Under the pieces are notes generated by a model. The model had not been told where the DNA came from. It saw only the letters and a list, made by a program, of their open reading frames with translations, and did not search any database. A program made the translations under genes and the position numbers. A DNA stretch of 64,000 bases, taken from NCBI RefSeq assembly GCF_000420705.1, contig NZ_ATVL01000007.1:124001-188000 (forward strand), written 5' to 3'. This DNA is from Hymenobacter norwichensis DSM 15439. GTDB lineage: Bacteria > Bacteroidota > Bacteroidia > Cytophagales > Hymenobacteraceae. Of this stretch, positions 1 to 64,000 are shown piece by piece (positions within the stretch are counted from its first letter, which is position 1; every line of letters begins with the position of its first letter).

Positions 1-2979
1 GGGGGTGGCGTGACGCACTTTTGCAATCCACTCGTCCACTTTGTGGCCGGGCAGCTGGCCGCCTTCGCCGGGCTTGGCACCCTGCGCCATCTTGATTTGC
101 AGCTCGTCGGCGTTGGTCAAGTAGTTGGCTGTCACGCCGAACCGGGCGGAGGCAACTTGCTTGATGGCGGAGCGCATGGAGTCGCCATTGGCCATTTTCT
201 CGTAGCGCAGCGGGTCTTCGCCGCCTTCACCGGTGTTGCTCTTGCCCCCAATGCGGTTCATGGCAATTGCCAGCGTGCTGTGCGCCTCGTGTGAAATCGA
301 GCCGAACGACATAGCACCAGTAGCAAACCGCTTCATGATGCCCGCGGCGGGTTCCACTTCTTCCAGCGGCACCGGCTCCCGATGGCGGGCAAACGTGAGC
401 AAGCCACGTAGCGTGAACAGCTTGTCGGCCTGCTCATTGACTTGGGCCGCGTACTGCTGATACGTGGTGTAGTTGTTAGTGCGGGTAGCTAGTTGCAGCA
501 AGTGCACCGTCTGCGGGTTGAAGAGGTGGGCCTCGCCCCGGCGCTTCCACTGGTAGAGGCCACCTTCGGGCAGCAGCGGCACGTCTGCTTTGGCGTCACC
601 GAAACCTTTGAAGTGCTTGTACAGGGTTTCGCGGGCAATTTCATCGAGCCCTAGTCCGCCAATACGCGTCACGGCCCCGGTGAAATACTTGTTTACTACG
701 CTTTGGTTGATACCCAGAATCTCGAATACCTGCGCCCCGTGGTACGACTGCACCGTGGAAATGCCCATCTTCGAGAAGATCTTCAGCAACCCGTCGCACA
801 CTGCCTTCAGGTAGTTTTTGGTCAGGGTCGGGTAGCTGAGCTGTGTTTCCATCTTGCCAGCCTCGTGTAGGGTGCGCAAGCTCGCCAGGGCCAAATATGG
901 GTTGATGGCCGTGGCCCCGAAGGCCAGTAGGCAAGCGAAATGATGGACTTCCCACACGTCGCCGGCTTCCACTACCAGCCCAACTTCACCACGCAACCCC
1001 TTCTTTACCAGGTGGTGATGTACTGCGGAGGCCGCCAGCAACGACGGAATAGGGGCGTGCTCGGAGTCGATGGCGCGGTCCGACAGAATCAGCACCTCGA
1101 ACTTGTCGTACACCGCATCTTCGGCGTAGCGGCATAGGCGCTCTAGGCCGTTCTGCAACGAGCCCGACTTCCCATCAGCCTTGAAGTAGGTTTGCAGCGT
1201 TTTGGCGTGAAACAGGCCCGTATCAATGCTACGCAGCTTTTCCAGCTCGTGGTTGGTAAGCACGGGTTGCTTCAGTGCCACGCAATGGCAGTGCATCTTG
1301 TTCTCATCGAACGTATTACCGTTGTTGCCGATAAACGTGGCCAGGCTCATCACCAGCCGCTCCCGAATTGGGTCGATGGGCGGGTTGGTTACCTGAGCGA
1401 AGAACTGCTTGAAGTAGCTGCTTAGGTGCTGGGGCTGGTCGGAGAGTACGGCCAGCGGTACGTCGGTACCCATCGAGCCAATTGGCTCTTTGCCATCCAG
1501 CGCCATCGGCTTAATGATGGTTTCCAGGTCTTCGCGGGTGTAGCCGAATACCTGCTGGTACTTGAACACCGAATCGGCGGCCAGATCGGTAAACACCTGC
1601 CGAGGCTCTGGTAGCTCCTCAATCCGAATCTTGTAGTTTTCCAGCCACTGCCCATACGGCTGCCGGCCGGCCAGATCGGCTTTGATTTCTTCGTCGGTCA
1701 GGATCTGGCCCGCCACGGTGTCCACGAGGAACATTTTGCCGGGCTGTAAGCGGCCTTTCTGCAGTATCGTTTTCTCGGGAATAGCCAGTACGCCGGCTTC
1801 CGAAGCCATAATTACGCGGCCGTCGTCGGTGATGACGTAGCGCAGGGGCCGCAGTCCGTTGCGGTCCAGCATGGCGCCAATTATACGGCCATCGGTGAAG
1901 GTGAGGGCTGCCGGGCCGTCCCAAGGAGCCATAAACGTAGCGTGGAACTCGTAGAAGGCCTTTTTGAGCGGGTCCATCTGCTCGTTGCCGTCCCAGGCTT
2001 CTGGCACCAGCATCATCATGACGTGTGGCAAGGAGCGGCCCGAATGCGTGAGCACCTCAATGATGTTGTCGAGGCAGGCGGAATCCGACTGGCCATCGTC
2101 GATGACGGGCAACAGCATTTCCATTTCCTCGGCCGAGAAATACGGCGAAGCGTAGGAGCGGAGGCCCGAGTAAAACCAGTTTAGGTTGCCGGTCAGGGTG
2201 TTGATTTCGCCGTTGTGGGCCAGCATACGAAACGGCTGGGCCAGCTTCCAACTTGGGAACGTGTTGGTGGAGAAGCGCGAATGCACCATGCCAAACGCCG
2301 ATTTCACCCGCTCGTCGCTCAAATCGGGGAAGTAGCCGCGTACTTGCAACGAAGTCAACTGGCCCTTGTACACGATAACGCGGCTGGAAAGCGAGGCAAA
2401 GTAGAAGTCCTGGCCTTCATCCTTGAGCGTTTCCTTGGCGGTTTTGGTGATGAGCCGGCGCAAGACAAACAACTTACGCTCGAAATCTTCGCCCGCAGTG
2501 ATGCCAGCGGGCTTGGCCACAAACACCTGCTCCATGTCCGGCTCGGCAGCCAGCGCCGTAGTACCGATACCCGCCGGATTGACCGGTACCCGGCGGTAGC
2601 CCAGCACCCGCAAGCCTAGCTGTTCAGCGGCTTTGTTGATGAGGGTGTGGCAGGCAGCCTTGGCCGCAATCCGCTTGGGCAGAAACGCCATGCCCACGCC
2701 GTAGTAGCTGGGTTCGGGCAGGTGGATGTCCAGGGCCAGACATTCTTCCATGAAGAATTCGTGCGGAATCTGGAGCAGAATACCCGCACCATCACCGGAA
2801 TCGGCGTCGCAGCCGCAGGCGCCGCGGTGCTCCATGTTTTCCAGAATGGTTAAGGCATCCGGAATGGTTTGGTGCGAGCGGCGGCCGTGGATACTGGTGA
2901 CGAATCCAGTGCCGCAGGAGTCGTGCTCGAACTCGGGGCGGTAGAGGCCCGCTGGTTGGTCAGGAGTGAAGGTGTCCAT
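1..2979 (-). CDS. gltB: Glutamate synthase large subunit, 3' end beyond window
   Basis: The reading frame is open from the ATG at 2979 to the window edge, giving the first 993 codons of a protein usually near 1,500 residues. The N-terminus has the class II glutamine amidotransferase start [16 protein letters not shown]. Cys22 is expected to become the N-terminal nucleophile after propeptide removal. Near the window edge the protein reads [20 protein letters not shown] and [17 protein letters not shown], the start of the FMN-binding synthase domain. In the family, the enzyme transfers ammonia from glutamine to 2-oxoglutarate using reductant from the small subunit, whose gene may lie beyond the edge. 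An intrinsic terminator separates it from the thiolase gene upstream, so it probably has its own promoter in 2980-3083. Confidence 0.95.
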
Positions 2980-3083
2980 AGCAAGAAAGAGTGTAGACCC
3001 GGGGCGACCAGCCCGGTGGTCGAGGAGAAGCTAATCCAAGAGAGTATTTCAGGAAAACTCCGTTGGACAGAGGTTGTAATATC

Positions 3084-3120
3084 AAAAAAAAGCTCCGGCC
3101 CAAAAAAGGACCGGAGCTTT
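3084..3120 (-). terminator. Rho-independent terminator of the thiolase gene
   Basis: A 10-bp stem (3089-3098 with 3111-3120) is followed, on the minus strand, by a run of T (A-run 3084-3090 on the plus strand). It sits 113 bp past the thiolase stop and before gltB, so it ends the thiolase transcript. Confidence 0.85.
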
Positions 3121-3232
3121 CCAATTTATTTCTAAGTTCTGCTCTGGAAAACAGAAAACTTGGTTAATGCGCTTTAAAAGGGCTTTTTTATTTAAATAAA
3201 AGCAGCGCGCAATATTATTTCTAAAATCTCTC

Positions 3233-4417
3233 CTACAGCTTTTCTACTACGATGCTGCTGGCGCCACCGCCGCCGTTGCAGATACCGGCCACCCCAATTT
3301 TACCGCCTTCGTTGTGCAGTACGTTCACCAGGGTGGTTACAATGCGGGCTCCGGAGGCTCCCAGCGGATGGCCCAACGACACCGCGCCGCCGTACACGTT
3401 CACCTTGGTGCCTTCCAGGTTCAGTAGCTTGTTGTTGGCTAACGATACCACCGAAAACGCCTCGTTGATTTCGTAGAAATCCACGTCTTTGGCTTCGAGG
3501 CCCGCGTGCTTCAATGCCTTCGGAATAGCTAGGGCTGGCGAAGTCGTAAACCATTCTGGAGCCTGCTCGGCATCGGCAAAACCACGGATACGAGCTAACG
3601 GCTTGATGCCTAGCTCGTCGGCTTTTTCGCGGCTCATTAGCAGCACGGCAGCAGCCCCGTCATTGAGGGTGGAGGCATTAGCTGCCGTTACGGTGCCACC
3701 GTCCTTCAGGAAGGCCGGCTTGAGGCCCGGAACTTTGGCGAAGTCCACTTTCAGATATTCCTCGTCGTCCTCAATCACCGTCACTTTGCCGCGGCTCTCG
3801 ATGCTTACGGGTATTATTTCGTCTTTCTTCTTGCCGGCCTTTGCCGCCGCGGCGCTGCGCGTGTACGACTCAATAGCAAACGCATCCTGCTGCTCGCGGG
3901 TAAAGCCCATTTCCTTGGCTGTGTTTTCGGCCGCGTTACCCATGGCGTAGTCGTGATACGGGTCCCAGAGGCCGTCACGCATCAGGCCATCAATCATCTG
4001 GCTATGCCCGTACTTTGCCCCGAAACGGGCTTTGTCGAGGTAATACGGCACATTGCTCATGCTTTCCATGCCGCCGGCCAGCACCACCTCGGCCTGCCCC
4101 AGCATGATAGCCTGGGCTGCGAACATAATAGCCTTGGTGCCCGAAGCGCATACTTTATTCACGGTGGTGCACTCTACGGTGTCGGGCAAGCCGGCTTTCT
4201 TGGCAGCCTGCCGGGCCGGGGCCTGGCCCAAGTTGGCTGAAATAACGTTTCCCATAATCACCTGGTCCACTTCCTCGGGAGCTACACCGGCTTTGTCCAG
4301 CGCGCCTTTCAAGGCAATGGCTCCCAGTTCTGTGGCCGACAACGAGGCTAAGCTGCCGCCAAACGAGCCAATGGGAGTACGAACGGCAGCAACGATTACT
4401 ACTTCTTTAATTTGCAT
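3233..4417 (-). CDS. Acetyl-CoA C-acetyltransferase (thiolase)
   Basis: A 394-residue thiolase, the usual length for the biosynthetic/degradative acetoacetyl-CoA thiolase family. The nucleophilic Cys is Cys90 (NKVCASGTKA). The active-site His350 is in GHPLGASGAR and the second Cys, Cys380, is in GICNGGGGASS; NEAFSVV is also present. It condenses two acetyl-CoA to acetoacetyl-CoA or runs the reverse thiolysis. The frame extends upstream to 4510, but family alignment points to the start MQIKEVVIVAAVRTPIG at 4417. The gene is monocistronic by context, with its own terminator. The substrate chain length cannot be read from sequence alone, so no symbol is assigned. Confidence 0.93.
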   Translation of the reverse strand: MQIKEVVIVAAVRTPIGSFGGSLASLSATELGAIALKGALDKAGVAPEEVDQVIMGNVISANLGQAPARQAAKKAGLPDTVECTTVNKVCASGTKAIMFAAQAIMLGQAEVVLAGGMESMSNVPYYLDKARFGAKYGHSQMIDGLMRDGLWDPYHDYAMGNAAENTAKEMGFTREQQDAFAIESYTRSAAAAKAGKKKDEIIPVSIESRGKVTVIEDDEEYLKVDFAKVPGLKPAFLKDGGTVTAANASTLNDGAAAVLLMSREKADELGIKPLARIRGFADAEQAPEWFTTSPALAIPKALKHAGLEAKDVDFYEINEAFSVVSLANNKLLNLEGTKVNVYGGAVSLGHPLGASGARIVTTLVNVLHNEGGKIGVAGICNGGGGASSIVVEKL

Positions 4418-4548
4418 AAAGCGGGGGTGGGAATTTGTGGAATTTGTGTGACAAAGGTAACAAGTACAGCGGTGAACTAGCTGTGTGGTCAGGCTGAGCA
4501 CATACGCCATACAATGTACAGTGACGCCAGGGCTAGTGCCCAGTTACG

Positions 4549-5544
4549 CTACCAAGTTGGCTTACCGGATGTTGGCTTGCGGGTGCTTTTGCGCGGTAGC
4601 TGCTGCAAGTACTGCTGCTCAGCGGCATCCAGCGCCTGTAGCAACTGCTTAGCCTGCCCGGTGCTGAGGTTTATCTGCTGCAAACGGGCTCGTTGGGTCT
4701 GCATCTGAGCTTCGTCTAGAGTGGCCGCTTCGGTACCGGCCTGTTTGCTGACCCCGGCGCCAGCTTCAACGCCAGTTTCATCGTTGCTCAACCCGCGCGT
4801 AGTGCCCGGTTCCGAGCCCTGCGCCATGCTGCGTTCCGGCCCTTGACCCGGTTGCAAGCTTCCGTTAGCTGTACCACCCGGCGCCCCCGAGGAGCGGTTC
4901 GGGTCGCGCTGTCCGCTCGGGTCGGGTCGGGTTTGAGGTGGGCTCTGTGAATTATCGGGCTGCTTGTCGTCATTCAGCTCGTCTTGCTTGTCTTGGCCGG
5001 GGCGGGGGGTAGGCTGGCTGGTGGGGTCCTGCTGCTCGTTCTTGTTCTTTTCTGGTGTTGGCGGCGCGCCAGCCGGTACTGGCGGTGGTACACGCGGGTC
5101 ATCGTGCCGTCGCCGTAAATAGTCGCTAATTAGTTCGTAGTCGTAGCGGGCCACAGAATTTGTTGGATTGGCAATCAACGCCTGTTTCAGTAGGCGTAGG
5201 GCTTGTGCATATTCTCCTTTGCTCGCGGCCAATACGGCCAGCTGCTGCTGGGCTACACTGCGCATTTGTGGTTGCCGGCTAGTCAGTAGCCGGCCATAGG
5301 CGGTGCGGGCGGTACCTGGCTGGCCAGCCCGCGCGCTGGCGTGCCCCCAATTCAGTAGCACTGCCTCGTCGGAGGCGCCCAGCTTTTCGACGGCCTCCTT
5401 ATAATAGGTAGCCGCCACCAAGTAGTTGCCACGCTGATAAGCGTTCTGCGCTTTTCTAATTGCCTCGTTGCGGTCATGGATGCCACTCAGGCCGTGCCAG
5501 CTACTCCAGAATGTCAGGAAAATAAATAAGAAGCCCGTTTTCAT
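4549..5544 (-). CDS. TPR protein, BatC-like
   Basis: A 331-residue protein. It starts with a hydrophobic signal or anchor segment (about residues 3-20), followed by tetratricopeptide-like helices to about residue 140 (for example RKAQNAYQRGNYLVAATYYK). A long Pro/Gln/Asp/Asn-rich linker follows, then a short Gln-rich helix and a basic tail. Its ATG overlaps the stop of the upstream vWA gene by 4 bases (5541-5544), so the two are translationally coupled. In Bacteroidota this vWA+TPR pairing is typical of the Bat (aerotolerance) cluster, and this protein matches the BatC position. The molecular function of Bat proteins is not well established. The assignment rests on architecture and neighbour. 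Confidence 0.75.
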   Translation of the reverse strand: MKTGFLFIFLTFWSSWHGLSGIHDRNEAIRKAQNAYQRGNYLVAATYYKEAVEKLGASDEAVLLNWGHASARAGQPGTARTAYGRLLTSRQPQMRSVAQQQLAVLAASKGEYAQALRLLKQALIANPTNSVARYDYELISDYLRRRHDDPRVPPPVPAGAPPTPEKNKNEQQDPTSQPTPRPGQDKQDELNDDKQPDNSQSPPQTRPDPSGQRDPNRSSGAPGGTANGSLQPGQGPERSMAQGSEPGTTRGLSNDETGVEAGAGVSKQAGTEAATLDEAQMQTQRARLQQINLSTGQAKQLLQALDAAEQQYLQQLPRKSTRKPTSGKPTW

Positions 5545-6512
5545 GGTTTGATTACGCGTACCGTGATGATGATATCAAACACCAATAGCGCCAAGGCCAG
5601 CGCCAGTGGATACCGGTAGCGGTTATCGGCCACCGACACCGAGCGGACTTGCTCGGTTTGCCCTTCCAGGCGGTTTAGCGCATTCACCAGCAATGCAAAC
5701 TCGTCGCGCCGCTCCGATAACTCGAAATACTGCCCGCCGGTTTGCTCGGCCAGCCGCTGGAGTGGCGCAGGTGTAAGGCGGGTTACGGCGTCGCGGCCCC
5801 GGGCGTCGCGCACGTAGCCACCCTTGGACTTCGGCAAGCGGCTGCCCTCCAAAGTGCCAACTCCCAGCGCAAACAGCCGCACTCCCGACCGAGCCAGCAC
5901 CCGTAAAGTAGGCTCCAGATTCTCGCCAAAGTCTTCTCCGTCGCTCACTACCACCAGCGCCGTGGCGCGGGGCGTAGCTGTAGGCTGTAGCTTAGCCAGC
6001 CGATCCAAGGCTATTTCCAGCGGGGGCGCAAAGTCGGTGGCACCCGCTGGAAGCAAACTGGTTTGCAGCGTGCTCAGGAAAAGCTGGAGTGCGCCTTGGT
6101 CGTAAGTAAGCGGGCATTGTACATATGCGTCGGCCCCAAATACAATAAGCCCAATTCGGTCGGCCTGAAAGCGGCTGATAAGTGTGGCTAGTTCAGCTTT
6201 GGCTTTTTGCAGCCGAGTTGGGGCCACATCAGGAGCATCCATCGACCGTGAGACATCTACCAGAAGCCACACGTCCTTACCCGTAGTCCGGACGGCCTGC
6301 TGAGTTACGCCGTATGCCGGCCCAAGCAAAGCCACGCCCAGCAAGCCAAAGTATAACAGTCGCAAGGCTAGCTTCCAGCTCAGCCGCCAGCCCCGTTGGC
6401 CCAGCGGGGCGGCTAATCGGCGGGTCCGCAGAGCGAATCCGATGTAGAGTACTAAAAAAAAAATCAGTGCTAATATCTCCGGCCAGGCCACCGGATAAGC
6501 CCAGTTTAGCAT
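5541..6512 (-). CDS. vWA-domain membrane protein, BatB-like
   Basis: A 323-residue protein with two N-terminal membrane segments (about 11-29 and 48-68), a von Willebrand factor A domain, and a C-terminal membrane segment (about 300-320). The vWA domain has an intact MIDAS motif, DVSRSM, starting at Asp86. This N-terminal double span plus vWA plus C-terminal span is the BatA/BatB layout. It is the first gene of a two-gene operon with the TPR protein. The usual cluster partners (MoxR ATPase, DUF58 protein, second vWA protein, BatD, BatE) are not in the flanking sequence, so this is either a split locus or only part of one. BatA versus BatB cannot be decided with certainty. Confidence 0.8.
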   Translation of the reverse strand: MLNWAYPVAWPEILALIFFLVLYIGFALRTRRLAAPLGQRGWRLSWKLALRLLYFGLLGVALLGPAYGVTQQAVRTTGKDVWLLVDVSRSMDAPDVAPTRLQKAKAELATLISRFQADRIGLIVFGADAYVQCPLTYDQGALQLFLSTLQTSLLPAGATDFAPPLEIALDRLAKLQPTATPRATALVVVSDGEDFGENLEPTLRVLARSGVRLFALGVGTLEGSRLPKSKGGYVRDARGRDAVTRLTPAPLQRLAEQTGGQYFELSERRDEFALLVNALNRLEGQTEQVRSVSVADNRYRYPLALALALLVFDIIITVRVIKP

Positions 6513-6655
6513 AAGGTCAGGAAAGGCAACGGAATGAAAATCATATAGAAGCGAGCTTGGTAGCTGTCGACAGGCAACAAATATACGGTCTGGCCCGGCG
6601 GTAGTATAGAGCCTCTGGCTAGCTGCTAATCAAGAAAATTTTTATTGAAAAGCGG

Positions 6656-6683
6656 TTGTATGTAGAATTGGCTTGTATATTTG
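6656..6683 (+). promoter_or_regulatory. Candidate promoter of the tRNA cluster
   Basis: The -7 element TATATTTG (6676-6683) matches the Bacteroidota consensus TAnnTTTG. A TTG lies 17 bases upstream (6656-6658), within the reported 17-23 base spacing. Transcription would start near 6690, just before tRNA-Ser. Confidence 0.6.
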
Positions 6684-6713
6684 CACACTCTTCAGCCGGA
6701 AGGGAGTAGAAAA

Positions 6714-6801
6714 AGAGAGATGGGTGAGTGGCTTAAACCAGTAGTTTGCTAAACTGCCGTAGCTCTAAAGGTTACCGGGGGTTCGAATCCCCCTCTCTCT
6801 A
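6714..6801 (+). tRNA. tRNA-Ser(GCU)
   Basis: Acceptor stem AGAGAGA (6714-6720) pairs with TCTCTCT (6794-6800). The anticodon stem is 6741-6745 with 6753-6757, with anticodon GCT at 6748-6750. A long variable arm, as expected for serine, is seen at 6759-6775. The T-arm is GGGGG TTCGAAT CCCCC. CCA is not encoded. It decodes AGC/AGU. Confidence 0.95.
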
Positions 6802-6875
6802 CTTTTTCACTTTATTGGCTTCAATGTTGAAAGTTGCTGTATAGCATGTAGCCTTCAATAGTTGAAATTTGTTTT

Positions 6876-6949
6876 CGGGGTGTAGCGTAGCCCGGTATCG
6901 CGCCTGCTTTGGGAGCAGGAGGCCGCAAGTTCGAATCTTGCCACCCCGA
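6876..6949 (+). tRNA. tRNA-Pro(UGG)
   Basis: The acceptor stem CGGGGTG pairs with CACCCCG, starting at C as proline tRNAs often do. The anticodon stem is CCTGC/GCAGG, with TGG at 6910-6912. The T-loop is TTCGAAT. CCA is not encoded. It lies 74 bases after tRNA-Ser. Confidence 0.96.
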
Positions 6950-6989
6950 CACAAGTACCCCAGCCGCTGGGCCGGAGCCCATGGCTTCA

Positions 6990-7063
6990 GACCCCGTAGC
7001 TCAGCTGGATAGAGCAGCTGCCTTCTAAGCAGCCGGTCATGTGTTCGAATCACATCGGGGCCA
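6990..7063 (+). tRNA. tRNA-Arg(UCU)
   Basis: The anticodon stem GCTGC/GCAGC carries TCT. The T-arm is ATGTG TTCGAAT CACAT. The acceptor stem GACCCCG pairs with CGGGGCC except for an A2-C71 mismatch (6991 with 7061). CCA is not encoded. It is the last gene of the tRNA cluster and is followed by a terminator. Confidence 0.95.
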
Positions 7064-7074
7064 CTCTCAGAATC

Positions 7075-7107
7075 AACCACTTAGCGTAATTGCTAAGTGG
7101 TTTTTTT
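7075..7107 (+). terminator. Rho-independent terminator of the tRNA cluster
   Basis: An 11-bp perfect stem (7075-7085 with 7092-7102), a 6-base loop, and a T-run to 7107, directly after tRNA-Arg. Confidence 0.9.
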
Positions 7108-7392
7108 ATGCCCGGTTCATACATGGGTTGTATAACTAAGTTGTTGATCTGCTATGCTCGATATTTCGTGTTATTGATTCACCAACCTAGCATGTTGCTA
7201 GCTTGCCTTCGCCTAGCAACATACTAATCAATTGGCGGGACCTTTTAAAAGCGTTGGTGAGGTGTTGCTATTTTCAATTGACACTACTTGCGAGGCATCT
7301 CCAATGTTCCTGCATACGCCTGCCGATTAGCAGAGCACAATTTTACTTGCAAGCTTTAGAGCTGAATATGCCGATTCGGTGTTGCAACTCTT
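7108..7392. other. Gene-free AT-rich stretch after the tRNA cluster
   Basis: I see no convincing gene, RNA or repeat here. An open frame at 7203-7460 on the plus strand has cysteine-rich, low-complexity-like composition and overlaps the better candidate at 7393-7698. Confidence 0.5.
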
Positions 7393-7698
7393 TTACTGTA
7401 GCGTTTGGGCGAAGCTACGAATGCTTTCATCAGTTAGTGCACTTGCTTCTGTATGTTTAATGTAGTCAACCGTTTGGGTGAGTTGGTTAAGTTGGGTTTC
7501 CCGCTCAGCCAATGTTGAAGGAGCTACGATAGGAAAAGGCAGAGTCGGAATGCTCAGCCCATCAACTGAGGTCGAAGTGAGATTGTAAAGCAATGTGCTT
7601 TGGATAAGTTTGCTTTCCTCATCGTCGAGCTGCTGGTTCATGTAGTCAACTACGATACTGAAATCGCGCAGAATTTCTTGCTTTTCAAGTTCCGTCAT
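7393..7698 (-). CDS. Hypothetical protein, 101 residues
   Basis: A small, acidic, soluble-looking protein starting MTELEKQEILRDFSIVVDY, with alternating charged and hydrophobic residues suggesting mostly helix. I do not recognise a family. It has an ATG start with an A/T-rich leader and lies alone in a region of lower GC than the neighbouring genes. No functional inference is possible. The composition looks protein-like rather than like a chance frame, but this is not proof of expression. Confidence 0.45.
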   Translation of the reverse strand: MTELEKQEILRDFSIVVDYMNQQLDDEESKLIQSTLLYNLTSTSVDGLSIPTLPFPIVAPSTLAERETQLNQLTQTVDYIKHTEASALTDESIRSFAQTLQ

Positions 7699-7801
7699 AA
7701 GAAAAAGTTTGGTTTGTTGACAACCTACTAATTATTAAAAGGAATTAGCTGAAAAAATGAACTTCAACCGGTTTTTAGCTATTGCTATCCTGAATACATG
7801 C

Positions 7802-8050
7802 TCAATAATTGGCTGCTTGTGCCTGTATAGTGTATAACTCTAGGCAGGTATCAGAAGCAAAAGCGTAGTAAGAAGGCCAGCGCAGGCACTCTTGCTCCAG
7901 CCATAGCTCACAATAGAATACTCCCAAATCATATAGCTCAATGCTATAGTTTTCGTGCCAGCGTTGGGCAATCAACTGGCCATGAAAGCGCACAAATTGG
8001 TCTTGCTGACTGTAAGCCAGCGTTTGGAACTGCGAGTACGAAAGCAACAT
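7802..8050 (-). CDS. Small hypothetical protein, 82 residues
   Basis: I chose the ATG at 8050 (MLLSYSQFQTLAYSQQDQF) because the frame upstream to 8143 reads as low-quality sequence. The body is rich in Tyr, Trp and Gln (RWHENYSIELYDLGVFYCEL). From memory, short Hymenobacter proteins begin in a similar way (Leu-Ser-Tyr-X-Gln-Phe near the start), so this may be a lineage-restricted family of unknown function. No signal peptide or membrane span is visible. Confidence 0.5.
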   Translation of the reverse strand: MLLSYSQFQTLAYSQQDQFVRFHGQLIAQRWHENYSIELYDLGVFYCELWLEQECLRWPSYYAFASDTCLELYTIQAQAANY

Positions 8051-8318
8051 GGGAATTGGTGGGGAGTAGCGGGAGCAGGGCAGAACGAGAAGATACAAGT
8101 AGCGCATAACATGTTGAAGCATAGTATCTCGAACGGCAGACAAGTGTAGCAGGCAAAAGGTTACTTCTAGTAGAAATATTACTTATTCTTTTTATAGCAT
8201 TTGGTAGAACTCACTAAGTGAGGCGGCGACGAAATAATAAGTTGTCTTATTTCAGAGAAGCCTTTGTATGCAAGAGCATGTCTATAAGCATAGTAGTGTC
8301 ACCTCTCATGCTTAGGTT

Positions 8319-8408
8319 ATGTTATACTTGCTTGTCGGCGCGTTTTGGGTACTATTGCTGCTGTTCATCTTTGTGTTGCTAATCGGACAGCGTCGCCAGC
8401 GTTGGTAA
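8319..8408 (+). CDS. Possible 29-residue single-span membrane peptide
   Basis: An ATG-to-TAA frame encodes MLYLLVGAFWVLLLLFIFVL, then two more hydrophobic residues and the basic tail GQRRQRW. This is one strongly hydrophobic helix with a positive C-terminal end. No clear ribosome-binding site or promoter is seen, though Bacteroidota often lack a strong one. It could be a chance frame. Confidence 0.3.
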   Translation: MLYLLVGAFWVLLLLFIFVLLIGQRRQRW

Positions 8409-10829
<2,421 letters not shown>

Positions 10830-10848
10830 CTTTTGCATTGGTTGCAAC

Positions 10849-10877
10849 AAAAAAGCCCGCGTATAGCGGGCTTTTTT
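10849..10877 (+). terminator. Rho-independent terminator after gyrB
   Basis: A 12-bp perfect stem (10849-10860 with 10866-10877) contains GCCCGC/GCGGGC and has a 5-base loop and a T-run. It lies 19 bases after the gyrB stop. Confidence 0.92.
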
Positions 10878-11063
10878 GTTTGGGTTGATTCAATATACTT
10901 AGCAGCTAGTGTGGCATAATGTGTCATTTCTGAATGACAGGAGCATTATCTTTTGATGTTTAATTCAGCCTGAACCACGTTAAGCCACTATCTTGCCCAT
11001 CTACTGCCACCCATTGCCTAAATCAGCGTAAGCCGGCTTATCAGCGCTTTCCTGCCTTGCCCT

Positions 11064-13397
11064 ATGAAACTCTTCAAATCTGCCGACCTCATCCGTAAAA
11101 GCAAGTACATCAGCCGCGACTTAAGCTGGCTGCGCTTCAATTACCGCGTCCTCGACCAGGCCAAAGACCCCGGCCGGACGCTGTTTGACCGGATGCGGTT
11201 CCTGAGTATCACTTCGTCGAACCTCGACGAGTTTTTCATGATTCGAGTGGGGTCGTTGTACAACTACCTCGACTACGGCAAGGAGCGGGTAGATTACTCG
11301 GGGCTGCGGGAGATGCCATTTCGGCGCAAGCTACTCGATTTCGCGCACCGCTTTGTGAATGACCAGTCGATGACCTACCTCAATGAGCTGAAGCCGCTGT
11401 TCGAGAAGAATGGCTTCAATATATTGAAGGTGAGTGATTTGACGGAAGTAGAGCTGAAGAAGGTAGATGGCTATTTCAAGAATACCATCTTCCCACTGCT
11501 TACGCCCATGGTTTACGACTCGTACCATGGTTTCCCGCTGATGGTCAACCAGATGCTGGTGCTAGGTGTGGTAACGCGCACCGGCACCGGCGACTTGGAA
11601 ACGGAGAAAGGGCAGGAGCGCATCACGTTCGTGCAGATTCCGCAGAACCTGTCGCGCTTCTTTGAACTGAGCCGCAAAGACAAGGTGATGTTCGTGCCCA
11701 TCGAGGACATTGTGCGCGAAAACCTGCCGAAACTGTTCCGCAACGTCAGCATCGAGTCGGCCAACCTGTTCCGCATCACTCGCAACGGCGACTTCACGCT
11801 GGAAGAATCAGAGGACATCGATACCGATTTTATCAAGGAGCTTCAGCAAGGGCTGAAAACGCGCAAGCGGGGCCGGGTTGTACGGCTGGAAGTGGAGCCT
11901 GATGCCTCGCCGCTGCTGATGGCGGTGCTGAAAGAACGGTGGAAGATTGATAACGGCAATGTGTTTGTCATCAGCTCGCTGGTGGACCTGAAAGGACTGT
12001 TACAAATCCTGAAACACCCGAATTTCCGGGGTAGGGGGTCTAAGTTGCCTTCGCCGGTAGCGCCGTTGAGCTTACCTGAAGGCGCCGACGAAAACCTGTT
12101 TGAGTACCTCAAGCACCACGACGTGCTGCTGCACCACCCCTATAACAGCATTGAGCCGATGGTGCGGTTACTGGAACAGGCTGCCGAAGACCCGCAGGTG
12201 CTGGGTATCAAGCAAACTATCTACCGTCTAGCCGAAGACTCGCGCGTATCAGCGGCGCTACTGAAGGCGGCGGAAAACGGTAAGCACGTATCGGTACTGT
12301 TTGAAATCAAGGCCCGATTCGATGAGGAGCGCAATATTAGGGAGGGCGCGCGGCTGGAAAAAGCGGGGTGCTTTGTCATCTACGGGGTGAGCAAGTACAA
12401 GACGCACACCAAAATGCTCATGATTATCCGTAAGGAGGGAGAGAAGGTGACGCGCTACGTGCACATCGGCTCAGGCAACTACAACGAGCAAACTAGCAAG
12501 CTCTACACCGACGTGAGCATGCTCACCACCAACGACGTGTACGGCCACGACGTGTCAGAATTCTTCAACGTCATCACCGGCCACTCGCAGCCTGACGACT
12601 ACGAGTACCTGATTACGGCGCCCAAAGACATGCGTCAGCAACTCATCCACCTGATTCGGGAGGAAGTGCGCAACGCTAAAAAGGGCTTGCCGAGCGGCAT
12701 CGTCATGAAAATGAACTCCCTGGAAGACAAGGAGATGATTGATGAGGTTTATCGGGCTTCCAAGGCGGGCGTACCCATCCGCTTTATTGTGCGCGGCATT
12801 TGCTGCCTGCGGCCGGGCCGGCCTGGCTTGAGTGAAAACATAGAAGTGCGCAGCATTGTGGGCGACCTGCTGGAGCACTCCCGGCTGTTCTACTTCCACC
12901 AAACCGGCCAGCCCAAAGTGTACGCCGGCTCCGCCGACGTGATGGTGCGCTCCTTTGACCGGCGTATTGAGGCGCTGTTTCTGATTGTGAATCCGCAGCT
13001 GAAGCGTGAGGCCATCAGCATTTTGATGCTCAACTTGCTGGACAATCAGAACGCCTACATTATGCGGGAGGATGGTGCCTACATCCGCCGGCAACCCACG
13101 CCCGACGAACCCATTGTGAACGTACACAGAGACTTCTACCGCCGCGACGAAGAGCGTCTGGCCGCTGCCACGCCCGAAAAGCTACTAACGCTATTAAGCA
13201 AGCAAACCTCTCGAAGCGAAGTGTCCGATGTGCCCGTTGTAGATGACGACCAAGGCAGAACGGATATTGGCAGTGAAGTTCCTGGCAGTGAGCTGGATGC
13301 TACCACTAATGAAGCCGCAGAAGGAGAAGAGCAGTTTGCTTACCCAGTTGCCGTTATCGAGAAATATGAGGGCGAAGCCAGCCTGCCTAACGTGTAA
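11064..13397 (+). CDS. ppk1: Polyphosphate kinase 1
   Basis: A 777-residue PPK1. The family makes polyphosphate from ATP reversibly through a phospho-histidine. Visible signatures are the N-domain start YISRDLSWLRFNYRVLDQA, FDEERNIREGARLEKAG, YKTHTKMLMI and YVHIGSGNYNEQTSKLYTDV, which carries the catalytic His. The last 80 or so residues are an acidic, variable tail (DVPVVDDDQGRTDIGSEVPG) beyond the conserved C2 domain. It converges on an exopolyphosphatase-family gene, so synthesis and turnover genes are neighbours but transcribed separately. Confidence 0.95.
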   Translation: MKLFKSADLIRKSKYISRDLSWLRFNYRVLDQAKDPGRTLFDRMRFLSITSSNLDEFFMIRVGSLYNYLDYGKERVDYSGLREMPFRRKLLDFAHRFVNDQSMTYLNELKPLFEKNGFNILKVSDLTEVELKKVDGYFKNTIFPLLTPMVYDSYHGFPLMVNQMLVLGVVTRTGTGDLETEKGQERITFVQIPQNLSRFFELSRKDKVMFVPIEDIVRENLPKLFRNVSIESANLFRITRNGDFTLEESEDIDTDFIKELQQGLKTRKRGRVVRLEVEPDASPLLMAVLKERWKIDNGNVFVISSLVDLKGLLQILKHPNFRGRGSKLPSPVAPLSLPEGADENLFEYLKHHDVLLHHPYNSIEPMVRLLEQAAEDPQVLGIKQTIYRLAEDSRVSAALLKAAENGKHVSVLFEIKARFDEERNIREGARLEKAGCFVIYGVSKYKTHTKMLMIIRKEGEKVTRYVHIGSGNYNEQTSKLYTDVSMLTTNDVYGHDVSEFFNVITGHSQPDDYEYLITAPKDMRQQLIHLIREEVRNAKKGLPSGIVMKMNSLEDKEMIDEVYRASKAGVPIRFIVRGICCLRPGRPGLSENIEVRSIVGDLLEHSRLFYFHQTGQPKVYAGSADVMVRSFDRRIEALFLIVNPQLKREAISILMLNLLDNQNAYIMREDGAYIRRQPTPDEPIVNVHRDFYRRDEERLAAATPEKLLTLLSKQTSRSEVSDVPVVDDDQGRTDIGSEVPGSELDATTNEAAEGEEQFAYPVAVIEKYEGEASLPNV

Positions 13398-13422
13398 AAA
13401 GCCAGCCGACTACTAAAAAAGC

Positions 13423-13485
13423 AGGTAAATAAAGTGGGGAGTAAAGGCCAAACTCATTGGTCCTTACTCCCCACTTTATTTACCT
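13423..13485. terminator. 22-bp perfect inverted repeat between convergent ppk1 and ppx
   Basis: The arms 13423-13444 and 13464-13485 are exactly complementary, with a 19-base loop. It lies between two genes that point at each other, so it probably ends both transcripts. There is no clean T-run on either side, unlike the gyrB terminator. Confidence 0.75.
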
Positions 13486-13494
13486 AGTGCGCTG

Positions 13495-14493
13495 CTATTC
13501 TATTTCTGTTGGGCGGCTTTGCGGGGTCGGAAAAGGCACCGTGAGCGAGTGGTCTTCGCGGGCTCGGATTTCGTCGAAATGCTCTTCGAACAACGTTTGG
13601 AGCATGCCGTCTTTCAACCCAATATCGGGCACAATCATCTGGTGCACGTTGGCCCATTCCATAGCCGACAGGTAGATGTGGCCAGCCGGCACAATGACGT
13701 CGGCGCGGTCAGGGTTGAGCATAGCCACGTTCACCCGCTCATCCATGCTCATGCTGGTCAGATTGTGCAGTACGGTGGCAATGCGGCGGCGCGTCACTGA
13801 TTTATCGAGTTGCTGCGGCTGCGCAATGCTGTAGAGCTTGTTGATGTTGCCACCCGTACCGATAGCGCGCGTTACGTGGTAGCGGCGGGCGTTTTCCTTC
13901 ACCCATTCCTCCATACGCTGCCACAGGTCGTTCTGAGCTTCGGTGGAAGCTAGGCCACTCTCTTCCTGTTGCATCCGCCGAATCGAGCCGATTTCAAACG
14001 ACTGTGAAGCTACTTTGCGCCGGTCGTGGTAGATATTGAACTCGGTACTGCCACCGCCTACGTCAATGTGCAGGTAGTGCTTTTTGTCTTCCAGCAAATG
14101 CTCGATGACGCGGTTGATGTAGGCGGCCTCGTCCTGGCCGTCAATCACCAGCACTTTCATACCCAACTCCCGCTCGATGCGGGCTGCCACTTCGGCGCCG
14201 TTGGCCGCGGTGCGCATTGCCGACGTAGCGCAGATTAAGTAGTGGTTAGGCGCCACATCGTGCACCTCCATCAGCAGCTTAAGAGCATGCAGAAACTTGA
14301 TGAACTTCTCCTGCTTTTTGTCGGAGATGGTGCCGGTGGCAAATACGTCTTCGCCCAGCCGGAGGGGGTAGCGCACATATTCCACCCGTTTGAGGCGGTA
14401 CCGGTCGCCGTAGTGGAGCACTGCTGAAATCTGGCAACGAACGGCATTGGAGCCTATATCAATAGCGGCCAGTTTCAGTAGCGGATACTCCAT
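13495..14493 (-). CDS. Ppx/GppA family exopolyphosphatase
   Basis: A 332-residue member of the actin-fold Ppx/GppA phosphatase family. These enzymes release phosphate from polyphosphate or convert pppGpp to ppGpp. Motifs are AAIDIGSNAVRCQI (P-loop 1), HIDVGGGSTEFNIY and AIGTGGNINKL. Only the N-terminal two-lobe core is present, without the C-terminal HD extension of enterobacterial Ppx. The frame extends to 14526, but a -7 box at 14524-14531 would put the transcript start near 14517, so the ATG at 14493 (MEYPLLKLAAIDIG) is preferred. The neighbouring ppk1 favours the polyphosphate role. Confidence 0.9.
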   Translation of the reverse strand: MEYPLLKLAAIDIGSNAVRCQISAVLHYGDRYRLKRVEYVRYPLRLGEDVFATGTISDKKQEKFIKFLHALKLLMEVHDVAPNHYLICATSAMRTAANGAEVAARIERELGMKVLVIDGQDEAAYINRVIEHLLEDKKHYLHIDVGGGSTEFNIYHDRRKVASQSFEIGSIRRMQQEESGLASTEAQNDLWQRMEEWVKENARRYHVTRAIGTGGNINKLYSIAQPQQLDKSVTRRRIATVLHNLTSMSMDERVNVAMLNPDRADVIVPAGHIYLSAMEWANVHQMIVPDIGLKDGMLQTLFEEHFDEIRAREDHSLTVPFPTPQSRPTEIE

Positions 14494-14523
14494 CAGGAAA
14501 GCAGGTAAAGTTGAAATTTCGGC

Positions 14524-14531
14524 CAAATATA
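14524..14531 (-). promoter_or_regulatory. -7 promoter element of the ppx gene
   Basis: On the minus strand this reads TATATTTG, an exact TAnnTTTG match, 30 bases before the chosen start. It decides between the two possible starts of ppx. Confidence 0.55.
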
Positions 14532-14643
14532 GCCGTTTGCGGAGACTGGACTAGCTTTTAATCAGAAACTGCCTCAATAGAACTGCCTCTCCACCAAGCA
14601 TAGCCATCAAACTCGCCCGGCAGAGGGGCCCGCTAAACATTGG

Positions 14644-17600
14644 CTAGTTATCGATCCGGAAGCCCACGCCAAACCGAATCAGGCCGTTTTCCGGCGACTG
14701 TTGATAAGAAAAGGACAGGGCATATTGGTCGGAAACAGGGGCCAAGTAGAAGCCTGCACCGTAGCCCTCGTGCCAGCCGCCCGGCGACGAGCCTTTGTAG
14801 TACACCCGGCCCCGGTCGTAGAACCCAAATACACCGTAAGAGAAGGGCAGAAACGCCTTTTGCACGCGGCCCAGTGCCAGGCGCAGCTCTGTATTGAGGT
14901 AGAGGCTGGCGTCACCGGTGAAGCGGTTGCGGTAGTAGCCACGCAGGCTTTCGTTGAGGCCCAGGCTGGTGAATTTGTAGAACGGTATTTCGTCGTCGGC
15001 ACCGTAGTTTTTGCCGCCGCCGCCTTTCACCACTAGCGTAACCGGAATGCCCAGGCGGGCCGTGCCATAGTACTCAGCAAACCCCTGCGTGAGTCCAAAC
15101 AGCTCCTGGCCCTGATTGAGCTGATAGTACGTGTTGTGGCGAGCCACCAAGCGCACTCCCCGCCGCGCAAAATTCTGCCGGTCGCGCAAATCAAGATCGA
15201 ACAATCCGTTCAGGCCTAATAGCTGCTGCTTGCTGGTGTTAGGGCGCCGGTCGTCGTTGCCAGGCAATTGGCCACCCAGCAACTCACCCAGGTAGCTGTT
15301 GCCCGCAAAATCCGACGTGTATTGCTCGAACGACGGCCCCACGCGCAGTACGCTACGCCGCAGGAAAACCCGCTCGGTAAACACGTTGATGGTGTAGCCC
15401 TTGTAACGGGCACGGTAATAGTTGTTGTCGAACCGGGCTTCGTCTTTTTGGGTATCGTTGCCGAGGCCGAAAAAGTTGTAGAACGGGAAATAAGCGCCGT
15501 AATCTACGGCCGCGCCTACGTCCCAGCGCCCGAAGGCATAGCGGTAGCGCGAGGCCAGCCCCACCTGAAAGTTGCCGCCCGTAGAGCCACGTAGGTTGAA
15601 CGTGTAGAGGTTACGGTAACCCGGTTTGCGGAAGCCCTGGCGGTTGAAGTTGATGCCCACACCTGCTCCAAAGCCGTCGTTGCGGTTGTAGATTAATGTG
15701 GCGCTTGGGGTGTAGCCGTTGTACTGGAACGATTCCCGGTCGTAGCGGTTCACATCGGGGCGCAAAGACGTGCGGTTGTCACTTTCGGGGCCGAGTTGGA
15801 GCTGAGTATCGGGTACGTCGTAGATTTTGGTGAGAGCCCGCAAGCCACCAGCGCGGGAATTATCGGTGATTTGGTCTTTGCCTTCGCCCCCAATAACGCG
15901 TACCAGTACGCTCTTGCCGGCCGTGCCCGTCACGTTGAACACGTCTTTGCCATCGAGCCCGTACAAACAGATTTCCTCGGTTTCGTCGCGCTTGAATGTG
16001 CGCTCAAATAGCGGCTCTCCTTTGGCGGTGCCTTCCTCTTTGTCTTTCTTGAACATCTGCACCCGCACGTTGCCGTCGGCCAAGCGGGTCACTTCAAATA
16101 CCTCGTTCTTATTGGAGCCCACCACGTCTACCCGCTTGGCCAGCATCAGGTAATACTCATCAAGTACTTTGGGCAGTTCCTGAATACGAGCCTTAAGCTT
16201 GCGGTTCAGGTCGTTGCCCGACAGCGGCATTAGTTCCGGTGGAAGCTGAGCGGTGGCTTCGTCAATGGCGGCCGGCGTGATGCGCGCCTGTACGTAGCGC
16301 CCGATTTCCTGCCACTGTTCCCGCGTCAGGCTTTGCAGCAGGAACCGGTCCAGGTCTTTGGCAGGCCAGTTCAGGCTTTTGAGGTCGTGGAATTCCGTTT
16401 GAAAGTCCTCGATACTGCCCACCGCCCATTCACGGTTGGCCAGATAAGTCAGCAGGCCGTTCCAAAGGGTGAAGGCCTGGTCCCGGTCGCGCGGAATGGG
16501 TTTATAGATGGTTTTCTTGCCCTGCTTGTAACCGGCCCATTTCCAGTTGTCTTCGTGCTTGCCAAAGTCGGCGACCAGCATATCGAAGGCGCGGGCCCGC
16601 CCAAAAGCCTCTGCGTCGATGCGGTTGTCGTTATCCTTGTAGAGCTGGCGAAAGAAACTGAACGAGCGGCGCACCTCATCGGCTCCCCCGAAACCGGGTA
16701 AGTTGGGCTTGGGGTCTTTGGGGCTGTCTTCGAGCGTACCCAGCATGCCAGCATAATCGGCGCGGTAGGCCCCCAGTTGGTTGTTGTCGGGTAGGGCAAA
16801 CAGGCGTGGCCGGGCGTGCAGAATATCGGTTTTATCGAGCATCGAGCTGATAACCAACGCTGAATACGGATGCGCCGTGGGTGTAATACCGCGCAGCACG
16901 TCGGCGGCCACCGAGTTTTGCAGTTCCGGCGGCAGAATCTTGGTTACGTCCTTGTCAACCGAACGAAACACGTATTCCGACGAATCGGCGGCAATAACCT
17001 TGAGCGAGGTGGTCTGGCGTCCGCCGCCGCGTCCAAACGGCCGGAGCCCGCCATTCTCGGTGGCGAGATTAAGCGTGCGCACCCGCACCGGCTGGGTCCA
17101 GGAGGTGCGGTACACTGGCCCTAAAAAAAACCGCGAAGAAGCTGAACCGCCATACTGCGGCCCGGCCGCTACCGTTTGGGTCGGCTGAAAAGGCGCATCG
17201 GGCTTGAACTCGGCCACGCCTTTCGGGGCCGAAGGACATTCGGGAATAAAGCTGTTGACGGGTACGCCCGCCAGCCGTGGCTGCTGGCACGCCGACTGAA
17301 ACAGTGTACCTGCATACGACTCCTGCGCCGTAGTACCCGCAGCATCGAACGTGTAAAAATGGGCCTTTACAGTGCCATCGGCAAAATATTCGAGCTTGGA
17401 AAAGCCTTCTTCCGACTTGTTGTATAAAGCATCCCCGCCGGCTCCTACGTGCTGTTTCTCAGCAAAGGAGCCCGATACGAGGTGGTAGTTGTCGTCGCGG
17501 CGGTTGAGTTGCAGGCTGTAGTCGTGGGCGGCGGCGTACACGGCACCGGGATGGTCGCGCAGGGTGTTGAGTAGCTCTTTGCTGAACTCCTGGTATGCCG

Positions 17601-18375
17601 GATTAGCTAGGTCGCGCGGGGTGCCCACGTTCTGGCGGTAGGCAGCGTATATCGTGCCGAATACGGGCGGCAGTAGGTGGCGGCTTAGGGGCTGCTTGCC
17701 ACCATACACGCCGTTGCTGATAACCGGCTGATGCCCGAGCAGCAGCACGTTCTTGTCTTTAGTGTCGTCGAGCAGGTCTTGCAACTGCTCCCGGAACTCC
17801 TGCTGCGTCAGGGTTTTGCAGTCGGTATCGGGCGCTTCGGGGCGGTGAAAGGGGTGGGTAAACCACGGCGAGTTGAGGGCGACCAAGCGCACGTTGGGTG
17901 CCACATCCACCACTTCGGGGCCAGGGCAGCCGCCGGTGGGCACAAACGCATTCTGGCCCGGCAGGCGCTTCTCGATGTAGTCTTCCAGCCGCCGCACACG
18001 CTTGAGCCCGTCGCGGCCGGAATTGGCCCAGTCCCGGTCGCCGGGCACAAAGTAGATTTTGCCGTTAGGGAGCCCTTGCACCAGCGCCAGCAAAGCATCC
18101 ACGCGGGCTGTTTCGTTGCCGCGGGTGGAGTCGTTTTTGGTGCCCATGCCTTGCGGACCCACAATATCACCTAGGTGCACTACTGTAAACGTACCGGGCT
18201 GGGCTTCTAGGCTCTTGCGCAGCGCTTGCAGGTGTGCGGTGGGCAGGTCGGCGGTGGCCGTGTTGCCGAGTAGGTAAACGGTGTGCGTGGCGGGGGAAGG
18301 AGTTTGCGCCAGCAGGGGAGAAGCAGTGGTCAGGCCAAGCGCGGCCAGCAACAAGCAGCGGAAAGGTGAGGGCAT
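14644..18375 (-). CDS. Metallophosphoesterase fused to outer-membrane barrel, with kinase-like middle region
   Basis: A 1,243-residue exported protein with a Sec signal peptide ending near LLAQ (residues 1-24). Residues 30-350 look like a calcineurin-type phosphoesterase: VVHLGDIVG, VPGDRDW (in place of the usual GNHD) and LGHQP (His215). The first metal motif is degenerate, LLGN where LIGD is typical. Residues about 400-700 contain MLVADFGKHEDNW (His607, Asp609, Asn610) and IPRDRDQAF (Asp630, Asp632), resembling the catalytic and metal motifs of CotH/HipA-like kinases. The last 350 or so residues are aromatic-rich alternating strands ending in GVGFRIDN, typical of an Omp85/D15-type barrel. 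It is probably anchored in the outer membrane. Similar giant phosphoesterases occur across Bacteroidota. I chose the ATG at 18375 because it starts the signal peptide. The kinase-like call is inference. Confidence 0.8.
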   Translation of the reverse strand: MPSPFRCLLLAALGLTTASPLLAQTPSPATHTVYLLGNTATADLPTAHLQALRKSLEAQPGTFTVVHLGDIVGPQGMGTKNDSTRGNETARVDALLALVQGLPNGKIYFVPGDRDWANSGRDGLKRVRRLEDYIEKRLPGQNAFVPTGGCPGPEVVDVAPNVRLVALNSPWFTHPFHRPEAPDTDCKTLTQQEFREQLQDLLDDTKDKNVLLLGHQPVISNGVYGGKQPLSRHLLPPVFGTIYAAYRQNVGTPRDLANPAYQEFSKELLNTLRDHPGAVYAAAHDYSLQLNRRDDNYHLVSGSFAEKQHVGAGGDALYNKSEEGFSKLEYFADGTVKAHFYTFDAAGTTAQESYAGTLFQSACQQPRLAGVPVNSFIPECPSAPKGVAEFKPDAPFQPTQTVAAGPQYGGSASSRFFLGPVYRTSWTQPVRVRTLNLATENGGLRPFGRGGGRQTTSLKVIAADSSEYVFRSVDKDVTKILPPELQNSVAADVLRGITPTAHPYSALVISSMLDKTDILHARPRLFALPDNNQLGAYRADYAGMLGTLEDSPKDPKPNLPGFGGADEVRRSFSFFRQLYKDNDNRIDAEAFGRARAFDMLVADFGKHEDNWKWAGYKQGKKTIYKPIPRDRDQAFTLWNGLLTYLANREWAVGSIEDFQTEFHDLKSLNWPAKDLDRFLLQSLTREQWQEIGRYVQARITPAAIDEATAQLPPELMPLSGNDLNRKLKARIQELPKVLDEYYLMLAKRVDVVGSNKNEVFEVTRLADGNVRVQMFKKDKEEGTAKGEPLFERTFKRDETEEICLYGLDGKDVFNVTGTAGKSVLVRVIGGEGKDQITDNSRAGGLRALTKIYDVPDTQLQLGPESDNRTSLRPDVNRYDRESFQYNGYTPSATLIYNRNDGFGAGVGINFNRQGFRKPGYRNLYTFNLRGSTGGNFQVGLASRYRYAFGRWDVGAAVDYGAYFPFYNFFGLGNDTQKDEARFDNNYYRARYKGYTINVFTERVFLRRSVLRVGPSFEQYTSDFAGNSYLGELLGGQLPGNDDRRPNTSKQQLLGLNGLFDLDLRDRQNFARRGVRLVARHNTYYQLNQGQELFGLTQGFAEYYGTARLGIPVTLVVKGGGGKNYGADDEIPFYKFTSLGLNESLRGYYRNRFTGDASLYLNTELRLALGRVQKAFLPFSYGVFGFYDRGRVYYKGSSPGGWHEGYGAGFYLAPVSDQYALSFSYQQSPENGLIRFGVGFRIDN

Positions 18376-18472
18376 AAAGAACGAGTTATTGGCCGGCGAG
18401 ACCGGAATTGAGAGCAAGATTAATTTAAAATTAATCCTGTCATTTCCCCTAACCGGCTTTCTTCAATAAAGG

Positions 18473-19009
18473 TTAGGCCCGGCGCAGCCAACTCCGTTTA
18501 ACTAGTAAGACAAGCAGACACGGCAACCCCACCCACAAGGCCTCACTGCCGAGTACCCGGACGCCTTTTTCGCCCAGAAAATTCCTGATTCCGATGGGCG
18601 AAACCTGAATGGGGCGGAGCGAAAAAAAGTAGCGTTGCTGGTCGAAAGGACTGAAAAAGGCTACGCCCAGTCCGCCAGTAGTCATGGCGTCGAGCACGCC
18701 GTGTGAGGCCGTAGCCAAAAATAGTAATGTCCATAGCCGTGCGACCGGTGGCATAGCGTTGCTTCGGCGCAGCCCTGCCAAGCCGGTAATAACAGAGGCC
18801 ACTACCGCCGCCGCCAGCACCGAATGGGTGAGGCCCCGGTGCCCCCACGAGCTGGCGTAGGCTATGTGAAATTTAAAACCAATAACGTCGGCATCGGGCA
18901 GAAACGCGCAGGCAGCTGCTACCAGCCACCAGCACCAGTGATGCCGCTCCGGCAGCAGCACCGCGCCCAGGGTGGTGCCCAGCAGCATGTGTCCGAATAC
19001 AGAAGCCAT
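18473..19009 (-). CDS. YdjM-like membrane-bound metal-dependent hydrolase family
   Basis: A 178-residue polytopic membrane protein. It has His and Asp motifs typical of the YdjM/DUF457 family: FGHMLLGTTLGAVLLPE near the start, FLPDADVIGF, SWGHRGLTHSV and ASHGVLDAMTTGG. Members are predicted zinc-dependent membrane hydrolases. The biological substrate is not known to me. It lies 25 bases after the sirtuin gene on the same strand, so the two may be cotranscribed. Confidence 0.85.
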   Translation of the reverse strand: MASVFGHMLLGTTLGAVLLPERHHWCWWLVAAACAFLPDADVIGFKFHIAYASSWGHRGLTHSVLAAAVVASVITGLAGLRRSNAMPPVARLWTLLFLATASHGVLDAMTTGGLGVAFFSPFDQQRYFFSLRPIQVSPIGIRNFLGEKGVRVLGSEALWVGLPCLLVLLVKRSWLRRA

Positions 19010-19034
19010 GGCGTTGGAATTATATGTTGTTAGG

Positions 19035-19733
19035 CTACAAGGCTCGAATAAGCTCGACTGCTACGTTTGGTACACCTAGGCTGGCGGGCTCCGTGATGAA
19101 GTGCAGGTTGGGCCGGTGCACCAGTGGCGGCTGGTGCGGGTCGATGACGTAGATGGGGCAGTTGGTGGGGGCGTAGTGCACCAAGTTGGCGGCCGGATAC
19201 ACTTGCAGCGACGTGCCTACCACCAGAAAAATATCGGCCGTGGCGGCCTCGTCTGCGGCCACTTCCATCAGCGGCACCTGCTCCCCAAACCACACGATAT
19301 TCGGGCGCAACTGGTGGCCTTTCTCGCACAAGTCGCCCAGTTCAATCCGGTCGGACGTCATGGGGTACACCAAGTCTTCGTACGCTGTGCTGCGCGACTC
19401 AAACAGCTTGCCGTGCAAGTGCATAACGTTGGATGAACCGGCCCGCTCGTGCAAATCGTCCACGTTCTGTGTAATGATAACCACGTCGAAATCCTGCTCC
19501 AGCGCCACTAGCGCCAAATGGCCCGAATTAGGTTGCGCTGCCCGTGCCGCCGCCCGCCGCTGGTTATAAAAATCGAGCACCAGTTCGGGGTTGCGGGCCC
19601 AGCCTTCCGGCGAAGCCACATCTTCCACCCGGTGTCCTTCCCACAATCCATCGGAGCCTCGGAAAGTGGCTAGGCCGCTTTCGGCGCTGATGCCCGCCCC
19701 GGTGAGGGCTACTATCTTTTTTCTGCCAGCCAT
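19035..19733 (-). CDS. cobB: NAD-dependent protein deacylase, Sir2 family
   Basis: A 232-residue sirtuin. NAD-binding motifs are LTGAGISAESGLATFRG and TQNVDDLHERAG. The catalytic His107 is in HLHGK, and VVGTSLQVYPAANLV closes the Rossmann fold. FYNQRR (Tyr56, Arg59) matches the Tyr-x-x-Arg signature of class III sirtuins, which prefer succinyl- or malonyl-lysine. The zinc module appears lost: only one cysteine (Cys136) is present where four are usual. Expected role: removal of acyl groups from lysines in the cytoplasm. Confidence 0.93.
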   Translation of the reverse strand: MAGRKKIVALTGAGISAESGLATFRGSDGLWEGHRVEDVASPEGWARNPELVLDFYNQRRAAARAAQPNSGHLALVALEQDFDVVIITQNVDDLHERAGSSNVMHLHGKLFESRSTAYEDLVYPMTSDRIELGDLCEKGHQLRPNIVWFGEQVPLMEVAADEAATADIFLVVGTSLQVYPAANLVHYAPTNCPIYVIDPHQPPLVHRPNLHFITEPASLGVPNVAVELIRAL

Positions 19734-19840
19734 ATATTTCCTTGCTTGTTGATTGAAGCCAGACTAGTTAAAGTGCTTTGGAAGCTATGAACAAGCAATA
19801 AAGCAACAAATAAGGAAAGCCAGCGGCGAGCGGCTGGCCA

Positions 19841-20740
19841 TCAATTGAACCGCCGCAGCTGCTCTCGGCCAAACGTCCATTCAGGCGTATCGAACCGCGC
19901 TTCGGCCGGATTTACGGCGAACCATACCCCGCCCGCTGCCGCCGGGTCGCGCAGCACATGAATCTGCTGGGCGGGCATGTAGCTTTGGGCCAGTAGCACG
20001 TACCGCTGGCCGGTGGCAGGCAGTTCGGCTACATCCAGCACCAGCACGGCGTGGCCCGGCGAGCCGCCCCGAATGAATACGTCGCCGGGCTGCACGCCGG
20101 TTAGCGGCGTTGGGGCCAGCTCCCGCTCCAGCGAAAGGGTGCCGGCATACGTGAAAATCTGGTCGAGGTAGCGGCGGAAAACGTCGTGTGTGGGTTGTTC
20201 TATGGCTTTGGGTGCTGCCACTACCGCGTTGCCGCTCGCCCGGAAGCCCTGGCCCCCATACCAGTCCACAAACCGGATATCGTCGCCGCTGGTCAAATGG
20301 AAATGCACTTGGTCGAGGTTTCGAGAAAACTCGTACTCACCACGCAGCCGGATTACGGCATCGGCGCACTGCTGCAAATCCCGGCTGCCCACGTCGATGT
20401 TCACAACCGCCGCGTGTACGGTTTGCGGGGTTTTTAGCTGGCCGTTGTGTAGGTGCACTGCCGTACCGGCGGGCAGCAACGGCAGGTAGCGCAGCCATTG
20501 TCCGAAGGAGCCCTGCGCCACCGCCACCCGCCGACAGCCCGGTGGTGGCGCAAACCGTGCGGCCAGACTTTGTTTCGCGTTGTAAGCACCAACTGGCAGC
20601 CACGGATAGCGGTTGGTGATAGCAGCGGCACTCGCAACATTCTGTTGACCAATCATTGGCGCTTTTTGTGAGTTCGTTGACAACGCAACTTGACTGAACG
20701 CCATTAGAAGACTGCCTATAACAAGGAAATGGCGAAGCAT
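19841..20740 (-). CDS. DUF4846 domain protein, exported
   Basis: 299 residues from the ATG at 20740 (MLRHFLVIGSLLMAFSQVAL), which gives a signal peptide. The frame extends upstream to 20863, but that part crosses the topA terminator. The mature part resembles DUF4846: RYPWLPVGAYNAKQSLAARF, RLRGEYEF, FHLTSGDDIRFVDWYGGQGF and PGDVFIRGGSPGHAVLVLDV. The last motif (GDVFIRGG...GHAVLVLD) resembles a Cys/His hydrolase-like fold, but no catalytic Cys is evident. The function of the family is unknown to me. It lies downstream of topA but is separated by a strong hairpin. Confidence 0.8.
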   Translation of the reverse strand: MLRHFLVIGSLLMAFSQVALSTNSQKAPMIGQQNVASAAAITNRYPWLPVGAYNAKQSLAARFAPPPGCRRVAVAQGSFGQWLRYLPLLPAGTAVHLHNGQLKTPQTVHAAVVNIDVGSRDLQQCADAVIRLRGEYEFSRNLDQVHFHLTSGDDIRFVDWYGGQGFRASGNAVVAAPKAIEQPTHDVFRRYLDQIFTYAGTLSLERELAPTPLTGVQPGDVFIRGGSPGHAVLVLDVAELPATGQRYVLLAQSYMPAQQIHVLRDPAAAGGVWFAVNPAEARFDTPEWTFGREQLRRFN

Positions 20741-20841
20741 AGGGATAGTAGCTATAAAAATTCCTAACGTTTCAAAAGCCGCATCAGGTATAGCTGCCGC
20801 CGGCCGTTTTGTATCTTTTTCGGCTTCAATATGCCTATAAA

Positions 20842-20881
20842 ACCAAGCGGCCCACCGAATCAATTCGGTGGGCCGCTTGGT
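20842..20881 (-). terminator. Terminator after topA
   Basis: A 19-bp perfect inverted repeat (20842-20860 with 20863-20881) has almost no loop and is very GC-rich in the middle. On the minus strand it is followed by a short TTTT, 24 bases after the topA stop. Confidence 0.85.
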
Positions 20882-20904
20882 AATTCAAAACGAATGCCGG
20901 AAGG

Positions 20905-23409
20905 CTACTTAGCTTTGGCCGGAGCCTTTTTAGCGGCGGCTTTGGTGCCAGTGGCTTTCTTAGCAGCTGGTTTTTTAGCGGCGGGTTTTTTGGCAGCCGT
21001 CGGCTTCTTTTTTGCGGGCTTGTCGGCTGCTTCCTCGGTATCAGCAGCTGGAGCGGCTTTCTTAGCAAACCGGCCTCCTTTAGCAGGCTTGTCGGGGGTG
21101 GCGGCGGCCAGCTCCAGGCAACGTTCCAGCGTGAGGCCGGCTGGCTCTTCACCTTTCGGAATTTTTACGTTCTTCTTGCCTGCCACAATGTATGGCCCAA
21201 ACCGGCCATTCAACACCTGGATGTCGGGGTTTTCGGGGAACTCCTTGATGAGGCGCTCGGCATCCGACTTGCGCTTGTTTTCAATCAGTTCCACTGCTTC
21301 CTGCGCAGTTATGGTGTGCGGGTCCTGCTCCTTAGTGAGGGAGTAGAACTTGCTGTCGTGGCGGATATACGGTCCAAATCGGCCCAGCGCCGCCGTCATC
21401 GACTTTTCTTCGAACTCACCTACAATGCGGGGTAGCTTGAAAAGGTCCAGCGCTTCTTCCAGCGTAATGTTCTCAATGAACTGGCCTTTTCGTAAGCTGG
21501 CGTACACTGCCTTCTCATCTTCTGGCGCACCTTCTTTCGGCTCGATCTGCACATAAGGACCATAGCGGCCGAGGCGAGCCGTTAGCTTCTGCCCGGTTTC
21601 GGGGTGAATGCCGATTACGCGGGTGCTGCCCAACGTACTCCGCTCAATGTCCTGGCCGCGCTCCACAGTCTCGTGGAAAGTGCTGTAAAAGCCTGCCAGC
21701 ATATCGGTCCACTGCTCGTGGCCATTGGCAATCTGGTCGAACTCGTCTTCTACCTTGGCCGTGAACTGAAAATCCACGATGCTAGGGAAGTGTTCTACCA
21801 GGAAGTCGTTGACTACCATAGCGGTATCCGTCGGGAAGAGCTTGGCTTTGTCGGCCCCGAAGGTTTCGGTTTTCACTTCCGTTTTCACCTCACTGCCGTC
21901 CAGCGTCAGTACATGAAACTTACGCTCCTTGCCTTCACGCGAGTCCTTTTCCACGTAGCCACGCTTCTGAATGGTGCTGATGGTAGGCGCATAAGTGGAA
22001 GGACGGCCGATACCCATTTCTTCCAGTTTCTTCACCAGCGAAGCCTCAGTGTAGCGGGCCGGTGGCGACGCAAACCGCTCCAGGGCGCGCAACAACTGCA
22101 ATGGCAACTGCTGGCCTACCGTGAGCGGCGGCAAACCGCGCGAAAACGAGGAGTCTGTGTTAGCCGTTTCATCCAGTTCTTCCTCGTCTTTGCTCTCGGC
22201 GTAGGCTTTCAGGAATCCCTCAAACGTAATTACCTCACCGGTAGCCGTTAAGGTCACACCGGGCTGGGTGCTAATGCCAATGGTAGCCACTGTGCGCTCA
22301 ATCACGGCATCGGCCATTTGCGAGCCCATAGCCCGCTTCCGAATCAGGTCGTATAGACGCTGCTCCTGTGAGTCGGAGCCGGCTTTCACCAGGGCAAAAT
22401 CGGTAGGGCGGATAGCTTCGTGCGCTTCTTGCGCCGAGGCAGACTTAGTTTTATACATCCGGGTCTGAGCGTACTCGGCTCCGTAAGCGCGGCTGATTTC
22501 CTCTTGAGCGGCGGCCAAGGCATCCTGCGAGAGGTTCACCGAGTCGGTCCGCATATAGCTGATTTTACCGGCTTCGTAAAGCTTCTGCGCCACACTCATG
22601 GTCTGTGCCACCGAGAAACCCAGCTTGCGCGAGGCTTCCTGTTGCAGGGTACTCGTGGTAAACGGCGGTGCGGGGCTACGCTTGCCAGGCTTTTTCTCTA
22701 GGTTTTCAATCCGATACTCTGCACCTACGCAACGGGCCAGAAAGGCCTCAGCTTCTTCTCGTGCCGTGAAGCGCTTAGGTAGCTCGGCTTCAAGCACTGC
22801 CCCGCGTCCGGCATCAAATCGAGCCGTTATGCGGTACGCCGACGAAACCTTGAACTGATTGATTTCCCGCTCCCGTTCCACCACAATGCGCACGGCTACG
22901 CTCTGCACGCGGCCCGCCGAAAGACCGGCTTTTACTTTCTTCCAAAGCACCGGGCTCAACTCAAAGCCCACCAACCGGTCGAGCACACGGCGCGCCTGCT
23001 GGGCGTTTACCAAGTTCAGGTCGATTTCGCGCGGGTTATCGATGGCCGTTAGGATGGCGCTCTTAGTGATTTCGCGGAATACGATGCGGCGGGTTTTATT
23101 GCTGCCACTCAGATTGAGCGTTTCCGCCAAGTGCCACGAAATAGCCTCGCCCTCCCGATCATCGTCACTCGCTAGCCACACCGTTTCCGCTTCCTTAGCC
23201 AGCTTCTTTAGCTGCGCGATTATCTCGCGCTTATCGGCCGATACCACATAGGTCGGCTTGAAGCCGTTGGCAATGTCAATGGCATTATTGTCTTTGGGCA
23301 AGTCGCGGACGTGACCAAATGAGCTCTTTACAATATAGTCCTTACCCAAATACCCTTCAATGGTCTTGGCTTTGGCGGGTGATTCGACGATGACTAAATT
23401 TTTAACCAT
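20905..23409 (-). CDS. topA: DNA topoisomerase I
   Basis: An 834-residue type IA topoisomerase that relaxes negative supercoils. The Toprim start is KNLVIVESPAKAKTIEGYLG, with ASDDDREGEAISWH. The catalytic Tyr is in ISYMRTDSVNLS, and GIGRPSTYAPTI follows. Instead of zinc fingers, the C-terminal part has GRxGPYxxx repeats (GRYGPYVQIE, GRFGPYIRHD, GRFGPYIVAG). The last 55 residues are a Lys/Ala/Pro-rich tail (KKPAAKKPAAKKATGTKAAA) resembling histone H1-like tails, likely for DNA binding. It is divergent from the chemoreceptor gene. A CATCTTTG near-match to a -7 box (minus strand, 23499-23506) may be its promoter. Confidence 0.96.
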   Translation of the reverse strand: MVKNLVIVESPAKAKTIEGYLGKDYIVKSSFGHVRDLPKDNNAIDIANGFKPTYVVSADKREIIAQLKKLAKEAETVWLASDDDREGEAISWHLAETLNLSGSNKTRRIVFREITKSAILTAIDNPREIDLNLVNAQQARRVLDRLVGFELSPVLWKKVKAGLSAGRVQSVAVRIVVEREREINQFKVSSAYRITARFDAGRGAVLEAELPKRFTAREEAEAFLARCVGAEYRIENLEKKPGKRSPAPPFTTSTLQQEASRKLGFSVAQTMSVAQKLYEAGKISYMRTDSVNLSQDALAAAQEEISRAYGAEYAQTRMYKTKSASAQEAHEAIRPTDFALVKAGSDSQEQRLYDLIRKRAMGSQMADAVIERTVATIGISTQPGVTLTATGEVITFEGFLKAYAESKDEEELDETANTDSSFSRGLPPLTVGQQLPLQLLRALERFASPPARYTEASLVKKLEEMGIGRPSTYAPTISTIQKRGYVEKDSREGKERKFHVLTLDGSEVKTEVKTETFGADKAKLFPTDTAMVVNDFLVEHFPSIVDFQFTAKVEDEFDQIANGHEQWTDMLAGFYSTFHETVERGQDIERSTLGSTRVIGIHPETGQKLTARLGRYGPYVQIEPKEGAPEDEKAVYASLRKGQFIENITLEEALDLFKLPRIVGEFEEKSMTAALGRFGPYIRHDSKFYSLTKEQDPHTITAQEAVELIENKRKSDAERLIKEFPENPDIQVLNGRFGPYIVAGKKNVKIPKGEEPAGLTLERCLELAAATPDKPAKGGRFAKKAAPAADTEEAADKPAKKKPTAAKKPAAKKPAAKKATGTKAAAKKAPAKAK

Positions 23410-23759
23410 TGGAGGGTAGTAGTGGCAGCAGTAGACAGCTAACTAAGAGAAAATGTACTTAGAAAACGAGACGGAGAGTGGGAAGTTGAATTTTGCCGCA
23501 AAGATGATGGAATAATCTCGTGTCCCACTGTGCGGCGCACAATAACTCTGCCACGCCTCCTTTGGTGATACGGCTTGATGGCAACAACGGATTAGTGAGA
23601 AGAGGTTCACGTAAATCTTTTCTTCCTGTTTTACCTATGCCATAATCCTGTGCGGCGAAACAACCGTATTCGTTACCTTTGCCAAGTAGGGATACGGCCC
23701 TTTTTGGCCGGTTCCCGTTTGCTTTGCCCACTTTCCACGGGCCTCGCTACTCCTTCTTT
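23410..23759. promoter_or_regulatory. Divergent promoter region, topA and chemoreceptor
   Basis: 350 bases with no convincing gene. TACCTTTG at 23674-23681 (plus strand) is a good -7 box for the chemoreceptor gene and places the transcript start near 23688. The in-frame TTG at 23679 therefore cannot be the start codon, and the ATG at 23760 is chosen. The minus-strand near-match CATCTTTG at 23499-23506 could serve topA. Confidence 0.5.
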
Positions 23760-26700
23760 ATGGCATCAGGTAAGACTACCACCCCCTCCATCCGTCGCGC
23801 CAAGCCCGCTGCTTCTGCCGCCTCCGCCGCTGAGCCTGAACAGATTACCGCCACCGCTGCCCTGCCTGAGGAGAATATCCGCAAGAGCGCAGCTAGCCGG
23901 AATAACCGCCGCGACCAAGCCGTGCAAAATCCGGAATATGTGAATGAGCAACTTAACCGCGTGCTTTTTGCGCTGGATGCTTTCAAAAAAGGCGACGTAT
24001 CGGTGCGGCTCACCAAGCAAACCGACGACATCTTCGCTGAAATTGCCGAAGCCTATAACTCGATGGTGGAGATGATAGGCGGGGTAGGGGGCGAGGTGTC
24101 ACGCATTTCGAAGGTGGCCGGGGTGGAAGGCAACCTGAAAGCCCGCGCCTCGGCCGACAACGCCGCCGGATTCTGGCGCGACATGATCAACAACATAAAT
24201 GGCCTCGTAGATAGCATTGCCGTGCCGGTGTTGGAAGTGGGCAAAGTGCTCAAGAACATCAGCAAAGGTAACCTCGACGAAACCTTCCAGATTCCGGTTT
24301 CCGGCGACTTCAAGGTGATGGCCGAAACCATCAACAAGACCATCGACAACCTCAACCTGTTTGCCGGCGAAGTAACCCGCGTGGCGCAGGAAGTGGGTAC
24401 CGAAGGCAAATTGGGCGGCCAGGCATCTGTGCCGAACGTCGGCGGGGTGTGGAAAGACCTGACCGACAACGTAAATACCATGGCCTCGAACCTGACGAGC
24501 CAGGTGCGCGACATTGCCAACGTGGCTACCGCCGTGGCTAAGGGCGACCTGAGCCAGAAAATGACCGTGGACGTGAAGGGCGAAGTGCTGGAGCTGAAGA
24601 ACATCTTGAACCAGATGGTGGACTCGCTCAATATCTTCGGCGACGAGGTAACCCGCGTGGCCCTGGAGGTAGGTACCGAGGGCAAACTCGGCGGCCAGGC
24701 GGCGGTGCCTAACGTGCGCGGTACCTGGAAAGACCTGACCGACAACGTAAACTATATGGCTTCGAACCTGACGAGTCAGGTGCGCGACATTGCCAACGTA
24801 GCCAACGCCGTAGCCAAAGGCGACCTGACCCAGAAAATGACCGTGGACGTGCGCGGCGAGTTGCTGGACTTGAAGCAGAATCTGAACCAGATGGTGGACT
24901 CGCTGAACCTGTTTGCCGGCGAAGTAACCCGCGTGGCCCTGGAAGTAGGGACCGAAGGCAAGCTGGGTGGTCAGGCGTCCGTGCCGAATGTGGCTGGCGT
25001 CTGGAAAGACCTGACCGACAACGTGAACTTCATGGCCTCCAGCCTCACATTGCAGGTGCGCGACATTGCCAACGTAGCTACGGCCGTAGCCAAAGGTGAC
25101 TTGAGCCAGAAAGTGACGGTGGAGTTGAAAGGCGAGCTGCTGGATTTGAAGCAGAACCTAAACCAGATGGTGGACTCGCTGAACCTGTTCGCTGGCGAAG
25201 TAACCCGCGTGGCCCTGGAAGTAGGCACCGAAGGCAAGCTCGGTGGCCAGGCGCTGGTACCGAACGTGGCTGGCGTCTGGAAAGACCTCACAGACAATGT
25301 GAACTTCATGGCTTCGAACCTGACCTCTCAGGTGCGGGATATTGCCAACGTGGCTACGGCCGTAGCCCGCGGCGACCTAAGCCAGAAGATGACGGTGGAC
25401 GTGAAGGGCGAGATTCTGGAGCTCAAAAACATCCTGAACCAGATGGTGGACTCGCTCAACATCTTCGGCGACGAAGTAACCCGAGTAGCCCGCGAAGTAG
25501 GCACCGAAGGCAAGCTCGGCGGACAGGCCGCCGTGCCGCGTGTGTCGGGCACTTGGAAGGACCTGACGGACAACGTAAACTTCATGGCCTCGAACCTGAC
25601 TTCTCAGGTGCGGGATATTGCCAACGTAGCTAGCGCGGTAGCCAAAGGCGACCTGACCCAGAAGATGACAGTGGATGTGAAGGGCGAGATATTCGACCTG
25701 AAGAACATCCTCAATCAGATGGTGGATTCGCTCAACATCTTTGCCGGCGAGGTAACCCGCGTGGCTCGCGAAGTAGGCACCGAAGGTATCCTAGGTGGTC
25801 AGGCCTCGGTACCCAACGTAAGCGGCACTTGGAAAGACCTGACGGACAACGTGAATACGATGGCCTCGAACCTGACTTCTCAGGTGCGGGATATTGCCAA
25901 CGTAGCCACGGCCGTAGCTAAAGGTGACCTGAGCCAGAAAGTAACCGTGAACGTGCGCGGAGAGCTATTGCAGCTCAAAGAGAACCTGAACCAGATGGTG
26001 GACTCGCTGAATACGTTCGGCGACGAAGTAACCCGCGTAGCCCGCGAAGTAGGCACCGAAGGCAAGCTCGGTGGCCAAGCCGATGTGCCGAACGTGCGCG
26101 GCACCTGGAAAGACCTGACCGATAACGTTAACACGATGGCCGCCTCGCTCACCAGCCAAGTACGCGACATTGCCAACGTAACCACCGCCGTAGCCCGCGG
26201 CGACCTAAGCCAGAAGGTGTCGGTGGACGTGAAAGGCGAACTGCTCGACCTCAAGGACAACATCAACCGGATGGTGGACTCGCTCAACATTTTTGCTGGC
26301 GAGGTAACCCGCGTGGCGCAGGAAGTGGGCACGGAAGGTAAGCTCGGCGGCCAAGCTGATGTACCGAACGTAACCGGCGTGTGGAAAGACCTGACCGACA
26401 ACGTAAACACGCTGGCCGCCAACCTCACCACCCAGGTACGTGGCATTGGTAAGGTAGTAACCGGCGTATCGCAGGGTGACCTGACCCAGAAGCTGACTTT
26501 AGACGCCAAAGGCGAAGTAGCGGACTTGGCCGACACCATCAACCGCATGGTGGACGACCTGAACCGTTTGGCGCAGGAAGTAAGCCGCGTGGCCAAAGTG
26601 GCCGGGGTGGAAGGCAAACTGACCGAACGGGCCAGCGTAGGCGGCGTGAGCGGTTCGTGGAAGGAAATCGTGGATACCCTCAACGACCTGCTTGAATCCA

Positions 26701-28160
26701 TTGCCTCGCCAGTGCTGGAAGTAAGCCGCGTGGTGCGGGCCATATCGGAAGGCGACCTGACGCAGCAAGTGGAAATCCAGACGGCCGGCGACATTCAGGC
26801 CATGGCCGATGCGCTGAACCTGGCCGTTGACAACCTGAACGACTTGCTGGCTGAAATCAACGAGTCGTCGCAGGTGGTAGGCACCTCGTCGGAGGAAATG
26901 GCAGCGAAAGGGCAGGAGATGAGCCGGGTAACCGTTGACGTGGCCTTGGCCATGCAGCAAATGGCTGAAGGTGCGCAGAACCAAGCTCTCAAAACTGACC
27001 AAGCCTTCAAGCTGATTGAAGAAATCATGCAGGCCACCAAGGAAACGGCCGGCAAAGCCGATGTAGGCATCAAGGCGGCTATTCTCGGGGAGCAAACCTC
27101 ACAGCTCGGCTTGAAAACAGTAGCCGAGGTGGTGAAGAATATGGAGGAAATTTCGGCGGCGGCAGCCCAAACGGCCCGCACCATCGAGGTTCTATCCAAC
27201 CGTTCCCAGGATATCAGCAAGACCCTGGCCGTCATTACCGACATCGCCTCTCAAACCAACCTGCTGGCCCTGAACGCCGCTATTGAAGCTGCTCGGGCCG
27301 GCGAAGCGGGCCGCGGTTTTGCGGTGGTAGCCGAGGAAATCCGGAAACTGGCCGAAGGCTCCCGCCGCTCGGCTTCGGAAATCGGTACGCTGGTAGACGA
27401 CGTGAAAAAGGACACGACCAGCGCTGCCACGGCTATTTCTACCATGGAAGGCCGGGTATTGAAAGGCAAAAATGCCACCTTCGAAGCCAGCTCGGCCTTC
27501 AAAAACATTGCCACTAGCTCCGGTGAAACCCTACGTACCTCGCGCGACATCCTCACGGCCACCGAGATTCAGAAAACCTCGATTGGCGACGTAGTAAAGT
27601 ACGTGGAAGAAGTGGTAGCTATTGCCGAGCAAACTGCCACCGGCACGCAGCAAGTAGCCGGTACCGCCAAGCAGCTCTCGGGTTCGATGCAAGAGCTGAC
27701 CGTATCCAGCCAGCGCCTCACCGACATTGCCGACGACCTACAACTGGGCTTGTCCAACTTCCAGTTGCTAGAGGAAATTGAACCCGAGCCGGAACCCGAG
27801 CCAGTACGTCCGCGTCGCTCGGCACGAAGGGCGGCGGCAACGCAACCGCCCGTGTCAACCACACCGGAGCGCGACCGGGCCAGTACCCGCCGCCAGAATG
27901 CCGCCATTGATGCCGCGCATGCCCAGGCCGTAGCCAGCCGGCCGTTGGTGGCCACGCGCCGCGGCGACGCCCGGCCCACGGCTGAGGCTCCGGCGCCCGT
28001 GCGCAAGCCTACCAACGCCGAGCAGAACGAAGCCCAGCGTAGCCGCAAAGCCAGCCGCCGCGCTGCCAGCGAGGCTAAAGCCGCCAATAATCCTGAAACA
28101 GAAGCCACGGCTTCAGGTGAGAAGCCTGCTAAAGCCCGCTCGAAAGCGAAAGCCAGGTAA
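23760..28160 (+). CDS. Soluble poly-HAMP methyl-accepting chemotaxis protein
   Basis: A 1,466-residue chemoreceptor with no membrane segment or recognisable ligand domain. After a disordered start, residues about 70-1030 are a chain of HAMP-type units, each about 92 residues. Eight are near-identical, with cores like [19 protein letters not shown], [18 protein letters not shown] and LNQMVDSLN. Units at both ends are more divergent. The C-terminal signalling hairpin follows (about 1035-1335), with the tip [20 protein letters not shown] and [16 protein letters not shown] that binds CheW and CheA. A basic Arg/Ala-rich tail ends the protein, and no CheR-tethering pentapeptide is seen. The repeat units resemble those of fungal group III (Nik1-type) histidine kinases. 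It leads the che gene cluster and is expected to be cytoplasmic. Confidence 0.93.
24096..26855 (+). repeat. In-frame 276-bp tandem repeat array, about 10 units
   Basis: Conserved GTAACCCG-type repeat starts fall at 24372, 24648, 24924, 25200, 25476, 25752, 26028 and 26304, exactly 276 bases apart, with degenerate units in the same phase at 24096 and 26580. Each unit encodes 92 residues of the HAMP array. Confidence 0.95.
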
Positions 28161-28162
28161 TG

Positions 28163-28200
28163 AAGAGGGCAGGGTATAGCAGTGCTATACCTTGCTCTTT
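28163..28200 (+). terminator. Hairpin between chemoreceptor gene and cheW
   Basis: An imperfect stem around GGTATAGC AGT GCTATACC extends outward through AAGAG/CTCTT and is followed by TTTCGTTC. It may reduce readthrough from the receptor gene into cheW rather than end transcription fully. Confidence 0.5.
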
Positions 28201-28238
28201 CGTTCTTTCAGTTTTCACCTTTTGGTTTATCTCAGTAA

Positions 28239-28745
28239 ATGCCTGATTCAGAACAATCCAGCGATAAAAAGAACGTCAAGGCCGACGCCATCATTCAACT
28301 GATTGTGTTTCGGCTGGGCGACGAGGAATACGGCTTGCGCATCGAGCAGGTGAAGGAGGTGACCATCACGCCGGAAGTGGCCAGAATGCCCAAAACGCCC
28401 CCGTTCATCAAAGGCATTGCCAACCTGCGCGGCGACATTATTGCCATCGTGGATTTAGAGGAGCGGTTTGGCTTGCGCCCTGCCGGACAAGAGTTGCCAG
28501 CTACCTCATACACGCTGGCCATCGAAGCCAAAGACTATACCATTGGCATTGTGGTGCGAGAAGTGCCCCAGCCGTTGTCGATTCCGGTGTCCATTATTGA
28601 AAAAGCTCCCGATTTTATTCAGGACATCAACATCAACGACAAGTACATCGAGGGGATAGCCAAAGTGAACGGCCGAATCATTATCGTGCTCGATATGTTG
28701 AAACTGCTCACGCCCTCCGAAATAATGCAGTTGCAAAGCAGCTAA
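28239..28745 (+). CDS. cheW: CheW-type coupling protein
   Basis: A single-domain CheW of 168 residues that links receptor tips to CheA. Typical motifs are IQLIVFRLGDEEYGLRIEQV, PPFIKGIANLRGDIIAIVDL and GIAKVNGRIIIVLDM. It sits between the receptor and cheY in the same direction. The 15-residue polar N-terminal extension is dispensable in the family. Confidence 0.95.
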   Translation: MPDSEQSSDKKNVKADAIIQLIVFRLGDEEYGLRIEQVKEVTITPEVARMPKTPPFIKGIANLRGDIIAIVDLEERFGLRPAGQELPATSYTLAIEAKDYTIGIVVREVPQPLSIPVSIIEKAPDFIQDININDKYIEGIAKVNGRIIIVLDMLKLLTPSEIMQLQSS

Positions 28746-28826
28746 GCATCTTTGCCTGGCAGCCACCGTACAACGGGCCAGCTTTTACTCTTCTCTGGCT
28801 TCCTTTTGGATCTTGAAATTCCTTTT

Positions 28827-29195
28827 ATGAAAAACCGCATCCTCATCGTCGACGACTCTTTCTACATGCGTACGATGCTCAAGAATGTGCTTACTGATGC
28901 TGGCTACGAAGTGGTAGGCGAGGCCGCCAACGGCCAGCAGGCCATTGAAATGGCTGCCTCCACCAAGCCCGACCTGATTACGCTCGACGTGATTCTGCCT
29001 GACAATACCGGCCTTGACGTGCTCAAAGGCATCCGCGAAAACGACCCCGACGTGAAAGTGGTGATGTGCAGCGCCGTGGGGCAGGAGGTGATTGTGAACG
29101 AAGCACTGGAAAGCGGCGCCTCAGCTTATATCGTAAAGCCGTTCTCGGAAGAGAAGGTGCTGGAGATTGTAGGTGGCGCTTTAGCCGCCGAATAA
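28827..29195 (+). CDS. cheY: CheY-type response regulator
   Basis: A 122-residue stand-alone receiver. The acidic pair is Asp9-Asp10 (ILIVDDSFYMR), the phosphoacceptor is Asp54 (LITLDVILPD), and the conserved Lys is in AYIVKPFSEE. I chose the ATG at 28827, since the frame upstream to 28752 has no family match. It is likely phosphorylated by the CheA encoded downstream and dephosphorylated with help from CheC. The organism group lacks flagella, so the output target is unknown and may be gliding, pili or a non-motility function. Confidence 0.93.
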   Translation: MKNRILIVDDSFYMRTMLKNVLTDAGYEVVGEAANGQQAIEMAASTKPDLITLDVILPDNTGLDVLKGIRENDPDVKVVMCSAVGQEVIVNEALESGASAYIVKPFSEEKVLEIVGGALAAE

Positions 29196-29276
29196 GCAGC
29201 AACTGTTCTCCCTTTAGCTTACGCCCCGCGCCTTTGTTGCGGCTGTAGCCTGCCTGTCGTCTTGGTTATTAGTCTC

Positions 29277-30338
29277 GTGCCTAATCCCTCCTCATCTCTT
29301 ACTGTTTTGCTTGGCCACCTGCCTACCGCAGGGCGGCTTATGCTGGTGCGGCTTTTGGAGGCGCAGGTAGGGGTGCGTGTAGTGAGCGCCAGCGAAAAGC
29401 CAGCCGAGTTGATAGCTACAGCGCGCCGGTTGCGCCCGGCTTTGCTGATAGTGAGTGATGCCCAGGTGCGTACGTTGGAGCTGCTGAGCCATTACCAAAC
29501 AACGCCGGTGCTGCTGTATTGCGAAAGTATCCCGTTGGCCGGTACCCTGCGCGAAACCAAGCGGTGGGGAGTGGTTGATTACATTTTGGCAGTGAGTAGC
29601 AGCACCGATTGGGCCGGCGAAGTATTGCGTAAAGTTCGCCTGCATCTGCCGCAGGCTACTACGCCTTCCTTGCAACCAGTCCGCTTACCGGAAGTACCTG
29701 GCTTACCTGGCGGCGTGGTTGTTATTGGGGGCTCCACGGGCGGGACGGCAGCGGTTGAAGAACTGGTGCGGGCCTTGCCAGCTACACTGGCCTGCGCCGT
29801 GGTAGTGGCCGTACACTTGCCGGGCTCCTTTCTCGATTCGTTTGTGAAGCGGCTAGCGCGGGTATCAGCGTTGCCGGTAGTGGCTGGCTGGCCTGGTACG
29901 CAGCTAGAGCCGGGCCTTATTGTAGTGGCACCGGGCGGGCACAACCTGCTGGTTCGGTCGGCGCTGAACAGCCCCTGGCAATCCTGGCAAACCGATTTCT
30001 CCTCGGAGTACAGTCCCTCTGGAGACCAGCCTTCCATTGATATTCTGATGCGCTCAGTGGCCCGCACCGTTGGCTGTAACGTGCTAGGAGTAATTCTCAC
30101 GGGGCTAGGCCGCGATGGTACGCTGGGGGCACAAGTCATTCGGCAGCACGGCGGTACCGTATTGGTGCAGGATGAAGCCTCTTCGATGGTTTTCTCGATG
30201 CCCAAGTCGGTAATCCAGGCAGGTTGGGCCGATACCGTACTGCCCCTGCGTGACCTGGCCAGTACCATTGTGCGCCATGTGGGCCGTTTCCGCTGTGTAA
30301 GCGTGTGTTCCACTGTCTCTGTATCCCGTTCCGTCTGA
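29277..30338 (+). CDS. cheB: CheB methylesterase with degenerate receiver
   Basis: A 353-residue protein. The C-terminal methylesterase domain has the full triad: Ser153 (GGSTGG), His180 (AVHLPGSF) and Asp280 (LTGLGRDGT). The N-terminal 120 residues have a receiver-like pattern but lack the acidic pair, and only SDAQ (Asp61) stands where the phosphoacceptor should be, so it is likely a pseudo-receiver. CheB normally demethylates or deamidates glutamates on receptors. The start is uncertain: GTG 29277 is used, and TTG 29262 or ATG 29340 are also possible. The stop is 2 bases before the cheA ATG. Confidence 0.88.
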   Translation: MPNPSSSLTVLLGHLPTAGRLMLVRLLEAQVGVRVVSASEKPAELIATARRLRPALLIVSDAQVRTLELLSHYQTTPVLLYCESIPLAGTLRETKRWGVVDYILAVSSSTDWAGEVLRKVRLHLPQATTPSLQPVRLPEVPGLPGGVVVIGGSTGGTAAVEELVRALPATLACAVVVAVHLPGSFLDSFVKRLARVSALPVVAGWPGTQLEPGLIVVAPGGHNLLVRSALNSPWQSWQTDFSSEYSPSGDQPSIDILMRSVARTVGCNVLGVILTGLGRDGTLGAQVIRQHGGTVLVQDEASSMVFSMPKSVIQAGWADTVLPLRDLASTIVRHVGRFRCVSVCSTVSVSRSV

Positions 30339-30340
30339 CT

Positions 30341-31969
30341 ATGAAATCACGCGAGCAGGAATACCGAGAGATTTTCATGTCGGAGGCGCTTGAGTACTAC
30401 GACGCCATGAGTCAGCACATCAGTGAGTTGGAGCGCAATCCGCAGGATCAGCCCTCACTTAATGAGCTGTTTCGGCTGATGCACAACCTCAAATCTAACT
30501 CGCGGGCCATGGGCTTCACGGAGATTGGTGAGGTGGCGCACCACATGGAAACCATCTTCGGTCTGATTCGGGAAAAGCAGCGCGACTTTGCGGGCAGCCT
30601 GTCCAAGGTGCTGTTTTCTGGAGTTGACACGCTGGGCACCATGATTCGGGCGGTAGGAGAAGAGATGCCTCTGCCCGACGTAACTACGCTCCTCGACAAC
30701 CTCGACCGGCTGGTGCGCGGCGAAGAGCCCGAATTAGCCGATGAGGAGCTGTCCGATGAGGATGCTACCCGCAAGCTGGAGCTATCAGACTTGGTGTATA
30801 TCCAGATTAAAAAACTGGACCACCTGCTGAACTTGGTAGGCGAGCTGATTATCGACCGAGACCGGATTCTAACGCTTAGTAAGGAACTCGGCAACACGGC
30901 GCTGCAAAACACAGCCGCGCACCTGTTCCGCATCACCGACGAGCTGCAATACTCGGTGATGGATGCGCGCCTCGTAAACGTGGGGTCGTTGCTCAACAAG
31001 TTTCCGCGGGTGGTGCGCGACGTAGCCACGGCCGAACAAAAGCAAGTGGAACTAACGCTGAGCGGCCAGGATATTCAGATTGACCGGAACATCTTGCAAA
31101 TCATCACCGATGCGCTGCTGCACCTGGTGCGGAACGCAGTGGCCCACGGCATCGAAACGCCCGATGAGCGGGTGAAGGCTGGTAAGGCTGCGGAAGGCCA
31201 GCTGCGTCTTTCGGCCCAAACTGAGCGCGACGATGTACTGATTCAGGTAATTGACGATGGCAAAGGCATCAACGTAGAGCAAGTGCGCCGTAAGGCGGTG
31301 GAGCGGGGCTTGGTAAGCAAGCAAAACGCCAAAAACCTCGACGACGATGCCGTGCGGGCCTTTTTATTTGAGCCCGGCTTCTCAATGGCCAAAGAAGTAA
31401 CTGAAATATCGGGCCGGGGCGTCGGGCTCGATGTGGTAAAGCTGGCCATCGATTCGTTGGGCGGCCAGTTACGCGTTGATTCCAAGCTGGGCGAAGGCAC
31501 CACCTTCACGCTGGTGCTGCCTACGTCCATTGCCGTGAAAGGTGCCCTGCTCTTTGAACTGGCCGAACGCAGCTACGCCATTCCGCTGATGCACACCGAT
31601 TCGGTGGTGTCGCTGATGCCAGAGCAGTTACATATTGTAGGCGGGGTGCTGATGGCCAGCATCCAGAGCGAAAATGTGCCCGTGGTTAGCTTAAAACGCC
31701 TTTTGTACGGCGAAGGGCCCATGCCGCCGGTCGTTCGGGCCGAGGTGCAGGGCCGCCACGATATCATCATCATTGACTACAACAACCGCAAGCTCGGGCT
31801 GATTGTCGACCGTTTTCTGCGTCAGCAGGATATTGTTATCAAACCCATGAGTAAGCCATTGGATACCATCGAGTTGTTTGGGGGCGTGACGCTGCTCGGC
31901 AGCGGGCAAGTTTGCCTAGTGCTCGACGTGCCCGCCCTGACTCGGCTGTTTCTTGCCCGGCGACCTTAA
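30341..31969 (+). CDS. cheA: CheA histidine kinase without P2 domain
   Basis: 542 residues. The P1 phosphotransfer domain carries the phospho-accepting His48 (LFRLMHNLKSNSRAMGF). A short acidic linker leads directly to the P3 dimerisation helices (DLVYIQIKKLDHLLNLVGEL), with no room for a P2 CheY-binding domain. The ATPase boxes are intact: LHLVRNAVAHGIETPDERV, IDDGKGIN, SGRGVGLDVV and GEGTTFTLVLP. A CheW-like P5 domain ends the protein. The ATG at 30341 follows the cheB stop by 2 bases, so translational coupling is likely. Confidence 0.95.
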   Translation: MKSREQEYREIFMSEALEYYDAMSQHISELERNPQDQPSLNELFRLMHNLKSNSRAMGFTEIGEVAHHMETIFGLIREKQRDFAGSLSKVLFSGVDTLGTMIRAVGEEMPLPDVTTLLDNLDRLVRGEEPELADEELSDEDATRKLELSDLVYIQIKKLDHLLNLVGELIIDRDRILTLSKELGNTALQNTAAHLFRITDELQYSVMDARLVNVGSLLNKFPRVVRDVATAEQKQVELTLSGQDIQIDRNILQIITDALLHLVRNAVAHGIETPDERVKAGKAAEGQLRLSAQTERDDVLIQVIDDGKGINVEQVRRKAVERGLVSKQNAKNLDDDAVRAFLFEPGFSMAKEVTEISGRGVGLDVVKLAIDSLGGQLRVDSKLGEGTTFTLVLPTSIAVKGALLFELAERSYAIPLMHTDSVVSLMPEQLHIVGGVLMASIQSENVPVVSLKRLLYGEGPMPPVVRAEVQGRHDIIIIDYNNRKLGLIVDRFLRQQDIVIKPMSKPLDTIELFGGVTLLGSGQVCLVLDVPALTRLFLARRP

Positions 31970-32035
31970 GATTTACGTACTGCCTAAGCCCGCGTGGTTG
32001 TTTCACCAAACGGGCCAATTAATAGAATAAAGTAT

Positions 32036-32668
32036 ATGGACTTGCACATGACGGAACTGGAGCGCGACGTAGTCCGCGAGATTCTGAACATAGGACTGGC
32101 CCGCGCCGCCGATTCTTTCGCGGTGATTGCCCAAGAAAAGGTGCTTCTGGAAGTGCCTAGCCTCGATTTGGTGCCGGGTATCGGTATCTTAGATCGGGTG
32201 CATGCCATTCAGGCCAACCACGTTCCGGTGCAGTCCGATATTCGCGGCGAGTTCAACGGCACTACGCTTATGTTCTTTTCCGGACAGCATATTCAGCGTT
32301 TGTCGAAGGTCTGCTTGCGCATGAACACACCCGCATCCACCCAAATCGACGAGATGCAGGAATCGTTGTTGCTGGAAATCAGTAACATCATCACTGGGGC
32401 CCTAGTCACGCAGTTGGCTAACATTCTGAAAGCCCAGATTTATGGGGCGCCCCCCATAGCCCCTCACGGCGACATAGCGTCTTCTCTACATAACCTGCTC
32501 ACTGAGCAGCCATTGGTGCAGCCGCTTATCTTCTCGGTTATCACCCAGTTTTCCGACAAGAATAATTCGGTGGAGCTACCCCTGATGCTGTTCTTCGACC
32601 GTCTCACTTTCGAGAAAATCCTCGAAATCATTCGCACTTACGATTTCCTGAACGGACAACCCTCATAA
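32036..32668 (+). CDS. cheC: CheC-like CheY phosphatase
   Basis: A 210-residue member of the CheC/CheX/FliY family, which hydrolyses CheY phosphate. It has the two paired active-site helices with E-x-x-N motifs: VREILNIGLARAADSF and LLLEISNIITGALVTQLANI. No CheD gene is adjacent. I preferred the start MDLHMTELERDVV at 32036 to the upstream frame start at 31994. It is the last gene of the chemosensory cluster. Confidence 0.87.
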   Translation: MDLHMTELERDVVREILNIGLARAADSFAVIAQEKVLLEVPSLDLVPGIGILDRVHAIQANHVPVQSDIRGEFNGTTLMFFSGQHIQRLSKVCLRMNTPASTQIDEMQESLLLEISNIITGALVTQLANILKAQIYGAPPIAPHGDIASSLHNLLTEQPLVQPLIFSVITQFSDKNNSVELPLMLFFDRLTFEKILEIIRTYDFLNGQPS

Positions 32669-32669
32669 C

Positions 32670-32772
32670 GGTGAGTTGGTGAGATAGTGAAATGGTGAGG
32701 TTGATGTTTGACCTGTACAAGTTGTGCAGTACCGAGCGTCAACCTCACCATTTCATTATCTCCCTAATCACC
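32670..32772. repeat. Imperfect inverted repeat with GGTGAG motifs
   Basis: Arms of about 35 bases (32670-32705 and 32738-32772) are complementary at most positions across a 32-base centre. The left arm holds three copies of GGTGAG. It fills the gap between cheC and the ureohydrolase gene. It could act as a terminator, but it has the look of a dispersed element. Confidence 0.75.
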
Positions 32773-32782
32773 AAACCACAAT

Positions 32783-33865
32783 ATGGCTACAGCCCTCGAT
32801 AAAAAATTAGCTGATTTCGACCCTAATGCCCTCGGCGACTCGCAGGGTGGGGTATACGGTTTGCCTTTCACCATAGACGAAGCCCAGGTGGTGATAGTGC
32901 CAGTGCCCTGGGAAGTAACTGTCTCGTACCGAGCTGGCACCGCCGATGGCCCCGAAGCTATTCGGGATGCGTCGTTGCAGGTGGACCTCTACGACCCCGA
33001 CCTGCCTGATGCCTGGCGCATGGGGTTGGCCATGGAAGAGGCTGATGATAAGGTAGCCAAGCTAAGCCATGATTTGCGGCCCCAGGCTGCTGCCTACATC
33101 GGGTGGCTAGAAGAAGGCCAGCCTACAGCAGACAGCGCCCAGCACGCCGCCGCCTTGCCAGCTATTACCAAGCAGGGCTTGGAATTGCTGAACTATCTCA
33201 AGCAGAAAACCGGCGCTTACCTCGATGCCGGCAAAGGCGTGGTGCTACTTGGCGGCGACCATAGCACTCCGCTTGGCTACCTGCACGCGCTGGCTGAGCG
33301 CCACGAGGAGTTCGGCATTCTGCAGATTGACGCGCACTGCGACCTGCGGCCCGCTTATGAGGGCTTCGAATATTCGCACGCTTCCATTATGTACAATGCC
33401 CTCAAGCTGCCCCAGGTGAAAAAGCTGGTGCAGGTGGGCATCCGCGACCTATGCCAGCAGGAAGCCGAAATGGTGGAGCACAGCCAGGGCCGAATTGCCA
33501 TGTTTCACAATCGGTTTCTGAGCGACGAACGGTTTGCCAAAAAGTCGTGGAAGAAGGTGTGCGGCAAAATTATTGCGCAGCTACCGCAAAAGGTGTACCT
33601 GAGCTTCGATATCGACGGGCTGGACCCCAAGCTTTGCCCTGGTACTGGTACGCCAGTGCCCGGTGGCCTGGAGTTTGAGGAAGCGCTGTACCTGATCCGT
33701 GCTGTGGTGCGCTCGGGCCGTACTATCATCGGCTGCGACCTGAACGAAGTAGCTCCTGGCGACACCGAATGGAACGCCATTGTGGGCGCGCGCCTGCTGT
33801 ACAGCATGGCCAATTGGATGGGCGTCTCGCAGGGCCGCTTAACTGAAAGAGGCGGCGAGAAGTAG
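32783..33865 (+). CDS. Agmatinase/arginase family ureohydrolase
   Basis: A 360-residue binuclear manganese ureohydrolase. Metal ligands are in LLGGDHSTPLG, QIDAHCDLRPAYEG and LSFDIDGLDPKLCPGTGTP. The family cleaves guanidino compounds (agmatine, arginine, formiminoglutamate) to urea or formamide. The closest general match is the agmatinase family typical of Bacteroidota, suggesting polyamine synthesis, but the substrate is not proven by sequence. The N-terminal 40 residues are longer than in E. coli SpeB. It starts 114 bases after cheC with a repeat element between, so cotranscription is unlikely. Confidence 0.88.
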   Translation: MATALDKKLADFDPNALGDSQGGVYGLPFTIDEAQVVIVPVPWEVTVSYRAGTADGPEAIRDASLQVDLYDPDLPDAWRMGLAMEEADDKVAKLSHDLRPQAAAYIGWLEEGQPTADSAQHAAALPAITKQGLELLNYLKQKTGAYLDAGKGVVLLGGDHSTPLGYLHALAERHEEFGILQIDAHCDLRPAYEGFEYSHASIMYNALKLPQVKKLVQVGIRDLCQQEAEMVEHSQGRIAMFHNRFLSDERFAKKSWKKVCGKIIAQLPQKVYLSFDIDGLDPKLCPGTGTPVPGGLEFEEALYLIRAVVRSGRTIIGCDLNEVAPGDTEWNAIVGARLLYSMANWMGVSQGRLTERGGEK

Positions 33866-33970
33866 GAATTGGTGGAGAAAGAACTGCGAAGTATAGACGA
33901 CAGGCTATCCTTTTTAGCTTGCCTGCGTACATTCCTCAACTTTCTCCCCAACCTAACTCTCTCCACACTT

Positions 33971-34306
33971 ATGGGATTCATCCTGAAATTTTTGCTTACG
34001 GCAGTCATCACCTACGTGCTGGCCGCGTTCCTGCCCGGTTCGCACATCGGCGGCTTCGGCGACGCTATCCTGCTGGTACTGGTGCTGGCCGTGCTTAATG
34101 CCGTACTTAAGCCAATTCTGAAGCTGCTCGGCTTGCCAATTACAGTGCTGACGCTGGGCTTATTCCTGCTGGTTATCAATGCGGCCATCGTCATGCTTGC
34201 TGATGCGTTGCTTTCGGGCTTTGCCGTTGATGGATTCCTGTCGGCCCTGTTGTTTAGCGTGGTGCTGTCTGTCGTTACCTCTATTATTGATGCGGTAGTA
34301 GACTAA
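33971..34306 (+). CDS. Small membrane protein, phage-holin-like family
   Basis: A 111-residue protein that is almost all hydrophobic, with four predicted membrane segments. It matches the widespread holin superfamily IV-like small membrane proteins: NAVLKPILKLLGLPITVLTL and LGLFLLVINAAIVMLADAL. In free-living bacteria this family is chromosomal and of unknown role. No phage genes are nearby. I chose the ATG at 33971 and rejected the upstream frame from 33869 as noncoding. Confidence 0.85.
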   Translation: MGFILKFLLTAVITYVLAAFLPGSHIGGFGDAILLVLVLAVLNAVLKPILKLLGLPITVLTLGLFLLVINAAIVMLADALLSGFAVDGFLSALLFSVVLSVVTSIIDAVVD

Positions 34307-34311
34307 CTTGC

Positions 34312-34376
34312 CACAATTCGTTTCATGAAAAGGGCCGACTACTTAGTAGCCGGCCCTTTTCATGAAACGAATTGTG
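34312..34376. terminator. 26-bp perfect hairpin between convergent genes
   Basis: The arms 34312-34337 and 34351-34376 are exactly complementary. After one mismatch the inner bases CTAC/GTAG also pair, so nearly the whole 65-base gap folds. It lies 5 bases after one stop codon and 4 bases before the other, so it likely ends both transcripts. Confidence 0.85.
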
Positions 34377-34380
34377 ATTC

Positions 34381-35274
34381 TTACTCTCCGGTAGCCTTAG
34401 TGGCGCGTTGCCGACGGTGGCGCCACGCCCGAACGGCCCATAGCACCAGCGCGCCACCAAGTAGCAAGGGCCAGGCCGTCACCAAACCTAGTACGAGGCC
34501 CGTGAGGAGTTGCCAACCATCGTAGAAAGCCTGCGTGAGGCGGCTGCCGAAAGATAGTACGGGCGCATCCGGCGTATTGAGCGGCAGTTCCTGGAAGTAA
34601 ATAAGTGTGATGGTGGAATAAGCCACCTGGTCATTGAGGGTTTTCAGGCGGCTTTCCGTCGATTCGATGTCGCCGCGCACTTCAGCCAGCTTTTCCTCGA
34701 TTTCCAGAATCTCCGATACTTTCTTGGCTTGGCCCAGTAAGGCTACGTAGCGCTGCTCTAGGGCCCGCTTGGTGCTCAGCCGCGCCGAAACGTCAGCATG
34801 TTCGGCCGTTACGTCGTCGGAGCCCAGTACCTTAGATTCCACCGTGCCAAGGCCGTTGAGGCTGCCAAGCAACGCCTGAAAGCGGCCCGGCACCACCCTG
34901 ATTTTCATCTGGTACCGCCATTCCCCATCCTCCCGCGTCTCCGATGCATCCGACACGTAGGCACCATAAGTGCGCGTCAGGCTATCCATCCGGGCGTTAG
35001 CGCGGAGTAGGTCGATTACTTTCACCCGCACCTCAGCGTGGTAGATAATCTTGCGAGTAGCAGCCGGGGCAGCCGAAGCGGTACTCGAAACGGGCTTATC
35101 CTGCGAAATGACCGCTTTGTCGTCTAGTGCTGGAGGGGCTTCTGGAGGAGGTGGAGGAGCGGCCATTTCGACGGCCTCCATTTCGTTTTGAGAAGCAGCT
35201 GATTTCTGTTCGTTACTGCTACAAGAGGCTAAGGCGAATAAGCCGGAAAGGATAATCCAGGCAGGATTTCTCAT
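34381..35274 (-). CDS. DUF4349 lipoprotein
   Basis: 297 residues with a lipoprotein signal (lipobox LASC, Cys18), a Pro-rich linker (APPPPPEAPP), then the DUF4349 region. That region has RKIIYHAEVRVKVIDLLRAN and a coiled coil (LEIEEKLAEVRGDIESTESR), followed by a C-terminal membrane span (about 262-285) and a basic end. Such proteins are anchored in the envelope. Their function is not known to me. Both a lipid anchor and a membrane span are present, which is typical of the family. Confidence 0.85.
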   Translation of the reverse strand: MRNPAWIILSGLFALASCSSNEQKSAASQNEMEAVEMAAPPPPPEAPPALDDKAVISQDKPVSSTASAAPAATRKIIYHAEVRVKVIDLLRANARMDSLTRTYGAYVSDASETREDGEWRYQMKIRVVPGRFQALLGSLNGLGTVESKVLGSDDVTAEHADVSARLSTKRALEQRYVALLGQAKKVSEILEIEEKLAEVRGDIESTESRLKTLNDQVAYSTITLIYFQELPLNTPDAPVLSFGSRLTQAFYDGWQLLTGLVLGLVTAWPLLLGGALVLWAVRAWRHRRQRATKATGE

Positions 35275-35401
35275 AAATCGAAGCGTAAAAGTGAATGGCC
35301 TCCTTCGCCCTAGCCTGCCGCACGTACCCTTAACGTACCCGGAAAGCCGGTTGTTATGCGGCCTAGCGTCTTCGCTTGGATTAATTTAACTTCAGCTATA
35401 T

Positions 35402-36691
35402 CTAGGGCATAGTAAACGATAGGTCGGCGCTGATGAGGTTGGCCGTCAGGCCAGTATCCTGGCGGTAGTAAGCGTAGCGCACATCCAACGCCTTGAATTG
35501 CGCCACGCGCCCCTTAAACGGCGTTTTGAAGCGCCCAATGCCATACACCGGTGAGTAGCGCAACCCCAGGCCCATTTTGTGAGCCGAGAAGGCAGCTAAG
35601 TCATAATCAGAGGTGAAATACGCATCCGTAGTGGAGTGTTGCAAATAGGGCGCGAAATAGTCGGCGGCGGTTTGGGTGTGGTAGCGGTAGAAGGGGTAGA
35701 GCACGAAAAACGGCGTCACTTTCACCGGGGTTTCCAACTCAAACGTGTGGGCCGTAATGCCGAAATTGTCGTTGTAGAACCGGTAGTAGCCGCGCACCTG
35801 CACTAAGTCGGTGGCGTAGTAAGTCAGGCGCAGACCTACCGGAAACTTATAGCGCTGGCGCGGTAGTACCTCGGCCTTGGCCGTGCCAAATGCGCCGCCG
35901 GTTTCCCGGAAATACACCCGCTGAAACGGTGTACTCAATAGCCCACGCTGGGCCACCAGCTCAGTGCTGACGGCCGCTTGCAGCCGCTGGGTCAGCACTT
36001 GCGCGTACACGATGTTCAGGTTGTAGCTCTGGCGCGTATCAAAGCCCGAGCCGTGCTCCTGCCCACCGCCGTAGCGCAGTTCTACTGGCAAAATCAGGGT
36101 AGCCTTATCGAAAAAGGCTTGCCCGGCTATGCTCAGCTCCCGGTTGCCATCCTTGGAAGCGTGGGCCCATGAGGCGGTTACGTTGACGGAGCTGTAGTCG
36201 TATTCCTTGGAAAAGCCGCCGCCCACGCCTACAATGGTGCGTTTGTCGGCCAGTTGGCGCGAAAGTCCCAGGTCCAAATGAAAACGGGTGTCGCTGGAGG
36301 AAGGCGAGGACAGCACCTGGTCGATTCGGTCGGTGGAAGCTGAGGCGTAGTAGTCCATGCCAAAGTTGGCCGATACGCGCGTCACCGAGTCGAGGGGCAC
36401 GTTCAGGATGATGGTCGGCGTGAGGTCGGTGAGGTGCTGGGTGCCCTGGCCGCCCTCCACGGCGCTGTGGTTGCCATCCTGCTCGTAGTAACTGGTTAGG
36501 ATGTTGACCTCGGTTTCGCCGTGGTTGCTGGGGTTGGAAGGGCTGGGCACCGTAGTAGCCGGGGCACCGTAGCCATCCACCCGGTTAGGCGTAGGCGTGG
36601 CTTGGGCCCAAACAAAAGCGGGCAGCAGGAGCAGAGTAGAAGTAAGAACGACGGACGAAAAAGAGCGCATACGCATGGGAATACTTAACAT
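35402..36691 (-). CDS. DUF3570 outer-membrane beta-barrel protein
   Basis: 429 residues with a signal peptide (cleavage near FVWAQ) and then alternating strands rich in Tyr and Phe, ending in DLSFTMP, as in outer-membrane barrels. NHGETEVNILTSYYEQDGNH and YRFYNDNFGITAHTFELETP match DUF3570. The start codon shares a base with the stop of the upstream DUF4266 gene (TAATG), which supports 36691, although later Met residues (6, 8) would give a more usual signal peptide. It is the last gene of the trx-apbE-DUF4266-DUF3570 operon. Confidence 0.85.
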   Translation of the reverse strand: MLSIPMRMRSFSSVVLTSTLLLLPAFVWAQATPTPNRVDGYGAPATTVPSPSNPSNHGETEVNILTSYYEQDGNHSAVEGGQGTQHLTDLTPTIILNVPLDSVTRVSANFGMDYYASASTDRIDQVLSSPSSSDTRFHLDLGLSRQLADKRTIVGVGGGFSKEYDYSSVNVTASWAHASKDGNRELSIAGQAFFDKATLILPVELRYGGGQEHGSGFDTRQSYNLNIVYAQVLTQRLQAAVSTELVAQRGLLSTPFQRVYFRETGGAFGTAKAEVLPRQRYKFPVGLRLTYYATDLVQVRGYYRFYNDNFGITAHTFELETPVKVTPFFVLYPFYRYHTQTAADYFAPYLQHSTTDAYFTSDYDLAAFSAHKMGLGLRYSPVYGIGRFKTPFKGRVAQFKALDVRYAYYRQDTGLTANLISADLSFTMP

Positions 36692-36924
36692 TAATTGCAG
36701 CCGCAGCCGCCGCCTACTTTGCCGCCATTGGCCCCGCCGGCTCCTTCGCGGTAGCTCTGGAAGTTGGTTTCGTACACCTCAATACGCTTGTTGGCCAGCT
36801 TCATGTCCTCGTCGTTGAGGTACACTTTCTGGTAAGCCGCCACCGATACGCAGCCGCTTAGGGCGTTGCTGCCTAGCAAAAGGCCGATGCCCAGCGCTAG
36901 CCGGATTATTCTAGATGATTTCAT
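36691..36924 (-). CDS. DUF4266 lipoprotein with Gly/Cys tail
   Basis: 77 residues. A lipobox (ALSGC, Cys25) predicts a mature lipoprotein of about 53 residues. The body holds KVYLNDEDMKLANKRIEVYE, typical of DUF4266, and the C-terminus is Gly-rich, ending GGKVGGGCGCN. The two terminal cysteines are striking next to a thioredoxin and an FMN transferase in the same operon. The gene overlaps apbE by 4 bases and the DUF3570 gene by 1 base, so all three are translationally coupled. Function unknown. Confidence 0.85.
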   Translation of the reverse strand: MKSSRIIRLALGIGLLLGSNALSGCVSVAAYQKVYLNDEDMKLANKRIEVYETNFQSYREGAGGANGGKVGGGCGCN

Positions 36925-38015
36925 GGTTTCAGAGAAGAAGTGGCAGGAGCCGGCTGGCCGGGCGTGGAGTAATAGTTAAGCTTCATGTTTTTCGAGGCTA
37001 GGGTGCGGCCGTCGTTGGTGATGAGCGTGCAGTCGACGCCCTTCAAACTATTAATAAAGGCCAACCCGGCTTCCGGACCCAGCACAAATACCACCTCGTC
37101 TAGGCCATCGGCCAGCTCCACATCAGGGCAGATGATAGTGACGGAGCGCAGCCCGGTGGCCGGGTAGCCGGTGTGCGGGTTGATAATGTGGCCGTAGTAT
37201 TGGCCCCGCACCGTGAAATACTGCTCGTAGTTGCCAGCCGTTACCACGGCCATATCCGACACCGTCAGCCACGACGAAACGGACTGGGGAAAGGCTGGGT
37301 CGCCGATGGCAATCCGCCAGCCAGAACCATCAGCCTGCTTGCCCCAGCACGACACGTCGCCGGAACCATTGATAAGCCCACCCTGAATACCCCTCTGCCG
37401 CATCAGCGCCTGCGCGCGCCGTACGCCGTAGCCTTGCAGAATGCCCGCCAGATTCATGCGCATGCCCTTGTCTTGAAGCATCACCGAATGCGCTACCGGG
37501 TCGAGTAGCACTTTTTCGTAGTTGATACGCGCTACCGAAGCCCGCACTACCTCTGGCGCCGGCAAGGCCACGTGTTCCTGCCGGTCGAACTTATATATTT
37601 TCTCGCCACCCGCGAAGGTGATGTCGAAGGCACCGTTGCTGAGTTTGGAAAGCTTGAGCGTGCGCGCAATCAGGTCATACACTTCCTGGTCGACTACCAC
37701 GGGCCGCAAACCAGCCGCACGGTTGACCTGCGTAATTTGCGAGGTAGAGTCCCAATAGGAGCACAGCCGGTCGATGCGCTGCGCCTCCCGAATGCCCGCC
37801 CGAATGGCACGCCAAGCCAACGAATCATCAGTAGAAACGGCCGTAAAGGTGAAATGGGAGCCCATCAAATGAGCGCTACGGGTGAAATTGCGCGGCTTGG
37901 ATACCACTGAAGCCGCGCTGCTGGCCTGGGCGGTTAGGGTACCGGTCAGTAGTAGGGCAAGCACCATTGCTACCACGCTCCGCAGAGCAGCAGGAAGAAA
38001 GGAAGAGGCACACAC
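36921..38015 (-). CDS. apbE: ApbE-family FAD:protein FMN transferase
   Basis: 364 residues with an N-terminal signal or anchor (hydrophobic to about residue 35). The family transfers FMN from FAD onto Thr or Ser of exported redox proteins. Motifs are TSQITQVNRAAG, MRMNLAGILQGYGVRRAQ, GGLINGSGDVSCWG, VVTAGNYEQYF, HIINPHTGYPATG and ADGLDEVVFVLG. The last is slightly altered compared with the usual ADALSTALFVLG. The start is GTG at 38015, 5 bases after the thioredoxin stop. No protein encoded nearby has a recognisable SGAT flavinylation site. Confidence 0.9.
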   Translation of the reverse strand: MCASSFLPAALRSVVAMVLALLLTGTLTAQASSAASVVSKPRNFTRSAHLMGSHFTFTAVSTDDSLAWRAIRAGIREAQRIDRLCSYWDSTSQITQVNRAAGLRPVVVDQEVYDLIARTLKLSKLSNGAFDITFAGGEKIYKFDRQEHVALPAPEVVRASVARINYEKVLLDPVAHSVMLQDKGMRMNLAGILQGYGVRRAQALMRQRGIQGGLINGSGDVSCWGKQADGSGWRIAIGDPAFPQSVSSWLTVSDMAVVTAGNYEQYFTVRGQYYGHIINPHTGYPATGLRSVTIICPDVELADGLDEVVFVLGPEAGLAFINSLKGVDCTLITNDGRTLASKNMKLNYYSTPGQPAPATSSLKP

Positions 38016-38020
38016 GAGGC

Positions 38021-38476
38021 TTATTGCTTGGCTAGCAACTGATTGAGGTGCGCATCGTAGGCGCCGGGGCCGCCGGGGCGGTAGCCGGTTTTGGCCAGCA
38101 CTTTTCCTTCCGGCGAAAGCAAAACGACTAAAGGGAAGGCACCTTCTTTGTTGAGCTGCGCGGCGGCTTGTTCGTTAATCTTGGTTTCACTGGCCGAAAG
38201 CTTGTTCTTCTTACTACGCGGAAAATCGAAGCGAGCCAGCACAAGTTTATCTTGGGCGTACTGCGCAAACTCAGGTTGGTCGAATACTTCTTGTTTGAGC
38301 ATGATGCAGGGCTTGCACCAGTCAGAGCCCGAAAACACGACCAACACGGGCTTGTTGGCGACTTTAGCCTGTTGAAGCGCTTTGTTTAGGTCGGTATTCC
38401 AGGTAAGGACAGGCGTTTGCGCCTTGGCTCTGCTAAAAGTTAGCAGTGCGCAAAAGCACAGGAGAAGCATACGCAT
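38021..38476 (-). CDS. Periplasmic thioredoxin-family protein
   Basis: 151 residues with a signal peptide (MRMLLLCFCALLTFSRAKAQ) and a thioredoxin fold. The redox motif is SDWCKPC within VVFSGSDWCKPCIMLKQEV. The cis-Pro region is GAFPLVVLLSPEGK. It is the first gene of the four-gene operon, and a disulfide or thiol role in the periplasm is expected. Its partner may be the Cys-rich tail of the DUF4266 lipoprotein, which is inference from neighbourhood only. Confidence 0.88.
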   Translation of the reverse strand: MRMLLLCFCALLTFSRAKAQTPVLTWNTDLNKALQQAKVANKPVLVVFSGSDWCKPCIMLKQEVFDQPEFAQYAQDKLVLARFDFPRSKKNKLSASETKINEQAAAQLNKEGAFPLVVLLSPEGKVLAKTGYRPGGPGAYDAHLNQLLAKQ

Positions 38477-38690
38477 AGCGGAAGCGGAAAGAGGTGTAAG
38501 ATTAAAACTAAATTAAATCTACAACTCCATCAGTATCCCAATAGTTGTATACCACGGAATAAAAAAACGCCACTGTATGAAGGCGCAGAAATTCATGCGT
38601 AGCTCATCAATACACTAAATCCAAATTTTGTTGATTCCCGTCAAATTCAGCCAATTTCCGTATTGCGTTTAGTACCCGTAACCTCCCCGT

Positions 38691-39212
38691 ATGTCTGCCG
38701 CCAAAGAAGAATCATCTACTGCCATCAATCAATTGCTTGAACAGGTCGGAACGCACCTGCAAGTTGACCGGTGCTTCCTATACGTCCGCGACCCGGCGGC
38801 CGGTATGGGCCGGATTGCCTTCTGCTGGCGCAAAAACGACGTAGTGCCCAACCCCATTCACGACTGGCAACTGGATACTACCGACTTGCCCGAAGAAGAC
38901 CCGTTGTTTCGGGCGGCGCTGGCTTGTCGGCCCTCAGTGTTTGTGGAAGACGTGGAAACCGCCTCACCCGACGTACTCAACCGGGACTTCGAGCACCAAA
39001 CCTTCGGTCACCGGGCCCTAGTTCACGCGCACATCACCGAAGGCGAGCAACTCTGGGGCATCCTTCAGCCCTGTACCTTCGGCCGGCCGCGCCACTGGAC
39101 GCCCCAGGAACGCGCCTGGATAGAAGCTAGACTGCCCCGGTTTTTTCCTTTGATTCAGGAATATATCAGCAGCGTGGAAATTCCTGAGAAACAAAAAGAG
39201 CCCCAAGTTTAG
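38691..39212 (+). CDS. GAF-domain protein
   Basis: 173 residues, essentially one GAF domain: STAINQLLEQVGTHLQVDRC, then RALVHAHITEGEQLWGILQ and HWTPQERAWIEARLPRF. The domain usually binds small molecules or forms a sensory module. No output domain is attached, so it may work with a partner or regulate by dimerisation. Its stop codon lies inside the left arm of the terminator shared with murA. Confidence 0.82.
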   Translation: MSAAKEESSTAINQLLEQVGTHLQVDRCFLYVRDPAAGMGRIAFCWRKNDVVPNPIHDWQLDTTDLPEEDPLFRAALACRPSVFVEDVETASPDVLNRDFEHQTFGHRALVHAHITEGEQLWGILQPCTFGRPRHWTPQERAWIEARLPRFFPLIQEYISSVEIPEKQKEPQV

Positions 39213-39235
39213 AAACGCTTCTAAGCTTAGGGCTC
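39198..39235. terminator. Terminator shared by convergent GAF gene and murA
   Basis: 16-base arms (39198-39213 and 39220-39235) pair with two non-Watson-Crick positions and a 6-base loop. The left arm covers the end of the GAF gene. Confidence 0.8.
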
Positions 39236-39267
39236 TGCATATTAGGCCTACTACTGAGCCAGCAGAC

Positions 39268-40572
39268 TTATAGCCGGCGAATCTGGGCGCCAAGGGCGTT
39301 CAGTCGCTTATCGATGTACTGGTAGCCACGGTCAATCTGCTCCACGTTCTCAATCACGCTGCGGCCATCAGCTGAAAGAGCAGCAATCAACAGCGCCACC
39401 CCGGCCCGGATGTCGGGGGAGGTCATGGTGATGCCGTGCAACTGGGTGCGTTTGTCGAGGCCGATAACGGTGGCGCGGTGCGGGTCGCAGAGGATAATCT
39501 GAGCACCCATGTCGATGAGCTTGTCCACGAAGAACAGGCGGCTCTCGAACATTTTCTGGTGAATAAGCACCGTCCCCTTGGCCTGCGTAGCTACCACCAG
39601 CACAATGCTGAGGAGGTCAGGCGTGAAGCCCGGCCACGTGTGGTCCGATACAGTCAGGATGCTGCCATCGAGATAGGTGGCAATTTCGTAATTCGATTGG
39701 GCCGGAATGTAGATGTCGTCGCCGCGGAACTCCAACTGGATGCCCAGCTTGCGGAATGTGTCGGGGATGATGCCCAACTCCGGAATCTGGCAGTCTTTGA
39801 TAGTGATTTCTGAACCCGTCATGGCCGCCAACCCGATAAACGAGCCGATTTCAATCATATCGGGGAGCATGCGGTGCTCGGTACCGCCGAGGCTTTCCAC
39901 GCCTTCAATGGTGAGCAGGTTGGAGCCGATACCATTGATTTTGGCACCCATACGCACCAGCATTTTGCAAAGCTGCTGCAAATACGGCTCACACGCCGCG
40001 TTGTAGATGGTAGTGGTGCCTTCGGCCAGCACGGCCGCCATTACAATGTTGGCCGTGCCCGTTACCGAAGCTTCATCCAGCATCATGTAGGCGCCTTTTA
40101 GCTTGCCATCGGCGTTGATACGGTAGAAATCAGTGCCTTCCAGCGTGAGCTTGCCGCCCAGCTTTTCCAGGCCTACAAAGTGCGTATCCAGTGGCCGGCG
40201 GCCGATTTTGTCACCGCCCGGTTTGGGTAGCTGGCACTTACCGAAACGGGCCAGCATCGGCCCCAGAATCATTACCGAACCACGCAACGCCCGGCCTTGC
40301 GCCACAAACTCGGGCGTGTCCAGGTAATCCAAATGCACGTCGTCGGCCTGGAAACGGTAGGTATCGGTGGCGAGCTTGCCGACTTTCACGCCCATGTCGC
40401 GCAACAGCTCGATGAGCTTGTTGACGTCGCGGATATCGGGAATATTGGAGATGGTAACCGGCTCCGAGGTGAGCAGCACGGCGCACAGAATCTGGAGTGC
40501 TTCGTTCTTGGCACCTTGGGGTATAATTTCTCCTTTCAGCGGATTGCCGCCAATTACTTCAAATGAGGCCAT
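39268..40572 (-). CDS. murA: UDP-N-acetylglucosamine 1-carboxyvinyltransferase
   Basis: 434 residues. The enzyme adds enolpyruvate to UDP-GlcNAc, the first committed step of peptidoglycan synthesis. The start is MASFEVIGGNPLKGEIIPQG, with the Lys-Asn pair in GAKNEAL. The active-site loop reads KPGGDKIGRRPLD: the residue equivalent to E. coli Cys115, the target of fosfomycin, is Asp121 (codon 40210-40212). Asp at this site keeps the enzyme active and resistant in other bacteria. The remaining catalytic Asp and Arg regions appear conserved. It lies downstream of a DUF4290 gene with a repeat-rich gap. Confidence 0.95.
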   Translation of the reverse strand: MASFEVIGGNPLKGEIIPQGAKNEALQILCAVLLTSEPVTISNIPDIRDVNKLIELLRDMGVKVGKLATDTYRFQADDVHLDYLDTPEFVAQGRALRGSVMILGPMLARFGKCQLPKPGGDKIGRRPLDTHFVGLEKLGGKLTLEGTDFYRINADGKLKGAYMMLDEASVTGTANIVMAAVLAEGTTTIYNAACEPYLQQLCKMLVRMGAKINGIGSNLLTIEGVESLGGTEHRMLPDMIEIGSFIGLAAMTGSEITIKDCQIPELGIIPDTFRKLGIQLEFRGDDIYIPAQSNYEIATYLDGSILTVSDHTWPGFTPDLLSIVLVVATQAKGTVLIHQKMFESRLFFVDKLIDMGAQIILCDPHRATVIGLDKRTQLHGITMTSPDIRAGVALLIAALSADGRSVIENVEQIDRGYQYIDKRLNALGAQIRRL

Positions 40573-40580
40573 AGTAGGGA

Positions 40581-40666
40581 GCCGTTAGCTACTGGCTGTT
40601 AGCTATTAGCTTTTAAGTTCAAGGGAGAGAAAAAGAGAAGAGCCGTCAGCTACTAGCCGACAGCTC
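40581..40666. repeat. Repeat-rich gap with terminator-like hairpin upstream of murA
   Basis: Direct repeats of TTAGCTA/GCTGTTAGC type (40581-40612) are followed by a hairpin (40640-40666; arms near-complementary with three wobble or mismatch pairs). On the minus strand the hairpin is followed by TTCTCTTTTTCTC, so it may end the DUF4290 transcript. Confidence 0.65.
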
Positions 40667-40674
40667 AAAATAAG

Positions 40675-41421
40675 CTACTGGGGAGGCTGCTGGGGCTCCT
40701 GGCGGCCTTTTTTGCCACCGCGGCGCTGCTTGTCGCGCCGGTTATTATTGTTACCTCCGCCACTGTTGCTGCTGCGGCGTGCGTCTCGGTCTTGGCGCGG
40801 CTGCGGCACGATAAAGGCGGCCCGGCTAGAGCCGCTGCTGGTAGCGGCAGCGGGAGCAGAACCAGCGGCAAACTCAAACAAGCCCTGGGCTTCCACCTGG
40901 GCAGGGTCCAGCGTCAGCTGCCCACCCGAAAGGTCTTTCAAGTGCTTGAGGATGGTGACGTCCTTGGCGTTTTCCTTGTTGTGCGAACGGTACAGGAACT
41001 TCATCGTCCGCCCGATGGTAACGGTGGCTTGCTCCCGCTCGGTGGGATCTTCCAGCGTCAGGGCTTTCTCCACCATCAGCTCCACGCTACGGCCGTAGGC
41101 TTTCAGCTTCGGGCTCAGCTTGGGGTAGGGAAGGGGCTTGGGCTGCTGGTTGAGCTGGCTCAAACCCTGCAACTCGAAAGGCGCGTCGATGTCCAAGTCT
41201 TCGTCGGCCATCTCGTAGAGGTGGTTCCACACGCGCTGCTGGGCGTCGGGTTGGTCGCGGAGGTTGGGTTGCAACCGGAAAATAAGCTGCACGATTTGGG
41301 TGGCGCGGCGCGTACGCTCGGCCTTGTCTTCTACCTCGCGCAGGCCCTGTACCAATTGGTAGGTGCTTTGGCCGTATTCGCGCTGTAGCAGCTCGTGTTT
41401 ATGTAAGGAAGGTAAGGGCAT
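40675..41421 (-). CDS. DUF4290 domain protein
   Basis: 248 residues. The N-terminal 180 match DUF4290: HKHELLQREYGQSTYQLVQG, LRDQPDAQQRVWNHLYEMAD and FLYRSHNKENAKDVTILKHL. This family is restricted mainly to Bacteroidota. The C-terminal 60 residues are a disordered Ser/Gly/Asn/Arg tail (GGGNNNNRRDKQRRGGKKGR), which suggests nucleic-acid binding or a flexible linker. The function is unknown. The gene lies directly before murA on the same strand. Confidence 0.87.
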   Translation of the reverse strand: MPLPSLHKHELLQREYGQSTYQLVQGLREVEDKAERTRRATQIVQLIFRLQPNLRDQPDAQQRVWNHLYEMADEDLDIDAPFELQGLSQLNQQPKPLPYPKLSPKLKAYGRSVELMVEKALTLEDPTEREQATVTIGRTMKFLYRSHNKENAKDVTILKHLKDLSGGQLTLDPAQVEAQGLFEFAAGSAPAAATSSGSSRAAFIVPQPRQDRDARRSSNSGGGNNNNRRDKQRRGGKKGRQEPQQPPQ

Positions 41422-41564
41422 CTAGAAAAGGAAAAATCCTAAGAACTGGGACAAGTAGCCACACGTAAGGGCGGCTACTATGCTTATAAGTTGAGCAGCA
41501 GTGAAATTCACCGCGCTACTGGTGGAGTATCGTTGCCAAAACTAGGCATCCGATGGGAATTCGC

Positions 41565-43823
41565 TTAACCAAGCACCCGCAATTTCGCAAAACTCAGCAA
41601 TAACGTCTTCTCGCCGACTTCTTCGAACTGAATAATGGCTTTGGTAGAGCCCGAAACGGTTTCCAGCTTGGTTACGTGGCCGAAACCAAACTTGGGGTGC
41701 TCCACCCGCTGCCCGGTTTGCAGGTTGCTGGTGTCAGAAGGCTGAAAATCAGCGGGTGGGGTGTAGCCTTTCGCTACGGTCTTACGGGGCGGGGTGGGCA
41801 ACAGGTTGCTGCGCCGCTCAAATACGTGCCCAAACGGCGACTCGCCCGGCCCGGCGCTGGGCGTGGCCGCAAACTTGAAGTCCACGAATTGCGGGTCGAT
41901 TTCGTCGAGGAACCGGCTTTTTTCGCAGCTACGCAGGTTGCCCCACTGGTAGCGGGAGGTGGCGTAGCTCAGCGTCAGCTTCTTTTCGGCCCGCGTGATG
42001 GCCACGTAAAACAGCCGGCGTTCCTCTTCCAGGTCGGCCCGCGAGGTAATCATCATCTGGCTCGGAAACAGGTTTTCCTCCATGCCCACGATGTAGACGT
42101 TGCGAAACTCCAGGCCCTTGGCCGAGTGAATAGTCATCATGGTCACGGCCTCGCCTTCCTGCTGCGCGTCTTTGGTGTCGGCGTCGGTTACCAGGGCAAT
42201 GTCTTGCAGGAACGCGCCAAGTGTTTTGTCTTCGCGTTCCGGGTCCTCGGTGTAGGCCTTCACGCCGTTCAGAAGTTCCTGGATGTTCTCGTAGCGCGAA
42301 AGGCCCTCGATGCTCTTATCGGCGTACAGTTCCTCAATCATGCCCGAGTTCTTGGCAATGAACTTGGCCGCTTCAAAAGCGTCTTCCTTGGCCGCTACGG
42401 CTGTGTAGGCCTTGATTTTTTCGGCGAAGTCAACAATTGGGTTGGCCGTGCGGGTAGGTAGGAACTGGTCGGCGTTGGCCACCACTTCCCAGATGGTGTG
42501 GTTGCTTTCCTCGGCCGCGTTGATGAGCTTGGCAATGGTGGTGTCGCCGATGCCGCGCTTGGGGTAGTTGATGACGCGGCGCAGGGCCTGCTCGTCGTTG
42601 GGGTTCACCGTGAGGCGCAGGTAAGCCACCAAATCCTTGATTTCCTTGCGCTGGTAGAAGCTCAAACCGCCCACAATCTTGTAGCGGATGTTGAGCTTGC
42701 GCAATGATTCTTCCATGGCCCGGCTCTGGGCGTTGGTGCGATACAGGATGGCAAAATCGTCGTACGACAGATGATGGCTCATCTTGTCCTCGAAGATGGA
42801 ATTGGCCACCAGCTTGCCTTCCTCGTTGTCAGAGGCAGCTTTCAGTACCTCAATCAGCGGGCCTTCCTCGTTGTCGGAGAAAACATCTTTGCGCAACTGG
42901 GCCTGGTTGTTTTTGATAACCGAGTTGGCCGCCTTTACAATGGTTTTGGTGGAGCGGTAGTTCTGCTCCAGCTTGAACACCTGCAACTCCGGATAGTCTT
43001 TCTCGAAATTCAGAATGTTCTGAATATCAGCGCCTCGGAACGCGTAAATGCTTTGCGCATCGTCACCCACCACGCAAATATTCCGTTCCTTGGCTGCCAG
43101 CTTCCGCGCAATCAGGTACTGCGAATAGTTGGTGTCCTGGTACTCGTCCACCATCACAAACCGGAACAGGTTCTGGTACTTGTTGAGTACGTCGGGGTGG
43201 TCTTTGAACAGGACGTTGGTTTGATAAAGCAGGTCGTCGAAGTCCATGGCGCCGGCCTTGAAGCAGCGGACGGCGTACTGCTGGTAAATCACGCCGATTT
43301 TGGGCCGCAGCGCCGCATCATCATCCTGCCGGATTACCGGGTCGTTAAGGTACTGCTGGACGGAAATCAGCTTGTTTTTCGCGGCCGAAATCCGGCCCAG
43401 CACCATGCCCGGCTTGTACAGCTTATCATCCAGCTCCAGCTCTTTCAGAATCTGACCAACCAGCGTTTTGCTATCCTGGGTGTCGTAGATGGTGAAGGAG
43501 CGGGGGAAACCGATTTTATCGGCCTCGGAGCGCAGGATCCGGGCGAAGATGCTGTGGAAGGTGCCCATCCACAGGTTTTTGGCTGCTGCGCCGCCTACTA
43601 CCTTTTCAATCCGAGCGCGCATCTCCTTGGCGGCCTTGTTGGTAAAGGTGAGAGCGAGGATATTGAACGGGTCAACGCCCTGTTCGAGCAGGTTGGCAAT
43701 GCGGTAGGTGAGCACCCGGGTTTTGCCCGAGCCCGCGCCGGCTATAATCATGCAAGGGCCGTCGATTTGCATCACGGCAGCCGCCTGCGAGGGATTTAAG
43801 AGAGATAGATAATCCAGTGCCAT
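41565..43823 (-). CDS. UvrD/PcrA-type DNA helicase
   Basis: A 752-residue superfamily 1 helicase used in repair and replication restart. Motifs are IAGAGSGKTRVLTYR (Walker A), VDEYQDTNYSQY (Walker B), GDDAQSIYAFRGADI, QNYRSTKTI, MTIHSAKGLEFRNVYIVG and YVAITRAEKKLTLSYA. The C-terminal Tudor-like segment (QRVEHPKFGFGHVTKLE) is typical of PcrA/UvrD. UvrD versus PcrA cannot be decided from sequence, so the symbol is left empty. It has its own -7 box upstream. Confidence 0.94.
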   Translation of the reverse strand: MALDYLSLLNPSQAAAVMQIDGPCMIIAGAGSGKTRVLTYRIANLLEQGVDPFNILALTFTNKAAKEMRARIEKVVGGAAAKNLWMGTFHSIFARILRSEADKIGFPRSFTIYDTQDSKTLVGQILKELELDDKLYKPGMVLGRISAAKNKLISVQQYLNDPVIRQDDDAALRPKIGVIYQQYAVRCFKAGAMDFDDLLYQTNVLFKDHPDVLNKYQNLFRFVMVDEYQDTNYSQYLIARKLAAKERNICVVGDDAQSIYAFRGADIQNILNFEKDYPELQVFKLEQNYRSTKTIVKAANSVIKNNQAQLRKDVFSDNEEGPLIEVLKAASDNEEGKLVANSIFEDKMSHHLSYDDFAILYRTNAQSRAMEESLRKLNIRYKIVGGLSFYQRKEIKDLVAYLRLTVNPNDEQALRRVINYPKRGIGDTTIAKLINAAEESNHTIWEVVANADQFLPTRTANPIVDFAEKIKAYTAVAAKEDAFEAAKFIAKNSGMIEELYADKSIEGLSRYENIQELLNGVKAYTEDPEREDKTLGAFLQDIALVTDADTKDAQQEGEAVTMMTIHSAKGLEFRNVYIVGMEENLFPSQMMITSRADLEEERRLFYVAITRAEKKLTLSYATSRYQWGNLRSCEKSRFLDEIDPQFVDFKFAATPSAGPGESPFGHVFERRSNLLPTPPRKTVAKGYTPPADFQPSDTSNLQTGQRVEHPKFGFGHVTKLETVSGSTKAIIQFEEVGEKTLLLSFAKLRVLG

Positions 43824-43853
43824 TCAGAAAAGCTAAGCGTTTTGGCTTATTAG

Positions 43854-43861
43854 CAAAGGTA
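43854..43861 (-). promoter_or_regulatory. -7 promoter element of the helicase gene
   Basis: On the minus strand this reads TACCTTTG, matching TAnnTTTG, 31 bases before the start codon. A T-run (TTT) about 21 bases upstream could be the -33 element. Confidence 0.55.
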
Positions 43862-43943
43862 CGGCTTTGCAACCGGGTGCGGAAACGATACTAACAGCGG
43901 ATATATTTAGGTGTATCTTCATTACTATTAATAATCCCCGCAG

Positions 43944-44258
43944 TTGAACACCTCCTATACGCCTTCACCTTGGTGCAACAACGTTCTAATTGGAGCTGTT
44001 GCCGCGCTGGCTTATTATGGTTTGGGATTCGGAATCTGCTTTGGTCTGGTGCAATTCATGCCCGTAGCCGATATGTGTAATCCAGGTGTACCTCTGGGAG
44101 TTGGAGCTTTACTAGTAGTTATAGGGGCTGTGCAAGTATTAGTGGCACTGATTGTTCTACTGACGCGTAATCACAACCGATTTATTGTAGGGTACTTTGT
44201 TGGCCATATTCTAGTATTGGGTGGGATATGGCTGGAATTAGCTTCATCTATAAAGTAG
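43944..44258 (+). CDS. Small membrane protein of unknown function
   Basis: 104 residues with about three hydrophobic spans (around residues 14-38, 48-70 and 80-98). A stop codon lies just upstream in frame (43932-43934), so the start must be TTG at 43944 or an internal codon. A possible -7 box (TATATTTA at 43902-43909) is upstream. I do not recognise a family. Codon use and composition are consistent with a real protein of lower GC than its neighbours. Confidence 0.55.
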   Translation: MNTSYTPSPWCNNVLIGAVAALAYYGLGFGICFGLVQFMPVADMCNPGVPLGVGALLVVIGAVQVLVALIVLLTRNHNRFIVGYFVGHILVLGGIWLELASSIK

Positions 44259-44303
44259 TAGCACACACAGCAATGCAGAAACAACACGCTGTATCTTCGC
44301 CGC

Positions 44304-45455
44304 GTGAATCCTGCCACCACCACCGAAGCTAAGTTTCCGTTGTCCTTGCTGTGCTTGTCGGCTAGTTGGGGCGGCTTGGAGCTGAACACCGTGCGCTTCG
44401 CCGATTGGATGCACCGCCGCGGCTGGCCAGTGCAGGTGGTCACGCTGCCCGATTCGCCCATTGCCGCGCGGGCTACGGCCCTGGGGCTGCCGGTCGTTCT
44501 GCTTACTAACCGTTGGAAAGCGCTGGACGTTCCCGCGGCCGGCCGGCTTGCCAGTGCCTTGCGCGCTTTCAACACGCAGGCCCTCATCGTCACCCGCAAC
44601 GGCGACCTGGGGCTAGCTGTACTTTGCAAGAAACTGCGGCTGCCGGCTCTGAAACTGGTGTACCAGCAGCACATGCAGCTCGGACTGGCCAAGCGCGGCC
44701 TAGTACACACGTTGCGTTATCAGGCGCTGGATGCGTGGCTCTCGCCGCTGCCGGGACTGGGGCGGCAAGTGCTCGAAAAAACCCGTTTAGCGCCCCACAA
44801 GCTGCACGTTGTACCGTTGGGCATCGAGCTGGAAAAGTTTGCCGACCCTGCATTAACCCGCGCCGTAGCGCGCCAGCAGCTTAACCTGCACTTGCCGGCT
44901 GGTGCCGTGCTGCTAGGGCTTATTGGCCGATTTGATGATGGCAAAGGCCAAGATTTTCTAGTGGAGGAGCTGGTCATATTGCGCAGGAAGTACCCAAACC
45001 TAAACTTATTGCTAGTTGGCGAATCGACGCGCAACGAGGGCAATGCCTACCGCGAGACGGTGCTGCGCCGCGTGCAGGAACTGGGGCTGAGCGAGGTGGT
45101 GCACATCCGAGAGTTCACGCCGCAACCCGAAATAGCCTACCGCGCCCTCGATATTTCCGTAACGGGTTCCACCAACGAAACCTACGGCATGGTTACCATT
45201 GAGGCCATGGCGGCGGGCTTGCCGGTAGTAGCCACCGCCACCGGTGGCACCTTGGAAATAGTAAACGACGGACGCACCGGCTTGCTGTTTCCGCTGCACG
45301 ACGCAACTGCTTTCGAGGCGGCCATTGGGCGCTTGTTGCGGGAACCGGAGCTGATGCAGCAGTTAGGCCAGCAGGCGCAGGCCGAGGCGTTGGCCACGTA
45401 CTCGCATCATCGGCAGTGTGAACTGACGGAACGTGTGCTGTTTGGGCTACGGTAA
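44304..45455 (+). CDS. Family 4 glycosyltransferase
   Basis: 383 residues with a GT-B fold of the GT4 type. The N-lobe starts with SLLCLSASWGGLELNTVRF. The donor-binding lobe carries LGLIGRFDDGKGQDFLVEEL and the retaining EX7E-like motif STNETYGMVTIEAMAAGLPV, then TATGGTLEIVNDGRTGLLFP. It transfers a nucleotide sugar to an unknown acceptor, likely for cell-surface glycan or lipopolysaccharide. No other glycan genes are nearby. The start is GTG at 44304. A TATCTTCG element ends only 4 bases upstream, so the transcript could be leaderless or the start could be TTG 44340. Confidence 0.9.
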   Translation: MNPATTTEAKFPLSLLCLSASWGGLELNTVRFADWMHRRGWPVQVVTLPDSPIAARATALGLPVVLLTNRWKALDVPAAGRLASALRAFNTQALIVTRNGDLGLAVLCKKLRLPALKLVYQQHMQLGLAKRGLVHTLRYQALDAWLSPLPGLGRQVLEKTRLAPHKLHVVPLGIELEKFADPALTRAVARQQLNLHLPAGAVLLGLIGRFDDGKGQDFLVEELVILRRKYPNLNLLLVGESTRNEGNAYRETVLRRVQELGLSEVVHIREFTPQPEIAYRALDISVTGSTNETYGMVTIEAMAAGLPVVATATGGTLEIVNDGRTGLLFPLHDATAFEAAIGRLLREPELMQQLGQQAQAEALATYSHHRQCELTERVLFGLR

Positions 45456-45460
45456 TTGGG

Positions 45461-45468
45461 TATCTTTG
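45461..45468 (+). promoter_or_regulatory. -7 promoter element of the DUF3109 gene
   Basis: TATCTTTG matches TAnnTTTG. A TTTG lies 16 bases upstream at 45441-45444, inside the glycosyltransferase gene, slightly closer than usual. The gene starts at 45574. Confidence 0.5.
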
Positions 45469-45573
45469 TGGCTACCCTTTTCGCAGTGGAACGCTACACC
45501 TAGCGCAACGAGTTGTAAAGAACTGCCACCGCTACTTCATTGAAATCCTGGCCGCTCTTTGTCGGCAATACCT

Positions 45574-46143
45574 ATGATTATCATTCAAGACACCGTCATT
45601 TCCGACGATATCAAAGACAACTTCTTTGTCTGCAATTTGGAGGCCTGCAAGGGCGCCTGCTGCGTGGAGGGCGACCTGGGCGCGCCGCTGGAAGAAGCAG
45701 AACTGAAAATCCTGGAAGCGGAGTACCAAAACATCAAGCCGTTCCTCACCGAAATTGGCCAGCAGGCCATCGAGCAGCAGGGCCTCTACATCAAGGACTG
45801 GGAAGGCGACTACAGCACCACCACCATCAACGACCGGGAGTGTGCCTACGCCTTGTATGATGAGCGCGGCATTTTGAAGTGCGGCATCGAGCAGGCCTAC
45901 TTGGCGGGTGCTACCAGCTTCAAAAAGCCCATCAGCTGCCACCTGTACCCCATTCGTATCACCAAGTATGAAGGCTTCGAGGCGCTGAACTACGACCGGT
46001 GGGGCATTTGCAACCCGGCCTGCGCCCACGGCGCCAACCTAGGCGTGCGGATATACCAGTTCCTGAAAGACCCGCTTATCCGCAAGTACGGCGAAGGCTG
46101 GTACGGCGAGCTGGTACAGGAAATCGAGAATCCGTCGAGCTAA
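45574..46143 (+). CDS. DUF3109 family protein
   Basis: 189 residues with conserved cysteines: [50 protein letters not shown] and [10 protein letters not shown]. This is a Cys-cluster pattern shared with YkgJ-type zinc- or iron-binding proteins and common in Bacteroidota. No enzyme function is known to me. I chose the ATG at 45574 ([20 protein letters not shown]), which is 5 codons into a longer frame. Confidence 0.87.
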
Positions 46144-46151
46144 TACACAAA

Positions 46152-46193
46152 GAAGCCCAGCGCGCAGAACAAATCTGCTGGCCGCTGGGCTTC
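46152..46193. terminator. Terminator shared by DUF3109 gene and porin gene
   Basis: An 11-bp perfect stem (46152-46162 with 46183-46193) lies between two convergent genes. Confidence 0.82.
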
Positions 46194-46243
46194 GGGGATG
46201 GGGAACTAGGTCGGGCTGCCACTACTGGCGGCCCGATTTTGCT

Positions 46244-47716
46244 TTACAGAATCACTTGCAGCTGCATCGTGACTTCGGGGCGGTAGTTGACGTTGTTCAC
46301 GTCGTTGAAATCGGGGCGGGCGCGGTAGTTGAGCGTCACTTTGGCTTGGTGACCGTCGAGCAGCACATTCACCCCGCCGTCCATAATGTGCACGTCCTGA
46401 ATGCCGCCAACTTCGCGGCGCAGCCCCTCGTAGCGGCCATGGATGTATGACACATAAGGCTGCAAGCGCACCTTGGGGCCTAGCAACCGGCGGGGGAGTA
46501 AAAAGCCGGTCTGAATGGTTTGGGCCGTGCCCGTGCCTACCACCGGTACTGAGTTGCCGCGTAGCGCCGCCGAGCCGGAGCCGGGGTTGAGGGTGCCGCC
46601 GTAGCGCACGTAGTTCGGGCCCATGTTGTACTTGTAAAGCGCCGTGTACACCGTAAAGGCGGTTTGGTTGCGGGCAGAGGTATCCACGGGCGTATCGAAA
46701 AATAAGTCGGCTGACAAGACGCTCAAATCGTGCTTGGCGTACGGAACGTCCCAGGCGCCAGCCGTGGTGGTGGGTAGGGGCGAAGGGGCGGCTTGCGAAC
46801 GGGAGTACATGCCGTCGGCGTAGTACAGGAAGCCGGTGCCGAGGTTGAATACTCGGCGCGCACCTAGGTAGTTGCCCACCGCAAACGGCACGAGGTTCAG
46901 CTCTTTATCCAGGAACTCCCAATCGAAGTAGCCTTGCAGTATTTTGCCGCGGCTGCGCGGGTTGAACTGGGCCACGTTGGTAGCCAGCGTAGCCGGCGAG
47001 CTGGTCACGTTGTTGCGAAACGCATCGTTCACCGACAAGCGGTAGTCGAAGTTGCCGACCCGGCCTCTGGTATAGACGCCCAAGCCCCGGCCGGTCTGGT
47101 CGATGGCATCAATGACTGGCGACTGGGTACCGGGCACGTCCAGCGTTATCAGCGAGAAAGCCGCAAAGCTGGTTTGGCGCGAGATGCCGTTGTAGTAGTG
47201 CAAGCCACCACCGGCACTCATATACTTGTTCACTTTGTACTCCACCAGCGCATCGTGGAGGTAGAACTGGGGCTTTTTGCCGGGGCCGGTAGGCTCGCCG
47301 GGCGCACCACCCGAGATAGTGCTTTGTCCGTTGATGCCCAGTTGGGTAATCACCAGAAAGCGCGGATTCAGCTGCGAAACCAGCAGCACCCGGGAGCGGC
47401 GCAAGCCAAAATCAACCTGGTCGGGGGTGGCTTCCTCGGTGGCCGACACGGTGCCGGTATTGTTCTCGTTGTAGCGCACCCACAACTGGTGGGCCGTCAT
47501 GATGCGCACGTACTTCGACCCGTCGGGCGAAATATTGATTTTCATGCCCCCCGCGTACGGAGTGGATTTGGTGGGCGCGGGATTGGTCTGGGGTAAGCTG
47601 ATCGGGGCCGGATCGGGGGCGCGGCCGGTGGTGGGCGGTGCTACCACTTGGGCCTGAGCGGTGGCAACGGCCAAAGCCGTGCCTGCCGTCAGCAAACAGC
47701 GTAACAGATTAGTCAT
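46244..47716 (-). CDS. Outer-membrane porin of OprO/OprP type
   Basis: 490 residues from the ATG at 47716, which begins a signal peptide (MTNLLRCLLTAGTALAVATA, cleavage near AQAQ). The frame extends upstream to 47866, but that part lacks any signal. The mature part has porin-like strands: GMKINISPDGSKYVRIMTAH, VDFGLRRSRVLLVSQLNPRF and QGYFDWEFLDKELN, ending VTMQLQVIL. It probably lets small anionic solutes cross the outer membrane. The neighbouring dctA and kgtP genes suggest organic acids. Confidence 0.82.
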   Translation of the reverse strand: MTNLLRCLLTAGTALAVATAQAQVVAPPTTGRAPDPAPISLPQTNPAPTKSTPYAGGMKINISPDGSKYVRIMTAHQLWVRYNENNTGTVSATEEATPDQVDFGLRRSRVLLVSQLNPRFLVITQLGINGQSTISGGAPGEPTGPGKKPQFYLHDALVEYKVNKYMSAGGGLHYYNGISRQTSFAAFSLITLDVPGTQSPVIDAIDQTGRGLGVYTRGRVGNFDYRLSVNDAFRNNVTSSPATLATNVAQFNPRSRGKILQGYFDWEFLDKELNLVPFAVGNYLGARRVFNLGTGFLYYADGMYSRSQAAPSPLPTTTAGAWDVPYAKHDLSVLSADLFFDTPVDTSARNQTAFTVYTALYKYNMGPNYVRYGGTLNPGSGSAALRGNSVPVVGTGTAQTIQTGFLLPRRLLGPKVRLQPYVSYIHGRYEGLRREVGGIQDVHIMDGGVNVLLDGHQAKVTLNYRARPDFNDVNNVNYRPEVTMQLQVIL

Positions 47717-47881
47717 CAGGAAGGGAGCGAGGAAGTGGGAGTTTGGTAGAGAGCAAGGCTGCGCCTGCATTCCCAGCTGAGCTGGGAAGAAACAGAAGAT
47801 ATGCAGCAAGGAAAAGGCAGTGGTGGTAGGTCCGCCGAAAGCGTGGCCGACTGGGTTGCCAGCCACGCTTTCCGTTAGAAT

Positions 47882-49249
47882 CTAGCTCTTTACGGCTACC
47901 ATGGGTACTTCCTGGCGCGACTGCTCGGGCACTTCCACGCGGGGCAGCATCGAGACGGGTTCGGGCGCCAGTTCCTCGGGTACCGATTTGCCAGCCAAGG
48001 CCAACTGGTGGCGGTTTTCGTCGAATTCGCCCTCGCTCTTGGCTACTACTAAGGTGGCTACACCGTTGCCGATGACGTTGGTAATGGCCCGTGCTTCACT
48101 CATGAACCGGTCAACACCCAATAGCAACGCCACGCTTTCCACCGGAATAACGTTGGTGGCAGCCAGCGTAGAAGCCAGCACGATAAAGCCCGACCCCGTA
48201 ACGCCAGCGGCGCCTTTGCTGGTCACAATCAGGATGGCAATGAGGCTGAGCTGCTGGGTGAGGGAAAGCGGGATGTTGAAGGCCTGCGCCAGGAAAATAA
48301 CCGCAATGGACAGGTAGATGCTCGTGCCATCGAGGTTAAAGGAGTAGCCCGTCGGAATCACGAGGCCCGCTACCGAGCGGGAGCAGCCGTAGCGCTCCAT
48401 CTTGTCGATCATGCGCGGCAAAGCCGATTCCGACGAGGACGTGCCCAGCACCAGCAGAATTTCTTCCTTGATAAAGCGCAAATACGGACCCAACCGCAGC
48501 TTGTAGTAGCGCAAAATCAGGTTCAGGACCACGAAAACGAACAAGAACATGGTGGCATACACCACCAGCATGAGTTTGCCCAACGGCAGCAGCGTGGCAA
48601 TGCCGTACTTCCCAATCGTGAAAGCCATGCCCCCAAACGCGCCCAACGGCGCCAGTTTCATCACCATTGCCAGCACCCCAAACATAGCGTGCGACAACCG
48701 GTCAAACGTCTTCACCAATGGCTGGGCCGTTTCACCCATGCGGTTGAGCGCCAGCCCGAACAGCACCGAAAACAGCAGCACTTGCAGGATGTCGCCTTTG
48801 GCAAACGCGCCTACCACGTTGTCGGGCACTATATGGGTGAAGAACTCCACCCAGTTCATTTCGCCGGCCTGCGACGTGAACTTGGCTGCTTCTTCGGCCT
48901 TCTTGGAGTCTTGCATAACGGCCTGAGCCGTTTCCTGCACTCCGGCGCCGGGCTGGGTCAGATTGGCCACAATAATGCCAATTGCCAGCGCCAGCGTGGT
49001 CACCACTTCAAAGTACAACAGGGCTTTGCCGCCCACCCGGCCCACTTTTTTCATGCTGCCCATGCCGGCAATACCCAGCACCACGGTCAGGAAGATGATG
49101 GGCGTAATCAGCATTTTGATGAGGCTGATAAACGTATCGGCAATGGGCTTGAGCGACGCCCCGAAAGCGGGAAACAGCGCACCAACCGCCACGCCCAGGG
49201 CAATGGCCGTCAGAACCTGCACTGTCAGGTTGGAAAACATTCTTTTCAT
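47882..49249 (-). CDS. dctA: C4-dicarboxylate:cation symporter
   Basis: 455 residues of the DAACS family. Key motifs are [40 protein letters not shown] (the serine-rich re-entrant loop), [36 protein letters not shown] and [20 protein letters not shown]. The last closely matches DctA rather than the glutamate carrier GltP. It imports succinate, fumarate and malate with protons or sodium. The gene is flanked by the porin and kgtP on the same strand. Confidence 0.9.
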
Positions 49250-49377
49250 GGGAGGGAGGGAAGAAGTGGTGGGAGATTTCCGGCGGAAGCGTCGGACAGC
49301 AAAGGCAAGCAGCGGCCCGCTAACTTCCGCAGAAACGGCGTGCTAGTAGAACCAAACGGGAAAAGCAGCCGCAATGG

Positions 49378-50730
49378 CTAGGGAATATGGTCCGCATCGA
49401 GGCGGGAAGTGTTTTTGGTTTCCGGCATGCGCAGAAAAACCAGAAACGAAATGGCAATGCACCCAGCTATGTACCAGTAGAAGTACGATTCGTGGCCGTG
49501 GCCCTTGAACCAGAGGGCAATGTACTCAGCCGTGCCCCCGAATACGGCCACCGTAAGGGCGTGCGGCAGCCCGATGCCCAGCGCCCGGATTTCCACCGGA
49601 AACAGCTCGGCCTTCACTACGGCATTAATGGCGCTGTAACCACTCACGATGGTAAGGGCCACCATAAGCAGCGGCAGCGCCACCCACGGGTTGGTGGTGT
49701 CACTCAGGGCCGTGAGCAGCGGCACGGTACCCACGGCGCCCAGCAGCCCGAAGGCCAGCAGTAGCGGCCGGCGGCCAATTTTGTCGGACCAACTCCCGAA
49801 CAGGGGTTGCAGGGCGGCAAAGAAAATCAGCGACAAAAAGCAAACGTTGGTGGCCGTGGCTTTGGCCATATGCGCGGTGTTCACTAAGAACTTCAGCATG
49901 TAGGCCGTGAACGTGTAAAAGGCCAGCGTGCCACCCATGGTAAGGCCGACCACCGTTAGTACTGCCCGGGGGTGTTGCCGCAGCACCCGTAAGCTGCCGC
50001 GCTGTTCTTCGGGCGTTTCCCGCTGGGCTGCAAATGCGGTAGTTTCATCTAGGTTCTGGCGCAGATACAGGGCCACAATCGAGAAAACCGCACCTAGCAC
50101 AAACGGAATGCGCCAGCCCCAGGCCAGTAGTTGCGCCTCAGTGAGCAGCACGTTTTGGAGCACCAGCTGAATCCCGAGGGCCAGTAGCTGCGCACTAATC
50201 AAAGTGAAGTACAGCACGCTGGAGTAGAAGCCACGCCGGCCGCGGGTGGCCATTTCGCTGAAGTACGTGGCCGATACGCCGTACTCGCCGCCTACGCTCA
50301 GGCCTTGCAGCAGCCGGGCCGTGAGCAGCATTACCGGGGCCACAATGCCCACGGTCTGGTAAGTAGGAGTGAGCGAAATCAGCAACGAGCCCAACGACAT
50401 CAGCAGCACCGACAGAGTCATGGACTGCTTGCGGCCCACCTTGTCGGCAATGCGCCCGAACATCCAGCCACCAATGGGGCGCATCAGAAAGCCAAGGGCG
50501 AAGATGCCCGCCGTTTGCAGTAGCTGGGCGGTGGTATCGTCGGAGGGAAAGAACGAGGCCGAGAAATACAGGGAAAACGCCGAGAAGACGTACCAATCGT
50601 ACCACTCCACCAAGTTGCCCACCGACCCGCTGAAGATGGCTTTGAGCCGCCGCCGGGAAATCTTTTCCACGCCGCCGGCCTGCTCCGTTGCGGAGTAGGA
50701 AGTAGGCGCTATGGAAACGATTGGGGCCAT
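49378..50730 (-). CDS. kgtP: MFS 2-oxoglutarate permease, KgtP-like
   Basis: 450 residues, 12 membrane segments, MFS metabolite:proton symporter. GNLVEWYDWYVFSAFSLYF, TTAQLLQTAGIFALGFLMRP and RLLQGLSVGGEYGVSATYFS follow E. coli KgtP nearly residue by residue, and the match continues to the end (KAELFPVEIRALGIGLPHAL). The substrate is most likely 2-oxoglutarate; other organic acids such as shikimate or citrate are possible relatives. It sits between dctA and the two-component system. Confidence 0.88.
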   Translation of the reverse strand: MAPIVSIAPTSYSATEQAGGVEKISRRRLKAIFSGSVGNLVEWYDWYVFSAFSLYFSASFFPSDDTTAQLLQTAGIFALGFLMRPIGGWMFGRIADKVGRKQSMTLSVLLMSLGSLLISLTPTYQTVGIVAPVMLLTARLLQGLSVGGEYGVSATYFSEMATRGRRGFYSSVLYFTLISAQLLALGIQLVLQNVLLTEAQLLAWGWRIPFVLGAVFSIVALYLRQNLDETTAFAAQRETPEEQRGSLRVLRQHPRAVLTVVGLTMGGTLAFYTFTAYMLKFLVNTAHMAKATATNVCFLSLIFFAALQPLFGSWSDKIGRRPLLLAFGLLGAVGTVPLLTALSDTTNPWVALPLLMVALTIVSGYSAINAVVKAELFPVEIRALGIGLPHALTVAVFGGTAEYIALWFKGHGHESYFYWYIAGCIAISFLVFLRMPETKNTSRLDADHIP

Positions 50731-50900
50731 GAGCAGAAGGGAACGGGTAAATCTGGTGGCTAATACAAGTGAGTAGTTACTTACTATGCTGTGCTCTACA
50801 AATGAATAACCTGATTTTGAAGAAATTTCAAAGGAAAATTAACGTAGGCATGAAGTTTTGCCTTTAGCCACGAATTATTTGGCTACGTCCGGCTTTGGTG

Positions 50901-52175
50901 CTACACAACCGGCGCGGCAAATACCACCCGGATGGTATGCCACCCCTCGGCGTAAGCATACTCCACCTGATGCCCGTATAGCTCGCCAATCCGCTTTACA
51001 ATGGCCAGCCCAATCCCAATGGAGTCTAGTGCGGCATTGCCTTTCTTGAAGCGCCCGAACAGCTCACTCACCGGCACCGATGGCGCATTACCGGTATTGC
51101 GCAGCACAAATTCGGTGGGGGAGAGTAGCGCGTGAATCTCACCGCCCGACAAGTTGTGCCGAATGGCGTTGCTAAACAGGTTGTTGAGGAGCAGTTGAGC
51201 TAGGGCGGCATCCAGCGGCACGCGCACCTCGGGCGCCAGTTGCAAAGTGGTGCGCAAGCCCTTCATTTCTGCCAGATCGGCAAAGGCTGCTTCGGTGGCC
51301 GCCACCAACTCGCTCATATCGGTGAGCGTAGCCGGCTGCGACTCGAAGTTCTCCAGCTTGGCTAGCAACGTCAAGGACTGGTTGATTTTGGCTAGCCGCT
51401 CCAGCTCGTCGTGCATGGCTGTGAGCATGAGCAACTGCTTTTCCGACAGGTCGGAATCCATGAGCAACTCAATCTTGGCCTTGATACTGGCAATGGGCGT
51501 TTGCAGTTCGTGCGAGGCGTTTTCCGAAAATTCCTTCAGGCCCTGATAGTCACTCTGGGCGCGGGTGGTCATGGTCACCAGAAAGTCGCTGAGCACGTTG
51601 AATTCGGCGGTACGGCTGGGCTCAAGAACCAGTGTGGTCGGCTGGCCGAGCTGGAACCGTTGAATCCCACGCAAAATGGCGTTGAACGGCTTGAGAATCC
51701 GCCAGGAAATCACCTCGCTCAGAATAACCACCAAGGCCAGCAAAAACACGAACGTCCAGGCAAAGACCAGCACCAAACCCGTCAGATACACGTCACTGGG
51801 CTCAATTACTACGGCTTTGCTGGTAATCCAGAAACGCTGCCCGCGCACCAACGGATAAGTGGTCAGGCGCACCACGCTCACCGTGGATTGCAGGCTAGCG
51901 TCCCACTCGTCGCGCACCTGCACCAGCTGTGCGTGCCGGGTGGTATCGGTTGGCGCCGCCCGGCGCACGACTACGTGGGTGCGGGCCGGATGCCGGGAAT
52001 AGTCGCGGCCACTGCTCAGCTGCGCCGTTACTACATCATTCAGGTGTTTGAGTTTGCCAATTGTAGCCTGCGTGACGCTCCTGGACAAGGCCGCGTACAC
52101 AATAGCAAAGCCAATGGACAGCACGCAGAAGCTGATAACCGCGTAGGCGATGGTGTAGCGGTAGTTGAGCTTCAC
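50901..52175 (-). CDS. Sensor histidine kinase
   Basis: 424 residues. Two membrane segments (about 7-30 and 130-153) bracket a small periplasmic domain of about 95 residues. The phospho-accepting His222 is in ENASHELQTPIASIKAKIEL. The ATPase N-box is LLLNNLFSNAIRHNL and the later box is GRFKKGNAALDSIGIGLAIV. The GTG start shares a base with the stop of the response-regulator gene, so the two are coupled. Its position next to kgtP and dctA suggests sensing of organic acids, but the input domain is unrecognised. Confidence 0.9.
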   Translation of the reverse strand: MKLNYRYTIAYAVISFCVLSIGFAIVYAALSRSVTQATIGKLKHLNDVVTAQLSSGRDYSRHPARTHVVVRRAAPTDTTRHAQLVQVRDEWDASLQSTVSVVRLTTYPLVRGQRFWITSKAVVIEPSDVYLTGLVLVFAWTFVFLLALVVILSEVISWRILKPFNAILRGIQRFQLGQPTTLVLEPSRTAEFNVLSDFLVTMTTRAQSDYQGLKEFSENASHELQTPIASIKAKIELLMDSDLSEKQLLMLTAMHDELERLAKINQSLTLLAKLENFESQPATLTDMSELVAATEAAFADLAEMKGLRTTLQLAPEVRVPLDAALAQLLLNNLFSNAIRHNLSGGEIHALLSPTEFVLRNTGNAPSVPVSELFGRFKKGNAALDSIGIGLAIVKRIGELYGHQVEYAYAEGWHTIRVVFAAPVV

Positions 52176-52855
52176 TAGTCGCCGGCGTTTAGCTTATAGC
52201 CCAGGCCGTACACGGTGCTGATGTAGTCCTTGCCGCCGGCATCGGTAATTTTCTTGCGCAGGTTTTTTACGTGCTGATACACAAAATCCACGCTGTCGAG
52301 GTTGTCGGTGTAGTCGCCCCAGAGGTGAGCCGCAATGGCTTGGCGCGTGAGCATGCGGCCCTTGTTGTTGATGAAATAGAGCAACAAGTTGGTTTCCTTG
52401 CGGGTGAGGGTCAGCAGCTTGCCTTTCACCCGGCACTCCATTGATTCCATATCGGCCGTGAGGTCCTGGAACGTTAGCACGTTGTTTTTGTGCGGACTGC
52501 GGCGCCGCATAATGGCCTTAATACGGGCATGTAGTTCAGGCAACGGAAACGGCTTGGTGATGTAGTCGTCGGCGCCCTCGCTGAGGCCGGTGAGCTTGAA
52601 ATCTAGCGCGTTTTGGGCCGAAATGATAATGACGCTGCTTTCCACCCCGTCTTTGCGCAACAGTTTCAGCAGGTTAATGCCGTTGCCGTCGGGCAGCATA
52701 ATGTCCAGCAGTACCACGTCGTACGTGAACAAAATTAGCTTTTCCCGCGCCTCATCAAATGTGGCCGCCACCTCGCAGATGTAGTGTTCTTGCGTGAGGT
52801 AACTAGCAATGCTCTTGGCCAACTCCGGATGGTCTTCAACTAACAGGATTTTCAT
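52175..52855 (-). CDS. OmpR-family response regulator
   Basis: 226 residues. The receiver has an acidic pair (Glu7, Asp8), phosphoacceptor Asp51 (VVLLDIMLPDGNG) and Lys in DYITKPFPL. The DNA-binding winged helix follows: KLLTLTRKETNLLLYFINNK and STVYGLGYKL. It is the first gene of the pair with the kinase downstream and likely controls the dctA/kgtP/porin genes. That target assignment is inference from position. Confidence 0.92.
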   Translation of the reverse strand: MKILLVEDHPELAKSIASYLTQEHYICEVAATFDEAREKLILFTYDVVLLDIMLPDGNGINLLKLLRKDGVESSVIIISAQNALDFKLTGLSEGADDYITKPFPLPELHARIKAIMRRRSPHKNNVLTFQDLTADMESMECRVKGKLLTLTRKETNLLLYFINNKGRMLTRQAIAAHLWGDYTDNLDSVDFVYQHVKNLRKKITDAGGKDYISTVYGLGYKLNAGD

Positions 52856-52983
52856 GGCAACCAGATGAGCCGGAACGAGGCGGGTGAGAAGTACTCTACC
52901 AAGGTGTAAAGGCGGGTATAGTCGAGTGGAGTTAGTATATAGTCTTGTATTCTTAAAAATGAATTCAACTCTGATTGAAAGAT

Positions 52984-53475
52984 ATGGAAACAGTTTATGT
53001 AGACGGGATAGTGACTGACGAAGAAATAAAGGAAATAATTGTTAGCCTCTTCCCCAATCTATCTCCATTTCGATGGAATTTATTCGATGGAGAAGAAGAG
53101 CCGAAAGGATTTGATTCAAGTAATTTGAAGCATGTGTTTTTTGCTACATCAGTTGCCAAAGATTCAATTGAATTCAACCTGAAAATCTGGTTTTTCATGA
53201 ATCAATCTGCTCATACTGATGAGCGGGAGAAACTTATTGCAAAAACTCTATCAGCAAAATATCACTTGCGTACGCTGGTGCCATTCACGCACCCAGAACA
53301 ACCCTTAGACCCTTATTATGATATAGTCTTTATTGATGGTATTAGCTTCTTAGGAGACGACTCTCAATTTGAATTTGATAGCGAAGATGGGAACAAAGGA
53401 GTCGTGAAAATTCTACGCCCTTACGAACTGCCAGTTCTACACTTTGATGGAGTAGGCAATCTGCGATACATGTAA
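52984..53475 (+). CDS. AT-rich hypothetical protein
   Basis: 163 residues, acidic and without signal or membrane segment. I do not recognise the family. Composition is clearly more AT-rich than the flanking genes (METVYVDGIVTDEEIKEIIV; ILRPYELPVLHFDGVGNLRY). I prefer the ATG at 52984 to the TTG at 52975. The stop codon overlaps the left arm of a long hairpin shared with accC. It may be a recent arrival. Confidence 0.65.
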   Translation: METVYVDGIVTDEEIKEIIVSLFPNLSPFRWNLFDGEEEPKGFDSSNLKHVFFATSVAKDSIEFNLKIWFFMNQSAHTDEREKLIAKTLSAKYHLRTLVPFTHPEQPLDPYYDIVFIDGISFLGDDSQFEFDSEDGNKGVVKILRPYELPVLHFDGVGNLRYM

Positions 53476-53548
53476 TATACATGAGTATAAAAGCGAAACG
53501 CCCCGCTTGAATTGTGCGAGGCGTTTTGCTTTTATACTCATGTATATT
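53474..53548. terminator. 33-bp near-perfect hairpin between convergent genes
   Basis: The arms 53474-53506 and 53516-53548 differ at only two positions. The hairpin fills the whole gap between the AT-rich hypothetical gene and accC, and starts inside the stop codon of the former. Confidence 0.85.
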
Positions 53549-53549
53549 C

Positions 53550-54896
53550 CTACAGCTCCGAAAAGTCGAACGACGTTTCCAGAAACTTGGTGGTGAAGTC
53601 GCCTTCCTGGAAGCTCTTATTATCCATAAGAGCCAAGTGGAACGGAATGGTAGTTTTCACACCTTCTACTACAAACTCGCTGAGGGCGCGCTTCATCTTC
53701 ACGATGCACTCCTGCCGGGTTTGCGCCACGGTAATGAGCTTGGCAATCATCGAATCGTAGTTCGAAGGGATGGTGTAGCCCGCGTACACGTGCGTATCTA
53801 CCCGCACGCCGTGGCCGCCGGGGATGTGCAGCGTAGTGATTTTGCCGGGAGAAGGACGGAAGTCCTTGGTGGGGTCCTCGGCGTTGATGCGGCACTCCAT
53901 GGCGTGCATCTTGGGGTAATAGTTGTCGCCGGAAATCGGGATGCCTGCGGCTACCTTGATCTGCTCCTTAATGAGGTCGTAGTTCACGATTTCCTCGGTC
54001 ACGGGGTGCTCCACCTGAATACGGGTGTTCATCTCCATGAAGTAGAAGTCGCGGTTTTTGTCCACTAGAAACTCGATGGTACCCACGCCTTCATAGCCAA
54101 TGGCTGAAGCACCCGCTACGGCCGCCGCGCCCATCCGCTCACGTAGTTTTTCCGTCATGAACGGCGAAGGGGCCTCTTCCACTAGCTTCTGGTGCCGGCG
54201 CTGAATCGAGCAGTCGCGCTCCGAAAGGTGGCACACCCGGCCGAACTGGTCGCCGCACACTTGGATTTCGATGTGGCGGGGCTCCTCCACAAACTTCTCC
54301 AAGTACACGCCATCGTTACCGAAAGCGGCTTTGGCTTCGGTACGGGCATCGTTCCAGGCCTTCTCGAAGTCATCTTCAGTGGGGATGATGCGCATGCCGC
54401 GGCCACCACCACCAGCCGTAGCTTTCAGGATAACCGGGTACTTGATTTTAGCGGCCACTTTCTTGCCCTGTTCCACCGAATCAAGCAAGCCAACCGAACC
54501 CGGAATGCAGGGTACGCCGGCTTTAATCATAGTGGCTTTGGCCGAAGCCTTGTCGCCCATCTGGTTGATCATCTCGGGCGAAGCCCCGATGAACTTGATG
54601 CCGTTTTCCTGGCACACCCGCGAAAATTCCGCGTTTTCGCTCAGGAAACCGTAGCCCGGATGAATGGCGTCGGCATTGGTTATTTCAGCCGCGGCAATCA
54701 GCGTGGGAATGCTGAGGTAGGATTGCGACGATGGGGGCGGCCCGATGCACACAGCTTCGTCGGCGAAGCGCACATGCAGGCTTTCCTTGTCGGCAGTCGA
54801 ATAAACGGCCACCGTTTTGATGCCCATTTCCTTGCAGGTCCGGATGATGCGCAGTGCAATTTCTCCCCGGTTGGCAATCAGTATTTTCTTGAACAT
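53550..54896 (-). CDS. accC: Acetyl-CoA carboxylase, biotin carboxylase subunit
   Basis: 448 residues, ATP-grasp fold. It carboxylates the biotin of AccB, the first half-reaction of malonyl-CoA synthesis. Motifs are [20 protein letters not shown], the glycine loop [31 protein letters not shown] and [15 protein letters not shown]. It lies downstream of accB on the same strand with a repeat-filled gap of 120 bases. Confidence 0.96.
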
Positions 54897-54900
54897 GTGG

Positions 54901-55010
54901 GTCTTGGGGGCTTAAGAACTTGGGGTCTTGGAAAAAAGAGAAGGGTCTTGCGGACTCAGGGTTGGCTTCAGCGAAACCAAGACCCTAAGACCCCAAGACC
55001 CCAAGACCCC
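54901..55010. repeat. Tandem and inverted AAGACCCC repeats between accB and accC
   Basis: Copies of GGGGTCTT lie on the left (54901-54955), and copies of its complement AAGACCCC on the right (54977-55010), so the gap can fold on itself. The right side reads as near-tandem 8-base units. Confidence 0.8.
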
Positions 55011-55016
55011 AATTAA

Positions 55017-55499
55017 TTACATGGGCTCAATCAGGAACAGCGGCTGGTCGTACTCCACTGGCGAGGCATTCTCCACCATGGCTTTCACCACCCGGCCCGA
55101 TTGCTCCGCTTCGATTTCGTTGAAGAGCTTCATGGCCTCAATGATGCAAATCACCTGGCCTTTTTCCACCAAATCACCTACCTGCACGAACGCAGGCGTT
55201 TCGGGGCTGCTGCTGCGGTAGAACGTGCCAATCATCGGCGACTTCAAGGGTACATAATTGTCGGCTGCGGGTGCGGCAGGCGCGGCGGCGGCAACTGGTG
55301 CTGCTGGCGTAGCAACCGGGGCCGGTGCAGCCGCTGGGGCTGGGGCCGCTGGCGCAGCCTGCGACGACATGCTCACCACCGGCTTGTAGCTGGGCTCGCG
55401 CTGCACGGAGATTTTAAACTCCTCCGTTTCGATGTTGACTTTGTTGAGGCCCGACTTCGCAATGAAGTCGATTAGTTCCTGAAGTTCCTTGGCTTTCAT
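55017..55499 (-). CDS. accB: Acetyl-CoA carboxylase biotin carboxyl carrier protein
   Basis: 160 residues from the ATG at 55499 (MKAKELQELIDFIAKSGLNK), the classical AccB start. A longer frame begins upstream but overlaps efp. The middle is a long Ala/Pro-rich linker. The C-terminal biotinyl domain has the acceptor Lys124 in IIEAMKLFNEIEAE. It starts 25 bases after the efp stop, so efp and accB are probably one operon. Confidence 0.95.
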   Translation of the reverse strand: MKAKELQELIDFIAKSGLNKVNIETEEFKISVQREPSYKPVVSMSSQAAPAAPAPAAAPAPVATPAAPVAAAAPAAPAADNYVPLKSPMIGTFYRSSSPETPAFVQVGDLVEKGQVICIIEAMKLFNEIEAEQSGRVVKAMVENASPVEYDQPLFLIEPM

Positions 55500-55524
55500 G
55501 GCGGCAGTGGGCTTGCTGGGGTGC

Positions 55525-56088
55525 TTACTTGACTCTTTCGACATAGGAGTAGTCGCTGGTCTTGACGCGAATTTTGGTGTCAGTGTCGATGAACAGCGGT
55601 ACCTGAATCCGGGCTCCGGTTTCAACGATGGCCGGCTTGAGGGTGTTGGTAGCCGTATCGCCTTTCAAGCCGGGTTCGGTGTACGTCACCATCAGTTCCA
55701 CGGTGGTGGGCAGTTCAGCGGTGAGTGGCTGCTCAGTCTCGGCATGGAACAGGATGGTGGCTTCCTGGCCTTCTTTCATCAGGTCGGCGAAGGGCACCAT
55801 GGCTTCGGGTAGTACCACTTGCTCGAAGGTAGCATTATCCATGAAGGTGTAGCCGTAGTCGTCCTTGAACAGGTACTGGTGGGGGCGCTGCTCCACGCGG
55901 GCGGTTTCCACTTTCACCCCGGCGTTGAAGGTGTTGTCGAGGACTTTGCCGGTTTTGATGTTGCGAAGCTTGGTCCGAACGAAAGCAGGACCTTTGCCCG
56001 GCTTCACGTGTTGAAACTCGGTGATGACGTGCAACTCGCCGTTGTAGTTCAGCACGAGGCCGTTGCGGAAATCTGCGGTGGTAGCCAT
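55525..56088 (-). CDS. efp: Elongation factor P
   Basis: 187 residues, the normal EF-P length. It rescues ribosomes stalled at proline runs. The conserved tip has Lys in VKPGKGPAFVRTKLRN. The later S1-like part reads PATVELMVTYTEPGLKGDTA, with VPLFIDTDTKIRVKTSDYSY at the end. Which modification the Lys tip receives is not evident here. It is first in the efp-accB run. Confidence 0.96.
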   Translation of the reverse strand: MATTADFRNGLVLNYNGELHVITEFQHVKPGKGPAFVRTKLRNIKTGKVLDNTFNAGVKVETARVEQRPHQYLFKDDYGYTFMDNATFEQVVLPEAMVPFADLMKEGQEATILFHAETEQPLTAELPTTVELMVTYTEPGLKGDTATNTLKPAIVETGARIQVPLFIDTDTKIRVKTSDYSYVERVK

Positions 56089-56191
56089 GTAAAGTGAGAG
56101 GGGGAATTAGGAACTGTGAGCTGATTACTAAGCAGATAGATGCCGCATAGAACGCCCCAATTCTTCAGAATAAACGTTGATTCAAACGGAA

Positions 56192-56222
56192 GTGCCGTCC
56201 CGTGAAAGTGGCGGGGCGGCAC
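56192..56222 (-). terminator. Hairpin downstream of fabH
   Basis: 11-base arms (56192-56202 with 56212-56222) with one G-U pair. On the minus strand it follows the fabH stop by about 47 bases but lacks a T-run, so it may be weak. Confidence 0.45.
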
Positions 56223-56268
56223 GTTGGGAGTGCAAGTATAGAAGTTTTCCGCATCCGCACCGTCAGGT

Positions 56269-57282
56269 TTAAACGGTATCCGGGTCTGGTTTCGGGTCGT
56301 AGGCCCATTTCAGATAGATGGAACCCCAGGTAAACCCACCCCCGAAAGCGGCCAAAACCAGGTTGTCGCCTTTGTGCAGCTGCGACTCGTAATCGGAGAG
56401 GCAGAGCGGAATGGTAGCGTTGGTGGTATTACCGTAGCGCTGAATGTTGAGCATTACCTTTTCCGGCCCTACGCCCATGCGGTGCGCGGTAGCATCAATG
56501 ATACGCTTGTTGGCTTGGTGCGGCACTAGCCAGGCTACATCATCGTTGGTGAGGTGGTTGCGTTCCATTACCTGCGCAGCCACGTTGGCCATATTGGTTA
56601 CGGCAAACTTGAATACGGTAGCGCCTTCCTGGTACACATAATGCTCCCGGTTAGCTACTGTTTCAGCGGAAGGGGGACGGCGGCTGCCACCAGCTTTCTG
56701 GTACAGATACTGCTCGCCAGTCCCATCAGACCGCAATACTTGGTCGAGGAGGCCGTAGCCATCGGTGCTGGGTTCCAGTAGTACCGCACCGGCACCGTCA
56801 CCGAAAATGATGCAGTTGGCGCGGTCGGTGTAGTCCACAATAGCCGACATTTTATCGGCTCCTACTACCACTATTTTCTTGTAAGTGCCGCTCTGGATGT
56901 ACTGAGCACCCGTGGCCAGCGCAAACAAGAACCCCGAGCACGCAGCTTGCATATCGAAGCTGAAAGCCTGCGTAGCGCCCACCGCCGCCGAAATAATGTT
57001 GGCCGTGGCCGGAAATACTAAATCGGGTGTGGTGGTCGAGCAAATCAGCAGGTCAATGTCTTCGGCCCGCGTGCCGGTTTTGGCTAGCAACTGCTTCACT
57101 GCCTGCACCCCCATTACCGAAGTGCCCTGGTTTTCGCCCTTCAGAATGCGGCGTTCCTTGATGCCCGTGCGTGTCGTAATCCACTCGTCGGTGGTATCCA
57201 CCAGTTGTTCGAGTTCCTGATTGGTGAGCACGTAGTCGGGCACATAGGAGCCCACTCCGGTAATAGCGGCGGTAATTTTCAT
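56269..57282 (-). CDS. fabH: 3-oxoacyl-ACP synthase III
   Basis: 337 residues. It starts fatty acid synthesis by condensing acetyl- or branched acyl-CoA with malonyl-ACP. The catalytic triad is complete: Cys115 ([12 protein letters not shown]), His255 ([10 protein letters not shown]) and Asn285 ([11 protein letters not shown]). It lies downstream of plsX in the common plsX-fabH order, although a terminator sits between them. Confidence 0.95.
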
Positions 57283-57308
57283 TGAAGAAAAACGGAAAAC
57301 GCGGCAAG

Positions 57309-57330
57309 AAAAAATCCGGCCGGGGCCGGA
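57309..57330 (-). terminator. Terminator-like hairpin between plsX and fabH
   Basis: A 7-bp GC stem (57315-57321 with 57324-57330) is followed on the minus strand by TTTTTTC. It lies 9 bases after plsX and would split plsX from fabH. Confidence 0.7.
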
Positions 57331-57338
57331 CTTAGTCG

Positions 57339-58280
57339 CTAAGACTTGAAGGTATTTTTTATCTGGTCGGAAATACCAGATTGGGCCATTTGGTAGCCTT
57401 GCAGCAGCATATTGCTGATGGCAAGCGGCGTACTTACTCCATGCCCGATGATGGCGTTGTCGTTGATGCCCAATATGGGAGAGCCACCAACAGCTTCATA
57501 ATTAAATTTGTCGAAGAAGGGGTCTTTCAGATGCTTTTCCGTCATGATATCATACACGGACTCCGCCATCTTCAGCATTACGTTGCCAGTGTAGCCGTCA
57601 CACACAATCACATCGGCTTTTTCATTGAACAGGTCACGACCCTCAATGTTACCGATGAAATTAACGTGCGGGTTCACCTTGAGCAGCTGATAAACGGCTT
57701 GGGTAAGGGTCGTGCCTTTGCCTTCCTCTTCGCCCAGGTTCATCAAGCCTACCTTAGGGTTGCTGATGCCCAATACATATTGAGCGTACAAAGAACCCAG
57801 TTCACCGAATTGCTCCAGCATTTCGGGCTTGCATTCGGCATTGGCGCCCACATCCAGCAGAATACCCATGCCACCGTGCAGCTTGGGTACAAAGTTGGCA
57901 ATGGCAGGCCGTAGCACACCGGGTACCGGCTTCACGCTGAACATAGCACCCACGAGCATAGCGCCCGTGTTGCCAGCCGAGCAGAACGCCTCAACCTCGC
58001 CGGCGTGGAGCATGCGGTAGCCTACCGCAATGCTGGAATCCTGCTTTTGCTGATACGCTTTGGCCGGATGCTCACCCATCTCAATAATTTGAGTGGCAGG
58101 TACCAACTCCAGCATAGCAGCCGCTTCACCATGCTGCTCCAAAAGGGGCCGGACGGCGGATTCCTGACCAATAAGCACGATTTGCGCCTTGCCGGCCAAT
58201 TCTTGCGCGGCCAGTACCGCACCATCGACGGCGGCCTGGGGCGCAAAATCGCCCCCCATAGCGTCCAGGGCTATCTTCAT
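57339..58280 (-). CDS. plsX: Phosphate acyltransferase PlsX
   Basis: 313 residues. It converts acyl-ACP to acyl-phosphate for phospholipid synthesis. Motifs are [49 protein letters not shown] and [15 protein letters not shown]. It follows rpmF in the widespread DUF177-rpmF-plsX-fabH arrangement. Confidence 0.96.
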
Positions 58281-58395
58281 GTACGAGGTATCAAGGAGGA
58301 GTCTGGGAGAGAGGAACCTTGCTTCTGCTTCCGGCTGCTATACGAGTATGAAAGCAGCCGGAAGAGAAGTAAGGTAGAAAAAAGCAGCTATGCTA

Positions 58396-58623
58396 CTATT
58401 CTTCGTCGGTATCGGCGGCAGCCGCCGGCGCTGCTACGGGTGCATAGCCTTTGATGGCTACTTTACCGTGCAGATACAGGTCGCCATCTACTACATATGC
58501 CTTATGACGCAGGTGTAACTCGCCGGTGTTCTGGCAAAGCGTAACCGCTTTTGGAGTCAATTTGTCGTGGGTGCGACGCTTGTCGCGGCGGGTCGAGGAT
58601 TGGCGTCTCTTAGGATGTGCCAT
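58396..58623 (-). CDS. rpmF: 50S ribosomal protein L32
   Basis: 75 residues. The core AHPKRRQSSTRRDKRRTHDK is typical. It has only one Cys (VTLCQNTGELHLRHKAY), so the zinc-binding Cys pairs are absent, as in C-minus L32 forms. A 20-residue Ala-rich acidic tail extends the protein. It sits between DUF177 and plsX. Confidence 0.96.
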   Translation of the reverse strand: MAHPKRRQSSTRRDKRRTHDKLTPKAVTLCQNTGELHLRHKAYVVDGDLYLHGKVAIKGYAPVAAPAAAADTDEE

Positions 58624-58680
58624 GAGTCAGGAAATGTTGAAAGTAAAGTATGAAGGTTGAGTGAAAAGCGACTCAGGCGC

Positions 58681-59214
58681 TTAGTTTAAATTGCGTAGAG
58701 CGTTCCAACGCGGGTCGGTGCCTTCGTCATCATCGTCATTGTCGCCGGGCTGGCGCGTAGTGAAGATGAGCTTGGTTTCCGACTTCGGATTTTCGTCGGG
58801 CTCGTTCTGAAAGCGCGGATGCAGCTTCTTCATCGGCAAAGCCAGTCCGATGTAGTCGAACATGTGCTGGGCCAAGGGTAGGGTTTGGGTATCGGGTGTG
58901 ATTTGCAGCACGTTGTCGTCCAGTTCAACTTCCCGGTCGCCGTAGCGCACCAGCAACTGCTCCTGCACGTTGATATCCTGGTCGTATTCATCGAGGCTAC
59001 GGTCGCAGATGAGGCGCACAGTACCGTTGATGTCGAAGTTCAGCGTAAGCAGACGGTCGGTTTTTATCAGCTCAACGTCGGCGTGCAGTTTGCCGTCAGG
59101 AATGAGCTGTTGATCGAACTGCTCGAAAAACGCACGGTCCAGCTCGTACGCAAAATGATGCGTTTTGTCGGCTAGTTTGGCAATTGCCAGGTCGTATTCA
59201 ACGTTCTTCTTCAC
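58681..59214 (-). CDS. DUF177 (YceD-like) protein
   Basis: 177 residues. The family is the usual neighbour of rpmF and takes part in 23S rRNA or large-subunit assembly in several bacteria. LADKTHHFAYELDRAFFEQF, LTLNFDINGTVRLICDRSLD and LPMKKLHPRF are visible. The second Cys of the usual CxxC pair is absent. It is the first gene of the DUF177-rpmF-plsX run. Confidence 0.88.
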   Translation of the reverse strand: MKKNVEYDLAIAKLADKTHHFAYELDRAFFEQFDQQLIPDGKLHADVELIKTDRLLTLNFDINGTVRLICDRSLDEYDQDINVQEQLLVRYGDREVELDDNVLQITPDTQTLPLAQHMFDYIGLALPMKKLHPRFQNEPDENPKSETKLIFTTRQPGDNDDDDEGTDPRWNALRNLN

Positions 59215-59292
59215 AACTTAATTTATAGCAGGGGGCAAAAGTAGCAAGATTTCGCCGCTTTATGAAAGTCAGGTCTGAGGTAGGCGGCTGGG

Positions 59293-59661
59293 TCAGGCGT
59301 TTTTGAGAATGAACTCTGGCGGAATTCCTAATCGCTCGTACAGGCGTTTAGCTAAGTCGAGCGTTACGCGGCGCTTACCGCTAAGAATCTGGGAAAGGCG
59401 CCCAGCCGGCACTTCTAGTAGCTGTGCCAAGTCCTTCTGCTTGAGTCGCATCTGCTGCCGCTTCAGCTCAATCATATCCGCTAAAGAGGTGGGCAGATTG
59501 GGAATAGGCAGCAAGCCTAGCTTATCCTCATACGTATCGAGCGCTACAATCAGCTCCCGAAACTCGGCTTCCAATGCAGCATTTCCCTCGAAGCCGGCGG
59601 CAGCCAGTGCGTCCATGCGGCGCAAAGCAGTGCGGTAGTCGGCGGGAGTTTGAAGCAGCAT
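59293..59661 (-). CDS. HigA-like helix-turn-helix antitoxin
   Basis: 122 residues. The C-terminal XRE helix-turn-helix reads IELKRQQMRLKQKDLAQLLE, VPAGRLSQILSGKRRVTLDL and AKRLYERLGIPPEFIL, and the N-terminal half is helical. This matches HigA-type antitoxins, which also act as repressors. No toxin gene is adjacent on either side, so it appears solitary. The ATG at 59661 is chosen because the promoter predicts a transcript start near 59694, downstream of the alternative start at 59715. Confidence 0.82.
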   Translation of the reverse strand: MLLQTPADYRTALRRMDALAAAGFEGNAALEAEFRELIVALDTYEDKLGLLPIPNLPTSLADMIELKRQQMRLKQKDLAQLLEVPAGRLSQILSGKRRVTLDLAKRLYERLGIPPEFILKNA

Positions 59662-59700
59662 ATTAGCAAAAAAGACAGGCCGGTTGTGGCTTAGCGGTTG

Positions 59701-59732
59701 CAAAGCTAGTAGCATAGTTTTAAAATCACAAA
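59701..59732 (-). promoter_or_regulatory. Promoter of the HigA-like gene
   Basis: On the minus strand a TTTG -33 element (59729-59732), a 20-base spacer and TAGCTTTG (59701-59708) give a full match to the Bacteroidota consensus TTTG-N19-21-TAnnTTTG. It is the best promoter seen in the window. Confidence 0.7.
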
Positions 59733-59798
59733 CAAAATTTCGTTTTTGGAAAGATTGTTTCGATTTAGGCTGTACTTCTAAGTGAGCCTTTTAACCGC

Positions 59799-59831
59799 AA
59801 AAAGGCCATTGCACTCGGTGCAATGGCCTTT
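59799..59831 (-). terminator. Rho-independent terminator of pdxA
   Basis: A 14-bp perfect stem (59801-59814 with 59818-59831), a 3-base loop, and a T-run on the minus strand, 30 bases after the pdxA stop. Confidence 0.92.
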
Positions 59832-59860
59832 GATTGGGAATTCCAGTAACCGTTGAAAAC

Positions 59861-60913
59861 CTACTCGTGGCGGCCTCCACGCGGCGCGACGCCCGGAATT
59901 AGGGGCTTGATGGCGGCTTCGGCGGCGCGCTGCCGTACCAACTCACAGGCCAAATAGAGGGCTTCGCGGAACGAGGTTTCGTCGGCTTTATACTGGCCGG
60001 CAATACCGTAGGCCGTGCCGTGGTCGGGGGAGGTCCGAATGATGGAGAGGCCCGCCGTGAAGTTGACGCCCCGTTCAAAGGCGATGCTTTTAAACGGAAT
60101 CAGGCCTTGGTCGTGGTAGAGGGAGAGGGTGGCATCGAACTGGCGGTACTGGCGGGTGCCGAAGTAACCGTCGGCGGGGTAAGGGCCGAATACCAAGTGG
60201 CCTTCCTGGAGCAACTGCTGGATAACCGGGGTTACTACGTCTTGCTCCTCAGTGCCCAGTAGCCCGTTTTCCCCGGCGTGCGGGTTCATGCCCAGCACGG
60301 CTACTCGCGGCTTCTCGATACCGAAATCTTGCTTCAACGACTTCAGCAAGATGCGCAGCTTATTGAGGAGTAGCTCCTTAGTTACGCGGCTGGACACGTC
60401 TTTCAACGGAATGTGGCCGGTGGCGGTGGCTACTCGCAACTCTTCGCTGGTGAGTAACATCAGGCTCTCGGAGGCTCCAAAGAAGCTGGTCAGGAACTCG
60501 GTGTGGCCGGGGTAGCGGAAGTCGTCGGCCTGGGTGTTTTCCTTGCTGATAGGCGCCGTAACCAAGGCGTCGAGCAAGCCGGCTTTCAGGTCGCGGGAGG
60601 CAGCAAGCAGGCTTTGGCGGGCGGCGGTGCCGCTGGCGGTGCTGGGCTGGCCGGGTGTGAGCACAAAGTCGTCTTCCCAGCAGGTAACGGCATTGTGCTT
60701 GCCGGGGGCAATGTCGGCAGCTTCGCGCACCTGTCGAAACGTGAGCGGCTCGGCACCCTGCGCTACCGGGAAATCGTCGAAGAGGACGGTGGCGGTGCCG
60801 TAGACCACGGGCGTGCAGAACTTTAGTAGCCGCGCGTCAAGGAAGGTTTTATAGATGATTTCCGGCCCGATGCCGGCCAAGTCGCCGACGGATATGCCAA
60901 TGCGTGGAAGCAT
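59861..60913 (-). CDS. pdxA: 4-hydroxythreonine-4-phosphate dehydrogenase
   Basis: 350 residues. It acts in pyridoxal phosphate synthesis and needs a metal and NAD. Signatures are RIGISVGDLAGIGPEIIYKT (usually GDPAGIGPE; here Leu replaces Pro), PGHTEFLTSFFG, VAVLGMNPHAGENG and SLYHDQGLIPFK. The metal-binding His residues appear conserved. It is probably monocistronic, with a terminator downstream and a repeat element upstream. Confidence 0.94.
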   Translation of the reverse strand: MLPRIGISVGDLAGIGPEIIYKTFLDARLLKFCTPVVYGTATVLFDDFPVAQGAEPLTFRQVREAADIAPGKHNAVTCWEDDFVLTPGQPSTASGTAARQSLLAASRDLKAGLLDALVTAPISKENTQADDFRYPGHTEFLTSFFGASESLMLLTSEELRVATATGHIPLKDVSSRVTKELLLNKLRILLKSLKQDFGIEKPRVAVLGMNPHAGENGLLGTEEQDVVTPVIQQLLQEGHLVFGPYPADGYFGTRQYRQFDATLSLYHDQGLIPFKSIAFERGVNFTAGLSIIRTSPDHGTAYGIAGQYKADETSFREALYLACELVRQRAAEAAIKPLIPGVAPRGGRHE

Positions 60914-60914
60914 G

Positions 60915-61042
60915 TGTTGATGTGCTGATTATTGATGGGTTGATGTGCTGCTACAAGACCGTCATGCTGAGCGAAGGCGAAGCATCTCGCTAGCGTGGTA
61001 AACCAACGAGCTGAGCGTAATGCTTCGTTGCCTTCGCATGAA
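60915..61042. repeat. Intergenic repeat element between pdxA and aminopeptidase
   Basis: Direct repeats of TTGATGTGCTG (60918-60950) are followed by an imperfect inverted repeat built from GTCATGCTGAGCGAAGGCG and AAGCATCTCGC (60961-61042). From memory this motif type is widely dispersed in Hymenobacter intergenic DNA. Confidence 0.7.
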
Positions 61043-61057
61043 AGTCCAGTATAAGCC

Positions 61058-62521
61058 TTAGGCCTTACCCTTCAGAAACTCATACGTGAGGCGCACGGCG
61101 GTGCCGGTGCCGCCTTTGCCGCGGTAGGAATCGGGGGCGGTGAGGAAGGCGGGACCGGCAATATCGAAGTGCACCCAAGGGTAGCCTTCGGTAAACCGCT
61201 CCAGGAACTTGCCCGCTGAAATAGCACCGGCTTCGCCCTTACCGATGTTGTTGATGTCGGCAATATCGGATTTGATGTGGTCGGCGTACTCGTCCCAGAG
61301 CGGGAACTCCACCAGCCGCTCGTGGGTGCGGTTGCCGGCTTGTTTGAGGGCCAGCATCTGCTCGTCGTTGGCAGTTCCCATACACACAATACCTTCTTTG
61401 CCTACGGCGCGGGCGGCGGCACCTGTCAGCGTAGCGAAATCAAGCACCAACTCGGGGTTGTATTTCTTGGCGAAGGCTAGCGCGTCGGCGAGTAGCAAAC
61501 GGCCTTCGGCATCGGTATTCATCACCTCCACAGTCAGGCCGCTGTACATGGTTATTACGTCGCCAGGTACGAAGGCTACACCGCCGGGGCGATTGTCGGT
61601 GGCGGGCACCAGGCCAATAACGTGCAGGGGCACCCGGTTTTTGGCCAGCGCATAGAGTACGCCAGTAACGGCCGCGCCACCTGCCATGTCGCATTTCATC
61701 ATGTCCATGCTATTGGGGGTGGGCTTCAGGCTGAGGCCGCCGGTATCGAACACCACGCCCTTGCCCACCAGCACGTAGGGCTTGGCGTTGGTAGCGCCCT
61801 CGGGCTTGTACTCCATGATGGTGAACGTGGGCGGCTCAGGGCTGCCTTGGTTGACGGCGAGTAGGCCACCCATCCGGAGTGCCTCAATACGTACTAAGTC
61901 CAGAATTTCGGTGTGGAAGCCCACTTCTTCACCCGCTTCGGCCATCTGCTCGGCAAACTGCATGGCATTGAGCTTGTTAAGTGGCGCATTCACGAGGTTG
62001 CGGGCCAGGAAAACACCTTCCAGCACCCCCGCCAGTTCCTGCACCTGCTCGGTAGTAATACCGGCGCTAACCAGCACTAGTTTTTCCAGTACGGGCGCCT
62101 TTTTAGCTTTCTCGTCGGTCTTGTATCCTGCAAATTGATACGCCGTCATGGCCAAGCCTTCGGCCAGTGGCAGTGCGCCTGAGGCGGTGTCGGTTAAGTC
62201 GTTGATGTAGAGCGTCTGCACCTTGTCAGATTTAAGGTGAGCGTGTAGCTGGAAGCCACTTTTGCGCAAAGATTCAGCGGCGAGGTGGGTGGTGGTTTTG
62301 CCTTCCACCGCGGGGGCTACCACGTAGTAATGGCGGTGCGAATACTGGTTGATGCGAATCAGCTTGGCGTCGGCGGCGAGTTGCTCAGCCACGTAGGTAC
62401 GGGCGGCTTCGGGCAAGTCGGCGGCGGCGGTTACGGGTAGTTCGGTGGTGCCGGCCGGCAGAATGAATACGGTGTCGGCAATGGCCGGAAAGTCGGTGGC
62501 GTAGGCGAGAGCGAGAGACAT
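61058..62521 (-). CDS. pepA: Leucyl aminopeptidase, M17 family
   Basis: 487 residues from the ATG at 62521 (MSLALAYATDFPAIADTVFI). The frame extends upstream to 62638 without family support. The metal and catalytic motifs are VGKGVVFDTGGLSLKPTP, MKCDMAGGAAV and VMNTDAEGRLLLADAL, the last being the NTDAEGR signature of M17 peptidases. The enzyme removes N-terminal residues from peptides and needs two metal ions. The C-terminal part ends DSYRGKGGTGTAVRLTYEFL. Confidence 0.93.
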   Translation of the reverse strand: MSLALAYATDFPAIADTVFILPAGTTELPVTAAADLPEAARTYVAEQLAADAKLIRINQYSHRHYYVVAPAVEGKTTTHLAAESLRKSGFQLHAHLKSDKVQTLYINDLTDTASGALPLAEGLAMTAYQFAGYKTDEKAKKAPVLEKLVLVSAGITTEQVQELAGVLEGVFLARNLVNAPLNKLNAMQFAEQMAEAGEEVGFHTEILDLVRIEALRMGGLLAVNQGSPEPPTFTIMEYKPEGATNAKPYVLVGKGVVFDTGGLSLKPTPNSMDMMKCDMAGGAAVTGVLYALAKNRVPLHVIGLVPATDNRPGGVAFVPGDVITMYSGLTVEVMNTDAEGRLLLADALAFAKKYNPELVLDFATLTGAAARAVGKEGIVCMGTANDEQMLALKQAGNRTHERLVEFPLWDEYADHIKSDIADINNIGKGEAGAISAGKFLERFTEGYPWVHFDIAGPAFLTAPDSYRGKGGTGTAVRLTYEFLKGKA

Positions 62522-62720
62522 AGCAGGCAATAGAAAGGCAGTGAAATGCAGAGTGGAGCCCGTAGCTGTTGGTTTCGGCAGCACGGGCGTACCTTTGGGC
62601 GTGAAGGTAATTGAAGTTTCCAGTTGCTGGTTTCTCACATCTGGATGAATTGCCAGCTGCGCTTACTTAGCCTTCACCTGATTGGCGCTCTGCCGCACTA
62701 TTCACCCGTTGAAATCTCCG

Positions 62721-63509
62721 ATGGATTCCGTTAAAGCCAAGAAACACCTGGGTCAGCACTTTCTGGCCGACTCCAATATTGCCCGCAAAATAGTGGAGGC
62801 GCTTCGGCTACCCGATGGCGTAACGGAAGTACTGGAAATTGGCCCCGGCATGGGCGTGCTGACCGGTACTCTGCTGGAAAACCCCAATTACCGCACCTCG
62901 GTGGTGGAAATCGACCGGGATTCGGTGGCGTATCTGCAAAAGCATTTCTCCGATTTAACGGACCGGATTTACAGCCAGGATTTCTTGAAGATGGATTTGG
63001 GGGCGTTATACAACAATCAGCCCATCAGCATCATCGGCAACTTCCCTTACAACATCAGCAGCCAGATCTACTTTCAGGTGCTGGCCCACCGCGGCCAGGT
63101 GCGCGAGGTGGTGGGCATGATTCAGAAGGAAGTGGCCGACCGGCTGGCCGAGGGGCCGGGCTCGAAAACCTACGGCATCCTGAGCGTACTGCTGCAAGCG
63201 TACTACACTATTGAATATCTGTTCACGGTGCCGCCGCACGTATTCAACCCGCCGCCTAAGGTACAGTCGGCCGTAATCCGGCTCACGCGCAACACCACCG
63301 AGCGACTGGACTGCGACGAGAAGCTGTTTTTCAAGGTGGTGAAGCAGGCGTTTTCCACGCGCCGCAAGACGTTGCGCAACGCCCTCAAACCGTTCGGTAT
63401 GCCCCCGGAAGCCACCACCGACCCGGTTTTTGATAAGCGGGCCGAGCAGTTAGGCGTAGCCGAGTTTGTGAAGCTGACCCAGCACGTTCAGGAGCACAAA
63501 GTCTCTTAA
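62721..63509 (+). CDS. rsmA: 16S rRNA dimethyladenosine transferase
   Basis: 262 residues. It dimethylates two adjacent adenosines in 16S rRNA helix 45. Motifs are KKHLGQHFLADSNIARKIVE, LEIGPGMGVLTGTL (SAM binding), GNFPYNISSQIYFQV (catalytic NFPY) and VPPHVFNPPPKVQSAVIRL. I chose the ATG at 62721 (MDSVKAKKHLGQHF) over the upstream TTG at 62682. Confidence 0.96.
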   Translation: MDSVKAKKHLGQHFLADSNIARKIVEALRLPDGVTEVLEIGPGMGVLTGTLLENPNYRTSVVEIDRDSVAYLQKHFSDLTDRIYSQDFLKMDLGALYNNQPISIIGNFPYNISSQIYFQVLAHRGQVREVVGMIQKEVADRLAEGPGSKTYGILSVLLQAYYTIEYLFTVPPHVFNPPPKVQSAVIRLTRNTTERLDCDEKLFFKVVKQAFSTRRKTLRNALKPFGMPPEATTDPVFDKRAEQLGVAEFVKLTQHVQEHKVS

Positions 63510-63597
63510 AATAAAAAAGGAGTCGAAACGTATTTGAGTCTCAAGCCAAAACAAAGTGGCCGGCTTAGTGCTCAACTTTTCAATTTTCAGCTATAAA

Positions 63598-64000
63598 ATG
63601 TCCCTCTGCCTCGTCATCGACGAAATGCATCCCAGCCTGCCCGAGTACATGGAGCCGCTTGGGGTGACGCTGCACTACCGCCCTGAGCTAACGGCCGCCG
63701 AGGTACCGGCCGCCCTAGCCGCGCACCCATACGACGGCCTGATGGTGCGCTCGAAGCTGCGTGTAACCACCGAACTGCTAACTCAGGCCCCCGAGCTGCG
63801 CTACGTAGCGCGGGCCGGCGCCGGCGTCGATAATATAGATGAGGCGGCCATGGCAGCGGCGGGCGTGACGTTGCTGAACGCGCCCGAAGGCAACCGCGAC
63901 GCGGTGGGGGAGTACGCCGTGGGGTTGCTGCTGGCCTTGTTCCGCAATACCGTGCGCGCCAACCAGGAGGTACGGGCGGGGCAATGGCGGCGCGAAGCTA
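63598..64000 (+). CDS. D-2-hydroxyacid dehydrogenase, 5' part only
   Basis: 134 residues of an open frame that runs off the window. DGLMVRSKLRVTTELLTQAP, LRYVARAGAGVDNIDEAAMA and GVTLLNAPEGNRDAVGEYAV are typical of D-3-phosphoglycerate dehydrogenase and related enzymes. The NAD-binding GxGxxG and catalytic His regions lie beyond the edge. SerA is likely but not proven. Confidence 0.88.
   Translation, partial: MSLCLVIDEMHPSLPEYMEPLGVTLHYRPELTAAEVPAALAAHPYDGLMVRSKLRVTTELLTQAPELRYVARAGAGVDNIDEAAMAAAGVTLLNAPEGNRDAVGEYAVGLLLALFRNTVRANQEVRAGQWRREA

Follow-up and report, generated by a model that had tools for sequence, protein, structure and literature searches.

Can one outer-membrane protein combine a phosphatase-like with a kinase-like domain, and does its kinase-like part still work as a kinase? 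These questions are raised by a minus-strand gene (14644..18375) in the window, the 64,000-nt stretch of Hymenobacter norwichensis DSM 15439 DNA analysed here. A sequence-only reading of this gene had described a surface protein in which a phosphatase-like domain with altered metal motifs is joined to a CotH/HipA-like kinase domain, and had suggested a novel phospho-handling machine. Taken as a whole that observation is confirmed, since the open reading frame and the motifs lie where they were described and the conservation of the blocks argues against chance. The gene encodes one outer-membrane protein in which a phosphatase-like domain is joined to an uncatalogued protein-kinase-like domain; the kinase fold and the CotH-like layout of the earlier interpretation stand, but a working kinase is not supported and the surface location is unproven.

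Domain architecture

The open reading frame begins at TTG (14644..18417, minus strand), and initiation at the natural ATG at 18375 yields a product of 1243 amino acids, hereafter the window protein. Together with close full-length Hymenobacter orthologues, this frame defines a gene for phosphoesterase-like, kinase-fold, beta and Omp85-type barrel domains, and all coordinates within it given below refer to the minus strand. Read directly from the sequence, residues 1-23 (MPSPFRCLLLAALGLTTASPLLA, followed by cleavage before Q; 18307..18375) form a probable Sec signal peptide.

Residues 25-345 (17341..18303) form a probable calcineurin-like phosphoesterase domain, assigned by Pfam PF00149 and alignment, of the calcineurin/purple-acid-phosphatase-like kind. 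PF00149 run on the window protein alone gives E 0.011 and 16.6 bits against a cut-off of 21.5, whereas the paralogue in the same genome is a clear match (E 6e-6). The domain appears homologous to the intact stand-alone enzymes of this class (GDxG/GDNxY/GNHD type), but its metal motifs I and III are altered. Alignment sets the GD.G, GDN.Y and GNHDW motifs of stand-alone relatives against GNTA, GDIVG and GDRDW in the window protein, which keeps the GD and two His positions and departs at LLGN (residues 35-38, motif I) and GDRD (residues 112-115, motif III). The alterations noted from the sequence are therefore real.

At the other end of the protein, residues 886-1243 (14647..15720) are modelled as a 16-strand outer-membrane barrel of the BamA/TamA type, within the Omp85 superfamily (BamA/TamA/PlpD). 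The AF2 model has a pLDDT of 90.5 and matches BamA with Z 25.4 and TamA with Z 24.9, and a Pfam Omp85 match is found in 35 of 59 relatives. Unlike the known superfamily members, the window protein carries enzyme-like domains upstream of its barrel. No POTRA-like segment is seen in two AF2 models, in which DSSP gives the beta-rich domain of residues 746-885 (15721..16140), between kinase fold and barrel, as all-beta and free of POTRA-like helices. In known BamA/TamA-type members the part N-terminal to the barrel faces the periplasm, and the surface exposure that had been proposed is, as a result, unproven.

Fold of the middle domain

The model of residues 385-890 (AF2, pLDDT 91.4, pTM 0.91) predicts that the middle domain is a two-lobed atypical protein-kinase fold of the PI4K-II/CotH/CtkA/HipA branch, with the domain itself spanning residues 430-745 (16141..17088). 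Foldseek puts the kinase CtkA first (E 2.8e-5, prob 1.00), and in VIA-align PI4KII (alpha/beta type; PI4KII-beta at Z 14.9 over 258 residues) and CotH (PF08757; 5jd9/5jda; Z 14.4 over ~253 residues) share the top place, ahead of CtkA (Z 13.6) and HipA (Z 11.7). A kinase-like fold had been anticipated, and the AF2, Foldseek and VIA-align results bear it out; the outcome named beforehand as refuting it, a predicted fold unrelated to kinases, did not arise.

Sequence profiles give a different picture. No Pfam or NCBIfam model, PF08757 and PI3_PI4_kinase included, matches the kinase-fold domain in any of 67 members (the window protein and 66 relatives), and the family is therefore uncatalogued. 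The HipA_C profile (PF07804) likewise does not match the domain, a profile of the kinase-fold region finds no match among all PDB sequences, and alignments of CotH and of HipA taken from related genomes, compared with it profile against profile, give no significant match (hhalign P 0.23 for CotH). The relationship to CotH and HipA is thus visible only through fold and motif; the CotH/HipA label holds in so far as CotH is among the top, tied fold matches, but not at the level of profiles. Moreover, a separate true CotH is encoded in the same genome (C6:556484). PI4KII shares 11% identity with the window protein, which differs from it in being bacterial, exported and of another architecture, and HipA and CtkA kinases are not known to be anchored by a barrel.

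Motifs of the kinase-fold domain

Residue conservation was counted over 115 relatives. The three glycines (GGG450-452) of the glycine-rich loop GGGRQT (residues 450-455; 17011..17028) are conserved at 89-97%, and Lys475 (in R-S-V-D-K; 16951..16953), a candidate ATP-binding lysine, in 111 of 115; these glycines and Lys475 would line the pocket, with Lys475 contacting ATP. The metal-binding segment IPRDRDQAF (residues 627-635; 16471..16497) corresponds to the IP-x-D-x-D segment of CotH (IPWDYD, aligned with IPRDRDQAFT), and Asp630, invariant among the relatives, is the counterpart of the second catalytic Asp of CotH, the metal Asp at +23; Asp632 is kept in 113 of 115. Asn610 corresponds to the Asn five past the catalytic Asp of CotH, and Tyr624 to the CotH aromatic at D-6. 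The Asp-x-Asp motif and CotH-like spacing reported from the sequence consequently hold. Trp611 (114/115) and Trp613 (115/115) are also nearly or fully invariant.

The catalytic-loop segment ADFGKHEDNW (residues 602-611; 16543..16572) is where the window protein parts from CotH. Its FGKHEDNW motif, at residue 604, had been read as Asp-x-x-x-x-Asn, but this does not hold literally, since the catalytic-Asp slot, mapped by eye to CotH, is Gly605, at -5 from Asn610, with the nearby aspartates at -7 (Asp603) and -1 (Asp609). Across the relatives slot 605 is D59/G37/S17/N2; about half of the family thus keeps the canonical Asp (GDWDRHEDQW), and the DRHEDQW of these D-type members resembles DRGNDNW, the PI4KII catalytic loop. 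D-type members usually carry Gln610 in place of the canonical Asn and in this respect also depart from textbook kinases, a counter-point to reading the window protein as their altered partner. The glycine loop, Lys, Asn and metal Asp are present, but the Asp five before Asn is absent and profiles do not put the domain within CotH or HipA, so that a working kinase is not supported for the window protein.

Family and paralogues

The family has at least 588 relatives, found in Bacteroidota, Calditrichia, Ignavibacteria, Chlorobi, Rhodothermales and Longimicrobiaceae. Its kinase-fold domain is known alone (~550 aa), fused to the barrel only (~865 aa) and in the full fusion, which suggests an independent module. 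Judged by their motifs, the window protein is an altered member and others look catalytically complete, including the same-genome paralogue (L031, contig C6), which has intact GDVG/GNHD motifs and D605. Of 81 Hymenobacter genomes searched for the motifs, 80 have the D-type, 65 the window type and 60 a stand-alone S-type. The stand-alone Asp-type and Ser-type copies are arranged as divergent pairs, 58 of 62 S-type matches lying ~1.6-1.8 kb from a D-type match on the opposite strand (hand count). In the raw motif table, phosphoesterase and kinase motifs are both intact in 31 cases, both altered in 30 and mixed in 8, with 0 of the fourth kind; an independent correlation of the two alterations was dropped, however, because a tree-aware test reduces it to essentially one shared event.

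Polyphosphate gene neighbourhood

The next gene on the same strand encodes an exopolyphosphatase of the Ppx/GppA family (13495..14526, minus strand; Pfam PF02541, E 5e-37), an order kept with window-type members in Hymenobacter loci. It is followed by polyphosphate kinase 1 (PPK1; 11064..13397, plus strand; TIGR03705, E 8e-219), a recurrent neighbour of the family that lies within ~7 kb in 12 of 19 loci against 0.08 expected. In the window's genome, each of two PPK1 genes adjoins a full-length member. As a counter-point to a polyphosphate reading, PPK1 is a neighbour in four of the seven families counted and absent as such in three, and many neighbours (e.g. topA, sir2, ydjM) are not phosphate genes.

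Discussion

The altered catalytic residues in both domains, taken with a PPK1 linkage beyond chance, lead us to suspect an unstudied bacterial phosphate-handling system. We rate as roughly even the chance that the window protein, itself catalytically altered, assists or regulates the active paralogue within a phosphate or polyphosphate system that faces the periplasm. The BamA/TamA-type barrel would anchor the protein in the outer membrane with its soluble domains facing the periplasm. Because D605-type members repeatedly adjoin PPK1 and other phosphate enzymes, they may be active in phosphotransfer, with a role in the metabolism of phosphate and polyphosphate. The periplasm is generally considered free of ATP, which weakens the case for an ordinary kinase role. 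The window protein has Gly605 and altered phosphoesterase metal sites, yet its glycine loop, Lys, Asn and DxD are all preserved; it would bind nucleotide or phosphate and act on its same-genome paralogue much as Fam20A does on Fam20C, or it may instead retain some activity through Asp603. Like the Fam20 proteins, the family would comprise extracytoplasmic atypical kinases as complete and altered paralogues, and the pseudokinase Fam20A activates Fam20C (PMC4421857). The resemblance has bounds, as Fam20A lacks the salt-bridge Glu, a different altered residue, the fold match is at Z ~10.6, and the pairing in the present family is known from genomes only.

It is rather unlikely that the window protein itself catalyses phosphotransfer to a substrate of its own, using Asp603, or a metal with Asp630/Asp632, for the missing Asp605. 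Asp603 is invariant (115/115), also in relatives with G, S or N at slot 605, the glycine loop, Lys475, Asn610 and DxD are kept, the window clade has regained the canonical Asn610, a position at which D-type members carry Gln, and among 20 Hymenobacter orthologues conservation peaks in the kinase-fold region (78% mean pairwise identity vs 71% for phosphoesterase and 68% for barrel). Nevertheless, CotH, HipA and PI4KII use the Asp five before Asn, and two degenerate members (L041 and L042) keep Asp603 without glycine loop, Lys or Asp605, so that this residue may be structural. The same two members, together with the kind of barrel, favour an unlikely reading in which the kinase fold is a mere scaffold or ligand-binding module of a membrane-anchored receptor or assembly factor, with phosphate chemistry uninvolved; set against it, most members strongly conserve exactly the positions for nucleotide and metal binding, and genes for PPK1, SixA, PAP2 and phytase-like proteins recur as neighbours. 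That the PPK1 link reflects only inherited ancestral gene order, the protein being unrelated to polyphosphate, we regard as decidedly unlikely: order within Hymenobacter is simply inherited and several families have no PPK1 link, but different arrangements recur, namely KIN-ppx/ppk1 for the window type, KIN-DUF6268/PPK1/SixA for the Pontibacter and Hymenobacter D-type, PPK1-propeller-KIN (L011) and KIN-PPK1 in a Longimicrobiaceae genome (L100). Decay of the gene through ongoing functional loss, which would account for the altered motifs in both enzyme domains and a copy with a broken frame in Hymenobacter sp. ISL-91 (L062), is most improbable given that the window-type motif persists in 65 of 81 Hymenobacter genomes and that 20 orthologues share the same residue in 169 of the 340 kinase-fold columns, a degree of conservation that suggests a dN/dS well below 1 for the domain.

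The altered-partner reading can be extended, very speculatively, to an outer-membrane-anchored kinase-phosphatase machine of Bacteroidota and relatives, in which PPK1 polyphosphate or another non-ATP donor would serve to phosphorylate envelope or surface substrates and the window protein, like other altered paralogues, would be an obligate activator. The open-access literature yielded no description of a phosphoesterase, kinase fold and barrel in one protein, although one may exist. A kinase-fold family of this size is absent from Pfam and NCBIfam. Few kinases have been described outside the bacterial cytoplasm, and for the phosphate source there the repeated PPK1 link offers a concrete, testable candidate. 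In addition, with the pairs of complete and altered genes one could test in bacteria whether pseudokinase activation is ancient.

Domain organization and predicted fold

The reading frame at 14644-18417 (reverse strand) has its natural start at the ATG at 18375, which the sequence-only reading had correctly taken as its end coordinate, and encodes a protein of 1243 residues (the window protein). Residues 1-23 resemble a Sec signal peptide; beyond these lie a calcineurin-like phosphoesterase domain (residues 25-345; Pfam, stand-alone relatives), a kinase-fold domain (residues 430-745; AF2 model, Foldseek, VIA-align), an all-beta segment (residues 746-885; AF2 models) and an Omp85-type barrel (residues 886-1243; BamA Z 25.4, TamA Z 24.9). 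The Pfam score of the phosphoesterase domain lies below the cut-off in the window protein (E 0.011) and above it in a paralogue and one stand-alone relative, and many stand-alone relatives of about 350-420 residues within the class match residues 25-345. Pfam detects Omp85 in 35 of 59 relatives. About 20 records from Hymenobacter or Hymenobacteraceae contain orthologues that are 70-85% identical over the kinase-fold region; in a set of 20 orthologues this region has a mean identity of 78% and 169 invariant columns out of 340. The window protein is thus an exported-looking, barrel-anchored protein that combines a phosphoesterase-like domain with a kinase fold and is under strong conservation; we found no description of this phosphoesterase-like/kinase-fold/barrel architecture in the open-access literature searched. 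The copy in Hymenobacter sp. ISL-91 (L062:4792-8588) is broken into two overlapping frames by a frameshift or sequencing error.

Neither Pfam nor NCBIfam matches residues 430-745 of the window protein or the corresponding region of 66 relatives. Residues 385-890, modelled with AF2 on a 67-sequence alignment, reach a pLDDT of 91.4 and a pTM of 0.91. For this model Foldseek ranks CtkA, a kinase of H. pylori, first (E 2.8e-5, probability 1.00), and almost every other match listed is a kinase or a kinase-fold phosphotransferase. VIA-align, which quotes Z 7-8 as typical of unmatched models, gives well higher values for PI4K-II beta (14.9 over 258 residues) and B. cereus CotH (14.4 over 253-254 residues), these two being tied, and for CtkA (13.6), HipA (11.7) and Fam20 (~10.6). 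As far as prediction can settle the matter, the fold of residues 400-750, on which the sequence-only reading had staked its claim, is kinase-like. The family represents a variant of the atypical-kinase fold that is not yet catalogued.

Catalytic residues in the window protein and its relatives

The genome also encodes a true CotH with the segment RALDNTGKNLYIAKYKAGEPYYYVPWDLDAVFG; a profile built from CotH proteins of this kind matches the B. cereus CotH of known structure. CotH retains equivalents of PKA D166, N171 and D184, and its adenine is sandwiched by two aromatics (PMC12189002). Aligning the CotH motifs by eye with the segment VADFGKHEDNWKWAGYKQGKKTIYKPIPRDRDQAFT of the window protein places D166 at Gly605, N171 at Asn610 and D184 at Asp630; six residues before Asp630 stands Tyr624, a position with an aromatic residue (Y, F or W) in 105 of the 115 relatives. 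The window protein therefore resembles CotH at Asn610, Asp630 and Tyr624 but differs in having Gly605 at the catalytic Asp. The earlier observation stands with one correction: given Gly605, its Asp-x4-Asn motif is wrong for this protein, although an Asp-x4-Asn/Gln pattern fits about half of the family.

Across 115 aligned relatives, position 605 is Asp in 59, Gly in 37, Ser in 17 and Asn in 2, while Asp603, Asp630 and Trp613 never vary and Asp632, Lys475, Arg471 and Glu549 hardly do. In a tree from which the catalytic-loop columns were omitted, position 605 changes between Asp and non-Asp at least six times. An intact GNHD motif in the phosphoesterase is accompanied by Asp605 in all 31 members scored on the tree; of the members with an altered motif, 30 have Gly or Ser at this position and 8 have Asp. 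A repeated correlation between the two alterations was rejected, however, since the tree shows one deep event; the window clade is therefore a distinct altered subfamily, which is not proof that each loss forces the other. Two kinase-fold and barrel proteins (L041:1275-3869 and L042:2049-4628) lack the glycine loop, Lys, catalytic Asp and second metal Asp yet still keep Asp603 and Asp630; judged by these residues, they are likely full pseudokinases.

Paired paralogues

A second full-length member in this genome, on contig C6, has GDVG/GNHD motifs and D605. Moreover, stand-alone kinase-fold genes form a divergent pair (L032:3147-6552, at ~432-435.5 kb of contig C7), with GDWDRHEGQW in the Asp-type and GDWSRREDQW in the Ser-type member. 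This arrangement recurs across Hymenobacter: the Asp-type motif occurs in 80 of 81 genomes, the window type in 65 and the Ser type in 60, and 58 of 62 Ser-type matches, counted by hand, lie ~1.6-1.8 kb from an Asp-type match on the opposite strand. Asp- and Ser-type genes stand in tandem at three Pontibacter loci (L092, L107, L108). At another locus (L080:3-8550), tandem full-length Asp- and Ser-type members flank a PAP2 phosphatase. Fam20C/Fam20A provide a precedent for complete/altered pairing of extracytoplasmic atypical kinases (PMC4421857), and the window-protein family likewise has complete and altered paralogues. We suggest that Asp-type members would transfer and remove phosphate and that the window protein may be an altered partner still binding nucleotide, metal or phosphate. 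The leading alternative is that the window protein retains some catalysis, or a changed form of it, by way of the invariant Asp603.

Gene neighborhood and possible phosphate handling

The window gene has ydjM upstream and exopolyphosphatase (ppx) downstream on the same strand, followed by polyphosphate kinase 1 (PPK1) on the opposite strand. The order of window gene, ppx and ppk1 is retained at most Hymenobacter loci. The same-strand run topA-DUF4846-sir2-ydjM-window gene-ppx is also kept across the genus, its DUF4846 protein lying at 19841-20863 (E 4e-81); farther off, 23679-28160 encodes a 1493-residue protein in which about ten HAMP-like repeats, nearly identical to one another, precede a methyl-accepting-type signalling domain. 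In a class-wide sample of 19 loci with full-length or kinase-plus-barrel members, 12 have PPK1 within ~7 kb (0.08 expected), although one of the 12 (G103) counts only if two contigs each carry part of a single gene; counted once per family, the figure is 4 of 7 (Poisson ~3e-8). Next to the C6 paralogue lie the second PPK1 gene of this genome and a gene for a SixA-like histidine phosphatase.

The most frequent neighbor of Asp-type members is an HD-PycTM protein (24 loci: L031, L033, L034, L085, L086, L088, L093 and 17 others), in which an HD domain is joined to a PycTM (Pycsar effector) transmembrane region. An SdiA-regulated/phytase-like propeller is found near Asp-type members at 18 loci, in most cases as the gene immediately upstream in the same orientation, and SixA-like (7 loci) and PAP2 (6 loci) proteins also recur.

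By analogy with BamA and TamA, the soluble part of the window protein would face the periplasm. The earlier interpretation is partly supported: the kinase fold and a kinship with CotH by fold are correct, but a working kinase in this protein and surface exposure are suppositions. ATP is generally considered to be absent from the periplasm. The gene neighborhood points to phosphate or polyphosphate handling but is not proof of a reaction, and the PPK1 linkage makes polyphosphate a candidate phosphate donor worth testing.
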